A DNA stretch of 64,000 bases. Source: Blastopirellula retiformator. Its GTDB lineage: Bacteria; Planctomycetota; Planctomycetia; Pirellulales; Pirellulaceae. The notes beneath the pieces were generated by a model that worked only from the letters and a program-made list of their open reading frames with translations, searched no databases and was not told the DNA's origin. Positions 1-64,000 of the stretch are shown piece by piece (the stretch's first letter is position 1; the number at the start of each line of letters is the position of its first letter). The translations under genes were made by a program, and so were the position numbers. The stretch is from positions 71,524 through 135,523 of the forward strand of contig NZ_SJPF01000002.1 in assembly GCF_007859755.1 (NCBI RefSeq). Direction: 5' to 3'.

Positions 1-918
1 CTCGCCTTCATGGCGCGTGGTCATACACACCTGGAAGGCAAACATCGCACAAATGTCCAACATGGGCTGGAGTTCCTCATCTCGCAGCAGCATGAGACCG
101 GCTCGCTGGCTGGCGAATCGCGGCTGTTCGCCCAGATGTACTGCCACGGGATTGCGATGCTCGCGCTCAGCGAAGCGTACGCGATGACCCGCGATGATCG
201 CATTCGCCCCGCCTTGGAAGCGGCCCTGAACTACTCGTTCCAGTCGCAGCATCAAACCTCCGGCGGTTGGCGGTATCAACCCGGCGACCTGGGCGACACC
301 AGCCAGTTTGGTTGGCAGGTGTTGGCGCTGCACAGTGCGCAATTGGCCGGCATCGAAACGCCCGAGCGGACCCGCGAACTGATGACCCGCTTTTTGCGGA
401 GCGTCTCGTCGGGCGATCACAACGGGCTGGCCAGCTACCGACCCGGCGAACGGACCAGTTCGGTCATGACCGCCGAGGCCCTGGTCTGCCGCGTCTTCTT
501 GGACGCCGAAAATGGCCAGCAGACGGTTGACGAGGCCGCCAACTATGTTTCCCGTTTCGAGCCGGCGCCCGGCAAGCCGAACCTCTACTTCTGGTACTAC
601 GGCACGATTGGCCTGCACCAACTGCAGGGGGATCGCTGGCGATCATGGAGCGCCTCGTTGCAGCGGCAACTGCTGACCAGCCAAGAGAATGGCGGGATGA
701 ACGCCGGTAGCTGGAGCCCTGACACCGTTTGGGGCTGCTACGGGGGGCGGGTTTACACCACCGCCATGGCCACATTGTCGCTGGAAGTCTATTTTCGCTA
801 TCTTCCGATCTACTATGACCTGCAGAACCGCCCTGCCCCGGTCGCCCAGGCCCCGCTACAGATTCCAGCTGGTGGCGTGCGGATCTCGTCAAAACCGGAA
901 AATCTGGCGCCACGGTAG
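1..918 (+). CDS. Prenyltransferase/squalene-oxidase-repeat protein, 5' truncated by the window edge
   Basis: The frame is open from base 1 (Leu-Ala-Phe before the first Met at base 10), so the gene almost certainly begins upstream. About 305 residues are visible. Repeats of the terpene-cyclase/prenyltransferase alpha-alpha-barrel type are seen: an early block ending in SGGWRYQPGDLGDTSQFGW, a central GLASYRPGERTSS block, and a late GGMNAGSWSPDTVWGCYGGR block followed by a hydrophobic helix. Planctomycetes carry many secreted or periplasmic proteins with this fold and no proven enzymatic role, so no reaction is assigned. The C-terminal 30 residues are Pro/Ala-rich and look unstructured. The next gene on the same strand is tatA, 242 bases away. 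Confidence 0.7.
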   Translation, partial: LAFMARGHTHLEGKHRTNVQHGLEFLISQQHETGSLAGESRLFAQMYCHGIAMLALSEAYAMTRDDRIRPALEAALNYSFQSQHQTSGGWRYQPGDLGDTSQFGWQVLALHSAQLAGIETPERTRELMTRFLRSVSSGDHNGLASYRPGERTSSVMTAEALVCRVFLDAENGQQTVDEAANYVSRFEPAPGKPNLYFWYYGTIGLHQLQGDRWRSWSASLQRQLLTSQENGGMNAGSWSPDTVWGCYGGRVYTTAMATLSLEVYFRYLPIYYDLQNRPAPVAQAPLQIPAGGVRISSKPENLAPR

Positions 919-1160
919 GTTACCCGCCCACAGGAGGTTGCCCGCACCGTTGGGCTCGTAATTGTTCCCTTTACAGTCGGCGGGGGACGAGTAAAATTGA
1001 TCGTTGGATGTGGCAGGTGGCCACACCCTTCGCGCATTTGGTTTGCGCAAAGGACCGCACGAGTATTGGTTCTGGCAGGGCCCACCTGAGGCGCCTGCCC
1101 GCTTTCGCCTACTTGGTTGCGTGTTCTATCTCCGTCTTCGTTTGACCACGAGGTAAGAAC

Positions 1161-1340
1161 ATGGGTTTAGGCGTTAACGAACTGTTGATCGTGTTGGGCA
1201 TCGTTATCTTGCTGTTCGGCTCTACCAAGATCCCGCAGCTAATGCGTAGCATGGGACAAGGCATTAGCGAGTTTAAAACGGGAATGAAAGATAAGCCCGT
1301 TGAAGACACGGACGAAGAAGAAGAAGCAAAAAAGGCCTAG
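1161..1340 (+). CDS. tatA: Sec-independent protein translocase TatA-like protein (59 aa)
   Basis: A 59-residue protein with the TatA/TatE architecture: a short N-terminal membrane helix (about residues 4-20, LGVNELLIVLGIVILLFG), the FG hinge followed by STKIPQLMRSMGQGISEFKTG as amphipathic helix, and a short acidic tail (EDTDEEEEAKK). TatA oligomers form the protein-conducting element of the twin-arginine system, which exports folded proteins. A GAGG ribosome-binding sequence lies about 7 bases before the ATG. The length matches compact TatA/TatE proteins. It is followed 54 bases later by a second TatA-family gene, so the two are probably co-transcribed. Confidence 0.9.
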   Translation: MGLGVNELLIVLGIVILLFGSTKIPQLMRSMGQGISEFKTGMKDKPVEDTDEEEEAKKA

Positions 1341-1394
1341 CCACCTAGACTGCCTCTTTTTCTCGATTCGCGTTACCAACGAAGGGATTGTCCT

Positions 1395-1748
1395 ATGCTG
1401 ACTCTACCTGTCGTTTCCATGCCCGTCCTGTTCGGATTTCTGGGCGGTCTGGGAATGCAAGAGATGATGATCGTCGCCGTGATCGCGGTGCTGCTGTTCG
1501 GCAAAAATCTGCCGTCGGTCGCCCGGTCGCTGGGACGCAGCTACGCCGATTTCAAAAAGGGACTTAGCGACATCCAGTCCGAGTTCCACAGCGCCACCAA
1601 GGAAGTCGAAGATACGGTCAACGACCGGGGATACTCGTCCAGCTCGTCGAGTTCCTCCAGCTACGATGACTATGACGACTACGCCGAGGCGACCGCCCCC
1701 AAGTTCGAGCCGCCCCCGGCCGAACCGCAAAAGGTCGAAAACGGCTAA
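1395..1748 (+). CDS. Second TatA/TatB-family translocase subunit with Ser-rich tail
   Basis: This 117-residue protein has an N-terminal helix (about residues 10-37) with GMQEMMIVAVIAVLLFGKNLP, an FG hinge, and an amphipathic segment (SVARSLGRSYADFKKGLSDIQ), which is the TatA/B/E signature. TatA versus TatB is not settled: the longer tail would fit TatB, but the sequence around the hinge is TatA-like. After the amphipathic helix comes an unusual low-complexity region, nine consecutive serines then YDDYDDYAE and a proline-rich end (PPPAEPQ). It lies just downstream of the smaller tatA in the same direction. A short hairpin plus T-run follows the stop codon. Confidence 0.85.
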   Translation: MLTLPVVSMPVLFGFLGGLGMQEMMIVAVIAVLLFGKNLPSVARSLGRSYADFKKGLSDIQSEFHSATKEVEDTVNDRGYSSSSSSSSSYDDYDDYAEATAPKFEPPPAEPQKVENG

Positions 1749-1750
1749 TC

Positions 1751-1770
1751 GCCTGGCGCAGGCCCTTTTT
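1751..1770 (+). terminator. Possible terminator after the tat pair
   Basis: A 5-bp stem (GCCTG, GCG loop, CAGGC) starts three bases after the stop codon and is followed by CC and five T. It is a short stem, so only a weak call. Confidence 0.4.
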
Positions 1771-1823
1771 GTCCTCCCCTCCCCAGATATCCGCTAGTCG
1801 GCGCCGGGGAAAACCGATAAACT

Positions 1824-1883
1824 GACGAACCTGACGAGGTCGAATTCGCGAACCAAAGCGAACCTCGACCTTCTCAGGTTCGT
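1824..1883. repeat. Long imperfect hairpin between the tat genes and tRNA-Val
   Basis: The left arm (from GACGAACCTGACGAGGTCGA) and the right arm (reading to CAGGTTCGTC) are complementary over about 26 positions with only a few mismatches, around a loop near GAACCAAA. CCCTTTT follows the right arm on the plus strand, so it could act as a strong termination or RNA-stability structure. It could also be a palindromic remnant of a small mobile repeat. Confidence 0.55.
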
Positions 1884-1956
1884 CCCTTTTAGCGACGAGC
1901 AAGCCGGGAGCCACGCATGGTCATCCGGTAGGCTGGGTCAAGACCCAGCACCCCAA

Positions 1957-2030
1957 GGGCGATTAGCTCAGCTGGTTAGAGCGCCGTCTTCACACGGCGG
2001 AGGTCGTTGGTTCGAGTCCAATATCGCCCA
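1957..2030 (+). tRNA. tRNA-Val (anticodon CAC)
   Basis: A full cloverleaf can be folded: acceptor GGGCGAT pairs with ATCGCCC, the D arm is GCTC/GAGC, the anticodon stem is CCGTC/GGCGG with loop TTCACAC, and the T arm carries TTCGAGT. The anticodon CAC is at 1991-1993 and reads the valine codon GUG. The discriminator is A and CCA is not encoded (the next bases are CTC). The gene is 74 bases long. Confidence 0.95.
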
Positions 2031-2039
2031 CTCGAAAAG

Positions 2040-2075
2040 AAAGCGTCTTGCGAAGTCTCGCAGGACGCTTTTTTT
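2040..2075 (+). terminator. Intrinsic terminator downstream of tRNA-Val
   Basis: Stem AAGCGTCTTGCGA pairs with TCGCAGGACGCTT with one mismatch and a tetraloop, followed by a run of T. It begins about 10 bases after the tRNA 3' end. Confidence 0.85.
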
Positions 2076-2177
2076 GTGTCTGTGGGGTGATGGGGGGACG
2101 GAGGTGGAAGCTGGGGATTGAAATGGGAAAAAAATCGCGTTCCTTCTCTGAACCAAGAGACTACTAGGAGACCATTC

Positions 2178-2681
2178 GTGGCGGAATCGTGGAATAAGGG
2201 GGATGTATTTCTGGTGCCGATCGACATCACACGGGTGGGGCTGGGGCAGATCGTTGATGTGCTGCCATCAGAACTCTACGTGGTCATTTATGCAAACGCA
2301 TGGAATGTAAGCTCCCCGCCTTCTCCGGGGGACGTCGTTGGTCAAGTTGTGCTGTTTGCATCGCTAACTCTGGACGCCAAACTGTATCACGGTGATTGGG
2401 CGATCATTGGGAATGTCACCGAAAATCTTGTCAACATCAAGCTCCCGCTATCGAAGGTGAGAATCTCTGGCGAGATGCATATCGAGAGCCATGACGGCAG
2501 TTGGTCACGCAGCGCAACTCCCAAAGAAGCGGATCAACTGAGTTTTCGCAAGACAGTAGCTCCAATACGGCTGGAAAAGGCGTTGAAGGCTCAGTACGGG
2601 ATACTTGAACCACATCCCGCCTATGACGATCTCCGTTATGAGCTCGTAGTTGACTTAGCGAAGCTCGACGGCTGCGACTGA
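2178..2681 (+). CDS. Imm26-family immunity-like protein (orphan)
   Basis: This 167-residue protein starts with KGDVFLVPIDI and has a GLGQIV segment, a central VVGQVVLFASLTLDAKLYHG and the motif GDWAIIGNVTENL. That order (GDVF-x-P, G-x-G-x-V, W-x-x-I-G) resembles the Imm26 family of polymorphic-toxin immunity proteins; this is family resemblance by eye, not a search result. I chose the GTG at 2178 because AGGAG sits 7 bases upstream. The frame also opens at a TTG at 2118, which has no comparable site. No toxin gene is adjacent. The gene sits right after tRNA-Val in a patch that looks less GC-rich than its surroundings, which hints at accessory DNA. Confidence 0.55.
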   Translation: MAESWNKGDVFLVPIDITRVGLGQIVDVLPSELYVVIYANAWNVSSPPSPGDVVGQVVLFASLTLDAKLYHGDWAIIGNVTENLVNIKLPLSKVRISGEMHIESHDGSWSRSATPKEADQLSFRKTVAPIRLEKALKAQYGILEPHPAYDDLRYELVVDLAKLDGCD

Positions 2682-2998
2682 TTGTGGCGGCTTCTGCAGC
2701 ATCATCTTCGCAGGCCGGGCGAGTTTGAATGGTTGCGGCTCGGCCAGATATCGCTCTAGGCTTTATCCAAGTGTGCGGAGAAATGCGCCGTCGTTCGTTT
2801 TAAGAAAGACCGCCTAACGCGCATCGCCGCGTTTCCGAACGAGACAAGTGCACCCGTCTCTATGGACGATTCTTCTGCATCTTGCGGATGCCACTGGGTA
2901 GACTAGATGAAAGAAAACAGAGCAATTTGTCAGGAGGCTGGAAGCGAGAAAGACCTTCGGCTCAATTCTCTCGGCCAAAAAACGTGTTGGTGTGAACA
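2682..2998. other. Intergenic stretch without recognised features
   Basis: I see no convincing gene, RNA or repeat here. A GAGGCTGG stretch near 2935 lies too far from the next start to serve as its ribosome-binding site. Confidence 0.4.
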
Positions 2999-3673
2999 AT
3001 GACAATCGATGAAAACACGATCACTAAATTGTCTTCACAGCTGGAAGCCGAGCAGGGATCTGAAAGTGAGTTTCGCCTCCTGTTTGAGCGGGCGAACGCT
3101 TATCAGCAGATTGGTAAAACGAAGGAGGCCTTGATCGACTTCTATGCAGTGGCCAGCGAATCGCGAAATAAGAAATTGATGTGTCGCGCGAAAGCAATGA
3201 TAACGTTGATCTGCCTGGAAGCTGGGGAAACCAAGGAATCGCTATGGTGGGCCCTTGCCTCCTTGAATCATATCCCTAGCGACGTCAACGCAAACGCCGC
3301 CATCGGCTTGGCGCTTAAGGCGAATGAGTTTTATCGGCTGGCAATTCCCTATTTTCGGCAAGTGTGCGACCAGGACGGAGAATCCATCGTCGCCCGTCGA
3401 TCGCTGGCGGTTTGTCTCCGCGAAACTCTCGATTTTTCAGCCGCCCATGAGACGCTCCTGGGCCTGCTAGAAATTGCCCCGAATGACGCACAAACTTATT
3501 TCGAACTGGGGCGAAACTGGAATCTGCGGTACGACATTCCCGACCACAAGCTGCAAGCAAGATTGAGCTTTCAAAAAGCGCTGGAACTCGGTCCATCCGA
3601 GGAATTGAGAATCTCGATTGTGAAAAAGCTCGAAGGGGGCGAAGCAGCGGGGTCCAGCGTCACCGGCGGATGA
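2999..3673 (+). CDS. TPR-like repeat protein, unknown function
   Basis: This 224-residue soluble protein has no signal peptide or membrane segment. It is mostly alpha-helical, with TPR-like units: RLLFERANAYQQIGKTKEALIDFY, a second around AVASESRNKKLMCRAKAM, and a later SFQKALELGPSEELR unit preceded by ETLLGLLEIAPNDAQTYFELG. Such proteins usually scaffold protein-protein contacts, and no partner can be named. The ATG at 2999 has no clear Shine-Dalgarno sequence. It lies in the patch of small accessory genes after tRNA-Val and is convergent with a small minus-strand ORF whose stop is 2 bases away. Confidence 0.6.
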   Translation: MTIDENTITKLSSQLEAEQGSESEFRLLFERANAYQQIGKTKEALIDFYAVASESRNKKLMCRAKAMITLICLEAGETKESLWWALASLNHIPSDVNANAAIGLALKANEFYRLAIPYFRQVCDQDGESIVARRSLAVCLRETLDFSAAHETLLGLLEIAPNDAQTYFELGRNWNLRYDIPDHKLQARLSFQKALELGPSEELRISIVKKLEGGEAAGSSVTGG

Positions 3674-3675
3674 CA

Positions 3676-3834
3676 CTAGCTCGTAACCCGAGCAAGCTGA
3701 TGCTTTGAGTCGCTCTCATAAAGGTCACTAATTTCGAGCGTTATTTGTACGCAGGCGGCCTTTTCCAATGTCTCGCGCAGCTTGTCTGGGGCCCACCAGT
3801 TAACTTCCGCAAGATTCAACTCTAGCTGCCGCAT
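3676..3834 (-). CDS. Small hypothetical protein (52 aa)
   Basis: This 52-residue frame begins MRQLELNLAEVNWWAPDK. It is supported mainly by a very good ribosome-binding site: GAGGAG precedes the ATG by about 7 bases on the minus strand. The sequence is mildly acidic, has a WW pair and no membrane segment or known motif. A longer in-frame start at 3879 is less plausible because it lacks that signal. It converges on the TPR gene with a 2-base gap. It could be real or a chance ORF. Confidence 0.4.
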   Translation of the reverse strand: MRQLELNLAEVNWWAPDKLRETLEKAACVQITLEISDLYESDSKHQLARVTS

Positions 3835-4189
3835 CGATCGCTCCTCGCGCGGACGTGCTTCTGTCGTAAGACGTTTCAATTCTAACCACTACGGCTCGCG
3901 AAATACAAAATTCACCGACTTTGGAATTTGCGGAATCAAGATGACTACTGGCGTACCACTTCGGTGCAATGGCCGCTTGCAGAAAAAGACGGTCGACAAT
4001 CACCCCGCCAAGAAACGAAAAGTGCCGGGGGCTTAGTTGCTTCGCTCTCTCTTTTCAGAAAGGGCGCCCCCCGGCGGTGAGATTGTAGCCTGTTGGATCC
4101 AACGATTCCACTATTGCAGCTTGACAAAGCACACGGAATTTTGGTCGATTGCGGGGTGCTGACAACTTTGTCGGCAACGGCGCTTTAGC

Positions 4190-4645
4190 AAGCAGTTCGC
4201 CCGGCGGGGAGAAAAATTGACGGGATTCGAGTCCACTCGCGGGGAGAAAAAATTTGCGGCGGTCCAGTCCACTTTCCGTTCACGCGCAAACCAAAGCGTT
4301 CTGCTCTGAGCGGCAAGAAAAACGACGCGGGCGAGTCCACTACCGAACAAAAAAAACGTGCGGTCCAGTCCACTTCGGCCCAGCGAAAAAAATGAATCGT
4401 CCGGTCCAGTCGGTTGATGTCGCCGCAACGTTATGGTCAGGCGGGACTTAGGCGCGGGAGCAAAAAAAGCCGGTGGCGGTCCAGTTCTCGTTGCCCGAAA
4501 AAAACGTGGATGATGGTCCACCGTGGATGATGGTCCACCGTGGATGATGGTCCACATAGTTTGGAGGTTAGGTGGGGTGGGGTGAGTTTGGGCTGACCTG
4601 TTTGGGGGTGGCAAAAAATGGTGACTGGTGGTCCAGTCGGCCGTC
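4190..4645. repeat. Degenerate array of A-tract plus GGTCCAGTCCAC units
   Basis: The motif GGTCCAGTCCAC or a shortened form (GAGTCCAC, GGTCCAGTC, GGTCCAC) recurs near 4229, 4261, 4333, 4362, 4403, 4478, 4514-4555 and 4630. Nearly every copy is preceded 10-25 bases upstream by a run of five to eight A. Spacing is irregular (27-80 bases). On the minus strand, the direction of transcription out of the neighbouring kinase, each unit reads GTGGACTGGACC followed by a T-run. No coding frame is conserved across units. Confidence 0.6.
4505..4555. repeat. Three perfect 17-bp tandem repeats
   Basis: Unit CGTGGATGATGGTCCAC occurs at 4505-4521, 4522-4538 and 4539-4555 without a mismatch. Each unit is itself an inverted repeat, GTGGA-TGATGG-TCCAC. 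The array is too short and has no spacers, so it is not CRISPR. Confidence 0.9.
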
Positions 4646-4666
4646 TTGGCGGGGCGGTAGCGAAGA

Positions 4667-4701
4667 CATGCTCTTCTCGCGGGAGACGCGATAAGAGCAT
4701 G
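4667..4701. repeat. REP-like hairpin downstream of the hybrid kinase gene
   Basis: Arms CATGCTCTTCTCGCG and CGCGATAAGAGCATG face each other across a 5-base loop. The hairpin starts 17 bases beyond the stop codon of the minus-strand kinase. The same arm sequence (CATGCTC, TCGCG, CGCGA, GAGCATG) recurs at 58452-58548, so it is a family member and not a private terminator. Confidence 0.7.
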
Positions 4702-4718
4702 GGGCCACCATTCTATGG

Positions 4719-8395
<3,677 letters not shown>

Positions 8396-8399
<4 letters not shown>

Positions 8400-9388
8400 G
8401 GGGCCGCCTCCTGCCGGGCGACCAAGACTTTGCCGGATTTCGTCGCTTCGTGGAGCCGCTGCAATTGGATCTCAAGAATGCCGCCCCGCTGGAAAACGTG
8501 AGCCGGAAACTTGTCGCCGGCCGAGTAGACCGGGTGAGGCTGCCGCGGCTGCGGGCTTAGGGAATGCAGATAGGCCAATTCCGAAACGAGCAGCGACGCC
8601 AGGTGAGAAACGTCGCTGGGCTCAACACTCGCGAGATCGGATTCTTGCACGTAGAAGTCCATCACGGCGACGCCGTTCGCCTCGGCGATCGCTTTGACGT
8701 GAGCAAAGCAATGAAGCAAGCGGCGGTAAACGTCTGCCGGCTTCTTGCCCGCGACGAACTGGGGAGTGACGGGGATCGGCTCGGGATCGGAGACGTTTTT
8801 CAGCAGTTCGGCGGCATAACCGACGCCGACGGTGACCCGCTCGAAGACGTCAGCCGGCGGTACCCGCTGTTTAAGCAGCAGATTGAGTTGACGATTGGCC
8901 TGCACGATCGTGCGAAGCGCTTCGTTGGCGTCGACCGCATGTGCGGGCTCTAGCGGCGGCGAATGGGGGATTTCAAACGCGTCCATGACATGCTGGATGT
9001 CGCTGTGCGCCGCGACGATCAGGCGACACGTGGCGTCGTAGTTCATCGGCTCGTTGGGTTTGGTTGCGACGGTCGAACGGTCGCGGGCAAACTCGAAACG
9101 CAATCGATTCGTATTACGCCGCAGCGCCAGCGCTTGGACGTAGACTTCGCGCGGTTGGACGTTGGCGACGTCGACCGGCGGGGCCGTATTACGCGGCTTT
9201 CCCATATGAAAGCGGAGCGTGTCGATATCGGAGGTGAGTTGATTGGCGAGCGTCATCACGTCGACGACCGTCTTGCCGGCGGCGGTCGGCTGCTCGGCGC
9301 GAACGATTGCGACGCTAGAAAGTGCGAGCAAGATCGCCAGCGGCGATACGCAGCGAATGCTCGCCCACAAGGAGGAATGCCGATCCAT
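8396..9388 (-). CDS. Secreted hypothetical protein coupled to the hybrid kinase
   Basis: This 330-residue protein has a typical signal peptide (charged start, hydrophobic stretch about residues 15-30, ending AIVRAEQ). The mature part is helical and soluble, with no recognised catalytic motif. Its position is informative: its stop overlaps the kinase start (GTGA) and it follows the receiver-kinase gene by 40 bases, so the three genes form one minus-strand operon. I infer a periplasmic partner or ligand-sensing accessory of the membrane kinase; this is context only. Confidence 0.75.
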
Positions 9389-9428
9389 CTCGAAAATCCT
9401 TTGTACGAGTGGCGAGTCGTTTCGCGAG

Positions 9429-10574
9429 TTAGGTCAGGGTGACGCTGGCCGGAGCAGCATCCGGCTGCGTCGTCTGGCCATACTCGGAAGATGCGGGAAG
9501 CGTGAATCGCAGGGTGGTGCCGACGCCCGGCTCGGACTCGGCCCAGATTTTTCCGCCGTGCAGTTCGACGATCTTCCGGCAGGTCGCTAGGCCGATGCCG
9601 GAACCTTCAAACGAAGTATGAGCCTCGGAGCGGCGAAAGGGAGCGAAGACCTCTTCGACATCCTCGGCCGGAATGCCGACGCCGTTGTCGGCCACCGAGA
9701 TCGTCCAGAAGTGGTCCCCTTCGGTCGCTTGCAAACGTACGACCGGGGGCCGATCGCCGCGGTACTTGATGGCGTTGCCGACCAGGTTTTGCAGCAACTG
9801 CACCAGGTTGGTATGTTCGCCGAAGACTTGCGGCAACGAGTCGACTTCGACTCGTGCGCCGGCCCTTTCCATTTCAAACGCTAGGTTTTCCTGCACGTGA
9901 TGCCAGACGTCGTCCAGTTGCACGTTGCCGAACTCGTTGTCGGTGCGTCCGTATCGGGCGTAGTCGAGCAGACGGTCGATCAGATCGCACATCCGCAGAC
10001 TGCTTGACTTCATCGTTTCCAGGAAGTCGGTTCGCTCTTCGTCGGTCAGGTCGTCGTCGGTCAGCAGCAGCTCGGCGTAGTTGGCGACTCGGCCGGCCGG
10101 CGATCGCAGGTCATGCGCGGCGACGCAGGCGAAGTTGCGGATTTCGCGTTGTTGTTCGGCAACCAGTCGGGCCATTTGAACTCGCTGCAGGGCGTTGTTC
10201 AGGGCGCGTTCGACCGAGTGGGGAGAGAGCGCTCCTTTGACCAGATAGTCCTGGGCGCCTAGCGAGAGCGCATCGACCGCTACTTCCTCGCACCCGCGCC
10301 CGGTGACGATGATGACCGGTACGTCGTTTTCCGCGTCGCGGATCGTCTTGAGGACGTCCAGGCCGGTCTCGGTGTCGAGCATGTAGTCGAGAAACAGGCA
10401 ATCGATTCGCTTCGACTTAAGATGCTCTAGCCCGGCTTCGGCGGTCGTGCAGTGAACGATCGACGGCGGCTGGTGAAGCACCTTAGAGAGGAGCGATTTC
10501 AGCAGAATCGCATCTCCGACGCTGTCGTCGATCAACAGAATTTGCAGCGATTGATTCAAGTTCATTTGCCCCAT
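9429..10574 (-). CDS. Response-regulator/histidine-kinase fusion (REC-HisKA-HATPase)
   Basis: A soluble kinase with an N-terminal receiver (ILLIDDSVGD, phospho-acceptor Asp in LFLDYMLD, conserved Lys in YLVKGAL), a HisKA domain with FACVAAHDLRSPAG carrying the phosphorylated His, and a HATPase with LVGNAIKYRG, DNGVGIP and GSGIGLATC. No membrane segment or DNA-binding domain is present. The frame opens at a TTG at 10604; I prefer the ATG at 10574 (or ATG at 10565, after GGATGGGG), since the receiver begins immediately after. It is the first gene of the three-gene signalling operon and may receive phosphate on its receiver from, or signal to, the hybrid kinase; that link is inferred. Confidence 0.88.
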   Translation of the reverse strand: MGQMNLNQSLQILLIDDSVGDAILLKSLLSKVLHQPPSIVHCTTAEAGLEHLKSKRIDCLFLDYMLDTETGLDVLKTIRDAENDVPVIIVTGRGCEEVAVDALSLGAQDYLVKGALSPHSVERALNNALQRVQMARLVAEQQREIRNFACVAAHDLRSPAGRVANYAELLLTDDDLTDEERTDFLETMKSSSLRMCDLIDRLLDYARYGRTDNEFGNVQLDDVWHHVQENLAFEMERAGARVEVDSLPQVFGEHTNLVQLLQNLVGNAIKYRGDRPPVVRLQATEGDHFWTISVADNGVGIPAEDVEEVFAPFRRSEAHTSFEGSGIGLATCRKIVELHGGKIWAESEPGVGTTLRFTLPASSEYGQTTQPDAAPASVTLT

Positions 10575-11104
10575 CCAAATGGCAGCCAGCCGCGTTGACT
10601 TCAACGAAGCATAGCTCGCATGAACTGGTGCGCGACGGATCCCGGTTGCTGTTTGATCGACCGCCGACTTTGGCGTTCGTAGTCGAATCCGCGATTTTTT
10701 GGGACATGAGAGGCTGTGCCGATTGTTGCGATCGGCGAAGGCGAGAATGCGGTCGAAGAGGCTGTTTTTTCGGGTAAACTTGGTCGCCGATCGACCAGTT
10801 TGGGGACTAAAGATTAGCTTCCGGCTGCACTTAGCGGGATTGCCGCAGTCGAGAAATCGGGTTTGATGCGAGGCCGCCTTACGAGCTGCCGCATTCGGTT
10901 GGTTTGTACGCGAAGAGATTTCAGCCCGGAAGGGGACGCGTTTGGTAAGCGGGCGGAGATGCTAGCGGGATCGTTGGGCTGGGGCGATGATCGTGCGATT
11001 CGCCGGTCCCCGAGCGGCCCAATCATGCTGAACCCACTAGCCCCGCGGCGTGTCTTCGTCGCAATTGGATATCACCGATGGAAGAAAGAGGCGGAGGTCC
11101 GCCA
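10575..11104. other. Divergent intergenic region
   Basis: It separates the minus-strand signalling operon from the plus-strand RNA-repair operon and must carry promoters for both. I see no convincing gene, RNA or long repeat. The ORFs here lack ribosome-binding sites and family motifs. Confidence 0.4.
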
Positions 11105-11659
11105 GTGAACGACGAAAATTGTCAGGCGCCCAGTCTGCTGATCTTGGACGTTGACGAGACGTTGCTGTTTGCGTCGGAAAAGCGACTTGCGCATCCGGCT
11201 CACTTTCGGGCTGGCGAATATTACGTCTATTTGCGGCCCGGTTTGCACGAATTCTTACAAGCTTGCGCTCGTCGATATCGGCTTGCCGTTTGGTCCTCTG
11301 CCGGCGCCGACTATCTGGCGATCGTTCGGGCACATGGATTTCCTGCTGGGATCGAGCTGGAGTTTATTTGGAGCGGCCAGCGCTGTGTGCGGCGCTACGA
11401 TCCGGAGTGGAGAGAGACGTACGACGTGAAAGATCTTCGCAAGGTGAAGCGGCGCGGCTACGATCTGGCCCGCACATTGATCGTGGACGATACGCCGAAG
11501 AAGTGCGAACGCAACTACGGCAATGCAATCTACGTGCCGGAGTTTCGGGGCGATCCCGCAGACGACGCATTGCCGCGATTATCCGCCTATCTGGAGACGT
11601 TGGCTGATGTCAGCGACGTGCGAAGATTAGAAAAACGGCGCTGGAGGGCGCATTACTAA
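11105..11659 (+). CDS. NIF/FCP1-type HAD phosphatase preceding hen1
   Basis: This 184-residue HAD-superfamily protein of the NLI-interacting-factor/FCP1-like group has motif I LILDVDETLL (nucleophile Asp15, acid/base Asp17, DxDxT), motif II VWSSAG (about 63-67), a basic KDLRKVKRRG segment in the motif III region and motif IV LIVDDTPKKC (Asp127, Asp128). All catalytic positions are present. I chose the GTG at 11105 because GGAGG lies about 8 bases upstream; an ATG at 11078 is in frame but has no such signal. Family members usually dephosphorylate phosphoproteins. Here the stop is one base from the hen1 start, so co-translation with the RNA-repair genes is expected and an RNA or repair-protein substrate is plausible. 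Confidence 0.85.
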   Translation: MNDENCQAPSLLILDVDETLLFASEKRLAHPAHFRAGEYYVYLRPGLHEFLQACARRYRLAVWSSAGADYLAIVRAHGFPAGIELEFIWSGQRCVRRYDPEWRETYDVKDLRKVKRRGYDLARTLIVDDTPKKCERNYGNAIYVPEFRGDPADDALPRLSAYLETLADVSDVRRLEKRRWRAHY

Positions 11660-11660
11660 C

Positions 11661-13058
11661 ATGTTGCTATCAATCACAACGACGCACCAGCCAGCCGTCG
11701 ATCTCGGTTACTTGCTGCACAAACGTCCGGGGCGATTTCAAAGCTTTGACCTTAGCTTCGGCCAAGCGCACGTCTTCTATTCGGAAGCGACCGACGATTC
11801 GTGCACTGCTTGTTTGCTGCTCGACATCAACTCGGTCGACATGGTCCGAGGTAAAGGGCGCGACAGCAACTTTGGGATCGGGCAATATGTCAACGATCGG
11901 GCCTTCTGCGCGTCATCGCTGTTGAGCGTCGCCATTGCGCAAGTTTTGGGGACGGCGCTGGGGGGGAGATGTAACGAACGCCCAGAGTTGGTTAGCCAGC
12001 CGATTCCGTTGACGGCCCGGTTGGATGTGCTGCCGGTCCGCGGAGGCGAGCAATTGCTGCATCGCCTGTTTGAGCCGCTTGGCTACGAGGTCGAAGCGAC
12101 GCGGCATCCGCTGGATGATCGGTTCCCGCAGTGGGGCGAGAGTTCGTACTATTCGGCGACGATTCGTGGGACGACGACTCTCTCACAGTTGCTGACTCAT
12201 CTGTACGTCCTGATGCCGGTTTTCGACAACGCCAAACATTACTTCGTCGGTGAAGACGAGCTGGAGAAGCTGTTGGCCAAGGGAGGCGGTTGGCTCGCGG
12301 CCCATCCTGAGAAAGAGCAAATCACTCGTCGCTACCTGATCAATCGACCAGGCCTTTATCGTCAGGCGCTGGCCCGTTTGGTCGAGGAAGAGCCGGTTGC
12401 CGCAAGCGAGGGGACGGCGTCCGGCGATCGCCACGAAGAGAAGCTGGAAAAGGGTATCAGCCTGAACGAGCAACGCTTGGGGGCGGCGCTTGCCGCGCTG
12501 CGGGCAAGCGACGCCAAGTCGGTGATTGATATGGGCTGTGGTGAAGGTCGGATGCTGCGCGAACTGTTGGAGGACCGGCAGTTCGAGCGCATTGTGGGGG
12601 TCGACGTGTCGAGTCGCAGTCTGGAGATCGCTGAGCGGCGACTCAAGCTCGATCGCCGACCAGAAAAACAGACGGAGCGAATCAAGCTGCTGCATGGATC
12701 GTTGCTCTACCGCGACGCCCGTTTCTCCGGCTTTGACGCGGCGGCCGTGATTGAGGTGATCGAGCACTTGGAGCCTTTCCGCTTGTCGGCGCTAGAGCGC
12801 GTGCTGTTTGAATTCGCTCGGCCCGAGACCGTGGTGCTGACGACGCCCAACCGAGAATACAACGTGATGTGGGAGACGCTGCCGGCCGGTCAGTTCCGGC
12901 ACGCCGACCATCGATTCGAATGGACCCGCGAAGAGTTTCAGGACTGGGCCGATCAGGTCAGTCGGCGATTTGGCTACACCGTTGTTTTCTTGGGCGTTGG
13001 GCCAGTCGACGACGCGGTGGGCGCGCCGACGCAGATGGGCGTTTTTCAGCGCGACTAG
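11661..13058 (+). CDS. hen1: 3'-terminal RNA ribose 2'-O-methyltransferase Hen1
   Basis: A 465-residue, two-domain bacterial Hen1. The N-terminal half (about 1-245) matches the Hen1 N-domain that, in the characterised Clostridium thermocellum system, contacts and activates the Pnkp ligase. The C-terminal half is a SAM methyltransferase with VIDMGCGEG (motif I, about 288-296) and IVGVDVSSRS (acidic SAM-ribose binder). It also has the Hen1-specific metal-binding set: Glu365, Glu368 and His369 in EVIEHLE, with His414 or His417 in RHADHRF as the last ligand. It 2'-O-methylates the 3'-terminal ribose of broken RNA before sealing. It lies between the HAD phosphatase (1-base gap) and pnkp (67-base gap). 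Confidence 0.95.
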   Translation: MLLSITTTHQPAVDLGYLLHKRPGRFQSFDLSFGQAHVFYSEATDDSCTACLLLDINSVDMVRGKGRDSNFGIGQYVNDRAFCASSLLSVAIAQVLGTALGGRCNERPELVSQPIPLTARLDVLPVRGGEQLLHRLFEPLGYEVEATRHPLDDRFPQWGESSYYSATIRGTTTLSQLLTHLYVLMPVFDNAKHYFVGEDELEKLLAKGGGWLAAHPEKEQITRRYLINRPGLYRQALARLVEEEPVAASEGTASGDRHEEKLEKGISLNEQRLGAALAALRASDAKSVIDMGCGEGRMLRELLEDRQFERIVGVDVSSRSLEIAERRLKLDRRPEKQTERIKLLHGSLLYRDARFSGFDAAAVIEVIEHLEPFRLSALERVLFEFARPETVVLTTPNREYNVMWETLPAGQFRHADHRFEWTREEFQDWADQVSRRFGYTVVFLGVGPVDDAVGAPTQMGVFQRD

Positions 13059-13125
13059 CGGCGAAACGCCCTGCTCTTCCGCATTCCGATTATCCGCCAG
13101 TGTAGCGCAAGGAGCGCATGACTCG

Positions 13126-15726
13126 ATGAACATCAAGATTCCCCAACTATCGCTCGTCGTACTTGTCGGACCCAGCGGTTCCGGCAAAAGCACGTTCGCC
13201 CGAATGCACTTTTTGCCGACCGAGGTCGTATCGTCCGACTACTGTCGCGGCCGGGTCAGCGATGACGAGAATAATCAGGCGGCTTCCAAAGACGCGTTTG
13301 ACTTGCTGCATTACATTGCGGCCAAACGACTCAAGCGCGGACATCTGACGGTCATCGACGCAACCAACGTCCAGCCCGAGGCGCGCAAGCCGCTGGTGGA
13401 ACTTGCCCGGCGGCATCATTGCCTGCCGGTTGCGATCGTGCTCAATCCGCCGGAAGACGTTTGTCAGGATCGTAACCGCCAGCGGAGCGATCGGCAGTTC
13501 GGACCGCACGTGATTCGTCAACAACGGTCGCAGCTGCGGCGTTCGCTGAAGGCGCTAAAGCGCGAAGGGTTTCGTCACATCTTCGCCATGAATCGCGTCG
13601 AGGAGATCGACTCGGCGACGGTCGAGCGGGTACCGCTGTGGAACGACAAACGCGAGCTGCACGGCCCGTTCGATATGATCGGCGACGTGCATGGTTGCTG
13701 CGACGAACTGGAGACGCTTCTCGGCAAGCTCGGCTACCAACCGACCGGGGAGCCTGCGAATCGCTCACCGCTAGTCGCCAGCCCGGTCTACGTTCATCCC
13801 GCAGGACGCCAGGCGGTGTTCGTCGGCGACCTGGTCGATCGCGGTCCTCGCGTGTTGGACGTGTTACGCTTGGTCGCAGGGATGGTCGCCTATGGCAGCG
13901 CGTTATGCGTGCCCGGCAACCACGACGTCAAGCTGCTGCGCAAACTACAAGGGAAACAGGTCCAAATCAAACATGGCCTGGCGGAAACGGTCGCGGAGAT
14001 CGATGCGCTAACCGCCGAGGTCCGCAAACCGTTTTGCCAAGAGTTGGCGAAGTTTCTCGATAGTCTGGTCAGTCATTATGTGCTGGATGACGGCAAGTTG
14101 GTCGTGGCGCATGCCGGTATGAAAGAGGACTATCAAGGACGCGGTTCTGGAAGAGTTCGCGAGTTTGCGTTGTATGGCGAGACAACCGGCGAGACCGATC
14201 AGTTTGGCCTGCCGGTGCGGCACAATTGGGCGGCCGAATATCGGGGATCGGCCATGGTCGTCTACGGGCATACGCCGGTGCCCGAGCCTGATTGGCTTAA
14301 TGGCACGGTCAACGTCGACACGGGTTGCGTTTTCGGTGGTAAGCTGACGGCGCTGCGCTATCCAGAGCGAGAAATCGTCTCTGTGCCTGCACGGCAAACC
14401 TATTGCGAGTCGGCGCGTCCGTTTCTGCCCGATGATCACCCTGCGACCCGATCGACGCAACAGTTGCAGGACGATCTGCTGGACGCCGAAGATGTGCTCG
14501 GCAAGCGGATTGTGGCGACCCGGCATCAAGGCAACGTGACGATTCGAGAAGAAAACGCCGTTGCAGCGCTCGAGGTGATGAGTCGCTTTGCCGTCGATCC
14601 GAAATGGCTCGTTTACTTGCCGCCGACGATGTCTCCCAGCGAAACGTCGAACGAACCAGGATTGCTGGAGCATCCCGCCGAGGCGTTCGCCTATTTCCGC
14701 AACCAAGGCGTTCCGCAAGTCGTTTGCCAAGAAAAGCACATGGGATCGCGGGCAGTGGTTGTGATTGCCCGGGACGTCGAAGCTGCGCAACGGCGATTTG
14801 GCGTAACCGGGGATCAAGCAGGCGTCGTTTATACCCGCACGGGGCGGCGGTTCTTTCCGGATGAGGATCAGCAGCACCAGTTGCTCGCTCGGCTGCGCGG
14901 TGCGCTCGACGATGCTGGCTTTTGGGACGACTTTCAAACCGACTGGGCCTGCTTGGACTGCGAATTGATGCCCTGGTCGGCGAAAGCGCAAGAATTGCTC
15001 CGCTCGCAATATGCCGCAGTTGGGGCGGCGGGAAGCGCTGCGCTGCCGGAAGCGATCACCGCCTTGCAGCAAGCCTCCGGTCGATTGTTAGAGCCCGATC
15101 CCCGCCTGGATGCGACCTTGGGGCGGTTCCAAAAACGGCGGCAAAGCGTCGAGCGCTTCGTGACCGCTTATCGGCAATACTGCTGGAACGTGCAGTCGAT
15201 CGACGACTTGAAGTTGGCGCCTTTCCATCTGCTGGCGACCGAAGGGAAGGTTCACACGAACGAGAGCCACCGCTGGCACATGCAGACGCTGGAGAGAATC
15301 TGTCAGCGCGACGACAGCGTCTTGCTGGCGACCAACTACCGCGTCGTCGATCTGACCGATGTCGATAGCATGGCGGCCGGCATCGATTGGTGGACCCAGC
15401 TGACCGCCAGCGGCGGCGAAGGAATGGTCGTAAAACCGACCGATTGGATTGTGCGCGGGAAGCGAGGGCTGATCCAGCCGGCCGTCAAATGCCGGGGCAA
15501 AGAGTACCTGCGGATTATTTATGGCGCTGACTACGACAGCGCCGAAAACCTACCGCGTCTACGTAGCCGTAGTCTCGGCCGAAAACGCTCGTTGGCGCTC
15601 CGTGAGTTCGCCCTGGGCATCGAGGCGCTGGAACGGTTCGTACGCCGCGAACCGCTCCGCCAAGTGCATCAGTGCGTGTTTGGCGTCTTGGCGCTAGAGA
15701 GCGAACCGGTCGATCCGCGGCTCTAA
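13126..15726 (+). CDS. pnkp: Polynucleotide kinase-phosphatase-ligase Pnkp (RNA repair)
   Basis: A full-length 866-residue bacterial Pnkp (the C. thermocellum enzyme is about 870). The N-terminal 5'-OH RNA kinase has P-loop GPSGSGKST (Lys21). The central metallophosphoesterase (2',3'-phosphatase) has GDVHG (Asp187, His189), GDLVDRG (Asp235), GNHD (Asn265, His266), a later His329 and VYGHTP. The C-terminal adenylyltransferase/ligase has the nucleophilic lysine in QEKHMGSRA (Lys537) and a later EGMVVKP motif. Together these heal 2',3'-cyclic-phosphate/5'-OH ends and seal them, the ligase needing Hen1. I chose the ATG at 13126; the frame extends upstream into hen1, but that part has no family similarity, and AGGAG lies about 12 bases before this ATG. 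Confidence 0.95.
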   Translation: MNIKIPQLSLVVLVGPSGSGKSTFARMHFLPTEVVSSDYCRGRVSDDENNQAASKDAFDLLHYIAAKRLKRGHLTVIDATNVQPEARKPLVELARRHHCLPVAIVLNPPEDVCQDRNRQRSDRQFGPHVIRQQRSQLRRSLKALKREGFRHIFAMNRVEEIDSATVERVPLWNDKRELHGPFDMIGDVHGCCDELETLLGKLGYQPTGEPANRSPLVASPVYVHPAGRQAVFVGDLVDRGPRVLDVLRLVAGMVAYGSALCVPGNHDVKLLRKLQGKQVQIKHGLAETVAEIDALTAEVRKPFCQELAKFLDSLVSHYVLDDGKLVVAHAGMKEDYQGRGSGRVREFALYGETTGETDQFGLPVRHNWAAEYRGSAMVVYGHTPVPEPDWLNGTVNVDTGCVFGGKLTALRYPEREIVSVPARQTYCESARPFLPDDHPATRSTQQLQDDLLDAEDVLGKRIVATRHQGNVTIREENAVAALEVMSRFAVDPKWLVYLPPTMSPSETSNEPGLLEHPAEAFAYFRNQGVPQVVCQEKHMGSRAVVVIARDVEAAQRRFGVTGDQAGVVYTRTGRRFFPDEDQQHQLLARLRGALDDAGFWDDFQTDWACLDCELMPWSAKAQELLRSQYAAVGAAGSAALPEAITALQQASGRLLEPDPRLDATLGRFQKRRQSVERFVTAYRQYCWNVQSIDDLKLAPFHLLATEGKVHTNESHRWHMQTLERICQRDDSVLLATNYRVVDLTDVDSMAAGIDWWTQLTASGGEGMVVKPTDWIVRGKRGLIQPAVKCRGKEYLRIIYGADYDSAENLPRLRSRSLGRKRSLALREFALGIEALERFVRREPLRQVHQCVFGVLALESEPVDPRL

Positions 15727-16240
15727 GCGGGACGTTAGCGCTGCGCTCTTGCGCTCCGAAAAACGCAACCGCCGTGCTTGTTGTACAGACATGCTTGTCG
15801 TTTCCTGCGACATCAACGTTGGTTCGCGACTTCGTTGCGATACCATTTTCGCGCAAAGGCGCGACTTTTGCCCGCGTTATCGCGAAAGCGCGCCATTTGA
15901 TCGCAATGGCACAGGATTTGTACATGGCTGGGCATCGTACCTGAGTGAACAGGTCGACTCTGGATGTGGTATTCGGGGACCTGGCGAACGTTCTGGACTT
16001 AGGAAGCGTTCGCCAAGCCTTGGACCGTTTCGCGTGATTCGCGTTACGGCGCCATCGCCAACGGTTTCATCTCGTCTGGGATGAGGAATACCGAGTTGGT
16101 TCTACCTCGACAACAGCTTGCCAGCGATCGCCATTTTTCACCGCCGTCGTCGCTTCGAGATTTTCAAGCGGCCTGACGTTCGCCAAGGTGGAAACGCATC
16201 GCCAGCCCGAAAGCTCCGGAGTATCGTTCCCCTAGATTTG
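15727..16240. other. Intergenic region downstream of pnkp
   Basis: No gene recognised. One inverted repeat is visible (TGGCGAACG at 15982-15990 and CGTTCGCCA at 16007-16015), perfect over 9 bp with a 16-base loop and no T-run. The promoter of the DUF1559 block should lie here. The prepilin gene frame extends upstream to 16118, but the added residues are Arg-rich and unlike the family. Confidence 0.45.
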
Positions 16241-17236
16241 ATGTGCGGAGAAAAGTCATTGGTTAGTTCTATCTCTTGGAAGCGTGGTCGAAACGGCTTT
16301 ACGCTTGTTGAATTGCTGGTCGTGATCGCCATTATCGGCGTCTTGATCGCTCTCTTGTTGCCGGCGGTACAGCAAGCGCGCGAAGCGGCGAGGCGGATGC
16401 AGTGCTCCAATAATTTGCGTCAGCTTGGACTGGCGTGTCATAATTATCACGACACGCATAAGAAATTTCCGCCGGGCCGACTTGCCTATGACGGAATGAA
16501 CTCGTCCGGTTCGTCCACCAAAATCGTTACCGGTTTTGTGGGTATGCTGCTGCCGTTTATCGAGCAAGGAAACTTGGGGAACCTGTATGATTCTCGGTAT
16601 GGGTTCGATGACATCGTCAATCGACCAGCTGCCCAAACCGGCGTCGAGATACTCCTTTGCCCCTCGGCGCCCGGCGATCGCCTGATGCCGCTCTATGCCG
16701 GCTGGAATCAAGGCTGGACGACCGACGTGACGATGCTCGATTCGGCGCAAACCGGGTACGCAACTGATTATCAGGGTATTCGCGCCTTGCACTATTGTGA
16801 TCCGGCTACCGGAACGAAAACCGACATCCGCGAGGTGGGCATCCTTACCGAAACGAAGTCGACGCGTTTCGCCGATATCACGGACGGCACCAGCAATACG
16901 ATCATGTTCTTCGAAATGGCGGGGAAACCCGAGCAGTGGCGGCTTGGTAAGACGATCGAGGTGACCAACGCCCAATTCTACGGCTATGGGCCATGGTCTG
17001 GTAACAATGCGGTGATGATTTATAACTGGAATGCCGATGGCACGGCCAAGGGGCAGGATGACAGTTATCGCTATATCAACGTCGACAACGAGGCGAGCCC
17101 CTACAGTTTTCATCCAGGAATCGTCAATGTCATGTTGGCGGACGGCTCGACGCGATCGATCCCGGAAACGATCGAAACGCAGACTTTCCTGAATTTGTGC
17201 GATCGACGCGACGGTCAGGTGTTGGGCGAATACTAA
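16241..17236 (+). CDS. DUF1559 prepilin-like secreted protein
   Basis: A planctomycete DUF1559 (SBP_bac_10-type) protein of about 331 residues. The N-terminus carries a canonical class III prepilin/pseudopilin signal, NGFTLVELLVVIAIIG, followed by the family hallmark LLPAVQQAREAARRMQC and NNLRQLGLACHNYHD. The C-terminal half has the typical FADITDGTSNTIMFFEMAG and SFHPGIVNVMLADGS motifs. Expected location is the cell envelope after prepilin-peptidase cleavage; the function of the family is unknown. The start is uncertain: the ATG at 16241 and a TTG at 16259 (with GGAG upstream) both keep the signal intact. The stop codon TAA lies inside a repeat terminus (CTAACAGTCCG). Confidence 0.88.
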   Translation: MCGEKSLVSSISWKRGRNGFTLVELLVVIAIIGVLIALLLPAVQQAREAARRMQCSNNLRQLGLACHNYHDTHKKFPPGRLAYDGMNSSGSSTKIVTGFVGMLLPFIEQGNLGNLYDSRYGFDDIVNRPAAQTGVEILLCPSAPGDRLMPLYAGWNQGWTTDVTMLDSAQTGYATDYQGIRALHYCDPATGTKTDIREVGILTETKSTRFADITDGTSNTIMFFEMAGKPEQWRLGKTIEVTNAQFYGYGPWSGNNAVMIYNWNADGTAKGQDDSYRYINVDNEASPYSFHPGIVNVMLADGSTRSIPETIETQTFLNLCDRRDGQVLGEY

Positions 17237-17267
17237 CAGTCCGTTGATTTTCTCAACAGGCAGCTAA
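17233..17267 (+). repeat. Short form of the stop-codon repeat element
   Basis: This 35-bp sequence begins CTAACAGTCCGTTGATTTTC and ends CAACAGGCAGCTAA. The first part matches one end of the 140-157 bp elements at 48584-48740 and 53222-53361, and the last part matches the opposite end of the 48584 copy. It looks like an internally deleted version. The TAA is the stop codon of the DUF1559 gene. Confidence 0.75.
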
Positions 17268-17309
17268 GCCGTCCCGTCCGAAAAACTGAGACTTGGAACG
17301 AGGAATGTA

Positions 17310-18266
17310 ATGCAAGGTTCAAAACGGTGGTCGCTACGGGAAATGGCCGCTTGTTTCGTAGGTGCAATCGCCGTCAGTGGGATCTGTTTTCCCTTGGCGG
17401 CGATGGCTCGCGAGGAGGCTCGGCAGGCCGATTGTAAATCGCGATTGGCGAAGCTTGGCAAGGGCTGTATTACCTTCGCCGATTTGCACGCGCAAAGCCT
17501 TCCCAGCAATCGTCGCCAGCCGCATGTCAGCTGGAACGCGCTGATCCTGCCGCAATTGGAGCGGCAGGATTTGTACGACAAGTACGACCTGAGCGCCGAG
17601 TGGTGGGAAGGGGCGAATCGCGAACTTGGGGCCACGCACTTGGCGGAGCTGACCTGTCCCGCGGGTCCGCATCCCGAGCGGATGATACCACTGCTGGATC
17701 CCGATGGTGGGAAGTTCAAAGCGGCCGGCACCGACTACGTCGCCTCGGCCGGCGCTTACCTGCATACGAACAAGCCGGACAAGCTGTACCGGGGCGCCTT
17801 GGCGTCGCCGGGACGGTTTTATGGGGCGTCAAATGTGCGGGCCGGCCATGCGGTCAAGCTCACCGAAATTACGGACGGCCTCTCCAACTCGGCTTTGATC
17901 GTCGAAATGGCGGACAAGCCGAACACTTGGCGGGCCGGAAAGATGTTTGGTGAAGAGAATTCGCAGTATGAAGGCAAACCGTTGGTCGAAGGATATAGCT
18001 TTGGCCAGTGGGTGGCGCCCAACTGGAATCATCTGCGGTCGTACGACGCCACCGGGCTGAATCAGTTCGGCGAGTGCGGCGTGAACTGCTCCAACAGCGG
18101 TTCGATCTACGGCTTCCATCCTGGATTGGCAAATGTAGCCCTGGCCGATGGCAGCGTTGTGCCGGTAAGAGCTGGCCTTTCGCAAGAGGTCATGGTCGCA
18201 CTGGTCAGTATCGCCGATGGCGAATTGATCACTGCGGACGACTTTGCGGTTGCCGAATCTCCCTAG
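17310..18266 (+). CDS. DUF1559 protein lacking the canonical prepilin motif
   Basis: A 318-residue DUF1559 homologue recognised by the downstream family blocks: MAREEARQADCKSRLAKLGK (cf. AREAARR..C..NLRQLG), WNALILPQLERQDLYDKYD, KLTEITDGLSNSALIVEMADKP and YGFHPGLANVALADGS. The N-terminus KRWSLREMAACFVGAIAVSG takes the place of the usual GFTLVELLVVIAIIG: a hydrophobic helix is kept but the G-F-T-L-x-E cleavage consensus is lost. It may be anchored as an ordinary membrane protein. It is the second gene of the block and is preceded by GAGG about 9 bases from the ATG. The next gene starts 29 bases on. Confidence 0.82.
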   Translation: MQGSKRWSLREMAACFVGAIAVSGICFPLAAMAREEARQADCKSRLAKLGKGCITFADLHAQSLPSNRRQPHVSWNALILPQLERQDLYDKYDLSAEWWEGANRELGATHLAELTCPAGPHPERMIPLLDPDGGKFKAAGTDYVASAGAYLHTNKPDKLYRGALASPGRFYGASNVRAGHAVKLTEITDGLSNSALIVEMADKPNTWRAGKMFGEENSQYEGKPLVEGYSFGQWVAPNWNHLRSYDATGLNQFGECGVNCSNSGSIYGFHPGLANVALADGSVVPVRAGLSQEVMVALVSIADGELITADDFAVAESP

Positions 18267-18295
18267 TTTCTTCGCCACTATTCGGTCAGGTCGGT

Positions 18296-19840
18296 ATGTT
18301 TCGTGCGATTCAGATGGCGGGCTTGCTGGCGCTACTCGCGACCGGGGCGATTCCGGCGGCAGCTGCGCAAGGGGGCGATGCGGAAGCGATCGCCCAGCTG
18401 ATCGATGCGCGTCTGCAAGAGCTGTGGAGCGAGCGAGGAGTCGCGCCGGCGGCTCCCGCCGACAGCGCGACATTCCTGCGCCGAGCAAGCCTTGATCTGC
18501 TGGGTCGCATTCCGACGGCGGCCGAAGCGCGATCGTTTGTTCGGGAAGATTCGCCTAAATTACGTAAGGCGACGATCGGCCGGATGGTCGAAAACTCCGC
18601 CAGCTCGGAACGGCTGGCCCAAATCTTGCGGCGCAGTTGGTTTCCGCAAACCGACGTCTCACCGTACCAATACTTGACGGTCGACACCGAGCGGTGGCTG
18701 ACGCGGCAGTTGCAGCAGCGGACGCCGCTCAATCAGATCGCGCAGCGGATGATCGCCGTCTCGTACGTGCCGAACGAAACGCACGTGGGCGCCGCGGCGA
18801 TTCCGCGCACCTTAATCGAGGCGAACGACCACAGGGCCGAGCGGATGGCGGCCAACGCGACCGGATCGTTCCTGGGAATCGACATCAGTTGTGCGCAGTG
18901 CCACGATCATCCCTTTGGCAGTTGGACGCAGGATCAGTTCTGGCAAACCGCGGCCTTTTTCACCCGCACGACCACCGATGCGGCGACGCCGTTTTCGTTA
19001 GCGATGCTGAAGATCGACGTGCCGGAGACCGATCGCCACGTTTCGGCGCAGTTGTTCACCGGAGAGACGATCGCCGCTGGCGACGAAGCCCCGTTTCAGA
19101 GCGGTCGAGATGCGTTCGCCGTGTGGGTCGCCGGCAATGAGAACCCGTTTTTCGCACGACATGTCGTCAATCGGCTGTGGGCCGAATATTTTGGCGCTCC
19201 GCTGGTGCAGGAGTACGATGAAGAGCCGGATGATCCTCGGCTGGCTCAATTGCTAGACGAGTTGGCGGGGCAATTGGTGCAAGCCAGATTCGATATTCGT
19301 GCGTTGTCGGAAGGGCTGGTCCTGACCCAGGCCTATCAGTTGGGAACGGCGACCGACTCGACCTATGAATCGGGCGCCAATCTGTTCGCCGCGGCGAAGG
19401 TGCGCGGGATGACCGGCGAGCAATTGTACGACAGCCTCTGCGTCTCCGCCGGTCGCCCTCCGGTACGCGAGGATCTAGATTCGACCGTCGCTTTGCGTCG
19501 TCGTCGCGATTTCTGCGAGCAGTTCCGGATCAACAGCGCCGCTCCAGAGCGTTCGATGACCCAATCGTTGGCGATGATGAATGGCGTTTTCGCGCGCCAA
19601 CTGATCGATCCTGACGAAAACCCAACGCTACAGGCGATGAATACCGTCCCCTTTTTATCAGCGCGCGAGCGCACCGACGCGCTCTTTTGGGCGACCTTGG
19701 GACGTGGCCCGACCGATCAAGAGCGGCGACGATTGCAGGAAGCGGGAATGGGGGGCGATGATGCGGCGACCCGTTCCGCCAGGAATGCCGATTTGTATTG
19801 GATTTTGATCAACACGGTTGAATTCAGCACCAATCACTAG
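18296..19840 (+). CDS. DUF1549/DUF1553 planctomycete secreted protein (short form)
   Basis: A 514-residue protein with an N-terminal signal peptide (MAGLLALLATGAIPAAAAQ). DUF1549 shows as FLRRASLDLLGRIPTAAEA, the central CxxCH-bearing block as CAQCHDHPFGSWTQDQFW, and DUF1553 as NPFFARHVVNRLWAEYFG with a C-terminal ERTDALFWATLGRGPTDQE. These proteins are almost always paired with DUF1501 in planctomycetes, as here (42-base gap). The role is unproven; degradation or anchoring of polysaccharide has been suggested for some pairs. The true start is the ATG at 18296; the frame extends upstream over the end of the DUF1559 gene but that part is not homologous. It is shorter than the roughly 1000-residue type seen at 60029. 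Confidence 0.85.
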   Translation: MFRAIQMAGLLALLATGAIPAAAAQGGDAEAIAQLIDARLQELWSERGVAPAAPADSATFLRRASLDLLGRIPTAAEARSFVREDSPKLRKATIGRMVENSASSERLAQILRRSWFPQTDVSPYQYLTVDTERWLTRQLQQRTPLNQIAQRMIAVSYVPNETHVGAAAIPRTLIEANDHRAERMAANATGSFLGIDISCAQCHDHPFGSWTQDQFWQTAAFFTRTTTDAATPFSLAMLKIDVPETDRHVSAQLFTGETIAAGDEAPFQSGRDAFAVWVAGNENPFFARHVVNRLWAEYFGAPLVQEYDEEPDDPRLAQLLDELAGQLVQARFDIRALSEGLVLTQAYQLGTATDSTYESGANLFAAAKVRGMTGEQLYDSLCVSAGRPPVREDLDSTVALRRRRDFCEQFRINSAAPERSMTQSLAMMNGVFARQLIDPDENPTLQAMNTVPFLSARERTDALFWATLGRGPTDQERRRLQEAGMGGDDAATRSARNADLYWILINTVEFSTNH

Positions 19841-19882
19841 CGCTGGGCGCCTAACGACGCTGGGATATGGGAAAGAACAAAG

Positions 19883-21184
19883 ATGTCGAACAGCTTAAAT
19901 CGAAGAAGGTGGTTGCGGTCGCTTGCCGCCTCGATGTCGATCTCAGCCCTCGGCGCCTCGGGGGGCGCACCAAGCGGTTGGTTGCGGCAGTTGGCGGCTG
20001 GACAGTCCGAGTCGCCAATCACGCAGAAGAATATCATCTTGTTGTGGCTTAACGGCGGCCCGGCGACGATTGATCTTTGGGACTTGAAGCCCGGACATGA
20101 AAATGGGGGGCCCTTCCAGACGTGCGCAACGCGTTCTCCCGAAATCCGCTTCAGCGAACATCTGCCGCAATTGGCCAAGTGTGCCGACCAAATGGCGATC
20201 GTCCGCAGCATGACGTCCAAAGAAGGGGATCATGATCGCGCCGTCCACCTGGGACGCACCGGTTATGTGCCGCAGGCCGGAATCGACTTTCCCGATCTAG
20301 GCGCGCTGGTCGCCGCCGAGGTCGGTCGGGATGAGGGGTTGCTGCCGAGCTTCGTCAGTATCGCCCCGCCGCAGCGCGGCAATTTCGCCGGCAGCGGCTT
20401 TTTGGGACCCCGCTTCGCCCCGATGAATATTGCGGAATTCGGCAATTCGCCGGCCGATCTGCAGGTGCGAAACCTGCACTCCCCTTTAATCGATCTTGAG
20501 CGTCGCAAACGGACCAAGATGGTGTTGGGAGAAATGGATCGCGACTTTGTCCAAACTCATGCCGGCCCGGTCGCCCAAGGTTATCAGGCGGCGCAAGAGC
20601 GGGCGATCCGCCTGATGAAGCCCGAGGCGGTCGCCGCCTTCGATCTGGAGCGGGAAGGCGAGGCTCTGCGGGATCGGTATGGTCGCAACCTGTTTGGCCA
20701 GGGATGCTTGCTGGCGCGGAGGTTGGTGGAACGGGGAACGTCATTTGTCGAGGTGACGCTGGACGGCTGGGACACGCACAACGACAACTTCAATCGCTTG
20801 CAAGCCCTTTCGACGCAGCTTGACGCCGCGATGGCCTCGCTGGTCGTCGATTTGCGCGAGCGAGGTTTGCTCGAATCGACGCTCGTCATTTGCCAGGGTG
20901 AGTTTGGCCGAACCCCCAAAATCAACGTCAACGCGGGGCGAGATCACTGGCCGCGCGGTTGGTCGGTCGCGCTGGCCGGAGGCGGCGTTGGCCGCGGTCA
21001 GGTGATCGGTGCGACCACCGCCGACGGCATGGCGGTGGATGGAGATGGTTACGTTGTGCCTGACCTGATCGCATCGGTCTGCACCTGGCTGGGAACCGAC
21101 TATCGCAAACAGAACGCCTCGAATGTGAATCGGCCAATTCGGATCGCCGATCCCGACGCCAAGCCGATCCCGGGGTTAGTTTAA
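19883..21184 (+). CDS. DUF1501 protein with Tat-type leader
   Basis: A 433-residue DUF1501 (sulfatase-like alkaline-phosphatase fold) protein. The leader NRRRWLRSLAASMSISALG is a twin-arginine type signal. Family motifs are NIILLWLNGGPATIDLWDLKP near the N-terminus, RSMTSKEGDHDRAVH, GTSFVEVTLDGWDTHNDNF and CQGEFGRTPKIN with GRDHWPRGWSVALAGGG, giving the metal-binding His/Asp set of the superfamily. It follows its DUF1549/1553 partner and ends 2 bases before the EF-hand gene, so the three are translationally close. The Tat leader links it to the tat genes at the left end of the window. Confidence 0.9.
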   Translation: MSNSLNRRRWLRSLAASMSISALGASGGAPSGWLRQLAAGQSESPITQKNIILLWLNGGPATIDLWDLKPGHENGGPFQTCATRSPEIRFSEHLPQLAKCADQMAIVRSMTSKEGDHDRAVHLGRTGYVPQAGIDFPDLGALVAAEVGRDEGLLPSFVSIAPPQRGNFAGSGFLGPRFAPMNIAEFGNSPADLQVRNLHSPLIDLERRKRTKMVLGEMDRDFVQTHAGPVAQGYQAAQERAIRLMKPEAVAAFDLEREGEALRDRYGRNLFGQGCLLARRLVERGTSFVEVTLDGWDTHNDNFNRLQALSTQLDAAMASLVVDLRERGLLESTLVICQGEFGRTPKINVNAGRDHWPRGWSVALAGGGVGRGQVIGATTADGMAVDGDGYVVPDLIASVCTWLGTDYRKQNASNVNRPIRIADPDAKPIPGLV

Positions 21185-21186
21185 TC

Positions 21187-22566
21187 ATGCGAGCGTCTAA
21201 ACTAGTCGGGGGCGTTGCAATCGCGCTGATAGTCGCTTGCTGTGGGGTGTTGAGCGCCCAACCGGCTGTAGAACGATTGGCAGGAGAACGCGGCGTTCGT
21301 CTCTGGCTCGACCCTGCTCTGCCGGACGAGGCGATCGAGCTGTTTGTCTCGGTCGAGGGGGAGTCGGCCGTCGTCGCACGCCGGGAAGCGTACCGTTGGT
21401 TGTTCGACTTTTTGGACGTCGATGGCAACGGCGTGCTCGAAGGAGCGGAGGCTCATTCGCTACCGACGCCGTTCGGGCTGCGGCAAGTATCGGCTGGACG
21501 TCTGATGACGGCCGTCGGGGCTCCGCCCGCTTCGATGAATCAAGACCAGGACGGCCAGCTTAACCCCGACGAATTGATCGCCTACTACGAGCAAGCCGAT
21601 TGTGGCGGATGCGTCGTCACGTATGGCGCCGACCCCGGCGCCAAGTCCTTGAACGCCGCGATCCGCGAGCGACTTGCCTTGCGGCAGGAAGGGCTGCGCG
21701 GCTCGCCGACGCTTGCCGACCGGTTTCTCGCGCTGCACAAACTGGATGCCAACAACGACGAGTTGATCAGTCCTGGGGAATTGCTCAGTAGCGCTCGCTA
21801 TCCCGGGACCAACGCGGCTCGGTTGCTGTTGCCGCAAGATCAAACAGGCGAAAGCTCCACCGACTCCGCGCGGCGCTGGAAGATCCGTTTTGTTGATGGA
21901 AATCCGACGCTAGGAGATTCCTCGAGCGCTTGGCTCGAGTCGCGGCGAAGCTCGGTTCGGATTCATTTGGCCGCCGGCAAACACGCCGGATCGCTGGCGA
22001 AGCTAGAGCAGTTGTTGACGCAGCTCGGGCAGTTGCAGTCGGCCCGATTCGCCGGCGGCGTTCCGATCGATCAACTCGAAGGCGTTCCCAACGAATCGGA
22101 ACTGCGGAGCTTTTTGCGTTTGATCGACGCCAATCATGATGGTCGAGCGACGGTGGAGGAAGGCAAACAGTGGTCGAACGTCTATAAGCGTCTGGCCGTG
22201 CTCCAGCCGGTGATCGCCATCCTTGATCTCGGTTCGAGTCTCTTTCCGCTGCTTGACCAGAATCACGACGGCTCGCTATCGAACGCCGAATTGCGCCAAG
22301 GCCCCGAAGTCCTGGAGCAGGCGAAGCTGATTGTCGATGGCGAGATCGCCTGGGATCGGCTCCCGCGACAGTATCGTATTATTGTCGCCAATGGTCTGCC
22401 ACAGTCGCTGCTCGATCACGCTCCTGTCGAGGCCCCAGCTTGGTTTCAGGCGATGGATCGCAACGGGGACGGCCTAGTGTCGAGCGGCGAGTTTCTCGCG
22501 GATGAGGCGCAGTTTCGCCGCTTGGATCAGAATGGCGACGGCTACGTTTCGCCTGACGAATTGTAG
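21187..22566 (+). CDS. Secreted EF-hand calcium-binding protein
   Basis: A 459-residue protein with a signal peptide (about residues 1-24, ending LSAQ) and seven EF-hand or EF-like loops: DVDGNGVLEGAE, NQDQDGQLNPDE, DANNDELISPGE, DANHDGRATVEE, DQNHDGSLSNAE, DRNGDGLVSSGE and DQNGDGYVSPDE. The D-x-[DN]-x-[DNS] calcium ligands are kept in most of them. The protein ends directly on the seventh loop. It begins 2 bases after the DUF1501 stop and is surely in the same operon, suggesting a calcium-dependent role in the same extracytoplasmic complex; that link is inference. Confidence 0.88.
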   Translation: MRASKLVGGVAIALIVACCGVLSAQPAVERLAGERGVRLWLDPALPDEAIELFVSVEGESAVVARREAYRWLFDFLDVDGNGVLEGAEAHSLPTPFGLRQVSAGRLMTAVGAPPASMNQDQDGQLNPDELIAYYEQADCGGCVVTYGADPGAKSLNAAIRERLALRQEGLRGSPTLADRFLALHKLDANNDELISPGELLSSARYPGTNAARLLLPQDQTGESSTDSARRWKIRFVDGNPTLGDSSSAWLESRRSSVRIHLAAGKHAGSLAKLEQLLTQLGQLQSARFAGGVPIDQLEGVPNESELRSFLRLIDANHDGRATVEEGKQWSNVYKRLAVLQPVIAILDLGSSLFPLLDQNHDGSLSNAELRQGPEVLEQAKLIVDGEIAWDRLPRQYRIIVANGLPQSLLDHAPVEAPAWFQAMDRNGDGLVSSGEFLADEAQFRRLDQNGDGYVSPDEL

Positions 22567-22666
22567 GTTCTTCGCTTCTGCGTCTGCCGAGAGCGGCGAA
22601 ACGCGGCGGATGGTCTACAATAGCGGGCGAACATTCTCTCGCCGGTTGGCGTCTAGGGACTGTTGA

Positions 22667-23659
22667 ATGTCCGCGACCGCGAATTGCCGCGCTTGGCGCC
22701 TGGAGTCGAAATTGTCCGAGCCCGTTCATTACCATCCCAATCTGATCTTCTCGCCTGGCACGCAAGTGGTCGTGCTGCGCGATATTGTGGGGCCTAACGG
22801 GCGAACGCTGCATCCCCGCGGCGCGGTTGGCGTGGTGGTGAAGTCGCCGGTCGATTTGCAGCATAGCTATCGGATCCGCTTTCCCGACGGGGTCGAGGAA
22901 TCGCTGCCGCCGAGCGATCTGGCGCTGCTGGCGAAGCATAAAGAAGGCGAGATCGGGGCGCGCGACGCCGGCGCCGACAAAGATTTGCTCGATCGCGTGC
23001 TGTTTCGGTGCATTGTTGGTTCGCAGGCTTTCGGGTTGGCGGATGACGAATCGGACATTGACCGCCGCGGTTTCTATCTGCCGCCGGCGCACTTGCATTG
23101 GTCACTGTATGGCGTGCCGGAGCAACTGGAGCTGGACCAGTCGCAGGAAGCGTATTGGGAACTGCAGAAGTTCATTGTGCTGGCGCTGAAAGCGAACCCC
23201 AACGTGCTGGAGTGTCTCTATTCTCCCCTGGTCGAGAAAGCGACGCCGCTAGCGCAGCGGTTGCTCGACATGCGATCGATCTTCCTGTCGCGACTCGTTT
23301 ACCAAACCTACAACGGTTACGCGATGTCGCAGTTCAAGAAGATGCAAAGCGACATCCGCAGCCAAGGCCAGGTGAAATGGAAGCATGTGATGCACCTGAT
23401 TCGGCTGTTGATCAGCGGGATTCGGGTGCTGCAGGAAGGGGAAGTGCCGGTCGACGTCGGTCCGCACCGCGAGCGATTGCTGGCGATCAAGCGGCGCGAA
23501 ATGCCGTGGGCAGAGACCGAGGCGTGGCGGCGAGAGCTGCATGCCGAGTTCGACGCCGCGCTGCAAGCGACGACGCTGCCGGAGCGTCCCAACTACGAAC
23601 AAGCGAACGCCTTTTTGGTCGAAGCGCGGCAAGCCGCGCTCGCCGATGAATTGCCATGA
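22667..23659 (+). CDS. MNT-type nucleotidyltransferase with N-terminal SH3-like domain
   Basis: A 330-residue protein. Residues about 28-88 (FSPGTQVVVLRDIVGPNG...HSYRIRFPDG) form a beta-rich segment resembling an SH3/KOW-like barrel. It is followed by a predicted nucleotidyltransferase (COG3541/YcgL-like) domain with IVGSQAFGLADDESDIDRRG: the GS pair at 118-119 and metal-binding Asp130 and Asp132. The C-terminal part (KFIVLALKANPNVLECLYSP, KWKHVMHLIRLL) is the helical extension typical of this group. Its ATG at 22667 is 100 bases after the EF-hand gene, and it overlaps the next nucleotidyltransferase by 4 bases. I recall such proteins beside bacterial RNA-repair genes, including Pnkp; the substrate is unknown. 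Confidence 0.82.
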   Translation: MSATANCRAWRLESKLSEPVHYHPNLIFSPGTQVVVLRDIVGPNGRTLHPRGAVGVVVKSPVDLQHSYRIRFPDGVEESLPPSDLALLAKHKEGEIGARDAGADKDLLDRVLFRCIVGSQAFGLADDESDIDRRGFYLPPAHLHWSLYGVPEQLELDQSQEAYWELQKFIVLALKANPNVLECLYSPLVEKATPLAQRLLDMRSIFLSRLVYQTYNGYAMSQFKKMQSDIRSQGQVKWKHVMHLIRLLISGIRVLQEGEVPVDVGPHRERLLAIKRREMPWAETEAWRRELHAEFDAALQATTLPERPNYEQANAFLVEARQAALADELP

Positions 23660-24414
23660 CCATCGAACCGAGACTGTACAAACAAGTCGACGGGCATCCA
23701 TATCCCCTGCTCTTCGCGACGATCAGCGGCGCGCATTTGTACGGATTTCCCTCGCCTGACTCCGACTTCGACTTGCGGGGGATTCACCTCTTGCCGCTGG
23801 CCGACGTCGTCGGTCTGCGCGAAGCGGAGGAGACAGTCGAAAAGTCGGGCATCCATGACGGGCTCGAGATCGATCTGGTGACGCATGACGTGAAAAAATT
23901 CTTTCTGCTGATGCTAAAGAAGAACGGTTATGTGCTGGAGCAACTTCTCTCTCCGCTCGTCGTACAAACGACGCCTGAGCATGAAGAGGTGAAGTCGCTG
24001 GCGCCAGCTTGCATCACACGCCATCATGCGCACCACTACCTCGGCTTCGCGGCGACGCAGTGGAAGCTGTTCCAAAAAGAAGACCCGCCGCGGGTGAAGC
24101 CGCTGCTCTACGTCTATCGCGTGCTGCTAACGGGGATTCACTTGATGCGGACCGGCGAGATCGAAGCGAACCTGGTTCGTTTGAATGAGGAGGCCCGCTT
24201 GCCGTATCTGCCTGATCTGATCGCCCAGAAACAGGAAGGCCCCGAAAAAGGTACGTTGTCGGCGACCGACTTGGCGCTGCATCAGCAGGAGTACGAGCGG
24301 CTGACCTGGGAGCTGGAAGAAGCGCGGGAGCGAAGTCAGCTGCCGGAACAGGCGACGGCGAAGGATGCACTGAATGATCTATTGGTGCGTATTCGCTTGA
24401 ATCAGTCGTCCTAG
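23656..24414 (+). CDS. Second MNT-type nucleotidyltransferase
   Basis: A 252-residue protein of the same COG3541-like group, without the N-terminal barrel. The active-site signature is ISGAHLYGFPSPDSDFDLRG: Ser24-Gly25 followed by Asp37 and Asp39; a third acidic position could lie in LEIDLVTHDVKKFF. The helical extension has KKNGYVLEQLLSPLV and a His-rich ITRHHAHHYLGF. The ATG start overlaps the stop of the first nucleotidyltransferase by 4 bases (ATGA), so both are co-translated and may form a heterodimer. It ends in a TAG next to an inverted-arm repeat element. Confidence 0.82.
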   Translation: MTIEPRLYKQVDGHPYPLLFATISGAHLYGFPSPDSDFDLRGIHLLPLADVVGLREAEETVEKSGIHDGLEIDLVTHDVKKFFLLMLKKNGYVLEQLLSPLVVQTTPEHEEVKSLAPACITRHHAHHYLGFAATQWKLFQKEDPPRVKPLLYVYRVLLTGIHLMRTGEIEANLVRLNEEARLPYLPDLIAQKQEGPEKGTLSATDLALHQQEYERLTWELEEARERSQLPEQATAKDALNDLLVRIRLNQSS

Positions 24415-24570
24415 TAGCCCGAAGCGCCAGCGAGGGAAATGCGGATGGACCCAGTGAAACGCTTGGCGTCAATGAATAGATAAGTAGCGTAGGTAAGACG
24501 AACGCATCGGCGATTTTCAACTTCGTCGCATGCTTGCGACCGCAATTTCCTCGCTTGCGCTGCGGGCTAC
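24414..24570. repeat. Inverted-arm repeat element, copy 1
   Basis: The left arm GTAGCCCGAAGCGCCAGCGA (from 24414) and the right arm ending TTGCGCTGCGGGCTAC (to 24570) are inverted repeats of about 26 bp with three differences, enclosing about 105 bp. The same arms, in the same inverted arrangement, occur at 43699-43852 with an unrelated interior. No ORF fits inside, so it would be a non-autonomous element or a long hairpin. Confidence 0.65.
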
Positions 24571-24664
24571 TATGGGGCGAGTCTTGCGACGAACGAATGA
24601 AAAAAAAGGAAGCAAGCCTTGCGACTTGCTCCCCTGCTCTGCTTCTCCGTTGGAACCCCAAGGA

Positions 24665-27600
24665 TTAACTGAAGAACAGATCAATGACCATTTCGGAGTC
24701 GGCGAAGACTTCTTCGATCGCTTCCGACGGGGTTACGACGATGTCGAACGTGTCGATATCGGCTCGCGGGTTGCCGGTGCCGGTCGCTCCGCGATCATTG
24801 GAGTTGATCGTGAACGTATCGGTGCCGGTGAAGCCGTCTTCTGGCGTGTAGACCAGGCCTTCCATCATCGACGAAATCTGCTCGAACGAGCCGACCAACA
24901 TGATTCGCTGGGCGTTGAGCGAAGCCAACTGCAGGATGCCATGTTGGACCGAGATCGTCACTTGCACGAAGGCGCCATCGGCGTCAGGATCGCTGACCGA
25001 AATAGCGTTGCTATTGGCCGAGCCAAATTCCAAGGAGAGTCCCGCGGCAATCGTCTGGGTGCCCGGGACCTGGTTCAAAGGGGGCCGATTGGTCCCGTTG
25101 TCGGTATCCAATCCGTTGATGGTTAGCATCACCGTCGCCGTATCCTCTCCACCATCGCCGTCACTGACGGTGTAGGAGAAGCTGTCAGCTGCCGTATCGC
25201 CGGTCGCCATGTCGTCAAACACGCCGTTCGGATCGTAGTCGAAGCTGCCGTCGGCGTTGAGCGTCAGCAGGGCGCCCGAGTCGAGCCCGATCGGCGTACC
25301 GACGTCGGCCGGATTGCCGTTGACGGCCACGATGGCCAGCGTCGTTCCTTCCGTGTCGGAGTCATTGAGCAGCACCCCGGCCGGCACGATCGACAAGGCG
25401 GTCGCTTCATCGGTCGAGAACGCGTCGTCCTCGGCGATCGGAGCGTCGTTCAGGCCGTTGATCACGATCGAAACCGTGCCGGCGTCGGTTGTTCCGCTGC
25501 CGTCATCGGCGACGTAGCTGAACGTATCGAGCGTCGATTCGCCGGCCCGCAGCGTCTCAAACGAACCATTCGGGTCGTAGTCGAAGCTGCCGTCGGCGTT
25601 GACCGTCAGCAAGGCGCCCGAGTCGAGCGTGATCTGCTCACCGACATTGGCCTCCTCGCCATTGACCATCACCACCGTCGCGGCGCCGGTATCGTTGGCC
25701 AAGACGCCAGGCGCCGCCATCGATAGCGGACTATCCTCGTCGGTGACGTACTCGTCCCCTTCCACAATCAGGTTGGTCACGCCGTTGATGGTGATCGCGA
25801 CGGTCGCCGCACTCGTCAAACCACTGCCATCGGCCGCGGTGTACGAGAAACTATCTTCCGCCGTCTCCCCTGCGGAGAGATCATTGAACGCGCCATTGGG
25901 ATCGTAGTCGAAGCTGCCGTCGGCGTTGAGCGTCAGCAGAGCGCCCGAGTCGAGCGTGATCGGCATTCCAACATCGGCCGGTTCGCCGTTCATCTCGCTG
26001 ACCGACAACGCGTCGCCATCCGCATCCGCATCATTCGCCAGCACGCCTGGGGCCGGGATGTTCAGCGTCACGTCTTCCGCCGTCTCGTAGCTGTCGCCTG
26101 CGGCTACCGGTTCGTTATCGACGCCGGTGATCGTGAAGCGAAGCAGCGAAGAACTGGTCAAACCGGTGCTGTCGGCGACCGTGTAAGCGACCTGATCTTC
26201 GGCGGTTTCGCCCGCGGCCAGCGACGCATAGACGCCGTTGGGATCGTAGTCAAAACTACCATCGGCGTTGAGCGTCAACAGGGCGCCCGAGTCGAGCGTA
26301 ATCGGCATGCCGACGTTCAACGCGTCGCCGTCGACTTCGGTGACCAAGAGCGTATCGCCGTCGAGGTCAACGTCATTGGCCAGCACGCCGGGCGCTGCGA
26401 CGCTCAGCGTCACGTTTTCCGCCGTTTCATACGCGTCTTCCGCCGCTTCGGGAGCGTGGTCGACGCCATTGACGGTGATAAAGACGGTCGCCGTGCTGGT
26501 CAGCCCAGTGCTGTCGGTCGCTGTGTAGGCAAACGACTCTTCCGCCGATTCACCCTCTGCCAGCGACGCGAAGGCCCCATTGGGATCGTAATCGAAGCTG
26601 CCGTCGGCGTTGAGCGTCAGCAGGGCGCTAGACTCAAGCGTGATCGCCGCCCCGACGTCGGCCGGTTCGCCGTTCACTTCCAGCACCGTCAGGCTATCGC
26701 CGTCGGCATCGGCGTCATTTTCGAGCACGCCGGACGCGGAGATATTCAGCGCCGTATCCTCCGAGGTTTCGTAAGCGTCATTAACGCTTTCGGGGGCGTG
26801 ATCGACGCCATTGATGGTAATGACGACGTTCGACGTGCTGGTGAAGCCGCTGTCGTCGGTCGCCGTGTAGGCAAAGCTATCCTCGGCGGTTTCCCCCTCG
26901 GCGAGCGCGGCGAAGGCGCCGTTCGGATCGTAGTCAAAGCTGCCGTCGGCGTTGAGCGTCAACAGGGCGCCCGAGTCAAGCGTGATCGCGGCGCCAACGT
27001 TGGCCGCCTCACCGTTGACTTCCGACACCGTTAAGACGTCTCCGTCCGAGTCGGCGTCATTCTCGAGCACGCCCGGCGCCGAGATCGACAGGGCGACGTC
27101 TTCGGTCGTTTCAAAGGCGTCGTCGACGCTAACCGGCACGGTGTTCACGCCGGCGATCGTCATGACCACGTTGGCGGCGCTCTCTTGGCCGGTGCTGTCG
27201 GCGATTGTGTAGCTGAAGGTATCTTCGGCCGTTTCGCCGTCGAGCAGCGCTGCGAACATCCCGTTCGGGTCGTAGTCAAAGCTGCCATTGGCGTTGAGCG
27301 TCAGTAGCGCTCCCGAATCGAGCGTGATCTGCTCGCCCACGTTGGCCGGGTCGCCATTGACCCCGGTCACCGCGATCGCGTCGCCATCGGCGTCGGTATC
27401 GTTTTCGAGCACGCCGGGCGCCGAAACGCTGAACGCTGCGTCTTCGTTGGTCTGGTAGGCGTCATCGAGCGAAACCGGCGCTTCGTTCGCGGCGACTTCG
27501 ACAAAGAACGATTCGACGTCGGCCAATCCGGCATTGTCGAAGACCAGAATCGAAACCGAGAAAATCCCCGGCGTGACGTCAATCCCCGGCGTCAGCATCA

Positions 27601-28567
27601 GCTGCGCCGTCCGGGCGCCCACTTCCTGGATCAGCGACACGAAATTGGGGGACTCAGGATCGATCATGAACGACAACTGATCGGCTTCGTTCGGATCGGT
27701 GGCCGAGATTTCCAACATCAGCTCGGCGCCGGCGTCCAGCTCTTGATCGGCGATCGGCGCCAGGTCAGGCGGCAGATTGATGTTGATCGTGCTGGTCGCC
27801 ACTTCGCTGTTGGTGACGCCATCGCTGACGGTAAACTCAATCACCCGCGGGGTGACGTCGACCGCCGGATCGCTGTTGCTGTAGCGGACCGAGCGGAGGA
27901 CCTGCTGGTATTGCTCGACCGATGCTTCGCCGCTCAGTTGCAACACGCCGCCGGCGTACTCAGCCGTGATCTCGGTCCCTTCCGTATCGACCGTCAACAG
28001 TTCGGCCTCGCCGTCGGCCAGGTTGGTGATGGTAACGGTGGCCGACATCAGCGTTTCGTCGTTCGGATCGGCGACGACCATATCGCTGTCGGCGACGGCG
28101 ACGGGGCCTTGGCCAAACTGAAAGGTCGTTTGAAAGTCGCCTCCGTCGGCATCTTCACCGTTTAGATCAACGACCGGCGAGCCGACTTGGACCTCGATGG
28201 TGATCGACTCAAAGTCCCCTTTCATCGGCGATTCGGAGTTCATCGCGACCACCCGTAGCGTGTGCGAACCGACCTGATCCAGCGAGGGGGTCCAGTTCAG
28301 CACTCCGTCGGGCGACATAGTGGCGCCGGCCGGAGTTTGATCCGGGTCGGGATCAAGCGTGAAGGTGAAATCGCCCTCGGTCAGCGATCCGCCGGCCGAC
28401 ATCAGGTCCAAGGAGTACTGATCGCCGACATAGGCGGTTTCGGCCTCGACGCCGGAGAGATCAAAGTTGGGCGCCGAAGCGTCCATCACGCGTCGCTCTT
28501 CCAGGCGTTCCGAGCCCATCGAAAAGGGAGATCGGAGCGTGCGCGTATGTTTCTTATTCATCGTCAT
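24665..28567 (-). CDS. Giant secreted cadherin/VCBS-repeat protein
   Basis: A 1300-residue extracellular protein. The N-terminus SMGSERLEERRVMDAS matches the LEERRVM/LEDRRLL-type leader of planctomycete giant secreted proteins. Two cadherin/Ig-like domains follow (about 33-270). The middle (about 365-1160) is a string of VCBS/cadherin-like repeats of about 107-116 residues, each with a [ST]EDxxLS-APGVLxNDxDxDGD block, an ITLDSGALLTLNADGSFDYD block and a TAEDSFxYT block. A terminal cadherin-like domain ends in a short acidic/hydrophobic tail. The composition is very acidic with few lysines, as in calcium-binding adhesins. No enzyme domain is seen. It probably acts in attachment or as a surface layer component. 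Confidence 0.88.
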   Translation of the reverse strand: MTMNKKHTRTLRSPFSMGSERLEERRVMDASAPNFDLSGVEAETAYVGDQYSLDLMSAGGSLTEGDFTFTLDPDPDQTPAGATMSPDGVLNWTPSLDQVGSHTLRVVAMNSESPMKGDFESITIEVQVGSPVVDLNGEDADGGDFQTTFQFGQGPVAVADSDMVVADPNDETLMSATVTITNLADGEAELLTVDTEGTEITAEYAGGVLQLSGEASVEQYQQVLRSVRYSNSDPAVDVTPRVIEFTVSDGVTNSEVATSTININLPPDLAPIADQELDAGAELMLEISATDPNEADQLSFMIDPESPNFVSLIQEVGARTAQLMLTPGIDVTPGIFSVSILVFDNAGLADVESFFVEVAANEAPVSLDDAYQTNEDAAFSVSAPGVLENDTDADGDAIAVTGVNGDPANVGEQITLDSGALLTLNANGSFDYDPNGMFAALLDGETAEDTFSYTIADSTGQESAANVVMTIAGVNTVPVSVDDAFETTEDVALSISAPGVLENDADSDGDVLTVSEVNGEAANVGAAITLDSGALLTLNADGSFDYDPNGAFAALAEGETAEDSFAYTATDDSGFTSTSNVVITINGVDHAPESVNDAYETSEDTALNISASGVLENDADADGDSLTVLEVNGEPADVGAAITLESSALLTLNADGSFDYDPNGAFASLAEGESAEESFAYTATDSTGLTSTATVFITVNGVDHAPEAAEDAYETAENVTLSVAAPGVLANDVDLDGDTLLVTEVDGDALNVGMPITLDSGALLTLNADGSFDYDPNGVYASLAAGETAEDQVAYTVADSTGLTSSSLLRFTITGVDNEPVAAGDSYETAEDVTLNIPAPGVLANDADADGDALSVSEMNGEPADVGMPITLDSGALLTLNADGSFDYDPNGAFNDLSAGETAEDSFSYTAADGSGLTSAATVAITINGVTNLIVEGDEYVTDEDSPLSMAAPGVLANDTGAATVVMVNGEEANVGEQITLDSGALLTVNADGSFDYDPNGSFETLRAGESTLDTFSYVADDGSGTTDAGTVSIVINGLNDAPIAEDDAFSTDEATALSIVPAGVLLNDSDTEGTTLAIVAVNGNPADVGTPIGLDSGALLTLNADGSFDYDPNGVFDDMATGDTAADSFSYTVSDGDGGEDTATVMLTINGLDTDNGTNRPPLNQVPGTQTIAAGLSLEFGSANSNAISVSDPDADGAFVQVTISVQHGILQLASLNAQRIMLVGSFEQISSMMEGLVYTPEDGFTGTDTFTINSNDRGATGTGNPRADIDTFDIVVTPSEAIEEVFADSEMVIDLFFS
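25231..27300 (-). repeat. DNA-level tandem repeat inside the VCBS gene (7 units)
   Basis: A conserved core encoding LTLNADGSFDYDPNG recurs near 25231, 25571, 25891, 26231, 26580, 26918 and 27262, with periods of about 320-348 bases. Cores are nearly identical at DNA level (GTCGAAGCTGCCGTCGGCG or close variants) while the linkers differ. This suggests recent duplication or gene conversion between units. Confidence 0.75.
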
Positions 28568-29327
28568 ATCGAATCCTTCAAGTAGATATGGCAGTATCGA
28601 TTGGTGAGTAGATTTGCCCTCCGCCCAGACCTTCTTCCAACAACCGGCAGCGCACCGCGCGCAGCAAGGCTAGGGAAAAGAGGCGGATGGGCGAAGAATC
28701 AGGTCAATTCAGCGGGATCTTCCACGCAAGAATCGACTCAGCGGACGGTAGAGAAACGCACGCGTTGCAGTCATTCGCGAGAGTGCGCTGTGAACTGAAA
28801 ATTAAGGGAGTCTCCTACTTCGCTAGTCAGTTCGGCGCGGCGGTAAAAAGCGGCAGCGGGGTGGTGATAGCATCCTTTGCGATCTGCTGCGCTTTGGTTC
28901 CTAAAAGCTGGCGCTGGCAATGAAATCGTCGCTTGCCCTGTCGTTTTCAGTAACGACGATTTGCGACGACGGTTAGGTTAATCAGTCGGGCACGAGGGTT
29001 ACAAGTACCCACGTGGAGTTTTTCAATAATTATAAAAACGGTATATGTGTATATATGTGTCGGCGTTGGTCGATCCGCTCTTTGGGGCCGCAATAGGGTT
29101 GGGGGTAGGTGCTGGCGGCTGGATCGCCTGGGCGAGGGTTGAGGATTGGGATACGTTACGTCTCGGCCAGTAGGCCTGTTCGGCGAAAACTTGCTTGTTT
29201 TCGTCACCTCGTAAAAAGGGAGAGACCTCGCTTGTACGCGTAGAATTACGGGCCGATGCAGGTTATGATGCATATATTCCCGCCCATGTATCCGCCCTCC
29301 ACTGCATCCTTCCAGAACGAGCCCACC
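28568..29327. other. Divergent intergenic region of 760 bases
   Basis: It lies between the minus-strand VCBS gene and the plus-strand DUF3500 gene, so both promoters should be here. The segment 29018-29060 is AT-rich (TATAAAAACG, TATATGTGTATATATGTG) and stands out from the surroundings. No gene, RNA or long repeat was recognised; short ORFs inside have no family motifs or ribosome-binding sites. Confidence 0.4.
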
Positions 29328-30362
29328 ATGCGACAATCCGCCTACCGCGCTTTAACTCTGATTCTTGTTCTGTCGACCTCCGCCGTCAGCGTTGCGCTGT
29401 TCAAGCCGGCGACGACCGGAACGGCGATGACGGCCGCCGCCAACGCGTTTCTGGCGTCTCTTAGCGACGAAGAGAAGGCGGTCGCTCTGCAAGACTACGA
29501 TGCGCCGCACCGCGTTGACTGGCACTTCATTCCCAAAGACGCCCGCAAAGGTTTGAAGATTGGCGACATGAACGTCGACCAACGCAAGTTGGCGTATGGA
29601 TTGCTGAAGTCGGCGCTGAGCGACGTCGGCTACGACAAGACCACCAAGATCATGGATCTGGAGAACCTGTTGAAGCAGTTGCAGAAGAATGGACCGATTC
29701 GCGATCCCTATCGCTACTACGTGACGATCTTCGGCCAGCCGAAAGCGGACGCGCGCTGGGGTTTCAGCTTTGAAGGTCACCACTTGTCGCTCAACTTCGT
29801 CGTCGAAGGAAACGCGGTTATCTCATCGACGCCGCAGGCGCTTTGCACCAACCCGGCTGAGCTGAAAGAGACCTACTCAGAGAAGTTTCCCAGAGGGTAC
29901 CGCATCCTGAAGCAGGAAGAGACCGTCGGATTTGAGTTGGTCAACAACCTCTCGCCCGAGCAGGCCAAGGTGGCCCTGATCGCGGCGAAGGCGCCGGCCG
30001 AGATTCGCAATCCCGGCAAGACGCACGCGCCGAACGACGCTCCGGTTGGAATCGCGGCGAAGGATCTGAGCGGATCGCAGCAGCAGTCGCTGCGGAGCCT
30101 GATCGACGTCTACTGCGCTGCGATGCCGGCCGACGTGGCGGCCGCCCGCCGAAAGCAGATCGAGGATGCGGGCTTCGACAAGGTCCACTTCGCCTGGGCG
30201 GGAGCCACCAAGCCAGGCGTCGGTCATTACTATCGCGTCCAAGGCCCGACCTTTGTGATCGAACTGGTCAACACGCAGCCGGACGTCGCCGGCAACATCG
30301 CCAATCATGTCCACTGCATTTTCCGCGACATGGCGGGCGACTTTGCTCTGCCGATCGAGTAA
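29328..30362 (+). CDS. DUF3500 secreted protein
   Basis: A 344-residue protein with an N-terminal signal peptide (YRALTLILVLSTSAVSVALF). Features typical of DUF3500 are ANAFLASLSDEEKAVALQDYD, DWHFIPKDARKGLKIGDM, the Y-Y-V-T-I-F-G block with RWGFSFEGHHLSLNFVV, and the C-terminal HYYRVQGPTFVIELVNTQ followed by NHVHCIFRDMAGDFA. The His-rich pattern (GHH, NHVH) suggests metal binding. The function of the family is not established. I chose the ATG at 29328, since the upstream extension from 29256 would bury the signal peptide. A strong terminator follows. Confidence 0.88.
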   Translation: MRQSAYRALTLILVLSTSAVSVALFKPATTGTAMTAAANAFLASLSDEEKAVALQDYDAPHRVDWHFIPKDARKGLKIGDMNVDQRKLAYGLLKSALSDVGYDKTTKIMDLENLLKQLQKNGPIRDPYRYYVTIFGQPKADARWGFSFEGHHLSLNFVVEGNAVISSTPQALCTNPAELKETYSEKFPRGYRILKQEETVGFELVNNLSPEQAKVALIAAKAPAEIRNPGKTHAPNDAPVGIAAKDLSGSQQQSLRSLIDVYCAAMPADVAAARRKQIEDAGFDKVHFAWAGATKPGVGHYYRVQGPTFVIELVNTQPDVAGNIANHVHCIFRDMAGDFALPIE

Positions 30363-30400
30363 GGGCGATTTCGCTGCGGATACCAATGACGCACGAGCCC

Positions 30401-30433
30401 AAGGCCGCGGTCTCCGACTGCGGCCTTTTTTTT
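30401..30433 (+). terminator. Intrinsic terminator after the DUF3500 gene
   Basis: Stem AAGGCCGC pairs with GCGGCCTT over an 11-base loop, followed by eight T. Confidence 0.85.
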
Positions 30434-30548
30434 GCGCCCAAACCCCCGACCTTCTCGCATTTCGCTCGATTTGTTGCCTGATTCGGCAGTTGTCCCTAAC
30501 ATGACAAGAGACTCTTTCGCCACCTGCTCTTCGTATCGAGGCGTGCGC

Positions 30549-31832
30549 ATGCTCGCTCCCACGTTCCGTTCCCCTGCAATTGTCTGCGGTCTTGGACTGC
30601 TGCTGTCGGCGCTCGCCGCGCCAGCTTGGGGAGCCGCTTCGTCTGGCGTTACCGACATTCTGGAGGGTGGCTGGGCGATTGGGCCGGACTCGCTGGAAAA
30701 GGCCCGCAAGGCTCGGGCGTCTTTCATCGGTTCGGTCGATGACCGCGAATCGCTTGATACGGCGTTTGGGCTGGTGCTGATCAAACAGCACAAGTACGAA
30801 GAGGCGACGACGCTGTTCGAAAGCATCACGACCAGCCATCCCGATAACCAAGTCGCGTGGCGGGCGTTGATCTGGCTCTATGTGCTGCAGAAGAAGTCGG
30901 AGTCGGCGCTGCTGAAGATTGATTCGATGTCCGATACGATTCGACCCTCGGAAGCGGATGACGCCATCGAAGAAGAGACGCGAGCCACGGCGCGATTTCT
31001 GGGGCGGATCTTCGCCTATCTCGACGGGCCGACCGCGGGTGACGTTTCCAAAGGCGTAAACCGACTAGTTCGGGGCAAGATCGACAAACGGATGGTCGGC
31101 GCCAGGGCGGGCGAGTTCAAAACCAACTACGACGAAGTGATGCAGGAGTTTAAGAACCTGACGACGGCCGGAGACGAGGCCCGCGACCAGGCGGTGGAAG
31201 ATCAAGAGATGGCCAAAGAGCAGGAAAAGCAGAATCTGGCCAACCTGCGCGAACGTCTCGAGATCGACCAGGCGGAAGCGCAGCAACGGCTTGATGCCTT
31301 GCGCAGCGAGTTGGAGAAAGAGATGGTCGCCTTCAATCAGATGGAGGCGCCCCTGAGCGACGCGATCAGCCGACTGGAGGTTCAGCTGTCGGTCGTGCGG
31401 CGCGAGATTCTCAATGTGACCGACGATCTGAATCGCCTGCAGGCGGAATATGACGAAACGAAAGATCCTCGCCGCAAAGACCGGATCCGCCGCGACATGG
31501 CGCGAGCCGAAATCTTGCTTGGGCAGTATCAACGCGACAACCAGGTCATTCTGGCGGAAGGTAATCGACTGACGCAGCGCCGCGATGCGCTGCGGGCCAG
31601 CCGCGCCGAAACGTCGCGTCGTTACGAGACCGACATCAAGGAAACGCAAGACTGGAAAGCGAATCTGGCGCGGCGAGAAAAGCGAACCGAACTGGATGAA
31701 AAGCGGATTAACCGCCCAGCGAAAGGCAACACGCCGCAGGTGCGGGTGATGGGCGCCAAGGCGACGAGTTTGCGAACCTACGCCGACTTTCCGCTCGAGC
31801 TAGAGCGTCACAAGCTGCTGACTGCCGAGTAA
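30549..31832 (+). CDS. Secreted TPR/coiled-coil protein, unknown function
   Basis: A 427-residue protein with a signal peptide (residues about 1-31, VCGLGLLLSALAAPAWGAA). The next roughly 120 residues are helical and TPR-like (DTAFGLVLIKQHKYEEATTLFESI and ALIWLYVLQKKSESALLKI). Residues about 205-370 form a long charged coiled coil (AKEQEKQNLANLRERLEIDQ, RRDMARAEILLGQ, and so on). This suggests a periplasmic structural or scaffolding protein. The ATG at 30549 has GAGG about 8 bases upstream; the frame stays open to 30432 but would displace the signal peptide. It converges on the CBS gene with a 16-base gap. Confidence 0.7.
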   Translation: MLAPTFRSPAIVCGLGLLLSALAAPAWGAASSGVTDILEGGWAIGPDSLEKARKARASFIGSVDDRESLDTAFGLVLIKQHKYEEATTLFESITTSHPDNQVAWRALIWLYVLQKKSESALLKIDSMSDTIRPSEADDAIEEETRATARFLGRIFAYLDGPTAGDVSKGVNRLVRGKIDKRMVGARAGEFKTNYDEVMQEFKNLTTAGDEARDQAVEDQEMAKEQEKQNLANLRERLEIDQAEAQQRLDALRSELEKEMVAFNQMEAPLSDAISRLEVQLSVVRREILNVTDDLNRLQAEYDETKDPRRKDRIRRDMARAEILLGQYQRDNQVILAEGNRLTQRRDALRASRAETSRRYETDIKETQDWKANLARREKRTELDEKRINRPAKGNTPQVRVMGAKATSLRTYADFPLELERHKLLTAE

Positions 31833-31848
31833 CGCCACGCAGCCGATC

Positions 31849-32685
31849 TTACAGCATCGCCGCCAAGATGCTCTCTTGCGTCAAAATGCCGACCAGGTCG
31901 TTTTGACGATTGGCGACTACCAGCGCTTGCAGCTGCATTTCGTGCATGGTGCTTGCGGCGCTACGAAGCGAGTCGGTCTGCAAAATGAAATGCGATTCGC
32001 GAATGATGTCGCTGGCGCGGATCGTTTTGGGATCCTCGTTCAGATACATCACGCGGGCCAGGTCGCGGCTCTTGGCGCGGCGGATATCGCGGCGCGAGAC
32101 GACTCCCAAGGGAAAATCGCCGTTCATCACCACCGCGTACATCGCTCCTTCCACTTCGCAGGCGAACTTCACATGTTCGATGCTCGCGTCGAACGGCACT
32201 TGCACCGGCGTCGTATCGACGTGCGGTTTGACCGGGGCGCGACTCGCCTCGTGATCGCTGTAGGAGAACTCGCGGAGGAAGTCGGTCGAGGTGACCATCG
32301 CCGACAAACATTCGTCCTCGGTGACCGGCAGCGAGTTGATCTCTTTGTCGAGCATCAGCTGCAAGGCAACCGAAACGTCGGTGTCGAACGAGATCGTGTA
32401 GACTCGCCGCGACATGAACTCGGAGACGCAGACCGGGCCCCCTGCTTTGCGAAAGCGATTGGAGAGGTTGGCCGCCTCATGAGCGGCCGCGGTCCGCACG
32501 ACGTCTTCATCCGAAATAATCCCGACCACATGCCGGCTTTCGTCAATCACCGGCCAATGATGGAATCCGACCATGTAGACCTGCTCTAGCAGCTCTTCAA
32601 TGGTCGTTTCGAGCGAAGCGCTCATCGGATTGTAAGTCACGATGGTGCTTAGCGATTGATCGAGTATGGGCTTGGCGGTAGCCAT
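31849..32685 (-). CDS. CBS-domain protein (two CBS pairs)
   Basis: A 278-residue soluble protein built almost entirely of CBS motifs: SLSTIVTYNPMSASLETTIEE with HHWPVIDESRHVVGIISDEDV, then VSEFMSRRVYTISFDTDVSVA with INSLPVTEDECLSAMVTSTDF, then a third with YAVVMNGDFPLGVVSRRDI, and a fourth with LQTDSLRSAASTMHEMQLQA and DLVGILTQESI. CBS pairs bind adenine nucleotides and sense energy state. No effector domain is fused, so it is likely a regulatory subunit of an unknown partner. The ATG at 32685 has AGGA about 5 bases upstream and is preferred over an extension to 32763. Confidence 0.85.
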   Translation of the reverse strand: MATAKPILDQSLSTIVTYNPMSASLETTIEELLEQVYMVGFHHWPVIDESRHVVGIISDEDVVRTAAAHEAANLSNRFRKAGGPVCVSEFMSRRVYTISFDTDVSVALQLMLDKEINSLPVTEDECLSAMVTSTDFLREFSYSDHEASRAPVKPHVDTTPVQVPFDASIEHVKFACEVEGAMYAVVMNGDFPLGVVSRRDIRRAKSRDLARVMYLNEDPKTIRASDIIRESHFILQTDSLRSAASTMHEMQLQALVVANRQNDLVGILTQESILAAML

Positions 32686-32872
32686 GATTCCTGCGGCTTG
32701 GCAAAGCGACGAGTACAACAGATTGCAATCAACTTTAGGTTGCGCCGCAGGCGCAAGCCGCAACCGAATCGAGGAAAGCGGCGATTTGCCGGTTGGCTAG
32801 CGGCATTGGCGCGAATGGAACGATCGTACCGGTCGTAGACGCCGCGTTGGCTGCCTAATCGTTTGGTTGGCA

Positions 32873-32912
32873 AGAACCAAAAAAGGGGGCGATCGTACGC
32901 GCGATCGCCCCC
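32873..32912 (-). terminator. Intrinsic terminator of the esterase gene
   Basis: A perfect 11-bp stem (GGGGGCGATCG with CGATCGCCCCC, loop TACGCG) is followed on the minus strand by a run of six T. It lies 30 bases past the stop of the minus-strand esterase at 32943. Confidence 0.85.
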
Positions 32913-32942
32913 TGATCGGACGGAATTGCGGCTCGTCCTGGT

Positions 32943-33842
32943 TTACTTTGCGGCGGCCGGCTTGGTCGACAGTACGCCCAGGCCTTCCATCCAGGCTTCG
33001 CACAGCTTCGGCCAAGCGTTGGTGCCGGGGATGTTGGCGGCCAGGCCGACGCCGTGACGTCCCTTGGCGAAGATGTGCATTTCGGCCGGCACCTTCGCCT
33101 TCTGCAGCGCTTCGTAAAAGACGATGCTGTTTTGCGGCGGCACGCCGGTATCTTCGCTGGTATGAAACAGGAAGGTCGGCGGCGTATCGGAGGTGACCTG
33201 CAGTTCGTTGGAGAGGCTCTTCACTAGCTCCGGATCTGGGTTCTGCCCAATCAAATTCCGTTGCGATCCGCGGTGGGTGAACGGCTGGTCGAAAGCGATC
33301 ACCGGGTAACACAGAATCGCAAAGTCAGGGCGGCTCGAGACGCGGGCGATCGGATCGGCCGACTGAGCGTCGCCGCCATCAAAGTGAGTCGCCACCGTCG
33401 AGGCCAGGTGACCACCAGCCGAGAAACCCATCACGCCAATTTTGTCGGGCGAAACGCCAAATTCTTTGGCGCCCGCGCGGACCATGCGAATCGCTCGCTG
33501 CGCGTCTTGCATCGGCGCCGGGTGGGCGTAGCCTTTGCCGCTATGACGATATTCGACGACGAACGCTGAGACTCCGAACGAGTTGTACCACTTGGCGATG
33601 TCGACCCCTTCATGACCCAGCGCCAAGTGACCGTAACCGCCGCCTGGCAGCACGACGACGCCGCAATCGGTCTTGTTTGCGCCGTCGGCCAGGTAGATCG
33701 TGACGACCGGTTTGTCGTTTTCGGCTTCTCCTTTGGCGCCGGGAGCGCCGGCGGGCCACAACAGTTCACGTTTCGGTTCAGCGGCCATGGCGGCAAGGGG
33801 CAAGAGAAGGAGGAGGGTCAACGATGTGAAGATTTTAGACAT
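32943..33842 (-). CDS. Secreted alpha/beta-hydrolase (BD-FAE/xylan-esterase-like)
   Basis: A 299-residue secreted hydrolase with a signal peptide (LTLLLLLPLAAMAAEP). The oxyanion motif VVLPGGGYGHLA and nucleophile elbow GFSAGGHLA are present; the acid is likely the Asp in HTSEDTGVP, and the catalytic His lies in FAKGRHGVGLA. This matches the BD-FAE or endo-1,4-beta-xylanase-B-like esterase group common in planctomycetes, which removes acyl groups from plant or algal polysaccharides. The exact substrate is not deducible. It is a single-gene unit with its own terminator. Confidence 0.87.
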   Translation of the reverse strand: MSKIFTSLTLLLLLPLAAMAAEPKRELLWPAGAPGAKGEAENDKPVVTIYLADGANKTDCGVVVLPGGGYGHLALGHEGVDIAKWYNSFGVSAFVVEYRHSGKGYAHPAPMQDAQRAIRMVRAGAKEFGVSPDKIGVMGFSAGGHLASTVATHFDGGDAQSADPIARVSSRPDFAILCYPVIAFDQPFTHRGSQRNLIGQNPDPELVKSLSNELQVTSDTPPTFLFHTSEDTGVPPQNSIVFYEALQKAKVPAEMHIFAKGRHGVGLAANIPGTNAWPKLCEAWMEGLGVLSTKPAAAK

Positions 33843-34030
33843 GCAAAGAACTCGGCTTGAAGGGTGGGCGAATTGCGCGTTGACGGAAGCTTGGCGCAGC
33901 GAGGCTAAGCTTCTAGCGTAACCGCCTGGGCGACGGAATCAATCTGGGGGGCCTGCCGACTTGATTCTTGCTGTCATATCGCAGTAAAACAGGCGTCTCA
34001 CCTACCCTTCTCCCCTCCCTGGATATCGCC

Positions 34031-34894
34031 ATGGCCGCCGATCTGTCGCTTCAGCATGCTCCGGTTTCCTCGACGTTCTTCCGCAAGTTTCCGACCGGCG
34101 ACTTTTGCCTTACCGAGGAGCAGGTCGCGTTTTTCCATGAAAATGGTTACCTGGCCGGCGTGAAGATTTTGGAAGACGAACAAGTCGAAATGCTCCGCGA
34201 AGAACTGGAGACGTTTTTCGACGCCAACCACGACCGCCGCGATTTGTGGTACGAGTATCACACCAACGAATCGGCCACGCCGGACACGGTGTTGTTTCAT
34301 GCCTTGGGCGCTTGGCGGGTTGGCGCCGGGTTCCATGATATTTTGTGGGCGCCGCCGTTTGTGCAAGCGGCCGAGCAATTGATCAACGGCAAGGTCCGCT
34401 TCTGGCACGACCAACTCTTCTGCAAGCCGGCCAATCATGGCGGGGTCGTCGCGTGGCATCAGGACTACTCGTATTGGACTCGCACCAAGCCAATGGCCCA
34501 TCTGACCTGTTGGATCGGCTTGGACGACGCCGATCGCGACAACGGTTGCGTGCAGTACGTGCCTGGCAGTCACAAGTGGGACCTGCTGCCGATCACGGGT
34601 TTGGCAGGCAATATGGATGCGATTCAGGAAGTGCTGACGCCGGAGCAATGGGAGCAATTCCAGCAGCCGGTCGCGGCCGAACTGAAGAAAGGGGAAGCGA
34701 CCTTCCACCATCCGCTGATGGTGCATGGTTCGTTCGCCAATCGGACCGACCGTCCCCGCCGCGCCGCCGTGATCAACGTCTTCCGCGACGGCGTTTGCAG
34801 CGATAGCGACGACGTGCTGCTCGCCGGCGTTCCCCCGGTTGCGAAGGGAGAAAAAATGGAAGGGCAGTTCTTTCCGCTGTTGTCATCGACGTAG
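34031..34894 (+). CDS. Phytanoyl-CoA dioxygenase-family (PhyH) oxygenase
   Basis: A 287-residue Fe(II)/2-oxoglutarate-dependent dioxygenase of the PhyH type. The metal triad is His and Asp in AWHQDYSYW and a distal His in [13 protein letters not shown]; the 2-oxoglutarate-binding Arg fits that last block ([12 protein letters not shown]). The typical N-terminal [16 protein letters not shown] start is present. No signal peptide is seen. The ATG at 34031 is used because the in-frame TTG at 33968 lacks support. Substrate unknown; planctomycetes carry many PhyH paralogues. Confidence 0.88.
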
Positions 34895-34906
34895 ACGCGA
34901 ACGAGC

Positions 34907-35776
34907 TTACGGCGAAGTCGTCGTCTCGATCGGCGGCTTGCGTTTGCCGGCCAACGGGAGCCGAACGATAAACTCGCGCCCCTTCCCTTCTCCGGCGCTC
35001 TCAACTTCGATCTGACCCTGGTGCATCTCGACCAGCCGTTTCACCAGCGTCAGGCCGATGCCCAAACCCCCTTTCGACAGATCGAGATGTTGGTCGATCT
35101 GTTGAAACATGCCGAAGACGTCGGGAATCAACTCGGGCGGAATGCCGATTCCGTTGTCCTTGACGCGGATCTCCACTTGGTCGTCCAGTGCAGAAACGGT
35201 CAGATCGATACGTCCGCCGTCGGGCGTGTACTTGGCGGCGTTGTTCAGCAGGTTGGCGACAATTTGCGAGAGACGCACGGCGTCGCCGTCGATCTCAAAC
35301 GGCTCGTCAGGAAGGTTGACGGTCAGCTGATGCTCGGCTTCGTCGATCAGGCGAACCATGTGCTGCACTTGACGCTGGACGGTGTCGTAGACTTCGACCT
35401 CCTCCTCTTTCGACAGGTGGCCATTGCGGACCACCTCGACGGCGATCATGATCGCCGCCAGCGGATTCCGCAGTTCGTGGGCGAGCGTCGCCAGGAATTC
35501 GTTCTTGCGGCGCCTTTATCTCGTCACGATGCCGGGCCACTTCCTGCCGCTGGCGAAACAGCTGAAAGAAAACCTCCGCCTTGCTCTTGAGGATGTCGGT
35601 CTCGATCGGCTTACGCAGAAAGTCGACGGCCCCCGCTTCGTAACCGCGGAAGTGACGTTGTTGCGCTTCCGTGGCTGCGTTCAGAAAGATGATCGGCGCC
35701 AGTTCAGTTCGTTCCGAGCCGCGCATCAGTTCGGCCAGCTCAAAGCCGTCCATCTCCGGCATCATCACGTCCACTG
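34907..35776 (-). pseudogene. Decayed response-regulator/histidine-kinase (REC-HisKA-HATPase), frameshifted and 5' truncated
   Basis: Remnants in two frames. Upstream, the second half of a receiver domain is readable (DVMMPEMDGFELAELM, IIFLNAATEAQQ, AVDFLRKPIETD), but the receiver start with its acidic pair is missing before about 35776. After RHRDEIKA the reading frame breaks near 35507-35517 (the new frame has TAA at 35516-35518). The kinase continues in another frame: KNEFLATLAHELRNPLAAI carries the phospho-acceptor His, followed by NLLNNAAKYTPDGG, DNGIGIP and GGLGIGLTLV. An assembly error could explain the frameshift but not the missing 5' end. The HATPase alone (from 35449) might still be translated. 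It is convergent with the PhyH gene. Confidence 0.75.
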
Positions 35777-35951
35777 GGCTCGCACGAATTCGACTGGGCG
35801 CCGTCGCCACCGAAGCGCCCCGTCTGTTGCCCCCAATTCTAGCCGATCGTAGCGGTGTGGGAATATCTCGGTCCGTAAGCGGTATCGACCTACTGCCAGC
35901 GGCGAGAAAACAACCAATTTGCGCTCCCTTATTCGCGGCAATTCGCACCCG

Positions 35952-38771
35952 TTATAAGGTCAGGCCGATCGGCAGCGCTTCGCCAAACACCTGGTCCCGT
36001 TCTTCCGTATCGAGGGCCCCTCCTTCGCGTACGATCCGGGCGAAGTGAACGGGGGCGTTTTCCCCCTCCAACCAACGTGCCGCTTCGCCTCGTTCTCCCT
36101 CCGAAAGATCCCGATACCGATCGTCGGTCCGGCGGGCGATTTGCATCACCGCCAGCAGGTCCATCGGGTCACGCTGGGCGTCCCGGTAGAGGGCGCTTAG
36201 CCAATCAGCGGCCCTATCGGCCGAGACGACCAGGTTCAGTGGACCATAGACCGGCGTACGGCTTCCCAAACGGCCCAAAGCCCAGGCCATCGCCGAACGG
36301 GCCGAAGCCATTTTCGGCTTGCCGAGCAGGTCGACGATCCACCCGCCGATCTCGATCTTCGTAGGGACATCCAGCAGTTCCAGACTCCCCAGCAAACGCC
36401 ATGCTTCGAGCGACTCTGACGGCGTAAACGTCGCGGTCCCCTGCCCGGTCATGATGCGGCGATGCAGGGCCTTCAGCGCCAAGATCAACGGCTGCGCGAC
36501 CGCTTGTTGCTGCCCTCGGCTTAGTCCGCCGGCGATCCGCCGCCACAAGATCCATGACTGGGTGCGGCAATTGGCGTCGTTGTGGGCGACCTTGCCTTGC
36601 AGCGCCTTCCAGGTTTCTGAAACCCGCCAGTCATCGAGCGCCAAACCATACCCGGGCCGCAGCGCGAAGCCGGCGAGGTTGAGCCAGCGGATCTCATGAC
36701 TGCTGCTCCGGCGACGGCCAGGCTCTAGGTCAAGCAGTTCGCCCCAGATGCGGCGGAGCAAGCTGGCGGGCCACTGATCGCGCGGCATCTCGCTGGTCGC
36801 TTCGAGCGTGTAGAGCAGTTTCTGTGGTTTGTGCGTCGGCGCGTCGCCGAAGGTCGCGGTTAGGTTAGATTGCAGCGCCGACCAGATCTCTTCGTCGAGC
36901 ACCCCTTCCGCTTCCCGATTCGAGACATGCGCTGCGACGTCGGTTTGCGTGGCGCTACGGACATCAAACTGCAGGCGCCACTTGCGGTCGCTCTCTTGTT
37001 CGTCGCACCACAGCTCGATCGTGCCGATCTCGGTCAGCCGGGCATGCAGTTTGACGGCGACTTCGGTCGCTTCGCTTCGGCGCTTGGCCCGCAAAACGGT
37101 ACGGATCGGCGGCAGCGAGCGGATTTGCTCTTGGTCGACCGTGACGATTTCGCCCGCTTTGTCGATCAGGCGAATGCTGGAGACGAACAGTGGGAACTCG
37201 ACTGGTTCCGAAATCCGCAGCCGGAAGGTCCGCTCTTGCAGGTCGATCTCTTCGCCCGGTTGGGTGGTCGCCGGCAAGATGCAGAGCGCCTGGGGGCGTC
37301 CCTGATCATCTTGGCCGACGCCAATGTAATACGTGCGGGCCAGGTTCGCGGCGATTCGGACGCCCTCGCCGCGGCGGACCAAGCCGTAGTAGGCGGCGCC
37401 CCGGGCAACGGCCAGGTCCAGCTGATCGTTGTCGAGAATCTGCAGGTCGTACTGGGGATCGGCCGGGCGGAACCAGGCGTTGATCTCCTCGATCAATTTG
37501 CCCCGCAACCGGGTCGACTCAAAGAACCCGCCGTTAAACAGCACCACGTCGGGGCGGACCGCCGTCGCGTCTTCCTCGTCCAGCACATGCCGATGACTGC
37601 GAAGAAACGCCGACAAATGCCGGGTGATCGCTGGATCGTTGGCGAACGGCAGGCCGAACTCTTGAAAGCCGGAGCTTCGCTTCTCCAGCGGCGTCTCGAT
37701 GGCGCCGCCTGGCAAAAAGCCGTCGACCAGGACCTGTTCGACCTCTTCTTTGGTGATCGTCACTTGACGACCGCCGCCGATCAGCTTCGATCCGCTGGCC
37801 GGCAGGTTGATCGTCATCTCGGCCGGCGCGTTGTCGCCCAGCATCTCTTCTTTGGCGACTCGTGAACGACGAACCAGCGTCGACCACTCGGCCGGCGACA
37901 GCTTGCCGCCGCCGGTAAGTTTTTGTTCCAGGTAGGTTGCGAGCGTCAAGTCGAGGTTATCGCCGCCGAGGATCAGATGCTCGCCCACCGCCACGCGGTG
38001 AAATTGAACCTTGCCATCTTCTCCCTGACGAACGCGGATCAGCGTGAAGTCGGAGGTGCCGCCGCCGATGTCGCAGACCAAGATGGTCTGCCCCGGCGAA
38101 ACGAGCGATTCCCAGTTCTCTTTGTGCTTGTCGAGCCAGGCATAGAACGCGGCCTGCGGCTCTTCGATCAACACGACCCGCTTCAGCCCCGCTTCCGCCG
38201 CGGCGGCGACGGTCAACTCTCGCGCGATTTCGTCAAACGAAGCCGGCAGCGTCAGCACAATGTCTTGCCGCTCCAGCGGATAATCTGGGTGCGCGGCGTT
38301 CCAGGCTGCTCGCACGTGAGCCAATAGGCGAGCGCTGACGGTCAGCGGCGACAGCTTTTCCAGATCCGAGGCGCCATGCCACGGCAACAGCGCGGCGGTG
38401 CGATCGACGCCGGTGTGAGAGAGCCAGCTTTTGGCCGAGTTAATTACCCGCGATGGCACGGTCACGCCATGATCGCGGGCAAACATGCCGACGCAGTAGG
38501 TCTCGTCTCGCTTGCTCCAGGGAAGCTTCAACGCGTCAGTCGTAAACTCGCTCTTGGCCGCTTCGTAGTGAAACGAGGGGAGTGTCGAGCGGGCTTCGAC
38601 CTGTTGGGAAGCGACGATCTGCGGGATCGAGAACGATTGCAGTTGACCGGGCGCAGCCTCGGTGTCGACAAAGGCGACCGCCGAGTTGGTGGTGCCCAGA
38701 TCGATCCCCACGACGTAACGACTCGGCGCTTCTTCATCGAGCAGCGCCGGCTCTTCCTGATGTTTCGCCAC
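35952..38771 (-). CDS. Hsp70-family protein with C-terminal DUF3731 region
   Basis: A 939-residue DnaK-like protein. The actin-fold ATPase is intact: VVGIDLGTTNSAVAF (phosphate 1), LVCDIGGGTSDFTL (phosphate 2) and LNGGFF with RGAAYYG (adenosine side). Instead of a normal DnaK substrate-binding domain it has a beta segment (about 535-640) and a long helical C-terminus (about 650-939; GELLDLEPGRRRSSSHEIRWLNLAGFALRPGYG) matching DUF3731. It starts 9 bases after the stop of a second Hsp70 gene and is the third gene of the DUF2760-Hsp70-Hsp70 operon. A client-specific chaperone is likely; clients unknown. Confidence 0.9.
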   Translation of the reverse strand: MAKHQEEPALLDEEAPSRYVVGIDLGTTNSAVAFVDTEAAPGQLQSFSIPQIVASQQVEARSTLPSFHYEAAKSEFTTDALKLPWSKRDETYCVGMFARDHGVTVPSRVINSAKSWLSHTGVDRTAALLPWHGASDLEKLSPLTVSARLLAHVRAAWNAAHPDYPLERQDIVLTLPASFDEIARELTVAAAAEAGLKRVVLIEEPQAAFYAWLDKHKENWESLVSPGQTILVCDIGGGTSDFTLIRVRQGEDGKVQFHRVAVGEHLILGGDNLDLTLATYLEQKLTGGGKLSPAEWSTLVRRSRVAKEEMLGDNAPAEMTINLPASGSKLIGGGRQVTITKEEVEQVLVDGFLPGGAIETPLEKRSSGFQEFGLPFANDPAITRHLSAFLRSHRHVLDEEDATAVRPDVVLFNGGFFESTRLRGKLIEEINAWFRPADPQYDLQILDNDQLDLAVARGAAYYGLVRRGEGVRIAANLARTYYIGVGQDDQGRPQALCILPATTQPGEEIDLQERTFRLRISEPVEFPLFVSSIRLIDKAGEIVTVDQEQIRSLPPIRTVLRAKRRSEATEVAVKLHARLTEIGTIELWCDEQESDRKWRLQFDVRSATQTDVAAHVSNREAEGVLDEEIWSALQSNLTATFGDAPTHKPQKLLYTLEATSEMPRDQWPASLLRRIWGELLDLEPGRRRSSSHEIRWLNLAGFALRPGYGLALDDWRVSETWKALQGKVAHNDANCRTQSWILWRRIAGGLSRGQQQAVAQPLILALKALHRRIMTGQGTATFTPSESLEAWRLLGSLELLDVPTKIEIGGWIVDLLGKPKMASARSAMAWALGRLGSRTPVYGPLNLVVSADRAADWLSALYRDAQRDPMDLLAVMQIARRTDDRYRDLSEGERGEAARWLEGENAPVHFARIVREGGALDTEERDQVFGEALPIGLTL

Positions 38772-38780
38772 TCTATCCGC

Positions 38781-40562
38781 CTAGTCGTCTTCGCGTACGT
38801 TGAACTCCAGTTTCCAGCGTCCGCCGGTTCGCGGGCTTACGCACCACAGCTCCAACTGCCCCAGTTCGGTAATCTTCGATTCGAAGTTGACCGGCACGTA
38901 CGATTCTTGAATCGCCTCGTCCTTGGTGAGCAGCGTCTCGAGCGGATCGGTTTCCGAGATCTCCTCTTCTTCCCACCGCTGCAGCGCCAGCCCAGGCTGA
39001 TCGTCTTTGCGGATCGGCGACGAGAAGAAGCGGAACTTGGCGGTCTCGCCCACGACCAGGCCAACCTCTTGCGACGGAACGTGAATCGACGTTCCCTCTT
39101 CCATGCCGATCGGCACGACGTTGACCAGGTTCAGCGGACGGGGCGCCCCGGGAATCGCCAGGCCGGCTCGCTCGACCCCGATGTAATAGGCCCGGGCAGT
39201 GCCGCCGCGGATCCGAATGCCGCCATGCTTTTTCGCCCAGCCATAGTATGTGGCGCCGCGGGCGACGGCGTAGTCCAGGTCATGCGGCCCGGCTAAACGC
39301 TGCGGCGCTTCGCTCGACCAATCGGCCAACACTTCCATCAGGCGATCTTGGAAGGCGTCGCTTTTGAACACGCCGCCGTTGAACAACACGTGCGTGACCG
39401 GCTTGTTCTCGTCGTCGCGATGGGCTTGCAAGAACGTCGCCAGGTGACGCGTGATAGCCGGGTCCGACTCGTACGGCAGTCCCAGTTCCTGGAAGCCGGA
39501 AGCGTGCCCGCGTTCGGGATGGGCGTCGGCGCCGCACTTCGGAAAAAAGCCGTCCAGCAACAGCTGCATAGCGCGATCGCGCGGGACGTCGACGGTCACG
39601 GTTCCGCCGATCAACTTGCTGCCGCGTCCCAAGACCGAGACCGGGTGCGCTTCGGCGCCTTCGTCTTGCAGCAGCGATTCTTTGGCGGCGCGGCACGAGT
39701 GCCAGAGCGATACCGATTGCCACGGGTCGAGGTTGACGCCCTTGTCGGCGAACAGCGTCGAGACGTCAAACGCCAGCGCCAAGTCCATGTTGTCGCCGCC
39801 GACCAGCAAGTGATTGCCGACCGCGACGCGGCGGAGCGACAGCTCGCCACCTTCTTCGTCGACTTCGACCAGCGTCAAGTCGGTCGTACCGCCGCCGACG
39901 TCGCAGATCAACAGGCGATCGTTCACCTTCAGTTGCTTCCGCCACTTGTCGTCCCAGTGGTTCAGCCAGGCATAGACGGCGGCCTGCGGTTCCTCGAGCA
40001 GGACCAGCGTGTCGGGCAATCCGGCGCCGGTGGCCGCTTCGCGCGTCAGTTCCCGAGCGCTGGCGTCAAACGACGCCGGCACGGTCAGCACGACCGTTTG
40101 TTCGGCTAGCGGCGATTCGGGGAACTTGGCGTTCCAGGCGGCGACCAGATGTTCCAGGTAACGGCGGGTCGCTTCGACCGGCGAGATTTTCGGCATACCT
40201 TCCGGCGCGTTCCAGGGCAAGATCGGCGCCTGGCGATCGACCTTGTGGTGCGACAGCCAGCTCTTGGCGCCGCCTACGGTCCGATCGGGGGCATCGGCCG
40301 ATTGGCGCCGGGCGATTTCGCCGACGGCGAAGTCGCGATCTGCGGCCCAGGGCAGATCGAGCGATTGCTGTGATTTCTCGGCATCGCCGCCGAGATAGCA
40401 AAACGACGGCAGCGAGTGGCGGTTGTCGACGGTGTTGGCGGCGATCAGTTGCGGCAGTTCCAGCAACTCGACCTCGGCCTGCTCGCTCTCGAGCGGAGCG
40501 TACGCGACGACGCTGTTGGTCGTCCCCAGGTCAATTCCAACGACGAAGTTGGCAGGCATCAT
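38781..40562 (-). CDS. Hsp70-family protein (DnaK-like)
   Basis: A 593-residue Hsp70 relative with VVGIDLGTTNSVVAYAPL, LICDVGGGTTDLTLVEV, GGDNMDLALA and VLFNGGVFKS, so the nucleotide-binding domain is complete. The C-terminal part (from about 480) is a short beta domain ending in KLEFNVREDD, with no helical lid, unlike canonical DnaK of about 640 residues. The ATG at 40562 is preceded by TAGGAATGGA. It is 39 bases downstream of the DUF2760 gene and 9 bases upstream of the DUF3731 Hsp70, so it lies within one operon. No DnaJ or GrpE gene is nearby. Confidence 0.9.
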   Translation of the reverse strand: MMPANFVVGIDLGTTNSVVAYAPLESEQAEVELLELPQLIAANTVDNRHSLPSFCYLGGDAEKSQQSLDLPWAADRDFAVGEIARRQSADAPDRTVGGAKSWLSHHKVDRQAPILPWNAPEGMPKISPVEATRRYLEHLVAAWNAKFPESPLAEQTVVLTVPASFDASARELTREAATGAGLPDTLVLLEEPQAAVYAWLNHWDDKWRKQLKVNDRLLICDVGGGTTDLTLVEVDEEGGELSLRRVAVGNHLLVGGDNMDLALAFDVSTLFADKGVNLDPWQSVSLWHSCRAAKESLLQDEGAEAHPVSVLGRGSKLIGGTVTVDVPRDRAMQLLLDGFFPKCGADAHPERGHASGFQELGLPYESDPAITRHLATFLQAHRDDENKPVTHVLFNGGVFKSDAFQDRLMEVLADWSSEAPQRLAGPHDLDYAVARGATYYGWAKKHGGIRIRGGTARAYYIGVERAGLAIPGAPRPLNLVNVVPIGMEEGTSIHVPSQEVGLVVGETAKFRFFSSPIRKDDQPGLALQRWEEEEISETDPLETLLTKDEAIQESYVPVNFESKITELGQLELWCVSPRTGGRWKLEFNVREDD

Positions 40563-40601
40563 TCCATTCCTATTTGCAGTGAGAGTCCGCCGAAGGGGAG
40601 C

Positions 40602-41138
40602 CTAAACTTCAGCTTCCGCCGGGGCAAGAATCTTGGCCGCTTCCGGCTCTCCATTCCATTTGGGCAATTCGCAGCGAGTCGCCTTCCAGCCCGCATGCAC
40701 CAGGCGGGCGCTCGACGGCGGCGTTGCGCCGACCGATCCGACCAGCCGTAATTCGAGCCGATTGGAGTCGGCTGGAACCTCGATCGTGGTCCCTTCTTCT
40801 TCGCTCCGCAGCCGCGTAATGCCGAAGATCCGGTCGAGCGTCGCTTTGGTATCTCGATGAACGTCGCGAACCGCGGCCCCGATTTGTGCGTCTGCAAAAC
40901 TGCTTAGGTCTTCCTGAAACAAGTCGAGGAAGCGGGCCTCTCGCTGCAGCGCGGCGAGCAACACGAGCGCATCGACGCCGGGATGGACTTCCGGTTTCGG
41001 CGGGGTCGCCGGCTTCTCTTCGAGCTTGGCGGCCTGGCCGCTGGGCGAAGGAAGGAGCACGGTCTGCGCTTTTTCCGCCGTTTCGGAGTTGAACAGGACC
41101 TTAAAGAACAAACTGATGGCAGTACCCAATCGGCCCAT
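40602..41138 (-). CDS. DUF2760 protein of the Hsp70 operon
   Basis: A 178-residue protein matching DUF2760: an N-terminal short hydrophobic segment (GTAISLFFKVLFN), a Pro-rich linker (KLEEKPATPPKPEVHPG), then the conserved DALVLLAALQREARFLDLFQED and DAQIGAAVRDVHRDTKATLDR blocks and a C-terminal beta part (PSSARLVHAGWKA). DUF2760-Hsp70-Hsp70 gene triads are conserved in several proteobacteria from memory, so this operon preserves that order. The start is uncertain: the ATG at 41138 fits the family length, and an in-frame upstream start at 41219 adds 27 residues. Confidence 0.83.
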   Translation of the reverse strand: MGRLGTAISLFFKVLFNSETAEKAQTVLLPSPSGQAAKLEEKPATPPKPEVHPGVDALVLLAALQREARFLDLFQEDLSSFADAQIGAAVRDVHRDTKATLDRIFGITRLRSEEEGTTIEVPADSNRLELRLVGSVGATPPSSARLVHAGWKATRCELPKWNGEPEAAKILAPAEAEV

Positions 41139-41386
41139 GGAAATTCGTATGTCCTCCAATGCGGGAAAAAACGGCGACAGCAGAGTGTCCAACCTATCGG
41201 GAGTCGCCTTCCACCGCAATTACCGACCAGCGAAGGGCAATCGCGGCGACCTAAAGCTGCCGTTAGGGAAACCGACTCCATAACCGATTAGAGCGCGCCA
41301 ACCCGCAGGCAAATTGGCATATCGAGCGGTCGCCATGACCGTTAGTATATGAACTTTCCAGGTATCCATTAAATCCCGAGAACCGC

Positions 41387-42763
41387 ATGTCGACCGTCGC
41401 CAAATTGGAGCCGAGACCGCCGCACCAGGAAGAGCGCACCCCGCCCTCCGAAGCGAAGCCGGAATCGACGCCAAAGCCGCGACCGGATTGGGTGGTGCGC
41501 GCCGTGCCGTTCTTCTACGGCTGGTTGATGCTGCCGATCTCGATGGTCGCCCAGTTTGCGACCAGCCCGGGGCAGACCTACGGCGTCTCCCTGTTCAACA
41601 CGCATTTCTCCCGCGATCTGCAGCTGAGCGCGCTCGACGTTTCGTTCGCCTACATGCTGGGGACGATCATCGCCTCGCTGCCGATGTCGTTGATCGGCGG
41701 GCTCGCCGACCGGTTTGGCCTGCGGCGATCGATGGCCGTGGTGGTGGTTATCTTTGCCGCCGCCTGTTTGTTTATGTCGCAGGTGAGCGGCGTCTGGACG
41801 TTGTTTCTCGGCTTCCTGCTGATTCGGATGTTTGGGCAAGGTTCGCTGACGCTGCTGGCGACCACGTCGGTCGATATGTGGTTCCGCCAGCGTTTGGGGT
41901 TCGCGGTCGGCATCCGTAACCTCTCGATGCCGATTTCGCTGGCGCTCTTCCCGCTGATCACCGAACTGCTGATCGAAAACGTCGGCTGGCGGATGACCTA
42001 CGTGGTGCTCGGCCTGGGCGTGGGCGGCCTGATGCTGCCGCTGTTGGCGATCTTCTTCCGCAATCGTCCCGAAGATATCGGACAGCTGCCCGATGGCGCA
42101 AGCAGCGTGGAGGATGAGTCGCGCGAGCCGAGCGACAAGCCGCTGCCGGTTGACCTGCAACTTCCGCAATTCACCCTGGGCGAGGCGTTGTTGACCCGGT
42201 CGTATTGGATTCTCGTGGCGCTGATGTCGTGCTGGGCGATGATCGCGACGGCCTTGACCTTTGTGATGGTGCGTTTTTTGGAAAGCCGCGGCCTGAGCGA
42301 AGACGAGGCGCCGATCATTTTCCTCTGCACCGCTTTGACGATGGCGATCTGCCAGTTTATCGGCGGTTGGCTCGCCGACCATATCAAGCTGCACTGGTTG
42401 ATGGCTGCTGGCGGCGTGGGGCTGGCGCTCAGCGTGATTTGCTACGCCAATATCAACTCGGCTTACGGCTGTGCGCTGTTTGGCCTGGTCTTTGGGGCCG
42501 CGCAGGGAGTCGCCGTCTCGGGGGCCAGCAGCGCGTGGGCCCGGTATTTCGGACGAGCCCATCTCGGTAAGATTAAGGGGAGCTCGATGACGTGGATCGT
42601 CGCCGGCAGCGCCGCGGGCCCCTATTTGTTAAATCTGGGGGCCGCCAATCTGGGCGGCTACGAGCCGGTGTTGTGGCTGTTCACGGCGATCTTTGCGTCG
42701 CTGGCGGTCGCGTGCCTGTTCTGCACGCCGCCGCACGTGAAGTATCCCGGCCCCGAGTTCTAA
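41387..42763 (+). CDS. Major facilitator superfamily transporter
   Basis: A 458-residue protein with a hydrophilic Pro/Glu-rich N-terminus of about 40 residues and then twelve predicted membrane helices. The MFS signature between helices 2 and 3 is recognisable as GGLADRFGLRRSM, and its weaker repeat in the second half as GGWLADHIKLHW. A cytoplasmic loop in the middle (RPEDIGQLPDGASSVEDESRE) separates the two six-helix bundles. The layout resembles the oxalate/formate antiporter-like or monocarboxylate-type MFS groups (YGWLMLPISM start, long central loop), but the substrate cannot be assigned. The alpha/beta-hydrolase follows 129 bases downstream in the same direction. Confidence 0.85.
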   Translation: MSTVAKLEPRPPHQEERTPPSEAKPESTPKPRPDWVVRAVPFFYGWLMLPISMVAQFATSPGQTYGVSLFNTHFSRDLQLSALDVSFAYMLGTIIASLPMSLIGGLADRFGLRRSMAVVVVIFAAACLFMSQVSGVWTLFLGFLLIRMFGQGSLTLLATTSVDMWFRQRLGFAVGIRNLSMPISLALFPLITELLIENVGWRMTYVVLGLGVGGLMLPLLAIFFRNRPEDIGQLPDGASSVEDESREPSDKPLPVDLQLPQFTLGEALLTRSYWILVALMSCWAMIATALTFVMVRFLESRGLSEDEAPIIFLCTALTMAICQFIGGWLADHIKLHWLMAAGGVGLALSVICYANINSAYGCALFGLVFGAAQGVAVSGASSAWARYFGRAHLGKIKGSSMTWIVAGSAAGPYLLNLGAANLGGYEPVLWLFTAIFASLAVACLFCTPPHVKYPGPEF

Positions 42764-42891
42764 ACCGAAATAGAACGCGGAAGTCATGGATCCATCACGG
42801 CAGGAAAATAGAGATCGCTCTCGCTCCGCCCGTGATCTAACCGTGCTCTCCGTGTTCTATTTTTCGCCGCCGATTTCAGGAATGACGCTTG

Positions 42892-43689
42892 ATGACTGCC
42901 GTGGATGAGTACTTCGATAGCGACGGCGTAAAGATTCGCTATGTCGAGCAAGGTTACGGCGAGCCGGTCGTGCTGATGCATGGCTTTACCCGCAACATCG
43001 AGCATGGCTGGGTAAACTACAAGCTTCTCGATCATCTGAGCGAGCTGTATCGCGTCATCGCGATGGACGCTCGGGGACATGGCAAGAGCGATAAGCCGCA
43101 CGAAGATGTCTACGGTCGGCAGATGTACGCCGACGTTGCGCGATTGCTCGACCATCTGAAGATCGAGTCGGCCAATCTGGTCGGCTACTCGATGGGAGGC
43201 CGGATGGCGCTGAACGCGACCATTCATTATCCAGAGCGGGTCCGGTCAACGCTGCTGTTGGCGGCCGGCGCCGGTCGCCCCGGCGACGCCATCGAGCTGT
43301 GGGACGAATTGCAGGAGTCGCTCGCCCAGCATGGCCAGTTGCATCCGCTGATGAAGGTGCTGTGGTCGAGTCGCAATCCGCCCAGCGATCGTCAATTGGC
43401 GGCGATGAACGCCAACCTGATGGAAGGGAACGACCCGCTTGCCTTGGCCGCGGTCGCGCGGGGCTATCGTGAGCTGGGCGTCACGTCGGAAGAGGTCGCC
43501 AGCATCCAGACGCCGCTGCAGGTGGTGATTGGCGAAGAAGATGCCGCCGCCAAGCACGACGCCGATCGTCTCTGCGAAGACTCGCCCCACGCGACCCGCA
43601 TCATCGTCCCCAATGCCGACCATTTCACGCTGCTCTTGAAGCCGCAACTTGGCAACTACATTGTCGACTTCCTGCAACAAGTCTCGTAA
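42892..43689 (+). CDS. Alpha/beta-fold hydrolase
   Basis: A 265-residue cytoplasmic hydrolase. The oxyanion motif is VVLMHGFTRN, the nucleophile elbow is VGYSMGGRMA, an acid probably lies in VVIGEEDAAAKHDA, and the catalytic His is in VPNADHFTLLLKP. No signal peptide. It resembles general 3-oxoadipate enol-lactonase/epoxide-hydrolase-like proteins; the substrate is unknown. The ATG at 42892 is preferred to a TTG three bases earlier, with AGGA upstream. An inverted-arm repeat element starts 10 bases after its stop. Confidence 0.86.
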   Translation: MTAVDEYFDSDGVKIRYVEQGYGEPVVLMHGFTRNIEHGWVNYKLLDHLSELYRVIAMDARGHGKSDKPHEDVYGRQMYADVARLLDHLKIESANLVGYSMGGRMALNATIHYPERVRSTLLLAAGAGRPGDAIELWDELQESLAQHGQLHPLMKVLWSSRNPPSDRQLAAMNANLMEGNDPLALAAVARGYRELGVTSEEVASIQTPLQVVIGEEDAAAKHDADRLCEDSPHATRIIVPNADHFTLLLKPQLGNYIVDFLQQVS

Positions 43690-43698
43690 GACCAGACG

Positions 43699-43852
43699 CT
43701 AGCCCGCAGTGCCAGCGAGGGAATGGGGGCAAAATGTCTAAGGCCTAATTCCTAATGTCTAATACCGGAAGATATCTTCTTCATTAGACATTACGAATTC
43801 GACATTAGTCATTTGCCGCAGGCCCCAGTCCCTCGCTGGCGCTGCGGGCTAG
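43699..43852. repeat. Inverted-arm repeat element, copy 2
   Basis: The left arm CTAGCCCGCAGTGCCAGCGA (43699 to 43722 including GGGA) and the right arm (43829-43852, reading TCCCTCGCTGGCGCTGCGGG then CTAG) are 24-bp inverted repeats with a single mismatch. Inside, a second inverted pair (CCTAATGTCTAAT and ATTAGACATTA) makes a nested hairpin. The arms match those at 24414-24570; the interior does not. Confidence 0.75.
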
Positions 43853-43894
43853 TGTAAGACAACGTCTCCGCCACCTCCTTTCTTTGCTCCCACC

Positions 43895-45958
43895 ATGGCC
43901 AAGCTCCATCTCGAATCGCTTCCTCACGGCACGACCAGCGGCGGCGTCTTCAAACTGTTGATCGAAGAGGCGGGCGTCGCCAATCGTGATATTGGCCGCA
44001 TCCAATTGCAGCGCCGGACCGTGGCGGTCGAACTGCCTGGCGACATCTGCGGGCGGGCTCAGCGAAAACTGGCCGAAACGACGCCCGAGTTGGTCGCGTG
44101 GGTCGAGCCCGACGAGATCGAGACGCCGGCGATATTTCGCCAGTTCGAGCAATGCCTACATTGGGAAGCGCAAGAACAACAAGAGCGGATCGCCAATGAT
44201 CCTTCCGCGCTGCGACTGAAGGGCCTACGTCTTCAGGATCAATGGTCGGCGCTTGGCGGACGCGTCGTGTGTAAGCTGACCGGCAAGAACCCGCAAGCGT
44301 CGCTCCCGATGCATGGACTGCGGGTCGGCACGCCGATCGTGCTGCTTTCTAGCGGCGGCGAAGATCGGGCCCGCGGCGTGGTGACGCGGCTTACTTCCGC
44401 TTCCATTGAAGTTGCGATCGGCGACGTCTGGGAAGGAGAAGAAGACAAGCTGGCGGTCGCGATCTCGACCGATGACGTCGCCCGCGGTCGGCAAGAGCGG
44501 GCGCTGCTGAAGGCGGCGTCGGCCAGCGGCAATCGAACGGCCGAGTTGCGGGACGTGCTATTGGAACAGCAAGCACCGGCGTTCGACCCGCCCGACCCAA
44601 GTCTGAAATCGGCCCGACTGAATGACTCACAACAAGCGGCCGTGCAATTGGCCCTTTCCGCCCGCGACTTTGCGATCATTCATGGACCGCCCGGTACCGG
44701 AAAAACTATCACGTTGGCCGAGATCGTCCAGGCCGCCGTCGCCCGGGGCGAAAAGGTGTTGGCCTGCGCCCCCAGTAACCTGGCGGTGGATAACCTGGTC
44801 GAGCGGTTTTGGGCCTGCGGTGTGAAAGCGGTCCGGCTTGGTCACCCCGCTCGCGTAAGCGAGTCGCTGCATGATGCTCTGCTCGAATCTCTTGTCCGTG
44901 AACATCCCGACGCGAAGCTCGCCGACAAACTGGTTAGCGAAGCGAAGACGTTGTTTCGCAAAGCCGATCGATTCACCCGCGCCAAACCGGCGCCTGGCGA
45001 AAAGAAATCGCTGCGGGAGGAAGCCCGGGCTTTGCTCGAAGACGCGGCCCGCATTCAACAGCAAACGCTCGAACGGTTGCTCGATGACGCCCCAGTCGTT
45101 TGCTGCACGCTGACCGGCGTCGATGACGATCTGCTGGGCGCCCGGCAGTTTGATTTGACGGTGATTGACGAAGCCTGCCAGACGACCGAGCCCGCCTGTT
45201 GGATCCCCGTTTCGCGGAGCCAACGGCTGGTGATCGCCGGCGACCATTGCCAGTTGCCGCCGACAGTCGTTTCGCAAAAGGCGGAAGCGACCGGCTTTGG
45301 GGTGAGTTTGCTAGAGCGGCTGATCGCTCGCTATCCGAAAGCGGCGCTGCGGCTGGAGCGACAATACCGGATGCATAACCACATCATGGAGTTCAGTTCG
45401 CTCGAGTTTTACGATGGCGCCCTCGAAGCGGACGCGACGGTCGCTGGCCACACGCTGTCTGATCTGATCACGGCCGACGAGATCTGGGCCAAACCGGTGC
45501 AGTTTATCGACACGGCCGGCGCCGACTATCACGAGGCGAAGGACGACAGCTCCAGCCGCACCAATCCGCGCGAAGCGGAGTTGGCGGTTCGCAAAGTGAA
45601 CCAGCTGCTCGCCCTCGATCTGCGGCCGGAGCAGATCGCGGTGGTGACTCCTTATGCGGCCCAGGTTCGCCTGTTACGCGAGAGCCTGCCGGCGGGGGTC
45701 GAGTGCGATTCGGTCGACGGGTTCCAGGGGCGCGAGCAGGAAGTGGTGATCTGCTCGCTGGTGCGGTCGAACGAAAATGGCGAGATCGGCTTTCTGGCTG
45801 ACGTCCGTCGGATGAACGTCGCCATGACCCGGGCTAAACGGAAGCTGATCGTGATCGGCGACAGCTCGACAATCGGGGGGAACGAGTTCTACGGCCGACT
45901 GCTCGAATATGTCGAAGCAATCGATGCCTACCACTCTGTCTGGGAGGAAATGGAATAG
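43895..45958 (+). CDS. SMUBP-2/IGHMBP2-like superfamily 1 helicase
   Basis: A 687-residue SF1B helicase of the DNA2/NAM7/IGHMBP2 group. The N-terminal half holds the beta-barrel accessory domain (GGRVVCKLTGKN...LRVGTPIVLLSS) before motif I GPPGTGKTIT (about 264-273). Later motifs are ACAPSNLAVDNL (Ia), VIDEACQTTEP (II, DEAC), GDHCQLPPTV (III), RLERQYRMHN (IV), VDGFQGREQEVVIC (V) and NVAMTRAKRKLIVIGD (VI). All are intact, so an active 5'-to-3' DNA or RNA helicase is expected. It is a single gene with no clear operon partner. Relatives act in RNA-linked processes, so contact with RNA metabolism is possible but unproven. Confidence 0.93.
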   Translation: MAKLHLESLPHGTTSGGVFKLLIEEAGVANRDIGRIQLQRRTVAVELPGDICGRAQRKLAETTPELVAWVEPDEIETPAIFRQFEQCLHWEAQEQQERIANDPSALRLKGLRLQDQWSALGGRVVCKLTGKNPQASLPMHGLRVGTPIVLLSSGGEDRARGVVTRLTSASIEVAIGDVWEGEEDKLAVAISTDDVARGRQERALLKAASASGNRTAELRDVLLEQQAPAFDPPDPSLKSARLNDSQQAAVQLALSARDFAIIHGPPGTGKTITLAEIVQAAVARGEKVLACAPSNLAVDNLVERFWACGVKAVRLGHPARVSESLHDALLESLVREHPDAKLADKLVSEAKTLFRKADRFTRAKPAPGEKKSLREEARALLEDAARIQQQTLERLLDDAPVVCCTLTGVDDDLLGARQFDLTVIDEACQTTEPACWIPVSRSQRLVIAGDHCQLPPTVVSQKAEATGFGVSLLERLIARYPKAALRLERQYRMHNHIMEFSSLEFYDGALEADATVAGHTLSDLITADEIWAKPVQFIDTAGADYHEAKDDSSSRTNPREAELAVRKVNQLLALDLRPEQIAVVTPYAAQVRLLRESLPAGVECDSVDGFQGREQEVVICSLVRSNENGEIGFLADVRRMNVAMTRAKRKLIVIGDSSTIGGNEFYGRLLEYVEAIDAYHSVWEEME

Positions 45959-46118
45959 GCTATCGGTACGGGAAGCCGCCCTTAGTTTCGCTTAATGTTG
46001 TGATTTCTGGCTATGTAAAGGGTTGCAAGCAGATCGCGACACTTTGCGACTTGCGCCATTTGGGTTATTCTGAAGGTTTCCCGCTAACACACTCCTACCT
46101 GCGTAAGTGAGTTCATTT

Positions 46119-47390
46119 ATGACGCATTCTGTCGCGAGTCGTCGTCAGTTTCTGAAGACGTCGGCGGTTGCGGCGGCCGGTCTGGCTGTCGCCCCCGCGT
46201 TTGTTCCCTCGACGGCGTTTGGCGCCAACGAGCGAATCATTACCGGTCACATCGGTTTGGGCGGCCAAGGTCGCGGTAACCTCGGCAAGTTCATCAAGAA
46301 CGCCGTCGCCATCTGCGACGTCGACAGCAAGCATGCCGAGCAGGCCGCTAAGACGGTCAATGACAAGGCCGGTACGAAGTGCGAAATCTACGGCGACTAC
46401 CGCAAGGTGCTCGATCGCAAAGATATCGACGCGGTCGTGATCTCGACCCCCGACCATTGGCACGCCCTGCCGACCATCCATGCCTGTGAAGCGGGCAAAG
46501 ACGTCTACTGCGAAAAGCCGCTGACGCTGACCGTGGTCGAAGGTCGCAAGATCGTCGACGCCGCCCGGGCCAACAAACGGATCGTGCAAACCGGTTCGCA
46601 GCAGCGCTCGTCCAGCAACTTCCGCAAGGCGTGCGAACTAGTTCGCTCTGGCTATCTCGGCAAACTGCAGCAAGTCTTGGTTGGCATCCCTGGCCCCAAC
46701 CATCCGGGCAAACCGGTCGCTGACTCCGATCCGCCGTCGGAACTCGATTACGACTTCTGGCTCGGCCCGGCGCCGCAGCGTCCGTACAACAAGAACCACG
46801 TTCATTACAACTTCCGCTTCTTCTGGGATTACTCGGGCGGTCAGATGACCAACTGGGGCGCTCACCATATCGACATCGCCCACTGGGGGATGGGAGTGGA
46901 CGACAGCGGCCCGATCTCGGTCGACGGCAAGGCGACGTTCCATCCGCAGAACTGGCACGACGTCACCGAAACCTGCCGCATCACCTACGTCTATCCGAAC
47001 GACGTGACGATGATCCTGGGCCAAAGGCAGAAGGACGTCCGGCTCGGCACGACCTTCATCGGCGAAAAAGGAAAAATCTTCGTCAATCGCGGCAAGTTTG
47101 AAGCGACCCCGGACGAAATTGGCGAAATCAAGCTGACCGATAGCGACGTTCGCCTCTACAACAGCTCGAACCACCATGGCAACTTCCTCGACTGCATCAA
47201 GAGTCGCGAACTGCCGATCTGCGATGCGGAAATTGGTCACCGGACCGCGACCGCTTGCCACCTGGGCAACATTTCGTGCCGTCTGGGCCGCAAGTTCGCG
47301 TGGGACGCCAAGACCGAAACGATCTCGGGCGACGACGAAGCGGCGTCGATGCTGTCCCGTCCCTATCGCCAACCGTGGGAGTTGACCTAA
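46119..47390 (+). CDS. Gfo/Idh/MocA-family oxidoreductase, Tat-exported
   Basis: A 423-residue protein with a twin-arginine leader (SRRQFLKTSAVAAAGLAVAP), the usual planctomycete form of this family. The NAD(P)-binding Rossmann fold has GHIGLGGQGRGN followed by CDVDSKHAEQ, and the family catalytic lysine lies in YCEKPLT. Later blocks include GSQQRSSSNFRKACELV and NWGAHHIDIAHWGM, which place the conserved Asp/His residues. Substrate probably a sugar or glycoside derivative; not assignable. The ATG at 46119 is preferred to the GTG at 46107. The stop overlaps the next start by one base (TAATG), so the SGNH hydrolase is translationally coupled. Confidence 0.88.
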   Translation: MTHSVASRRQFLKTSAVAAAGLAVAPAFVPSTAFGANERIITGHIGLGGQGRGNLGKFIKNAVAICDVDSKHAEQAAKTVNDKAGTKCEIYGDYRKVLDRKDIDAVVISTPDHWHALPTIHACEAGKDVYCEKPLTLTVVEGRKIVDAARANKRIVQTGSQQRSSSNFRKACELVRSGYLGKLQQVLVGIPGPNHPGKPVADSDPPSELDYDFWLGPAPQRPYNKNHVHYNFRFFWDYSGGQMTNWGAHHIDIAHWGMGVDDSGPISVDGKATFHPQNWHDVTETCRITYVYPNDVTMILGQRQKDVRLGTTFIGEKGKIFVNRGKFEATPDEIGEIKLTDSDVRLYNSSNHHGNFLDCIKSRELPICDAEIGHRTATACHLGNISCRLGRKFAWDAKTETISGDDEAASMLSRPYRQPWELT

Positions 47391-48049
47391 TGAGGCGTAT
47401 TAGCCTGATCCTGGTGGCGCTAGCCGCCTTGGCGTCACCCGCGCTGGCCAAAGAGTATGACCCAGCTCGCTGGGAGAAGGACATCGCCAAGATCGAGGCC
47501 CGCGACGCAAAAGAGTCGCCCGCCAAAGGAGGCGTCGTCTTTATCGGCAGTTCCAGCATCCGGATGTGGGATCTACCGAAGTGGTTCCCGAACCAGCCGG
47601 TGGTGAATCACGGCTTTGGCGGTTCGCACATGGAAGACTCGACGTACTACGTCGATCGCTTGGTGACGCCGCTGGCGCCGAAAGCGGTCGTCGTCTACGC
47701 CGGCGACAACGACATCGCCCACAAGTACTCGCCCGAGCGAATCCGGGACGACTTTCTGAAGTTCGTCGACAAGGTCCACAAGGACTTGCCGGAAACGAAG
47801 ATCGCCTACATCGCGGTCAAGCCGAGCCTGTCTCGCTGGAAGATGATCGACGACGTGCGGGCGACCAATCGCCTGATCGCCGCTGAGTGCGAAAAGAGCG
47901 ATCTGCTGACCTTCGTCGACATCGACGCCCCAATGCTAGGCGAAGATGGCAAGCCGCGGCCGGAACTGTTCAAAAACGATGGCCTGCATATGACCGACGC
48001 CGGATACAAGATCTGGACCAAAGCGGTGCAGCCGGCGATTGGGAAGTAA
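47390..48049 (+). CDS. Secreted SGNH/GDSL-type hydrolase
   Basis: A 219-residue protein with a signal peptide (SLILVALAALASPALA). The SGNH blocks are block I VFIGSSSIRMW (nucleophile Ser), block II Gly in HGFGGSHM, block III Asn in YAGDNDIAH and block V Asp/His in DGLHMTDAGY. These enzymes hydrolyse esters, often acetyl groups on sugars or phospholipid acyl chains. The start codon overlaps the oxidoreductase stop (TAATG), implying linked function on a periplasmic carbohydrate; this is inference. Its length is normal for the compact members of the family. A strong terminator follows. Confidence 0.9.
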   Translation: MRRISLILVALAALASPALAKEYDPARWEKDIAKIEARDAKESPAKGGVVFIGSSSIRMWDLPKWFPNQPVVNHGFGGSHMEDSTYYVDRLVTPLAPKAVVVYAGDNDIAHKYSPERIRDDFLKFVDKVHKDLPETKIAYIAVKPSLSRWKMIDDVRATNRLIAAECEKSDLLTFVDIDAPMLGEDGKPRPELFKNDGLHMTDAGYKIWTKAVQPAIGK

Positions 48050-48100
48050 GAAGAAACCTGGTGGCATGCTCTTACGGCGCCTACCCGATTACAACGCACG

Positions 48101-48137
48101 AGAAAAAGCCCGCGTGAGTCTCACGCGGGCTTTTTCT
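48101..48137. terminator. Bidirectional terminator between the SGNH gene and rpsU
   Basis: A perfect 17-bp inverted repeat (AGAAAAAGCCCGCGTGA and its complement, 3-base loop) gives a T-rich 3' side on both strands. The flanking genes converge on it. Confidence 0.9.
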
Positions 48138-48192
48138 TTGTACGTTTCTGCAATCCTGACCGTTCTCGAACGCAGCAGCTGCTGCGTGAAAA

Positions 48193-48390
48193 CTAGTCGA
48201 GGTAGAGCGAGCGTTCTTTGGCAGAACGACGTTCAGCGCGAAGACGAGCACGACGCTTCAAATCGCTCGGCTTTTCGTAGAACTTGCGACGGCGCATTTC
48301 TTTCTTCAGACCGCTGCGCATGACAAGTTTACCGAAGCGACGAACAGCTTCTTGAATCGACTCCTTCTCGCGAACCAGAACTTTGACCAT
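48193..48390 (-). CDS. rpsU: 30S ribosomal protein S21 (bS21)
   Basis: A 65-residue protein with [20 protein letters not shown] and the basic S21 body ([19 protein letters not shown]) and tail. It binds the small ribosomal subunit near the anti-Shine-Dalgarno and helps initiation. I chose the ATG at 48390, preceded by AGGAAAGAC on the minus strand; longer in-frame starts are not family-like. It appears to be a single gene. A multi-hairpin repeat lies upstream of its promoter region. Confidence 0.95.
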
Positions 48391-48583
48391 GTCTTTCCTG
48401 AATAACGTAGCGTGAACGAATTGGGGCCGCTGTGGGCGACGCAAAAGAGGCCAGAAACCCTTCTAGTCTCGTCAGTAAGCAATAGCGAAACGACCAATAT
48501 AGCCGATTATAGGCCACTCCGCCTAGACCTATCTCAAGAATATTGAACGCTTTACGAAAAGCTTACGCCGATTCCTGAGGCCT

Positions 48584-48740
48584 TTAGCTGCCTGTTGAAA
48601 AATGCCTCGTGACATTTTCCAACCTCGCCAGGCTCAGAGCATAGCTCTTCGCGGCTCGCAAAATAACGACTTACGTCGTTATTTTGGGATCGCATCTGTG
48701 CGATCACGCAGTCCGTCGAGAAAATCAACCGGACTGTTAG
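48584..48740. repeat. Stop-codon repeat element, long copy A
   Basis: This 157-bp element, read on the minus strand, begins CTAACAGTCCGGTTGATTTT and ends CAACAGGCAGCTAA. Inside are hairpins: CAGTCCG with CGGACTG; GATCGCA with TGCGATC; AAAATAACGAC with GTCGTTATTTT (perfect, 11 bp); a small AGAGC/GCTCT hairpin; and an AAATG/CATTT stem. It shares about 140 bp with 53222-53361. Its TAA is the stop codon of the SET-domain gene. It is non-coding. Confidence 0.85.
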
Positions 48741-49231
48741 GCTGGCATCGCCGAAGCGTCGCCGTTGTCCGTAAGTCCTTTAGGTGTAGGATTTTGCGGC
48801 GGATTTAGCAGGTTCAGCTCTTCTGGGTCGACAATCCACCCCCGACATTGGCTCGCGCCGCACCCGCACGGGATCGCCGCATTGGCCGGCCAGGCGTAGT
48901 CGATCGTCAGTTGATCCCCCATGGCGATTGGGCGGATCGTTTCGACCCAGATCTCGGCCGGCTGCTCGTCCTCTTCGTGATAGACCAGGCAGCAGTTCGG
49001 TTCGCAGCTGTGGTTCAGATAGCGGAATGGTTCGCCCGGTTCCAGCGAGAACGTTCCGCCCAGATCGATGCAGTAGCTGCTGGAGTAATGCTCGTCGTCG
49101 ATCACCTCGCCGGTGACCATCGCGAGGAGCGTTCGCTTACGAAAAGCGCGAGCCGCAAACAAACCCTTTCCATAGGGAGTGTCGCCTACCTGAAACAGAT
49201 TGTCCAAGAACTTCGTCCTGTTGCTGTGCAT
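48737..49231 (-). CDS. SET-domain protein (putative lysine methyltransferase)
   Basis: A 164-residue compact SET protein. The SET core shows as GKGLFAARAFRKRTLLAMVTG, the pseudo-knot motifs as RYLNHSCEPNC (the NHSCxPNC hallmark) and GDQLTIDYAW (catalytic Tyr), and a cysteine-rich post-SET as CGCGASQCRGWI that can bind zinc with the preceding cysteine. Bacterial SET proteins methylate lysines of ribosomal, DNA-associated or host proteins; the substrate is unknown. The ATG at 49231 is chosen because upstream residues (to 49351) are not SET-like. The stop codon is provided by the repeat element at 48584-48740. Confidence 0.88.
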   Translation of the reverse strand: MHSNRTKFLDNLFQVGDTPYGKGLFAARAFRKRTLLAMVTGEVIDDEHYSSSYCIDLGGTFSLEPGEPFRYLNHSCEPNCCLVYHEEDEQPAEIWVETIRPIAMGDQLTIDYAWPANAAIPCGCGASQCRGWIVDPEELNLLNPPQNPTPKGLTDNGDASAMPA

Positions 49232-49308
49232 TTGGAAATCAAAACGTTGACTCCATGCTAACCAGCAACGTGATTTCGGGAAGGGGCGTTGACGATCGCG
49301 GCGGTGGA

Positions 49309-52300
49309 TTAGAACGGCGCGTAGTCGCCGTTCCGGCGCAACAGCCGCCATTGGTTTTCATACTTCTGCAGAAAGTCCCAACCCAGTTCGCCGTAAATGT
49401 CAGACCGCTTCTTGTAGAGGATCAACTTGGTCGGCTCTCGCTTGATCAGCTTGTTGAGCAGCTCCAGCGCTTCCCCCTGACGGTCCATGCGTCGCAAGCG
49501 GCGATCATGCACCAAGGCGTATTTCTCTTCGGTCGTATCGACCCAACTGGCGAGCTGCTGATAGGTCTTTTCGAACAGCTCCTCCCGTTTCTCGGGATCA
49601 GCGGGGCTCTTTTTGATATTGGGATCAGTTTCGTCGGGCAAGTCCATGTAGGCGATCGCGCGACACTTGCGATACAGCGCGTCGGTCAGAATGTCGCGCT
49701 GCTCGTTCATCTCGCGGCTGCGCTCTTTTTCTTCGTCGGTCTTGGGGTCATGTTTGCGACCGAAGTAGCGAGCCAGTTTGTTCTGCGAAATCTGCGCGAT
49801 CACCTTGTCGGCCGCCTTCACGATTTGCGGTAGATGCTGCTTGCGGTCATCGCTATCGAGCATGTGGAGACGCGCCGTCAACACTTCCAAATTGTTGGGA
49901 CTTTCTTCCAACAATTTTTCGGCCAGTTGGTGGAACGGCTCTTTGTCTTTCATTTTCGCCAAGACGCCCAGCTCGGCCACCTGCAGATCAAACAGCTTTT
50001 CTTCGAGCGTCTTCTCCTTCGGCTTGTCGCTAGAAGAGGTAGATTCTTTGGGCGCCGGCGGAGGGGGAAGATAGATCAGGTCGAACCCGCCGGGGCGACG
50101 GCCTGCGCCCGCCACATCCTTCTGCTCGGCGCCAAAGTAGATCTTGCCCAACAGGCGATCACGCGGGCCGATCGTCTTGGGCAAGGCACTTTCGGAAGGA
50201 CGGCCCAGGTAAAACGCTTCCAGTTCGCCGTCGGCGATTCGCTGGCTGGTCAGTCGGCCTGATCCGCTCATCACTTGATCAAAGCTTCGCCGCACCGGCA
50301 GCGCCGCTTTCGACTTCAGATCTTGATCGAGGAAGATCGGCATCCCTTCCAGCTTTTCGAGCGACTCACGATCGAAATGCCGCATGAAGAGCCGCAGCGT
50401 GTAGTCCCCTTTCGGCAGCTTGGCCGAACGTCCCGAGACGCCAACCCCCATCTGCCGCTTGTTCTTGTCGTAAATCATCCAGAGTCGGCCTGACCAGATC
50501 TCGAAGGCGGAGTCGTCCGACATCACCGACGGCCGCGGCTTCACTTTGCCCGCTTCCGGCATTGAAAATTCGTACGTCAGCGTCAACGCGTAGTTGCGTC
50601 GCTCTTTCGGCAGCAGATCGCGTTCGGCCGACAGTGGCGTAATCTCCGACCTCTTCGCTTCGATCACCCGGCGCCAGGTCGATAGCTCCGCTTTCGGCCC
50701 TAGATGCTCTAGGCCGAACGCCCCGATCACTTCGACTCGCTTGGCGTAGTCGACCCCGTCAAAGACAAGCGTCTGATTGATCGGATCGAGCGAATGGAAC
50801 GTTAGTTGGCAGTCGAAGTCGGCATCCCCCAGGCTGTTCCAGCAGTGGGCCAGGCAGACTTCCAGCGTGCGCCCTTCGGCGACCGGGAAGCTGACGTTTT
50901 TGACTTCCCCTTCGACGAATCGCATGTAAGACCGCTCTTCGACGTTGCGGCTATCCTCTTGCGGCAGCAACTGCTTGGTATGGGCGATCATCAGCCGCGA
51001 TCCGTCGAACTGGCCGGCGGTGATTTTCAGATCGGCCCAAGTGGCGCCGACCGGAACCTGAATAAAATGGCGCTCGACTTGGCCGGCGGTCGATTTCAGC
51101 TTCTCTTGCCAGCTGTTTTTCGACTTCAGTTTGACCGTTTGCGTCACCGTGATCGGCAGACGAAAGAGGGCGCCGGCGGCCTGATTGTCGGCATCGTAAC
51201 CGCGGATCTCGGTGAAGTGGGCGCCCGGCGGCAGCACCGTCGGATCGACTTCAATTTCAAAGTCGCGGCCGCCATACGCCAGGAAGAAGACCTCGGGCGT
51301 TTTGACCCAGTCGGCGTCGCACTCTAGGCGAACCTTCATGTCGAACGACGACTTGTCGGCGCTGGCGACATCCTCCGGAAAGAGCGGCTCGACCTCGATT
51401 TTCGCCTGCAGGGTGGTCGCCAGGTCATCCGCCTCACGCAAGTAGATGCCGCGATCATTGTTGCGTGACGTCACTTTCACGTCGTAGTGCAGACGGGCGT
51501 CGATCTGCTCGGCATGTTCGGCCAACCAATCGTAGGCGGCGTCAACTTGCAACAGACCCTGCCCCATCGCAAACGGGCTACCATCTTGCAGCGCGCGGGC
51601 GCTGTTCTGGATCGCTCGCTTCACCAAGGTGGGGGAATACGGGATCTCGTCCTGCTTCAGCGCTGAGACGAGCATCGCCAGGCCGCCGCAAACGTTGGGA
51701 GACGACATCGACGTGCCGTTCATCAATTGCTTGGGAGTCAGCGCCCATTGCGACACCGGAGCGATCGCGCCGCCGGGAGCACAAATGTCGACCCCCAGGT
51801 CACCATCGGAAGTTGGCCCGCGGGAACTCCACGTGTAGGGTAATTCCTCCAGCTTGTCGCGGAGCGAATAGCTGACCTCGGCCAGCTCGGGCGAAACATA
51901 GGCGCCGACGCCGATGATCGACGTGGTCGTTCCGCCGGGAGCGGTGACCGTGGTGAGCGCCGGGCCGTCATTGCCGGCGCTGGCGACCCAAATGATGCCA
52001 TGTTTGTAAACGATCTCGTTCTGCAGGTCGGTCAGCGGGCCATGGTTGGGAATCGGCGCCGCTCCGCCGTAGCTCATGTTGATCAGGTCGACCTTGTTTT
52101 CGATCGCGGCCAGCATGCCGCGGGTTTTGCCGGTCCCCAGCGAGTTGGAACCCACCCGCGTATCGCCAATCTTGACCGCCACAATCTGGGCGCCCGGGGC
52201 GATGCCGTTTTGCTCGGGGTGATCAGGATGGTAGGCGGCGATGATGCCGGCCACGTGGGTGCCATGCGTGCCGCAGTCAGTCACGACCGAGAGCAGGTTC

Positions 52301-53100
52301 CCTTTGTCGTAGATGTTCAGAGCGTAGTTGAGCAGCCCCTCGTCGTCGAAGGTGGCGTATTGCCGTTTGGCCCGGTAGTTGGTCATCAACTTCTCGTCGG
52401 CCAGGTCGCCATCTTCGTCGGTGTCGAGGACCGCCCGCCACGCTTTGCCGTCGTTAAAGACGACGCAGTCGTAGATCGGGCCGGGATCATCCCAGGCGCC
52501 ATGCGCTTTGGCCAGTTCCTTCTGCCGCGTCTTCAGCTCGTCGAGTTCTTCTTGTTGTTCGTCGCTGGGCTTGGGATGGGCCGACTCGAACGCGACGATT
52601 TCGTCGCTCAGTTTGGCTTGTTGGGCGCGGAACGCTTCGTCCCACTCTTTCTTGCGTTCGGTCTTCAAACGGCGGACGAGGGCGCCAGGGAATAGATCGT
52701 AGCCCCGCTTCATGCCCAGGTGAAATTTGCCGCTGGGGTTCTTCCACTTCTTGGGGATCGTCAGCTCGCGGCCGGTCAGACCTTCCAGCACGCCCTCGTT
52801 CGCTTCGCGAACGGTCGAGGTATCGACGTCGCCGCTGCCCGAGGCGTCGACCATGTCGACAATCTTGGGCCGGCCGTCGGGGGTCTCTTGCAAACCGACG
52901 GCGCCAGGGTCGACGCCGGTATCAAAGACGGCGACCGTCACGCCGCGGCCGTCCGCTTCGGCATGGTCTTTCAAGAAGCGGATGGCGCCGATTTCCGACT
53001 TCGGCAACAGGCCGTAGTCGGGGAAGGTCGCGTCTTCGCCGTAGGCGGCGACCGTGAGAACCGAGCCGAGGATGACCGGAAGGAGAGAGCGCAGAAGCAT
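49309..53100 (-). CDS. Large subtilisin-family protease, tripeptidyl-peptidase II-like
   Basis: A 1263-residue secreted protease with a signal peptide (about 1-21, LPVILGSVLTVAAYG). Catalytic residues are Asp60 (AVFDTGVDPG), His279 (CGTHGTHVAG) and Ser464 (NGTSMSSPN). A large insert (about 85-255) between Asp and His, plus the motifs KIVDMVDASGSGDVDT and LTIPKKWKNPSGKFHLGMK, match eukaryotic tripeptidyl-peptidase II unusually well. The long C-terminal region (about 480-1263) also matches TPPII size. Eukaryotic TPPII is cytosolic and forms large spindles, whereas this one is exported. The stop codon is 77 bases from the SET gene start in the same direction. Confidence 0.9.
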   Translation of the reverse strand: MLLRSLLPVILGSVLTVAAYGEDATFPDYGLLPKSEIGAIRFLKDHAEADGRGVTVAVFDTGVDPGAVGLQETPDGRPKIVDMVDASGSGDVDTSTVREANEGVLEGLTGRELTIPKKWKNPSGKFHLGMKRGYDLFPGALVRRLKTERKKEWDEAFRAQQAKLSDEIVAFESAHPKPSDEQQEELDELKTRQKELAKAHGAWDDPGPIYDCVVFNDGKAWRAVLDTDEDGDLADEKLMTNYRAKRQYATFDDEGLLNYALNIYDKGNLLSVVTDCGTHGTHVAGIIAAYHPDHPEQNGIAPGAQIVAVKIGDTRVGSNSLGTGKTRGMLAAIENKVDLINMSYGGAAPIPNHGPLTDLQNEIVYKHGIIWVASAGNDGPALTTVTAPGGTTTSIIGVGAYVSPELAEVSYSLRDKLEELPYTWSSRGPTSDGDLGVDICAPGGAIAPVSQWALTPKQLMNGTSMSSPNVCGGLAMLVSALKQDEIPYSPTLVKRAIQNSARALQDGSPFAMGQGLLQVDAAYDWLAEHAEQIDARLHYDVKVTSRNNDRGIYLREADDLATTLQAKIEVEPLFPEDVASADKSSFDMKVRLECDADWVKTPEVFFLAYGGRDFEIEVDPTVLPPGAHFTEIRGYDADNQAAGALFRLPITVTQTVKLKSKNSWQEKLKSTAGQVERHFIQVPVGATWADLKITAGQFDGSRLMIAHTKQLLPQEDSRNVEERSYMRFVEGEVKNVSFPVAEGRTLEVCLAHCWNSLGDADFDCQLTFHSLDPINQTLVFDGVDYAKRVEVIGAFGLEHLGPKAELSTWRRVIEAKRSEITPLSAERDLLPKERRNYALTLTYEFSMPEAGKVKPRPSVMSDDSAFEIWSGRLWMIYDKNKRQMGVGVSGRSAKLPKGDYTLRLFMRHFDRESLEKLEGMPIFLDQDLKSKAALPVRRSFDQVMSGSGRLTSQRIADGELEAFYLGRPSESALPKTIGPRDRLLGKIYFGAEQKDVAGAGRRPGGFDLIYLPPPPAPKESTSSSDKPKEKTLEEKLFDLQVAELGVLAKMKDKEPFHQLAEKLLEESPNNLEVLTARLHMLDSDDRKQHLPQIVKAADKVIAQISQNKLARYFGRKHDPKTDEEKERSREMNEQRDILTDALYRKCRAIAYMDLPDETDPNIKKSPADPEKREELFEKTYQQLASWVDTTEEKYALVHDRRLRRMDRQGEALELLNKLIKREPTKLILYKKRSDIYGELGWDFLQKYENQWRLLRRNGDYAPF

Positions 53101-53221
53101 GGTGATCGATCGGTTGGAGAGGTAGGATTGTAGCGATGATGTCGGGCGGGGCCTTTCTATCTTACCTTAGTCAGCGTGACCGAGCGGAGGTTCATCCGAA
53201 AATCTGCGGTCGCCATCCCAT

Positions 53222-53361
53222 AAATGCCCTCGTGGCATTTTCCAGCCTCGCCAGGCTCAGAGCGTAGCTCTTCGCGGCTCGCAAAATAACGACTTACGTC
53301 GCTATTTTGGGATCGCATCCATGCGATCACGCAGTCCGTCGAGAAAATCAACGGACTGTTA
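53222..53361. repeat. Stop-codon repeat element, long copy B
   Basis: This 140-bp element is nearly identical to 48599-48740. Hairpin changes are mostly pair-preserving: here CAGTCCGT pairs with ACGGACTG, GATCGCAT with ATGCGATC, and AAATGCC with GGCATTT, while one A-C mismatch appears in the AAAATAACGAC stem. Its TAA (read on the minus strand) is the stop of the photolyase gene. The far-end tail CAACAGGCAGCTAA present in copy A is missing. Confidence 0.85.
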
Positions 53362-54843
53362 GCGGAAAAGTCGATTAGGCGCGTAGTTTTCGATATACCG
53401 CCGAACCGGGATCTTCTTTGCCGTATTTTCGCTGCTCATGTAACGAATTTTGCCAAAGATCTTCCGCTCGGGACCCCACGCCCGATCGTACCGCCCCAGG
53501 CACCAAAAAATTCCGCTGTAAGAATTTGGGTTCCGCCCGTCGACCGTGTACTTGTTGTTGAGCTTGATCAGCACGTCGAGCGCTTCGCGCGGCGTCGGCG
53601 ACCACTCCAAGATTTTCTTGGCCCACAGCATCCGCAGATAGTTGTGCATCCGCCCTTCGACGACCAATTGCGTTTGGGCGGCGTTCCAAAGCTCGTCGTA
53701 GGTTTTCCCCTTCGCCAGTTGCTCGAGGTTGTAGAGGTGAGGGCGTTTGTCGTTCGCGTGATCGGCCAGCGTTTTTTGGGCCCAGTCGGGCAGCGATTCG
53801 TAGCGGTCATAGTTCGACTCGCGCGAGCACATGTTGTAGCCGATCTCGCGCCAAGTGATCAGTTCGTCCAGGAAGCTCTCGGCGCTCGGCGACATGTTCC
53901 ACCACCCTTCCCGCGAGCCGGTCGCCTTGCCGCTCAGCTTTGAGACGTCCCAATTCTCTTGCGCGGTCAGCCGCGAGAAAATGTCATGGGTCGAGATATG
54001 GCCGAAATGGAGATAAGGGGACAGTCCGCTGGCGACGTCGGCCTCGGGGGAGTTCCGCTTGTCGCCGTAGCGGGCAAGCTTGCTCTCAAGAAACGTCGCG
54101 AGCGTACGCTCGGCGGCGGCCGCTCCGCCTACAAGAACCGAATCACGCACCGATTGGTCGATCGGCAGGTCATCGAGCGCACTGGAGTTGGCGGACAGCA
54201 ACTCTTTGGACGCCGGCGGGTATTTCTTCTGAATTTCGGCTATCAGATTCGCCTGGGCCTTAGGGATCTTGGCGGCGGCGAGCGGATCTTCGTCGGGAAA
54301 CTCCGGCAGGTAGTCGCGCAGATTGTGGTGCAGAAAGCGGCGGAAGCTGTGAGCGACGGTGAACGTCTTGTCGCCGGCCCGCATCGGCAACAGGCCGTTC
54401 GAGTCAATTGACTCTAGCTTGACGTCGACCATCCGCGACACGGCCCGCACCATCCGCGCTAGGAAGAAACAGGGAAAGTCGTCAGTCACAATCACGCACG
54501 ATTGTTTGGCCAGGGCGGCGAGCAGCCCGTGATCGGCGTCTTTGTTGGGCTCAACGTACGGATAATAGAGGGCCGGCGTGGGCTTAATCGCCTCGGCATT
54601 GTCTCCCATCCCCTGCAGCGCAAATCTGTGCAACCGGCGGCTGGCCCACGGATAGTCGATCCGCAGCGCCTCCAAAATCACCAGCGGCTTCCTCAAGTCC
54701 GCCGCCCAGTCGACCGCCCGCTGCAGACTGAAATTGAAGCGCGTTCGCCGATTGGCGATCATCCAATAGAGAACGAAATCCCCATTGTCATTGATGGGAG
54801 CGTCGTTGCAGTTAGTCAGGCGTAGCTTCGGAAAAACTTCCAC
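53359..54843 (-). CDS. phrB: Class II deoxyribodipyrimidine photolyase
   Basis: A 494-residue class II CPD photolyase. It uses FADH and blue light to split cyclobutane pyrimidine dimers in DNA. Class II hallmarks are the early YWMIANRRTRFNFSLQRAVDWA, the FAD-binding block with SPYLHFGHIS, the ITWREIGYNMC segment, and the C-terminal LRMLWAKKILEWSPTPREAL with NPNSYSGIFWCLGRYDRAWGPERKIFG. No membrane or signal sequence. It starts 36 bases downstream of the TIGR01777 gene in the same direction, so they are probably co-transcribed. The stop codon TAA lies in the end of repeat copy B. Confidence 0.93.
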   Translation of the reverse strand: MEVFPKLRLTNCNDAPINDNGDFVLYWMIANRRTRFNFSLQRAVDWAADLRKPLVILEALRIDYPWASRRLHRFALQGMGDNAEAIKPTPALYYPYVEPNKDADHGLLAALAKQSCVIVTDDFPCFFLARMVRAVSRMVDVKLESIDSNGLLPMRAGDKTFTVAHSFRRFLHHNLRDYLPEFPDEDPLAAAKIPKAQANLIAEIQKKYPPASKELLSANSSALDDLPIDQSVRDSVLVGGAAAAERTLATFLESKLARYGDKRNSPEADVASGLSPYLHFGHISTHDIFSRLTAQENWDVSKLSGKATGSREGWWNMSPSAESFLDELITWREIGYNMCSRESNYDRYESLPDWAQKTLADHANDKRPHLYNLEQLAKGKTYDELWNAAQTQLVVEGRMHNYLRMLWAKKILEWSPTPREALDVLIKLNNKYTVDGRNPNSYSGIFWCLGRYDRAWGPERKIFGKIRYMSSENTAKKIPVRRYIENYAPNRLFR

Positions 54844-54879
54844 GTTGATGCGTCTCTTGATGGCAATACAGAGTGGGCG

Positions 54880-56250
54880 TTACATGCCAAGCAGGCGGCG
54901 CAGCGCCGGCTCTAGCTCAGGATCGCGAAACTGGTAACCGGTTTCGCGCAGCCGCGTTGGCATCACGCGGCTGCTGGCCAACAGCAAATCGTTCGCCATT
55001 TCGCCCATCGCCATTTTCGCGGCGAACTCGGGCACCGGCAGAACGGTCGGGCGATGCAGCACGCGGCCGAGCGTCTTGGTGAACTCGCGATTGGTGGCCG
55101 GATCGGGCGCCGTCAGGTTGACCGGACCAGAGAGCGACTCGTTCATTAAGCAGTGGTGGATTCCGCCGATCACGTCGTCAATCGTGATCCAGCTCCAGTA
55201 CTGCTTTCCGCTGCCAATCACGCCGCCAACGCCTAGCTTGAACGGCGTCAACATCTTCGCGAGCGCCCCGCCCTGCGGGCTGAGAACCAAGCCAAGTCGC
55301 GTGTTGACGACGCGAATACCAGCCAAAGCCGCTGGCTCACACGCCAATTCCCACGCGCGACACACATCGGGCAGAAAGCCTTCGCCAGCGATACTTTGCT
55401 CATCGACGATTTCATCGCCGGAGTCGCCGTAGTAACCGATCGCCGATGCGCAGACGAACGTCTGCGGCGGCGTTGGCAGCTTGGCGAGTTCGCTGGCGAG
55501 AAAGGTGGCGCCGTCGACCCGGGAGTCGCGGATCTGCGCTTTCTTCTCTTCGGTCCAGCGGCCGTCTGCGATGCTTTCGCCAGCCAAATGCACGACCGCA
55601 TCAACGCCGGTCAGCGAGGCGGCGTCGATCTCTCCTTGCTTGTAGTTCCAGTAGACGCCCTCTTTGTTTGGACTGCGCGTGACGGGGATAACTTCGTGAC
55701 CGCCGGTAGAAAGAAAGGCCGACAGTTGTTTGCCGACCATGCCCGAGGCCCCGGTGATTGCGATCTTCATGGCGTCCTGTTGCAAATAGGGCTGGTGTGC
55801 GGCCAGATCGGCCAGCAGCGTCGCGTGCCGGTAGCGAAACATTCGCTCCAACTTTTCTGCGACAAACGATCCGCCCAACATTTTTCCGATGGCGCCGCCG
55901 GGTACCGAATACTCAACGTGGTCTTCCAGATAGCAGTGATCGGCGTCGATCTGGCCGAAGCGATGCTCATGTTCCCAATGCGCGAAAGGGCCAGACAGCT
56001 GTACATCGCTGAAGAGTTCGTTCTCAACAAACTCGCGATGCTCGGCCAGCCAGGTGAGCGGGATCGGGCCGAGCTTGGTTTTCAGCACAGCCTGCGAGCC
56101 GGGCGCCAGGCCGGACTCGTACTTCTCGACGGTGACCGCTTCCCAAGGAGGGGTCAATCGCGTCAGCGCTCCTTCGCGGCAATGCCAAGCGAAGGCGACT
56201 TCGACTGGCGTCGGGATTTCGCTACGCTCTTGAAAGACCTGATGTGACAT
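54880..56250 (-). CDS. SRPBCC-SDR fusion protein of the TIGR01777 type
   Basis: A 456-residue fusion. Residues 1-150 form a SRPBCC ligand-binding domain (FQERSEIPTPVEVAFAWH...EHEHRFGQIDADHCYLED). From 162 on is an extended SDR (YfcH/SDR39U1) with nucleotide-binding ITGASGMVGKQL (about 165-176), AVVHLAGESIADGRWTEEKK and the family signature SAIGYYGDSGDEIVDE; the C-terminal LLASSRVMPTRLRETGYQFR is typical. The function is unknown; the family is often near light- or DNA-repair genes, and here it precedes the photolyase by 36 bases. Confidence 0.9.
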   Translation of the reverse strand: MSHQVFQERSEIPTPVEVAFAWHCREGALTRLTPPWEAVTVEKYESGLAPGSQAVLKTKLGPIPLTWLAEHREFVENELFSDVQLSGPFAHWEHEHRFGQIDADHCYLEDHVEYSVPGGAIGKMLGGSFVAEKLERMFRYRHATLLADLAAHQPYLQQDAMKIAITGASGMVGKQLSAFLSTGGHEVIPVTRSPNKEGVYWNYKQGEIDAASLTGVDAVVHLAGESIADGRWTEEKKAQIRDSRVDGATFLASELAKLPTPPQTFVCASAIGYYGDSGDEIVDEQSIAGEGFLPDVCRAWELACEPAALAGIRVVNTRLGLVLSPQGGALAKMLTPFKLGVGGVIGSGKQYWSWITIDDVIGGIHHCLMNESLSGPVNLTAPDPATNREFTKTLGRVLHRPTVLPVPEFAAKMAMGEMANDLLLASSRVMPTRLRETGYQFRDPELEPALRRLLGM

Positions 56251-56254
56251 GGCA

Positions 56255-56288
56255 GTTATAAAAAAAGAGGGCGAACCAGTCGCCCTCT
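56255..56288 (-). terminator. Intrinsic terminator of the fasciclin gene
   Basis: A 9-bp stem (AGAGGGCGA with TCGCCCTCT, 5-base loop) is followed on the minus strand by a run of T. It sits between the fasciclin gene and the TIGR01777 gene start. Confidence 0.8.
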
Positions 56289-56391
56289 ATTGTACCGCAT
56301 AAAAAAAGTTCGCCCCCATCGTCGCTACTTTCGCGTCCCCTCCAGAACGGTTCCAGCTGCGAGTCGATCGGGGCAAACTCTCCACAAAGAA

Positions 56392-56883
56392 CTATTCCGG
56401 AATCAGCACGGTGTCGATCACATGGATCACGCCGTTGGAGGTGACGATGTCGGCCTTCACCACCTTGGCGTTGTTGATCATCACGGCGCCATCTTTGGCT
56501 TTGATCTTCAGCGACTTGTCGGCCAGCGTATCGGCCGAGTCGAGCTTGGCCGCGTCGGCCGCCATCACCTTGCCGGCGACGACATGGTACTTCAAGATTG
56601 TGGCCAGCTTCTCTTTATCTTTCAGCAGGCTCTCGACAGTACCTTTCGGTAGCTTCGCAAACGCTTCGTCGGTCGGAGCGAAAACGGTAAACGGCCCGTC
56701 GCTCTTCAGCGCGTCGACCAAACCAGCTGCTTTGACTGCCGTTACGAGGGTCTCAAACTGACCTGCGGCGACCGCGGTGTCGACGATATCCTTGTCCGCT
56801 TTGTCGGCCGCATTGACCGGCTGCACGAAAGTAGCGACGGCGAGCAGCATCGTGGAAGCGAGAATCCATTGGAAAGCACGCAT
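56392..56883 (-). CDS. Secreted fasciclin-domain protein
   Basis: A 163-residue protein with a signal peptide ([21 protein letters not shown]) and one complete FAS1 domain: [39 protein letters not shown] (H1 motif) and [13 protein letters not shown] through [12 protein letters not shown] (H2 motif). FAS1 domains mediate extracellular adhesion. AGGAG precedes the ATG by 8 bases on the minus strand. It is a single-gene unit followed by a terminator. Confidence 0.93.
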
Positions 56884-57058
56884 GAGTTAAGCTCCTGGAA
56901 AGGGGTTGAGGGCCCGCACCTGAATAGGAACGCGAGCGATTTTCAGCAAACGGGTTTGTCATGACGCGTCGTTGACTTCTGGTGGCGTTGTAGACGCGGG
57001 AGAAGGGGTGACCAGTCGGAAAAGTTGGAATCGTTGCGATTCGCGATTCGCGATCGTG

Positions 57059-57092
57059 GGCGCCGTTGCCACGTCTGCGTGGCAACGGCGCC
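57059..57092. repeat. Perfect 15-bp hairpin
   Basis: GGCGCCGTTGCCACG and CGTGGCAACGGCGCC are perfectly complementary across the loop TCTG. It lies beyond the dehydrogenase terminator and has no T-run, so it is more likely a small palindromic repeat than a terminator. Confidence 0.6.
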
Positions 57093-57110
57093 AGTAGAGC
57101 GGTGTTCGAA

Positions 57111-57142
57111 ACAAAAAAGGGCGTCCCAACAGGACGCCCTTT
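57111..57142 (-). terminator. Intrinsic terminator of the dehydrogenase gene
   Basis: An 11-bp stem (AAAGGGCGTCC with GGACGCCCTTT) is followed by T-rich sequence on the minus strand, 24 bases past the dehydrogenase stop. Confidence 0.85.
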
Positions 57143-57165
57143 GTGTATCTCGCGTGAAGCGAAGC

Positions 57166-58182
57166 TTAGCCCGAGCTTCCCACCGCACAGGCTTCGGCCA
57201 CCGTATCGGCAAACTGCGAAGTCGACAGCTTTCCGCCCAGGTCGCCGGTCCGCGTTTCGGGGTTTTGCAGTACCGACAATAACGCGCCTTCCATCCGATC
57301 AGCCGCGTCCATTTCGCCCAGGTGCTTCAGCATCATGGTGGCGCTTAGCAGCAACGCGGTCGGGTTGGCCAGGTCTTTGCCGGCGATGTCAGGCGCGGTG
57401 CCGTGGACCGCTTCGAAGATGGCCACGTCGGCGCCGTAGTTGCCGCTGGGGGTGACCCCCAGGCCGCCGACCAGACCGCTGGCCAGGTCCGAGACGATGT
57501 CGCCGAACAGGTTTTCCATCACCAGCACTTCAAACTGCGTCGGGTCCATCACCAACTTCATGGCGGCGGCGTCGATGATGCAGTCGTTCAGCTCGATGTC
57601 GGGATAGTCTTTTGCGACCTCGTTGACGGTGTCCAGGAACAGCCCGTCGCTTAGCTTCAGGATGTTCGCCTTGTGGACGCAGGTCACCGTCTTGCGGTTG
57701 TACTTGCGGGCGGTCTCGAAGGCGAAGATCGCAATGCGGCGGGACGCCTTTTCGCTGATCACGCGGAGGCTTTCGACGACGCCGGGCACGACCGTATGTT
57801 CCAGGCCGCTATAGAGGCCTTCGGTGTTTTCGCGAATAACGATCAGATCGACTTCTTCAAAACGGGTCTTCACGCCGGGGATGGTGCGGGCCGGGCGGAA
57901 GTTGGCGTACAACTGCAGCTCTTGCCGCAGGCCAACGTTCACGCTGCGAAAGCCTTTGCCAATCGCCGTGGCGAGCGGACCTTTGAGGGCGACCTTGGTC
58001 TCTTTGATGGCGAGAATCGTCTCCGGCGGCAGCGGTGTGCCCGCCTTTTCGACCGCCGATACGCCGGCCAGAACCGGGCGCCAATCGATCGACACGCCGG
58101 CGGCTTCGATGATGCGTTTCACGGCGGCGGTAATTTCGGGACCGATGCCGTCCCCTTCAATCAAACAAACGTTGTGCGCCAT
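57166..58182 (-). CDS. NAD-type isocitrate/3-isopropylmalate dehydrogenase family protein
   Basis: A 338-residue beta-decarboxylating dehydrogenase: [13 protein letters not shown] start, [45 protein letters not shown], then [20 protein letters not shown] and [23 protein letters not shown]. The Arg/Tyr/Lys/Asp metal-substrate set is present, and the [10 protein letters not shown] form is closer to NAD-isocitrate dehydrogenase than to LeuB. It converts isocitrate to 2-oxoglutarate if so. I chose the ATG at 58182, with GAGGGG upstream; an in-frame start at 58218 adds 12 residues not seen in the family. A terminator follows. Confidence 0.88.
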
Positions 58183-58575
58183 GCTGCGCCCCTCGGATAT
58201 CGTCTTGGTATCGCTCACAAGATGGTCAGATCACGGCCTCAGGGGAGCGATTTCCGCCCGGCCGCTTCCCGATTATTTGCGCTGGCGTGGGTAATCGTCG
58301 AGGAGTGAAATCGCCAACTGGCGCCTAGAGAGGGACAAGATGGGGCTAGGGTGAAGATGGCGTCCGCTATGTCTCGTGGACGGGCCGATAGACGCCGCTT
58401 GTAGGGAAGTTTTTTTGAGGCGTTTCTTTGCCTGGGGGAGATGTATCGATCCATGCTCTTTTCGCGTCTTCGCGAAATGAGCATGTTTTCCGTATCAACA
58501 GAGAGGCCAAGCCATGCTAATCCGGCGAAGACGCCGCAAGAGCATGGCGCCAAGTTGGTTGCTTCTAGCGCGGGA
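58183..58575. other. Intergenic region with REPIN-like doublet
   Basis: About 390 bases between the dehydrogenase start and the DUF1501 stop. The first 260 bases show no gene or RNA. The last part holds the inverted hairpin pair described at 58452-58548. Confidence 0.5.
58452..58548. repeat. REPIN-like inverted hairpin doublet
   Basis: Hairpin 1 (58452-58485): CATGCTCTTTTCGCG with CGCGAAATGAGCATG, loop TCTT. Hairpin 2 (58511-58548): GCCATGCT...GGCG with CGCC...AGCATGGC, loop AAGA. The two are the same motif in opposite orientation: read on the minus strand, hairpin 2 runs CCATGCTCTTGCGGCGTCTT. The layout is that of a REP doublet. A single copy is at 4667-4701. Confidence 0.7.
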
Positions 58576-60024
58576 CTACCCCGTGACCAACTTCATGTTC
58601 ATTTCCCCTTCGTTCACCGTCGGGCGTTCGGGGCGGCCTTTGTGGAAGTAGGTCAGCTTCATGTTGTCCAGACCCATCAGGTAGAGGATCGATGCGTGCA
58701 GCGAGTGGACGTGCATCCGGTCTTCGACGGCGTGCAGGCCGATTTCGTCGGTCGAGCCGATCGTCTGACCGCCGCGAACGCCGCCGCCGGCGAACCACAT
58801 GGTGAAGCCGGACGGGTTATGGTCGCGACCGTTCCCCTGTTCGCTCATCGGGGTGCGGCCAAACTCACCGCCCCAAACGACCAGGGTGTCGTCGAGTAGC
58901 CCGCGACGCTTCAGGTCGGCCAACAGGCCGGCGACCGGTTTGTCGGACGAGCGGCAGTTGGTGGAGTGGTTTTTTTCAATGTTGTTGTGAGCGTCCCACT
59001 TGCTGCCGGTGCCATGATACAGCTGGACGAAGCGAACGCCTCGTTCGACCAGCCGGCGGGCCAAGAGACAGTTGCGGCCGAACGTTTCGGTCGCTTTGTC
59101 ATCCATGCCGTACAGCTGTTTGGTCTCTTCGGTCTCTTGCGTCAGGTCGATCGCTTCGGGAGCGTGCACCTGCATGCGGAAGGCGAGTTCGTAGCTCTTG
59201 ATTCGGGCGTCCAGTTCGCTTTGACCCGGATGCTCGTGGGCGAAGCCTTGGTTCATCTGGTTCAGGTAGGCGAGCTTCGACTGTTGCCGCGGGTCGGTGA
59301 TCCCTTTGGGATTCTCGAGATTGCGAATCGGCGTTTCGCCAGGATGGAACCGCGTCCCTTGGTAGACGGCCGGCATGAAGGCGGTGCCCCAGTTGCGCGG
59401 GCCGTTAACCGGCGTGCCATTGTTGTCTTGCAGCACCACGAAGGCGGGCAGGTTTTCGTTTTCGGTTCCCAGACCATAGCTGACCCAGCTGCCGAGCGAA
59501 GGCCGGCCGCCGATGATGGCGCCGGTGTTCATCTGGCAGACTCCGCCGGCATGGTTGATGCCGTCGCTATGGCACGAGCGAATCACGGCCAGGTCGTCGG
59601 CATGCTCGGCGATGTGGGGCAACCATTCCGAAATCCAGAGGCCGCTCTCGCCATGCTGTTTCCACTTGCGGGGCGAGCCGTAGAGGGGCGCTTTCCCTTC
59701 CCCCATCGCCAGGATCACCTTCTTAAACGAGCTAGGCAATTGCTGCCCATGCAGCTTGTTCAATGTTGGCTTCGGATCGAACAAGTCGATGTGGCTGGGG
59801 CCCCCTTCCATGAAGAGGAAGATGACGTTCTTGGCCCGCGGCGCGACATGCGCCATCTGGTTGCTCTCGTCCAAACCGCCGTGGGCGGCGCGGCTTTCCT
59901 GCGCCATCATCCACGAGAGGGCGAGCGAACCGAACCCAGCGCCGGTGCGCAGCAGCGCTTGACGACGATCAATGACTTGCTCGTGATGCGGGACGCCATG
60001 TTGTTGGCAAACGGTCGATGGCAT
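58576..60024 (-). CDS. DUF1501 protein with Tat-type leader
   Basis: A 482-residue DUF1501 protein. Its leader DRRQALLRTGAGFGSLALSW is a twin-arginine type signal. Metal-site and family blocks are NVIFLFMEGGPSHIDLFDPKP, RSCHSDGINHAGGVCQMNTG, RFVQLYHGTGSKWDAHNN, WGGEFGRTPMSEQ and GRDHNPSGFTMWFAGGGVRGG. The C-terminal ILYLMGLDNMKLTYFHKGRPE is the usual end. The ATG at 60024 is 4 bases after the stop of the partner DUF1549 gene, so they are an operon; the frame continues upstream to 60210 but overlaps the partner and is not homologous. A REPIN-like doublet lies just downstream. Confidence 0.9.
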   Translation of the reverse strand: MPSTVCQQHGVPHHEQVIDRRQALLRTGAGFGSLALSWMMAQESRAAHGGLDESNQMAHVAPRAKNVIFLFMEGGPSHIDLFDPKPTLNKLHGQQLPSSFKKVILAMGEGKAPLYGSPRKWKQHGESGLWISEWLPHIAEHADDLAVIRSCHSDGINHAGGVCQMNTGAIIGGRPSLGSWVSYGLGTENENLPAFVVLQDNNGTPVNGPRNWGTAFMPAVYQGTRFHPGETPIRNLENPKGITDPRQQSKLAYLNQMNQGFAHEHPGQSELDARIKSYELAFRMQVHAPEAIDLTQETEETKQLYGMDDKATETFGRNCLLARRLVERGVRFVQLYHGTGSKWDAHNNIEKNHSTNCRSSDKPVAGLLADLKRRGLLDDTLVVWGGEFGRTPMSEQGNGRDHNPSGFTMWFAGGGVRGGQTIGSTDEIGLHAVEDRMHVHSLHASILYLMGLDNMKLTYFHKGRPERPTVNEGEMNMKLVTG

Positions 60025-60028
60025 GGGC

Positions 60029-63000
60029 TTATGGCACGTAAAGGAATTCGTTGGAATTAAGCAGGATATGACAGAAGTCGACCCAGGCGGCGTTGTCGGA
60101 GTTGATCGCCGCATCGCCGGAGGTGAGATCGACTCCCCCTTCGAGCGAACGGAGCGAACCGGTCGGCCGATTGAGCTTCCAGTGGCCGAGCACCTCGTCG
60201 ACGTCGTCAATCGGTTGAATCAGCAGTTGCTGTTCGCTCAAAGCGGCGGGGGCGACGCGAACCTCGGCGACGAGCCCGTCAAAGGCGCTGCTCTTGGTTC
60301 CGGTTCGTCCGCCGATCACCAGCGGATACTCGTTGCGGATGCCGGCGATGATCTCGGTCTTGACCACCGCCGTTTTCAGCGGGGCGTTTTCGGTCGAAAG
60401 GTCCTGTACAAAGAACCAGACTTCGGCGGCGCCGGTGTCGTCCAGCACATACTGCACGCAGGCATAGTAGGGACGACCCAGCTCAAAGCGAATCCCGGAG
60501 GGGACCACTTCGTAAACGGTTTGGTCCAGCGAGTTGGCGCCGACCAGCTGCATAATCAGGTTCCGCGGCGTGTAGGCCGACTTCTTGCTGGTCACGCCGA
60601 AGTTCCAGCCAGGTTGGCTGTTGGCGCCGGTCCATTGCGACGCGATCGTGCGAACCGACGCGTCGTCATAGAGCGAGTCAAGTTGAACAATCGTTTCGAC
60701 TGAGAACGACGCGCCGGTCAAGTCGGGCAGGTTCGCCGACAACTGCGAGATTTCGGCTGACGGGTTCAGGCGAACCCCGTTGCGGTCGGTTCCTTGCAGC
60801 GGAGCGATCGCCAGTGGTCTTTCTTTGGCGCTGCTCTCTTGGGCGATCCGCAGTTGCTGGGCGATGAACTCCTGGGCCGCTTCCAATTCGGCCGGCGAAG
60901 GCTCACGACTGAAGGCCCGCATGTAGGCGGCGCGGATGCGGTCTTCGCTCGTCTTCCCCTCTTTGCGAATGGCGGAGGCCATGCCGCTGGCCTGTTGCAG
61001 CGGAAAGCCGCCATTGATCAGCAGCAACGATTGGGTGGGCGTGGTGGTGGTATTGCGAGTCGCCGAGCTGGTGAACCGTTCGGGGAAGTCAAACGCGTCC
61101 ATCAGCGAGTCGCGGTTGTTGCGAACCACCTTCATGTAGACGCTGCGGCGAGGCGTGCCGCCGCTGACGCTGGCCCCGCCGGTGCTTGAGCTTAGCTTGC
61201 CCGAAGCGGCCAACATGGCGTCGCGGACCTGTTCGGCCGACAAACGACGGACCTGGCTGCGCCAGTAGGTATTGTTATCGAGGTCGAGCTTGTCCGACTC
61301 CGGGTTACGGGTCGAGGCCAACTGGTAGGTCTCGCTGGTCACCAACAGGCGAATCATCGACTTCATACTGCGATGCTGATCGATGAACTCTTGCGACATC
61401 CAATCGAGCAGATCGGGATGGGACGGCGGCGTGCCGAGGTTACCGAAGTCGTTGGGCGTTTCGACCAGTCCGCGGCTGAAGCACCATTGCCAGAGGCGAT
61501 TGGCGATCACGCGGCTGGCCAGGGCGTTGTCCTTGCTGTTGATCCAGCGGGCCAGTTCCGACCGGCGGCCGGTCGACTGCGGCTTCGACTCGATCGAGAC
61601 GGGCGAAGCGTCGAGCACCGTCAGGAAGTCGGGCGCGATTTCGCCCAGACGTTCCTTACCGGTGATGTAGGTCGGCGGGGCTTGCGGACCGACGTCGCTG
61701 ACCGAATAGACCCTCGGAAAATCAGCCGGCTTTTTGAACTTCGCCAGCTCTTCTTTCAGCTTCTTGTACTCTTCTTTTCGTTTGTCGTCGCCAACGTTGC
61801 CGCGACGGCTGCGGATCTCGCGTTCGACCTGGTTGTAGGCCATGTCGACCAGCTGCTGCTCAAACGGCGTCCGCTCGGCTTCCGGCTTGTTCATCATGAC
61901 CTGGATGTCGTCGGGGAACATCTCGGTTTGCTTTTTGATGGCGCCGGCGATCGGCTTCTTTTCCATCTCGTCGATCTTCGCCCGAAGCTCGCGGGTTTCT
62001 TCTTCCCACTTGGCGAGGGCGGCGTTGTACTTGGCCAACTCTTCCGGCGACGCGGCCGGCACGTCGTCACGCGGCAAGATCGGCGTGAAGAAGGCCTGCA
62101 ATTGGAAATAGTCGCGCTGCAGCAGCGGATCAAACTTATGATCGTGGCACTTGGCGCAGCCCATCCCGACCCCCAGGAAAACGTCGCTGGTGGTATCGGT
62201 GATGTCGTTCAGAATGATTTGCCACTGGGTGCGAACGTCGCGCTGGTTGTACTCGTAAATCCAGTGCCGTAGAAACCCGGTCGCCACAATCGCATCGGGA
62301 TTGTCAGGGGCGACTTCATCGCCGGCCAACTGCTCTAGGACGAATTGGTCGTACGGCTTGTCTTGGTTAAAGCTGTTGATGACGTAGTCGCGATACCGCC
62401 AGGCATGGGGACGATAGGCGTCTTGGCGGTATCCGTCCGATTCGGCGTAGCGAACCAGATCGAGCCAATGGGTCGCCATCCGCTCGCCAAAATGAACGCT
62501 ATCGAGCAGCGAATCGACCAGCTTTTCGTACGCGTCGGGCGAGTCGTCGGCCAGGAACGCTTCGGCCTGCTCCGGCGTCGGCGGCAAACCAGTCAGGTCA
62601 AAACAGACGCGGCGCAACAGCGTCCGTTTGCCCGCCTTCTGATTGGGGGTGACGCCATTGGCGATTTGCTGCTGGCGGATGAAGCGATCGATCGGGTTGC
62701 GGTTCCAGCGGGCTTCGTCAACTTGCGGCGGATCGACGTCGGCCAGCGGTTGAAACGCCCAGTAGTGGCGATCTTCTTCGGTGATTTTGTCTTTGGCGGC
62801 GGTCCGGACTTGCGCGTCATTGCCGCCGGGCCACGGGGCGCCCATCTTCACCCACTTGGCAAGCAGGGCGATCTCTTGCTCAGGCAGCTTGCCGGCCGGC
62901 GGCATCTCGTAGCTTTCGTAATTAATCGCTTCGATCAGCAAGCTGGTTTCGGGCTGGTGAGGCTCAATCGCCGCGCCGCTTTCGCCGCCCGACAGCATCG

Positions 63001-63220
63001 CGCCGCGAGAGTCGAGACGCAGTCCCCCCTTCTCCGCCTCTTCGCTGTGGCACTCAAAGCAGCGGCGGACCAGAAGCGGGCGGATGTCGTTTTCGAAGAA
63101 GGCGGCCTGCTCTTTACTGATCTGCGGGGCGTCAACCGCCTCTTCGGCATGGCCCAAGCTGGGCGCCGCGATCAGGGCCAGGGAGCAGGAAAACGCCACG
63201 AAAAGCTGGGATCGGCTCAT
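60029..63220 (-). CDS. PSCyt1-DUF1549-DUF1553 planctomycete protein with LamG-like domain
   Basis: A 1063-residue secreted protein. After a signal peptide (LFVAFSCSLALIAAPSLGHA) comes the planctomycete cytochrome C domain with CFECH (54-58, a heme-type CxxCH). Next are DUF1549 (RRVCFDLTGLPPTPEQAEAF, HWLDLVRYAESDGYRQDAYR), a CAKCHDHKFDPLLQRDYFQ block and a coiled-coil insert of about 120 residues. DUF1553 follows (LARWINSKDNALASRVIANRLWQWCF). Before the C-terminus is a LamG-type beta-sandwich (SVETIVQLDSLYDD...LVAEVRVAPAALSEQQLL). Its DUF1501 partner follows 4 bases later. Full-length family type, unlike the short form at 18296. Confidence 0.9.
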   Translation of the reverse strand: MSRSQLFVAFSCSLALIAAPSLGHAEEAVDAPQISKEQAAFFENDIRPLLVRRCFECHSEEAEKGGLRLDSRGAMLSGGESGAAIEPHQPETSLLIEAINYESYEMPPAGKLPEQEIALLAKWVKMGAPWPGGNDAQVRTAAKDKITEEDRHYWAFQPLADVDPPQVDEARWNRNPIDRFIRQQQIANGVTPNQKAGKRTLLRRVCFDLTGLPPTPEQAEAFLADDSPDAYEKLVDSLLDSVHFGERMATHWLDLVRYAESDGYRQDAYRPHAWRYRDYVINSFNQDKPYDQFVLEQLAGDEVAPDNPDAIVATGFLRHWIYEYNQRDVRTQWQIILNDITDTTSDVFLGVGMGCAKCHDHKFDPLLQRDYFQLQAFFTPILPRDDVPAASPEELAKYNAALAKWEEETRELRAKIDEMEKKPIAGAIKKQTEMFPDDIQVMMNKPEAERTPFEQQLVDMAYNQVEREIRSRRGNVGDDKRKEEYKKLKEELAKFKKPADFPRVYSVSDVGPQAPPTYITGKERLGEIAPDFLTVLDASPVSIESKPQSTGRRSELARWINSKDNALASRVIANRLWQWCFSRGLVETPNDFGNLGTPPSHPDLLDWMSQEFIDQHRSMKSMIRLLVTSETYQLASTRNPESDKLDLDNNTYWRSQVRRLSAEQVRDAMLAASGKLSSSTGGASVSGGTPRRSVYMKVVRNNRDSLMDAFDFPERFTSSATRNTTTTPTQSLLLINGGFPLQQASGMASAIRKEGKTSEDRIRAAYMRAFSREPSPAELEAAQEFIAQQLRIAQESSAKERPLAIAPLQGTDRNGVRLNPSAEISQLSANLPDLTGASFSVETIVQLDSLYDDASVRTIASQWTGANSQPGWNFGVTSKKSAYTPRNLIMQLVGANSLDQTVYEVVPSGIRFELGRPYYACVQYVLDDTGAAEVWFFVQDLSTENAPLKTAVVKTEIIAGIRNEYPLVIGGRTGTKSSAFDGLVAEVRVAPAALSEQQLLIQPIDDVDEVLGHWKLNRPTGSLRSLEGGVDLTSGDAAINSDNAAWVDFCHILLNSNEFLYVP

Positions 63221-63377
63221 AGCTTCGCTTATTAGGGGCGGGCTGGACCTACCGTAAAAGTTCACGGCGGTATTGAGGAAGGTGAGAGCCGATTTTACTC
63301 CTTTTTGGGAAAAACTGCAATTGAAATATGGGTGAAACCCCCTCGGAAATCAGTTGTTTGCGCCCGAATAGATTCCC

Positions 63378-63872
63378 CTATTCGAGTTCGCGGGGGCGAA
63401 CCGCCGACACTAGCTCCCACTCTTTGGCCGCGAACGCCGATTTCCAGCTGTCGGACTCGGTCTGAAACAGCACCGCTACGCCGGTAGCCATTTCGAGGGA
63501 GTCGCCGGCCAACTGACTGGCCAGCAATTCCCAGCCTGGGTTGTGTCCCAAAAAGAGGGCCGACTGGCATGTGTCGGGCATCTGAATCGCCAGGCTGACC
63601 ACCTCGGTGTAGCCGCTGAGGTAGAGACTGGGATCGAATACCACCTGGGGCGTTGGCGAGAAGTGGTCCTTCATTAACTCCCAGGTTTCCATGGTTCGTT
63701 GGGCGTCGCTCGAAACGACGATCTCTGGCGTCCAGCCGCGACTGTTCAGTTCGGCCGCCACTCGCGGCGCGGCGGCTCTTCCGCGACCATTCAGTGGGCG
63801 GCTGCGATCGTCAAGACCTTGGGGCCAAGCGCTTTTGGCGTGACGCATGACGATCAATCTTCGCGGAAGCAT
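63378..63872 (-). CDS. SixA-type phosphohistidine phosphatase
   Basis: A 164-residue protein of the histidine phosphatase (RHG) superfamily: RLIVMRHAKSAW (nucleophile His), DDRSRPLNGRGRAAAPRVA, VVSSDAQRTMETWE and ALFLGHNPGWELLA (second His). In E. coli SixA removes phosphate from HPt domains of phosphorelays and from the nitrogen PTS. A relay target such as the HPt kinase at 4719 is possible but speculative. The start ATG at 63872 is family-consistent. Confidence 0.9.
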   Translation of the reverse strand: MLPRRLIVMRHAKSAWPQGLDDRSRPLNGRGRAAAPRVAAELNSRGWTPEIVVSSDAQRTMETWELMKDHFSPTPQVVFDPSLYLSGYTEVVSLAIQMPDTCQSALFLGHNPGWELLASQLAGDSLEMATGVAVLFQTESDSWKSAFAAKEWELVSAVRPRELE

Positions 63873-64000
63873 GGGCGACTTTCATCCAATGTGGGGGCAA
63901 TATGAGGAGCATTGTTCCCAGCACCGCGATTCGGCTTGCTCAGATAGCCGACGCGCGCAATTTTAGTCATCGAGAATGTTTCCCGAATTTGTTATCTTAA

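Follow-up and report, generated by a model that had tools for sequence, protein, structure and literature searches.

A structured repeat found at stop codons in Blastopirellula retiformator is probably a MITE-like element that inserts into YTAR sites

Three copies of a structured repeat lie in the window, the whole 64-kb stretch of DNA that was analysed, and each of them adjoins the stop codon of a gene. This raises the question of whether the repeat supplies these stops, seeks them out or simply survives beside them. The original prediction held that the first bases of the repeat supply the stop codon and that the repeat may be a mobile element targeting gene ends or a shared 3'-end module. 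The analysis reported here concludes that the repeat is very probably a MITE-like transposable element that is non-autonomous and usually measures 149 bp, which inserts in YTAR with a 4-bp duplication and whose survivors gather at stop codons and just downstream. The features concerned are as follows.

16118–17236, + strand: DUF1559 gene, 372-aa ORF (the longest ORF; translation may instead start later, at 16313); the CTAA target ends the gene
17233–17236, + strand: left target-site duplication CTAA, the TAA within it being the stop of the DUF1559 gene
17237–17263, + strand: 27-bp micro form, made of the outermost 18 bp on the left and 9 bp on the right of the element
17264–17267, + strand: right target-site duplication CTAA, flanking the micro form
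48584–48587, - strand: 4-bp target duplication beside the right end of the full-length element, reading TTAG on + and CTAA on -
48588–48736, - strand: full-length 149-bp element with five hairpins, running from CAGTCCG (left end, 48736) to GGCAG (right end, 48588)
48737–48740, - strand: target-site duplication CTAA (on -), TAA (48739–48737) being the stop of the SET-domain gene
48737–49351, - strand: SET-domain gene (PF00856), 204-aa ORF, stop at 48737
53222–53358, - strand: copy truncated on the right, having lost its right terminus and the second duplication; its left end is at 53358
53359–53362, - strand: remaining target 4-mer CTAA (on -), the TAA within it being the stop of the photolyase gene
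53359–54843, - strand: deoxyribodipyrimidine photolyase gene, 494-aa ORF, stop at 53359

A TAA stop was confirmed directly at the left end of the element in all three copies. The copies themselves are real, but the limits first given for them had to be refined to those listed, the 4-mers at the edges being separated from the element. The 11-mer CTAACAGTCCG has three exact matches in the window, at 17233–17243 (+), 48730–48740 (-) and 53352–53362 (-). This 11-mer alone is not very rare, at least three matches (one mismatch allowed) being reached in 7 of 100 shuffles; the significance rests on the long copies and on the genome-wide family. The only Rfam family above its gathering threshold in the window was a tRNA at 1957–2030, and the repeat was unmatched.

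Genome-wide, 331 left and 395 right ends of the element were found. The sample used for counting consisted of 1.66 Mb of tiles plus targeted stretches, together covering roughly a third of the genome; in the targeted set, ends were paired up to 1.8 kb apart, and elements less than 1 kb from the end of a fetched stretch were skipped. The element is short, uniform in length and too small for a transposase gene: exactly 149 bp was measured for 68 of the 87 paired elements in the tiles and for 56 of the 68 in the targeted set. Its terminal inverted repeats are imperfect (CAGTCCGTTGA... and CTGCCTGTTGA...). The 27-bp micro form has four exact copies in the genome, that of the window included. Elements in other genomes have the same arrangement at 74–90% identity, with identical flanking 4-mers in 4 of 20 (judged by eye), and in two copies of genome G037 the ends are altered alike, GGGGA replacing GTTGA at both.

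The 4-mers flanking the element are identical in 113 of 155 paired elements. In the tiles this was found for 64/87, against a shuffle mean of 14.7 and a maximum of 27 in 2000 shuffles, and in the targeted set for 49/68; both long window copies stand outside this statistic, one having an inserted base in its left end (48588–48736) and the other being truncated (53222–53358). The logo of the target is YTAR, usually CTAA, CTAG, TTAG or TTAA, with little preference in the flanks. Empty sites were found at the SET and photolyase genes in three same-genus genomes, where the orthologues stop at the same codon although the element is absent (photolyase TAA, TGA and TGA; SET TAG, TAG and TAA). Since the flanking 4-mers are duplicated and the elementless orthologues stop at the same codon, the stop codon at the edge of the element is host DNA, the duplicated YTAR target, and not sequence of the repeat. 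The claim that the repeat supplies the stop is thereby overturned, while its description as a mobile element is borne out by the target duplications, the empty sites in relatives and the many copies.

The position of the copies relative to genes was scored with gene calls from a hexamer model made for this analysis rather than from a standard gene finder. The class count comprises 157 copies, namely the 155 paired elements and the two long window copies added by hand; other unpaired ends (38 in the tiles) are outside it. It was found that 61 of the 157 (39%) lie exactly on a stop codon (58/154 without the three of the window), 92 are intergenic away from a stop and four are inside predicted genes. 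The pattern at stop codons is therefore partly general, and the three out of three of the window were somewhat lucky. That all three window copies turn their left end to the gene is chance, as the sample shows no orientation rule (37 right ends and 25 left ends facing the gene). Numerically, most copies (96/157) lie off stop codons, the outcome that the original prediction had named as speaking against it.

In the tiles, the element occupies 30 of 499 YTAR sites at stop codons (6.0%), 11 of 320 at 1–50 bp downstream of a stop (3.4%), 11 of 228 at 51–100 bp (4.8%), 11 of 1047 at more than 200 bp and 2 of 2927 inside genes. Most of the stop-codon bias thus follows from YTAR containing TAA or TAG and from the lack of insertions in genes or far from 3' ends. 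What is left is an uncertain 1.4- to 1.9-fold excess over nearby YTAR sites (p between 0.004 and 0.16, depending on sample and comparison), which could be real targeting, in that the transposase, or a coupling to the ends of translation or transcription, would prefer a YTAR that is a stop. The combined sample speaks for such a preference, with odds ratios of 1.78 against sites up to 100 bp downstream (p 0.009), 1.88 up to 50 bp (p 0.02) and 1.79 up to 200 bp (p 0.004). However, the tiles alone gave 1.53 (up to 100 bp, p 0.16) and 1.80 (up to 50 bp, p 0.10), values that replace 1.16 and 1.41 from a control class mixed with non-YTAR insertions, and with flank GC and motif in the model the ratio was 1.42 (interval 0.85–2.58). 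Sites at 51–100 bp are nearly as occupied as the stops, and an equal excess would arise if downstream insertions were lost because they remove a terminator. True targeting of stop codons is therefore considered unlikely, and of the earlier phrase "mobile element targeting gene ends" it is the second half that is weakly supported.

The fold of the repeat is strong (z -6.4). It had been proposed that where the two long window copies differ, base pairing is mostly preserved; judged by eye, the changes fall in loops or on one side of a pair, so these two copies alone show no covariation. Covariation is slight among the 117 distinct copies compared inside this genome: 12 cells, belonging to 5 pairs, are doubly changed, where shuffles gave on average 6.6 cells in 2.1 pairs and at most 11 cells in 5. 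An alignment of 25 sequences across genomes is where the claim of a kept RNA shape holds: 19 pairs are changed on both sides against 10.3 when shuffled, and 71 cells are doubly changed against 24.1, neither being reached in 500 shuffles, although these shuffles do not preserve relatedness. In the same alignment 88.5% is paired, against 34–46% with the pairing slid, while further pair types are not convincingly in excess (42, with 38.4 when shuffled and 34 of 500 shuffles as high). Between genomes, in a count that leaves out helix 2 and two outer pairs of helix 4, 30 G-U states stand against 11 A-C states as read on the left-to-right strand (p 0.004). Private variants in resident copies, in contrast, comprise 22 G-U and 20 A-C (p 0.07 for the difference between the two asymmetries), and Watson-Crick replacements make up 4 of 75 private pair cells; unpaired sites carry slightly more such variants than paired ones (1.05 versus 0.84 per site). 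The window copy at 48588–48736, which carries compensating 1-base indels, was left out of the within-genome covariation and private-variant counts. As the hairpins covary between genomes and the private mutations of resident copies ignore pairing, the fold seems to be important to the element while it propagates, and not to the 3' ends of host genes.

These data bear on two other readings of the fold. According to one, the repeat is a shared 3'-end module whose folded RNA would terminate, stabilise or process the transcripts of the genes it follows and which is retained for that purpose. The strength of the fold, its covariation across genomes, the 61 copies directly at a stop and the slight shortage of private variants at paired sites would all suit such a module. 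It is nevertheless very improbable, given that private mutations do not favour pairing, that either end may face the gene, that 92 copies are intergenic away from a stop, and that the SET and photolyase genes of the same genus do without the element; in the single copy scanned there was also no terminator-like or promoter-like site, and no intrinsic terminator (a G+C-rich hairpin followed by a T run) was found in 48540–48800. The other reading takes the covariation as palindrome self-correction by template switching at replication, so that the fold need not be under selection. Template switching can produce perfect inverted repeats, and the 19 doubly changed pairs fit such a process, yet it should also act on resident copies, where Watson-Crick replacements are so few, and it does not predict an excess of G-U over A-C. 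This explanation is likewise judged improbable, if less so than the 3'-end module.

A mobiliser was sought among elements that share the ends of the repeat. An autonomous element with these ends was found neither in the 1.66 Mb of tiles, nor in the targeted stretches (pairs up to 1.8 kb), nor at the PF01609 loci, and DDE_5 (PF13546) has no match in the genome. PF01609 has 23 matches, and the only ones enclosed by the repeat's ends are nested IS4 copies. The search for a mobiliser of the IS701, IS5 or ISH3 families covered these two Pfam families. Two 1709-bp copies (L143, L145) share both repeat ends and the YTAR duplications, and the transposase inside them belongs to the IS4 family (E 3.6e-64), so that the repeat could be seen as an internally deleted copy of such a 1.7-kb element. 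This origin is hardly credible, and the 1709-bp elements were ruled out as the autonomous parent, because the IS4 element ends in sequences of its own, CAATACYGTTCGGCACG (CAATACYG), and has a separate 9-bp duplication, GGACGGGGG at a site outside any repeat (L144) and CCACGAGGG inside hairpin 5, where it is nested in either direction (one in L143, L145 and L146, the other in L153 and L191). Moreover, genomes G037 and G039 have the repeat and lack the IS4 transposase at E 1e-40. All candidates of 1.3–1.7 kb with repeat ends contain this IS4-family element, which is a passenger. Its YREK motif, spacers of 71 and 122, CA ends and 9-bp duplication are like those of the IS4 family, and it inserts into hairpin 5 of the repeat without being its parent (PMC2266710). 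At 25 loci of IS4 transposase relatives, no end pair had a convincing duplication by the repeat's motif, apart from one weak 3-bp match; none was expected, since the motif belongs to the repeat rather than to the IS. Two further candidates were rejected. A PF01609 transposase of about 406 aa at ten loci (L132–L141) has a left-end-like terminus near two copies, outside the shared block, and none at the others; the 383-aa gene that two micro forms flank on C3 is acetyltransferase-like and not a transposase. It is also highly unlikely that the repeat is of the REP/REPIN type, mobilised via single-stranded hairpins by a Y1 (RAYT) transposase. The palindromic ends, the single-strand-like fold and the 21 Y1 transposase matches in the genome are compatible with this, but the 4-bp target duplications are clear, the flanking tetranucleotide changes with the site instead of forming a fixed GTAG-like foot, and Y1 transposition is not known to make target duplications.

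The bacterial MITEs RUP of pneumococcus, Correia/NEMIS and MITEAba12 resemble the element in being short, in lacking a transposase gene, and in having terminal inverted repeats, target duplications, many copies, stem-loops and a largely intergenic location (PMC2229807, PMC6382973). They differ in duplicating TA or 9 bp rather than the 4-bp YTAR and in having one stem that joins both ends rather than five successive hairpins, and a mobilising IS was not found for the element in the sequence covered. IS711 of Brucella has the same YTAR target consensus, but it is reported to duplicate only TA and encodes its own transposase (PMC2266754). The conserved 4-bp duplication is like that of the IS701 family, and the ISH3 family has a 4–5 bp duplication and CRGT ends (CAGT on the left and CTGC on the right of the element) (PMC2266710), but no transposase of these kinds was linked to the element in the PF13546 and PF01609 searches. 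REP repeats, which are reported in Planctomycetes, are also palindromic, extragenic and of high copy number, whereas the element has duplications on both sides and no fixed tetranucleotide foot of its own (PMC3733652). Among the literature matches listed, subscription literature being outside the scope, none describes the element or MITEs placed at stop codons through YTAR.

For the MITE-like element, the following course is proposed. A transposase acting in trans would move the 149-bp element with its imperfect terminal repeats, and insertion into YTAR duplicates those 4 bp, to which the duplications testify. An insertion at a stop codon would spare the upstream gene, as the duplicated 4-mer beside the gene retains the stop and the element starts right after it. 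Insertions within genes, almost all absent, would have been selected against, and with those far from a 3' end depleted, survivors would gather at stops and just downstream. The propagating lineage retains the hairpins, with exceptions that are G-U rather than A-C on the left-to-right strand, and resident copies decay without clear regard to pairing; a single-stranded fold, as DNA or RNA, may thus serve mobility or a source element and not the host gene. A bolder version, advanced tentatively and thought rather doubtful, is that the 4-bp duplication is ordinary but the spread needs the five hairpins on one strand (RNA or single-stranded DNA), so that compensatory change is found in the propagating lineage and ignored in residents. 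The hairpin block would then be a guide, a transposase-binding strand or a source-element RNA, and stop codons would be safe landing sites.

An apparent stop-codon module can result from a target that contains TAA or TAG once damaging insertions are selected against, and repeats at gene ends should be interpreted with this in mind. Comparing covariation across genomes with unconstrained decay within one offers a simple way to tell whether it is the host or a mobile element that a fold serves, and the comparison suits other structured repeats of bacteria as well. Its roughly 330 left ends in 6.2 Mb, and the 1.55-kb IS nested in some copies, make the element a sizeable force on this genome.

Exact copies of CTAACAGTCCG are found at three places in the window, at 17233 on the forward strand and at 48740 and 53362 on the reverse strand, and in 3/3 cases the adjacent gene stops at its TAA, as the original prediction had stated. 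Two of the neighbours were identified by Pfam as DUF1559 (PF07596) and SET (PF00856) genes; the third matched nothing in Pfam at 0.001, but a search of solved structures showed it to be a deoxyribodipyrimidine photolyase (E 2.2e-78). The repeat matches no Rfam family at gathering scores in the window, where its copies lie as follows.

17237-17263: 27-bp micro form, flanked by CTAA on both sides
48588-48736: long copy, flanked by TTAG on both sides
53222-53358: copy with the right end lost

The further claim that the repeat supplies the stop codon did not stand. In three genomes of the same genus, the orthologues of both genes finish at the same end residue, those of the photolyase (74-83% identical) with TAA, TGA and TGA and those of SET with TAG, TAG and TAA, and behind all six the element is absent, with the flank directly after the stop. 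In the nearest genome by identity (G002), this flank was seen by eye to pick up the window sequence from beyond the element. Since element-free orthologues end at the same residue, the element landed behind a pre-existing stop; the stop codon is the host's and was present before insertion.

The 6.2-Mb genome, which is probably planctomycete judging by the organisms that carry related transposase loci, contains 331 left ends (at most two mismatches) and 395 right ends (at most one mismatch). Element counts come from 1.66 Mb, made up of the window and four 400-kb tiles, where pairing of both ends gave 87 elements, 68 of them exactly 149 bp long; 38 ends remained unpaired, many with four mismatches and perhaps there by chance. 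The flanking 4-mers were identical in 64 of the 87, where 2000 shuffles gave 14.7 on average and never more than 27, and comprised, in element orientation, CTAA (19), CTAG (16), TTAG (11), TTAA (5), ATAG (5), GTAG (4) and four single types. Another 68 targeted elements, drawn from the end lists of contigs C1 and C2 blind to genes, had identical 4-mers in 49 cases. The identical 4-mers are a target-site duplication with the consensus YTAR. The 27-bp micro forms, which consist of the two termini only, recur in the same genome (G000; window 17237-17263, C2:726812, C4:753812 and C6:56768), several flanked by identical YTAR 4-mers; they may reflect either repeated internal deletion or mobility. At locus L085 (G000 C1:686328-686370), a 43-bp element is made of two right ends with CTAG on either side.

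Exactly on a stop were 33 of 89 tile elements (two window copies were added manually to the 87 pairs) and 28 of the 68 in the targeted set; 53 and 39, respectively, were intergenic, and three and one lay inside genes predicted by a purpose-made hexamer model (coverage 84-86%). Unoccupied YTAR sites in the tiles numbered 2925 in genes, 1818 in intergenic sequence and 469 at stops. Of the YTAR sites in the tiles, 6.0% were occupied at stops; downstream of a stop the share was 3.4% within 1-50 bp, 4.8% within 51-100 bp, 3.4% within 101-200 bp and 1.05% beyond, and within genes it was 0.07%, so it is chiefly gene 3' ends that differ from all else. The odds ratio of stops against all intergenic YTAR in the tiles was 2.77 (p 6e-5). 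Against YTAR at most 100 bp downstream it was 1.53 in the tiles (p 0.16), 1.42 after adjustment for flank GC and motif (interval 0.85-2.58), and 1.78 with the targeted copies included (p 0.009). The stop-codon bias is read as target sequence plus selection, and a small additional preference for stop codons is possible. The fixed orientation originally described, with the left end toward the gene, is chance, as only 15 of 34 tile cases and 10 of 28 targeted ones have the left end on that side.

Copies of the repeat of 1265-1709 bp carry a whole or partial 426-aa IS4-family transposase (NF033592, E 3.6e-64) with residues D146, D218, E341 and YREK. The IS4-family element is 1551 bp when whole and is bounded by ends of its own (CAATACYGTTCGGCACG) and a duplication of 9 bp; seven own-genome copies with both ends were found in the loci scanned. 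Five lie at one same place in the repeat's hairpin 5, three of them facing one way and two the other; the duplicated sequence is CCACGAGGG, which in L143 has one mismatch.

L143:968-2518: IS4-family copy in hairpin 5
L145:1182-2732: IS4-family copy in hairpin 5
L146:1182-2732: IS4-family copy in hairpin 5
L153:863-1969: IS4-family copy in hairpin 5
L191:2933-4105: IS4-family copy in hairpin 5

The copy at L144 lies elsewhere, with GGACGGGGG duplicated, the surroundings of L152 differ at its two ends, and an additional copy, L082, shows a single end, in the repeat. Given the separate ends, the 9-bp duplication and both orientations, the IS4-family element is a passenger that favours this hairpin of the repeat, which recalls insertion sequences that target repeats. 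The repeat was matched in 9 of 60 genomes including its own (G035 and G049 gave short weak matches only) and the transposase, at E 1e-40, in 11 of 60; four hold both.

No element with the repeat's ends and its own transposase was seen in the sequence read (1.66 Mb of tiles, and the targeted stretches). Loci L333 and L334 of another genome, G037, represent a second subfamily, in which GGGGA replaces GTTGA both at the two ends and in the paired arms; this suggests that the ends co-evolved with a different transposase. Other left-end-like termini (CAGCCYGTTGATTTTCC after ATAG or TTAG) adjoin a 1.26-kb IS with ten copies (L133:2637, L136:1032) and are perhaps a further relative. Y1 (RAYT-like) transposase matches occur at 21 places in the own genome, so true REP-type repeats may also be present. 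Bacteria are well known to carry short elements of this build, with inverted repeats, hairpins and target duplications (PMC2229807, PMC6382973, PMC10969869). YTAR is also the reported target of IS711, although the duplication made by IS711 seems to be TA (PMC2266754) rather than 4 bp. The 4-bp duplication of the repeat resembles the conserved 4 bp described for IS701 and the 4-5 bp described for ISH3, whose ends are CRGT (PMC2266710).

The fold of one copy is far better than that of its own shuffles (z -6.4, DNA parameters). The 149-bp copies in the own genome are nearly alike (n=125, median 96.6% to consensus), and covariation among them is slight. Between genomes it is strong. An alignment was made of 25 sequences, namely four elements and one IS-interrupted left end from the own genome and 20 elements from G002, G003, G037, G039 and G056. 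Here 19 of 46 pairs were altered on both sides (shuffled mean 10.3, and 19 reached in 0/500) and 71 cells were doubly changed (shuffled 24.1), with shuffles that ignore the relatedness of the sequences. Paired cells made up 88.5%, falling to 34-46% once partners were slid; further pair types (42 versus 38.4 shuffled, 34/500) were not convincing. Pairing is poorest in helix 2 (67%), and the apparent misalignment of some rows there accounts for part of this.

If resident copies served the host, their private mutations, found in one or two copies, would be expected to respect pairing. This is not clearly so: private pair cells comprised 22 G-U, 20 A-C, 29 other mismatches and four Watson-Crick, although private variants were slightly rarer at paired (0.84/site) than at unpaired positions (1.05/site). 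States common to at least five copies were 45 Watson-Crick and four G-U, with one exception. Between genomes, 30 G-U states were counted versus 11 A-C (p 0.004; a state was scored a single time for any one genome and pair, with helix 2 and two outer helix 4 pairs omitted), and the contrast with private variants gave p 0.07. An excess of G-U over A-C would be predicted for a single strand read from the left to the right end, not for a double-stranded palindrome. These data suggest, but do not prove, that what the fold serves is the source element or its movement.
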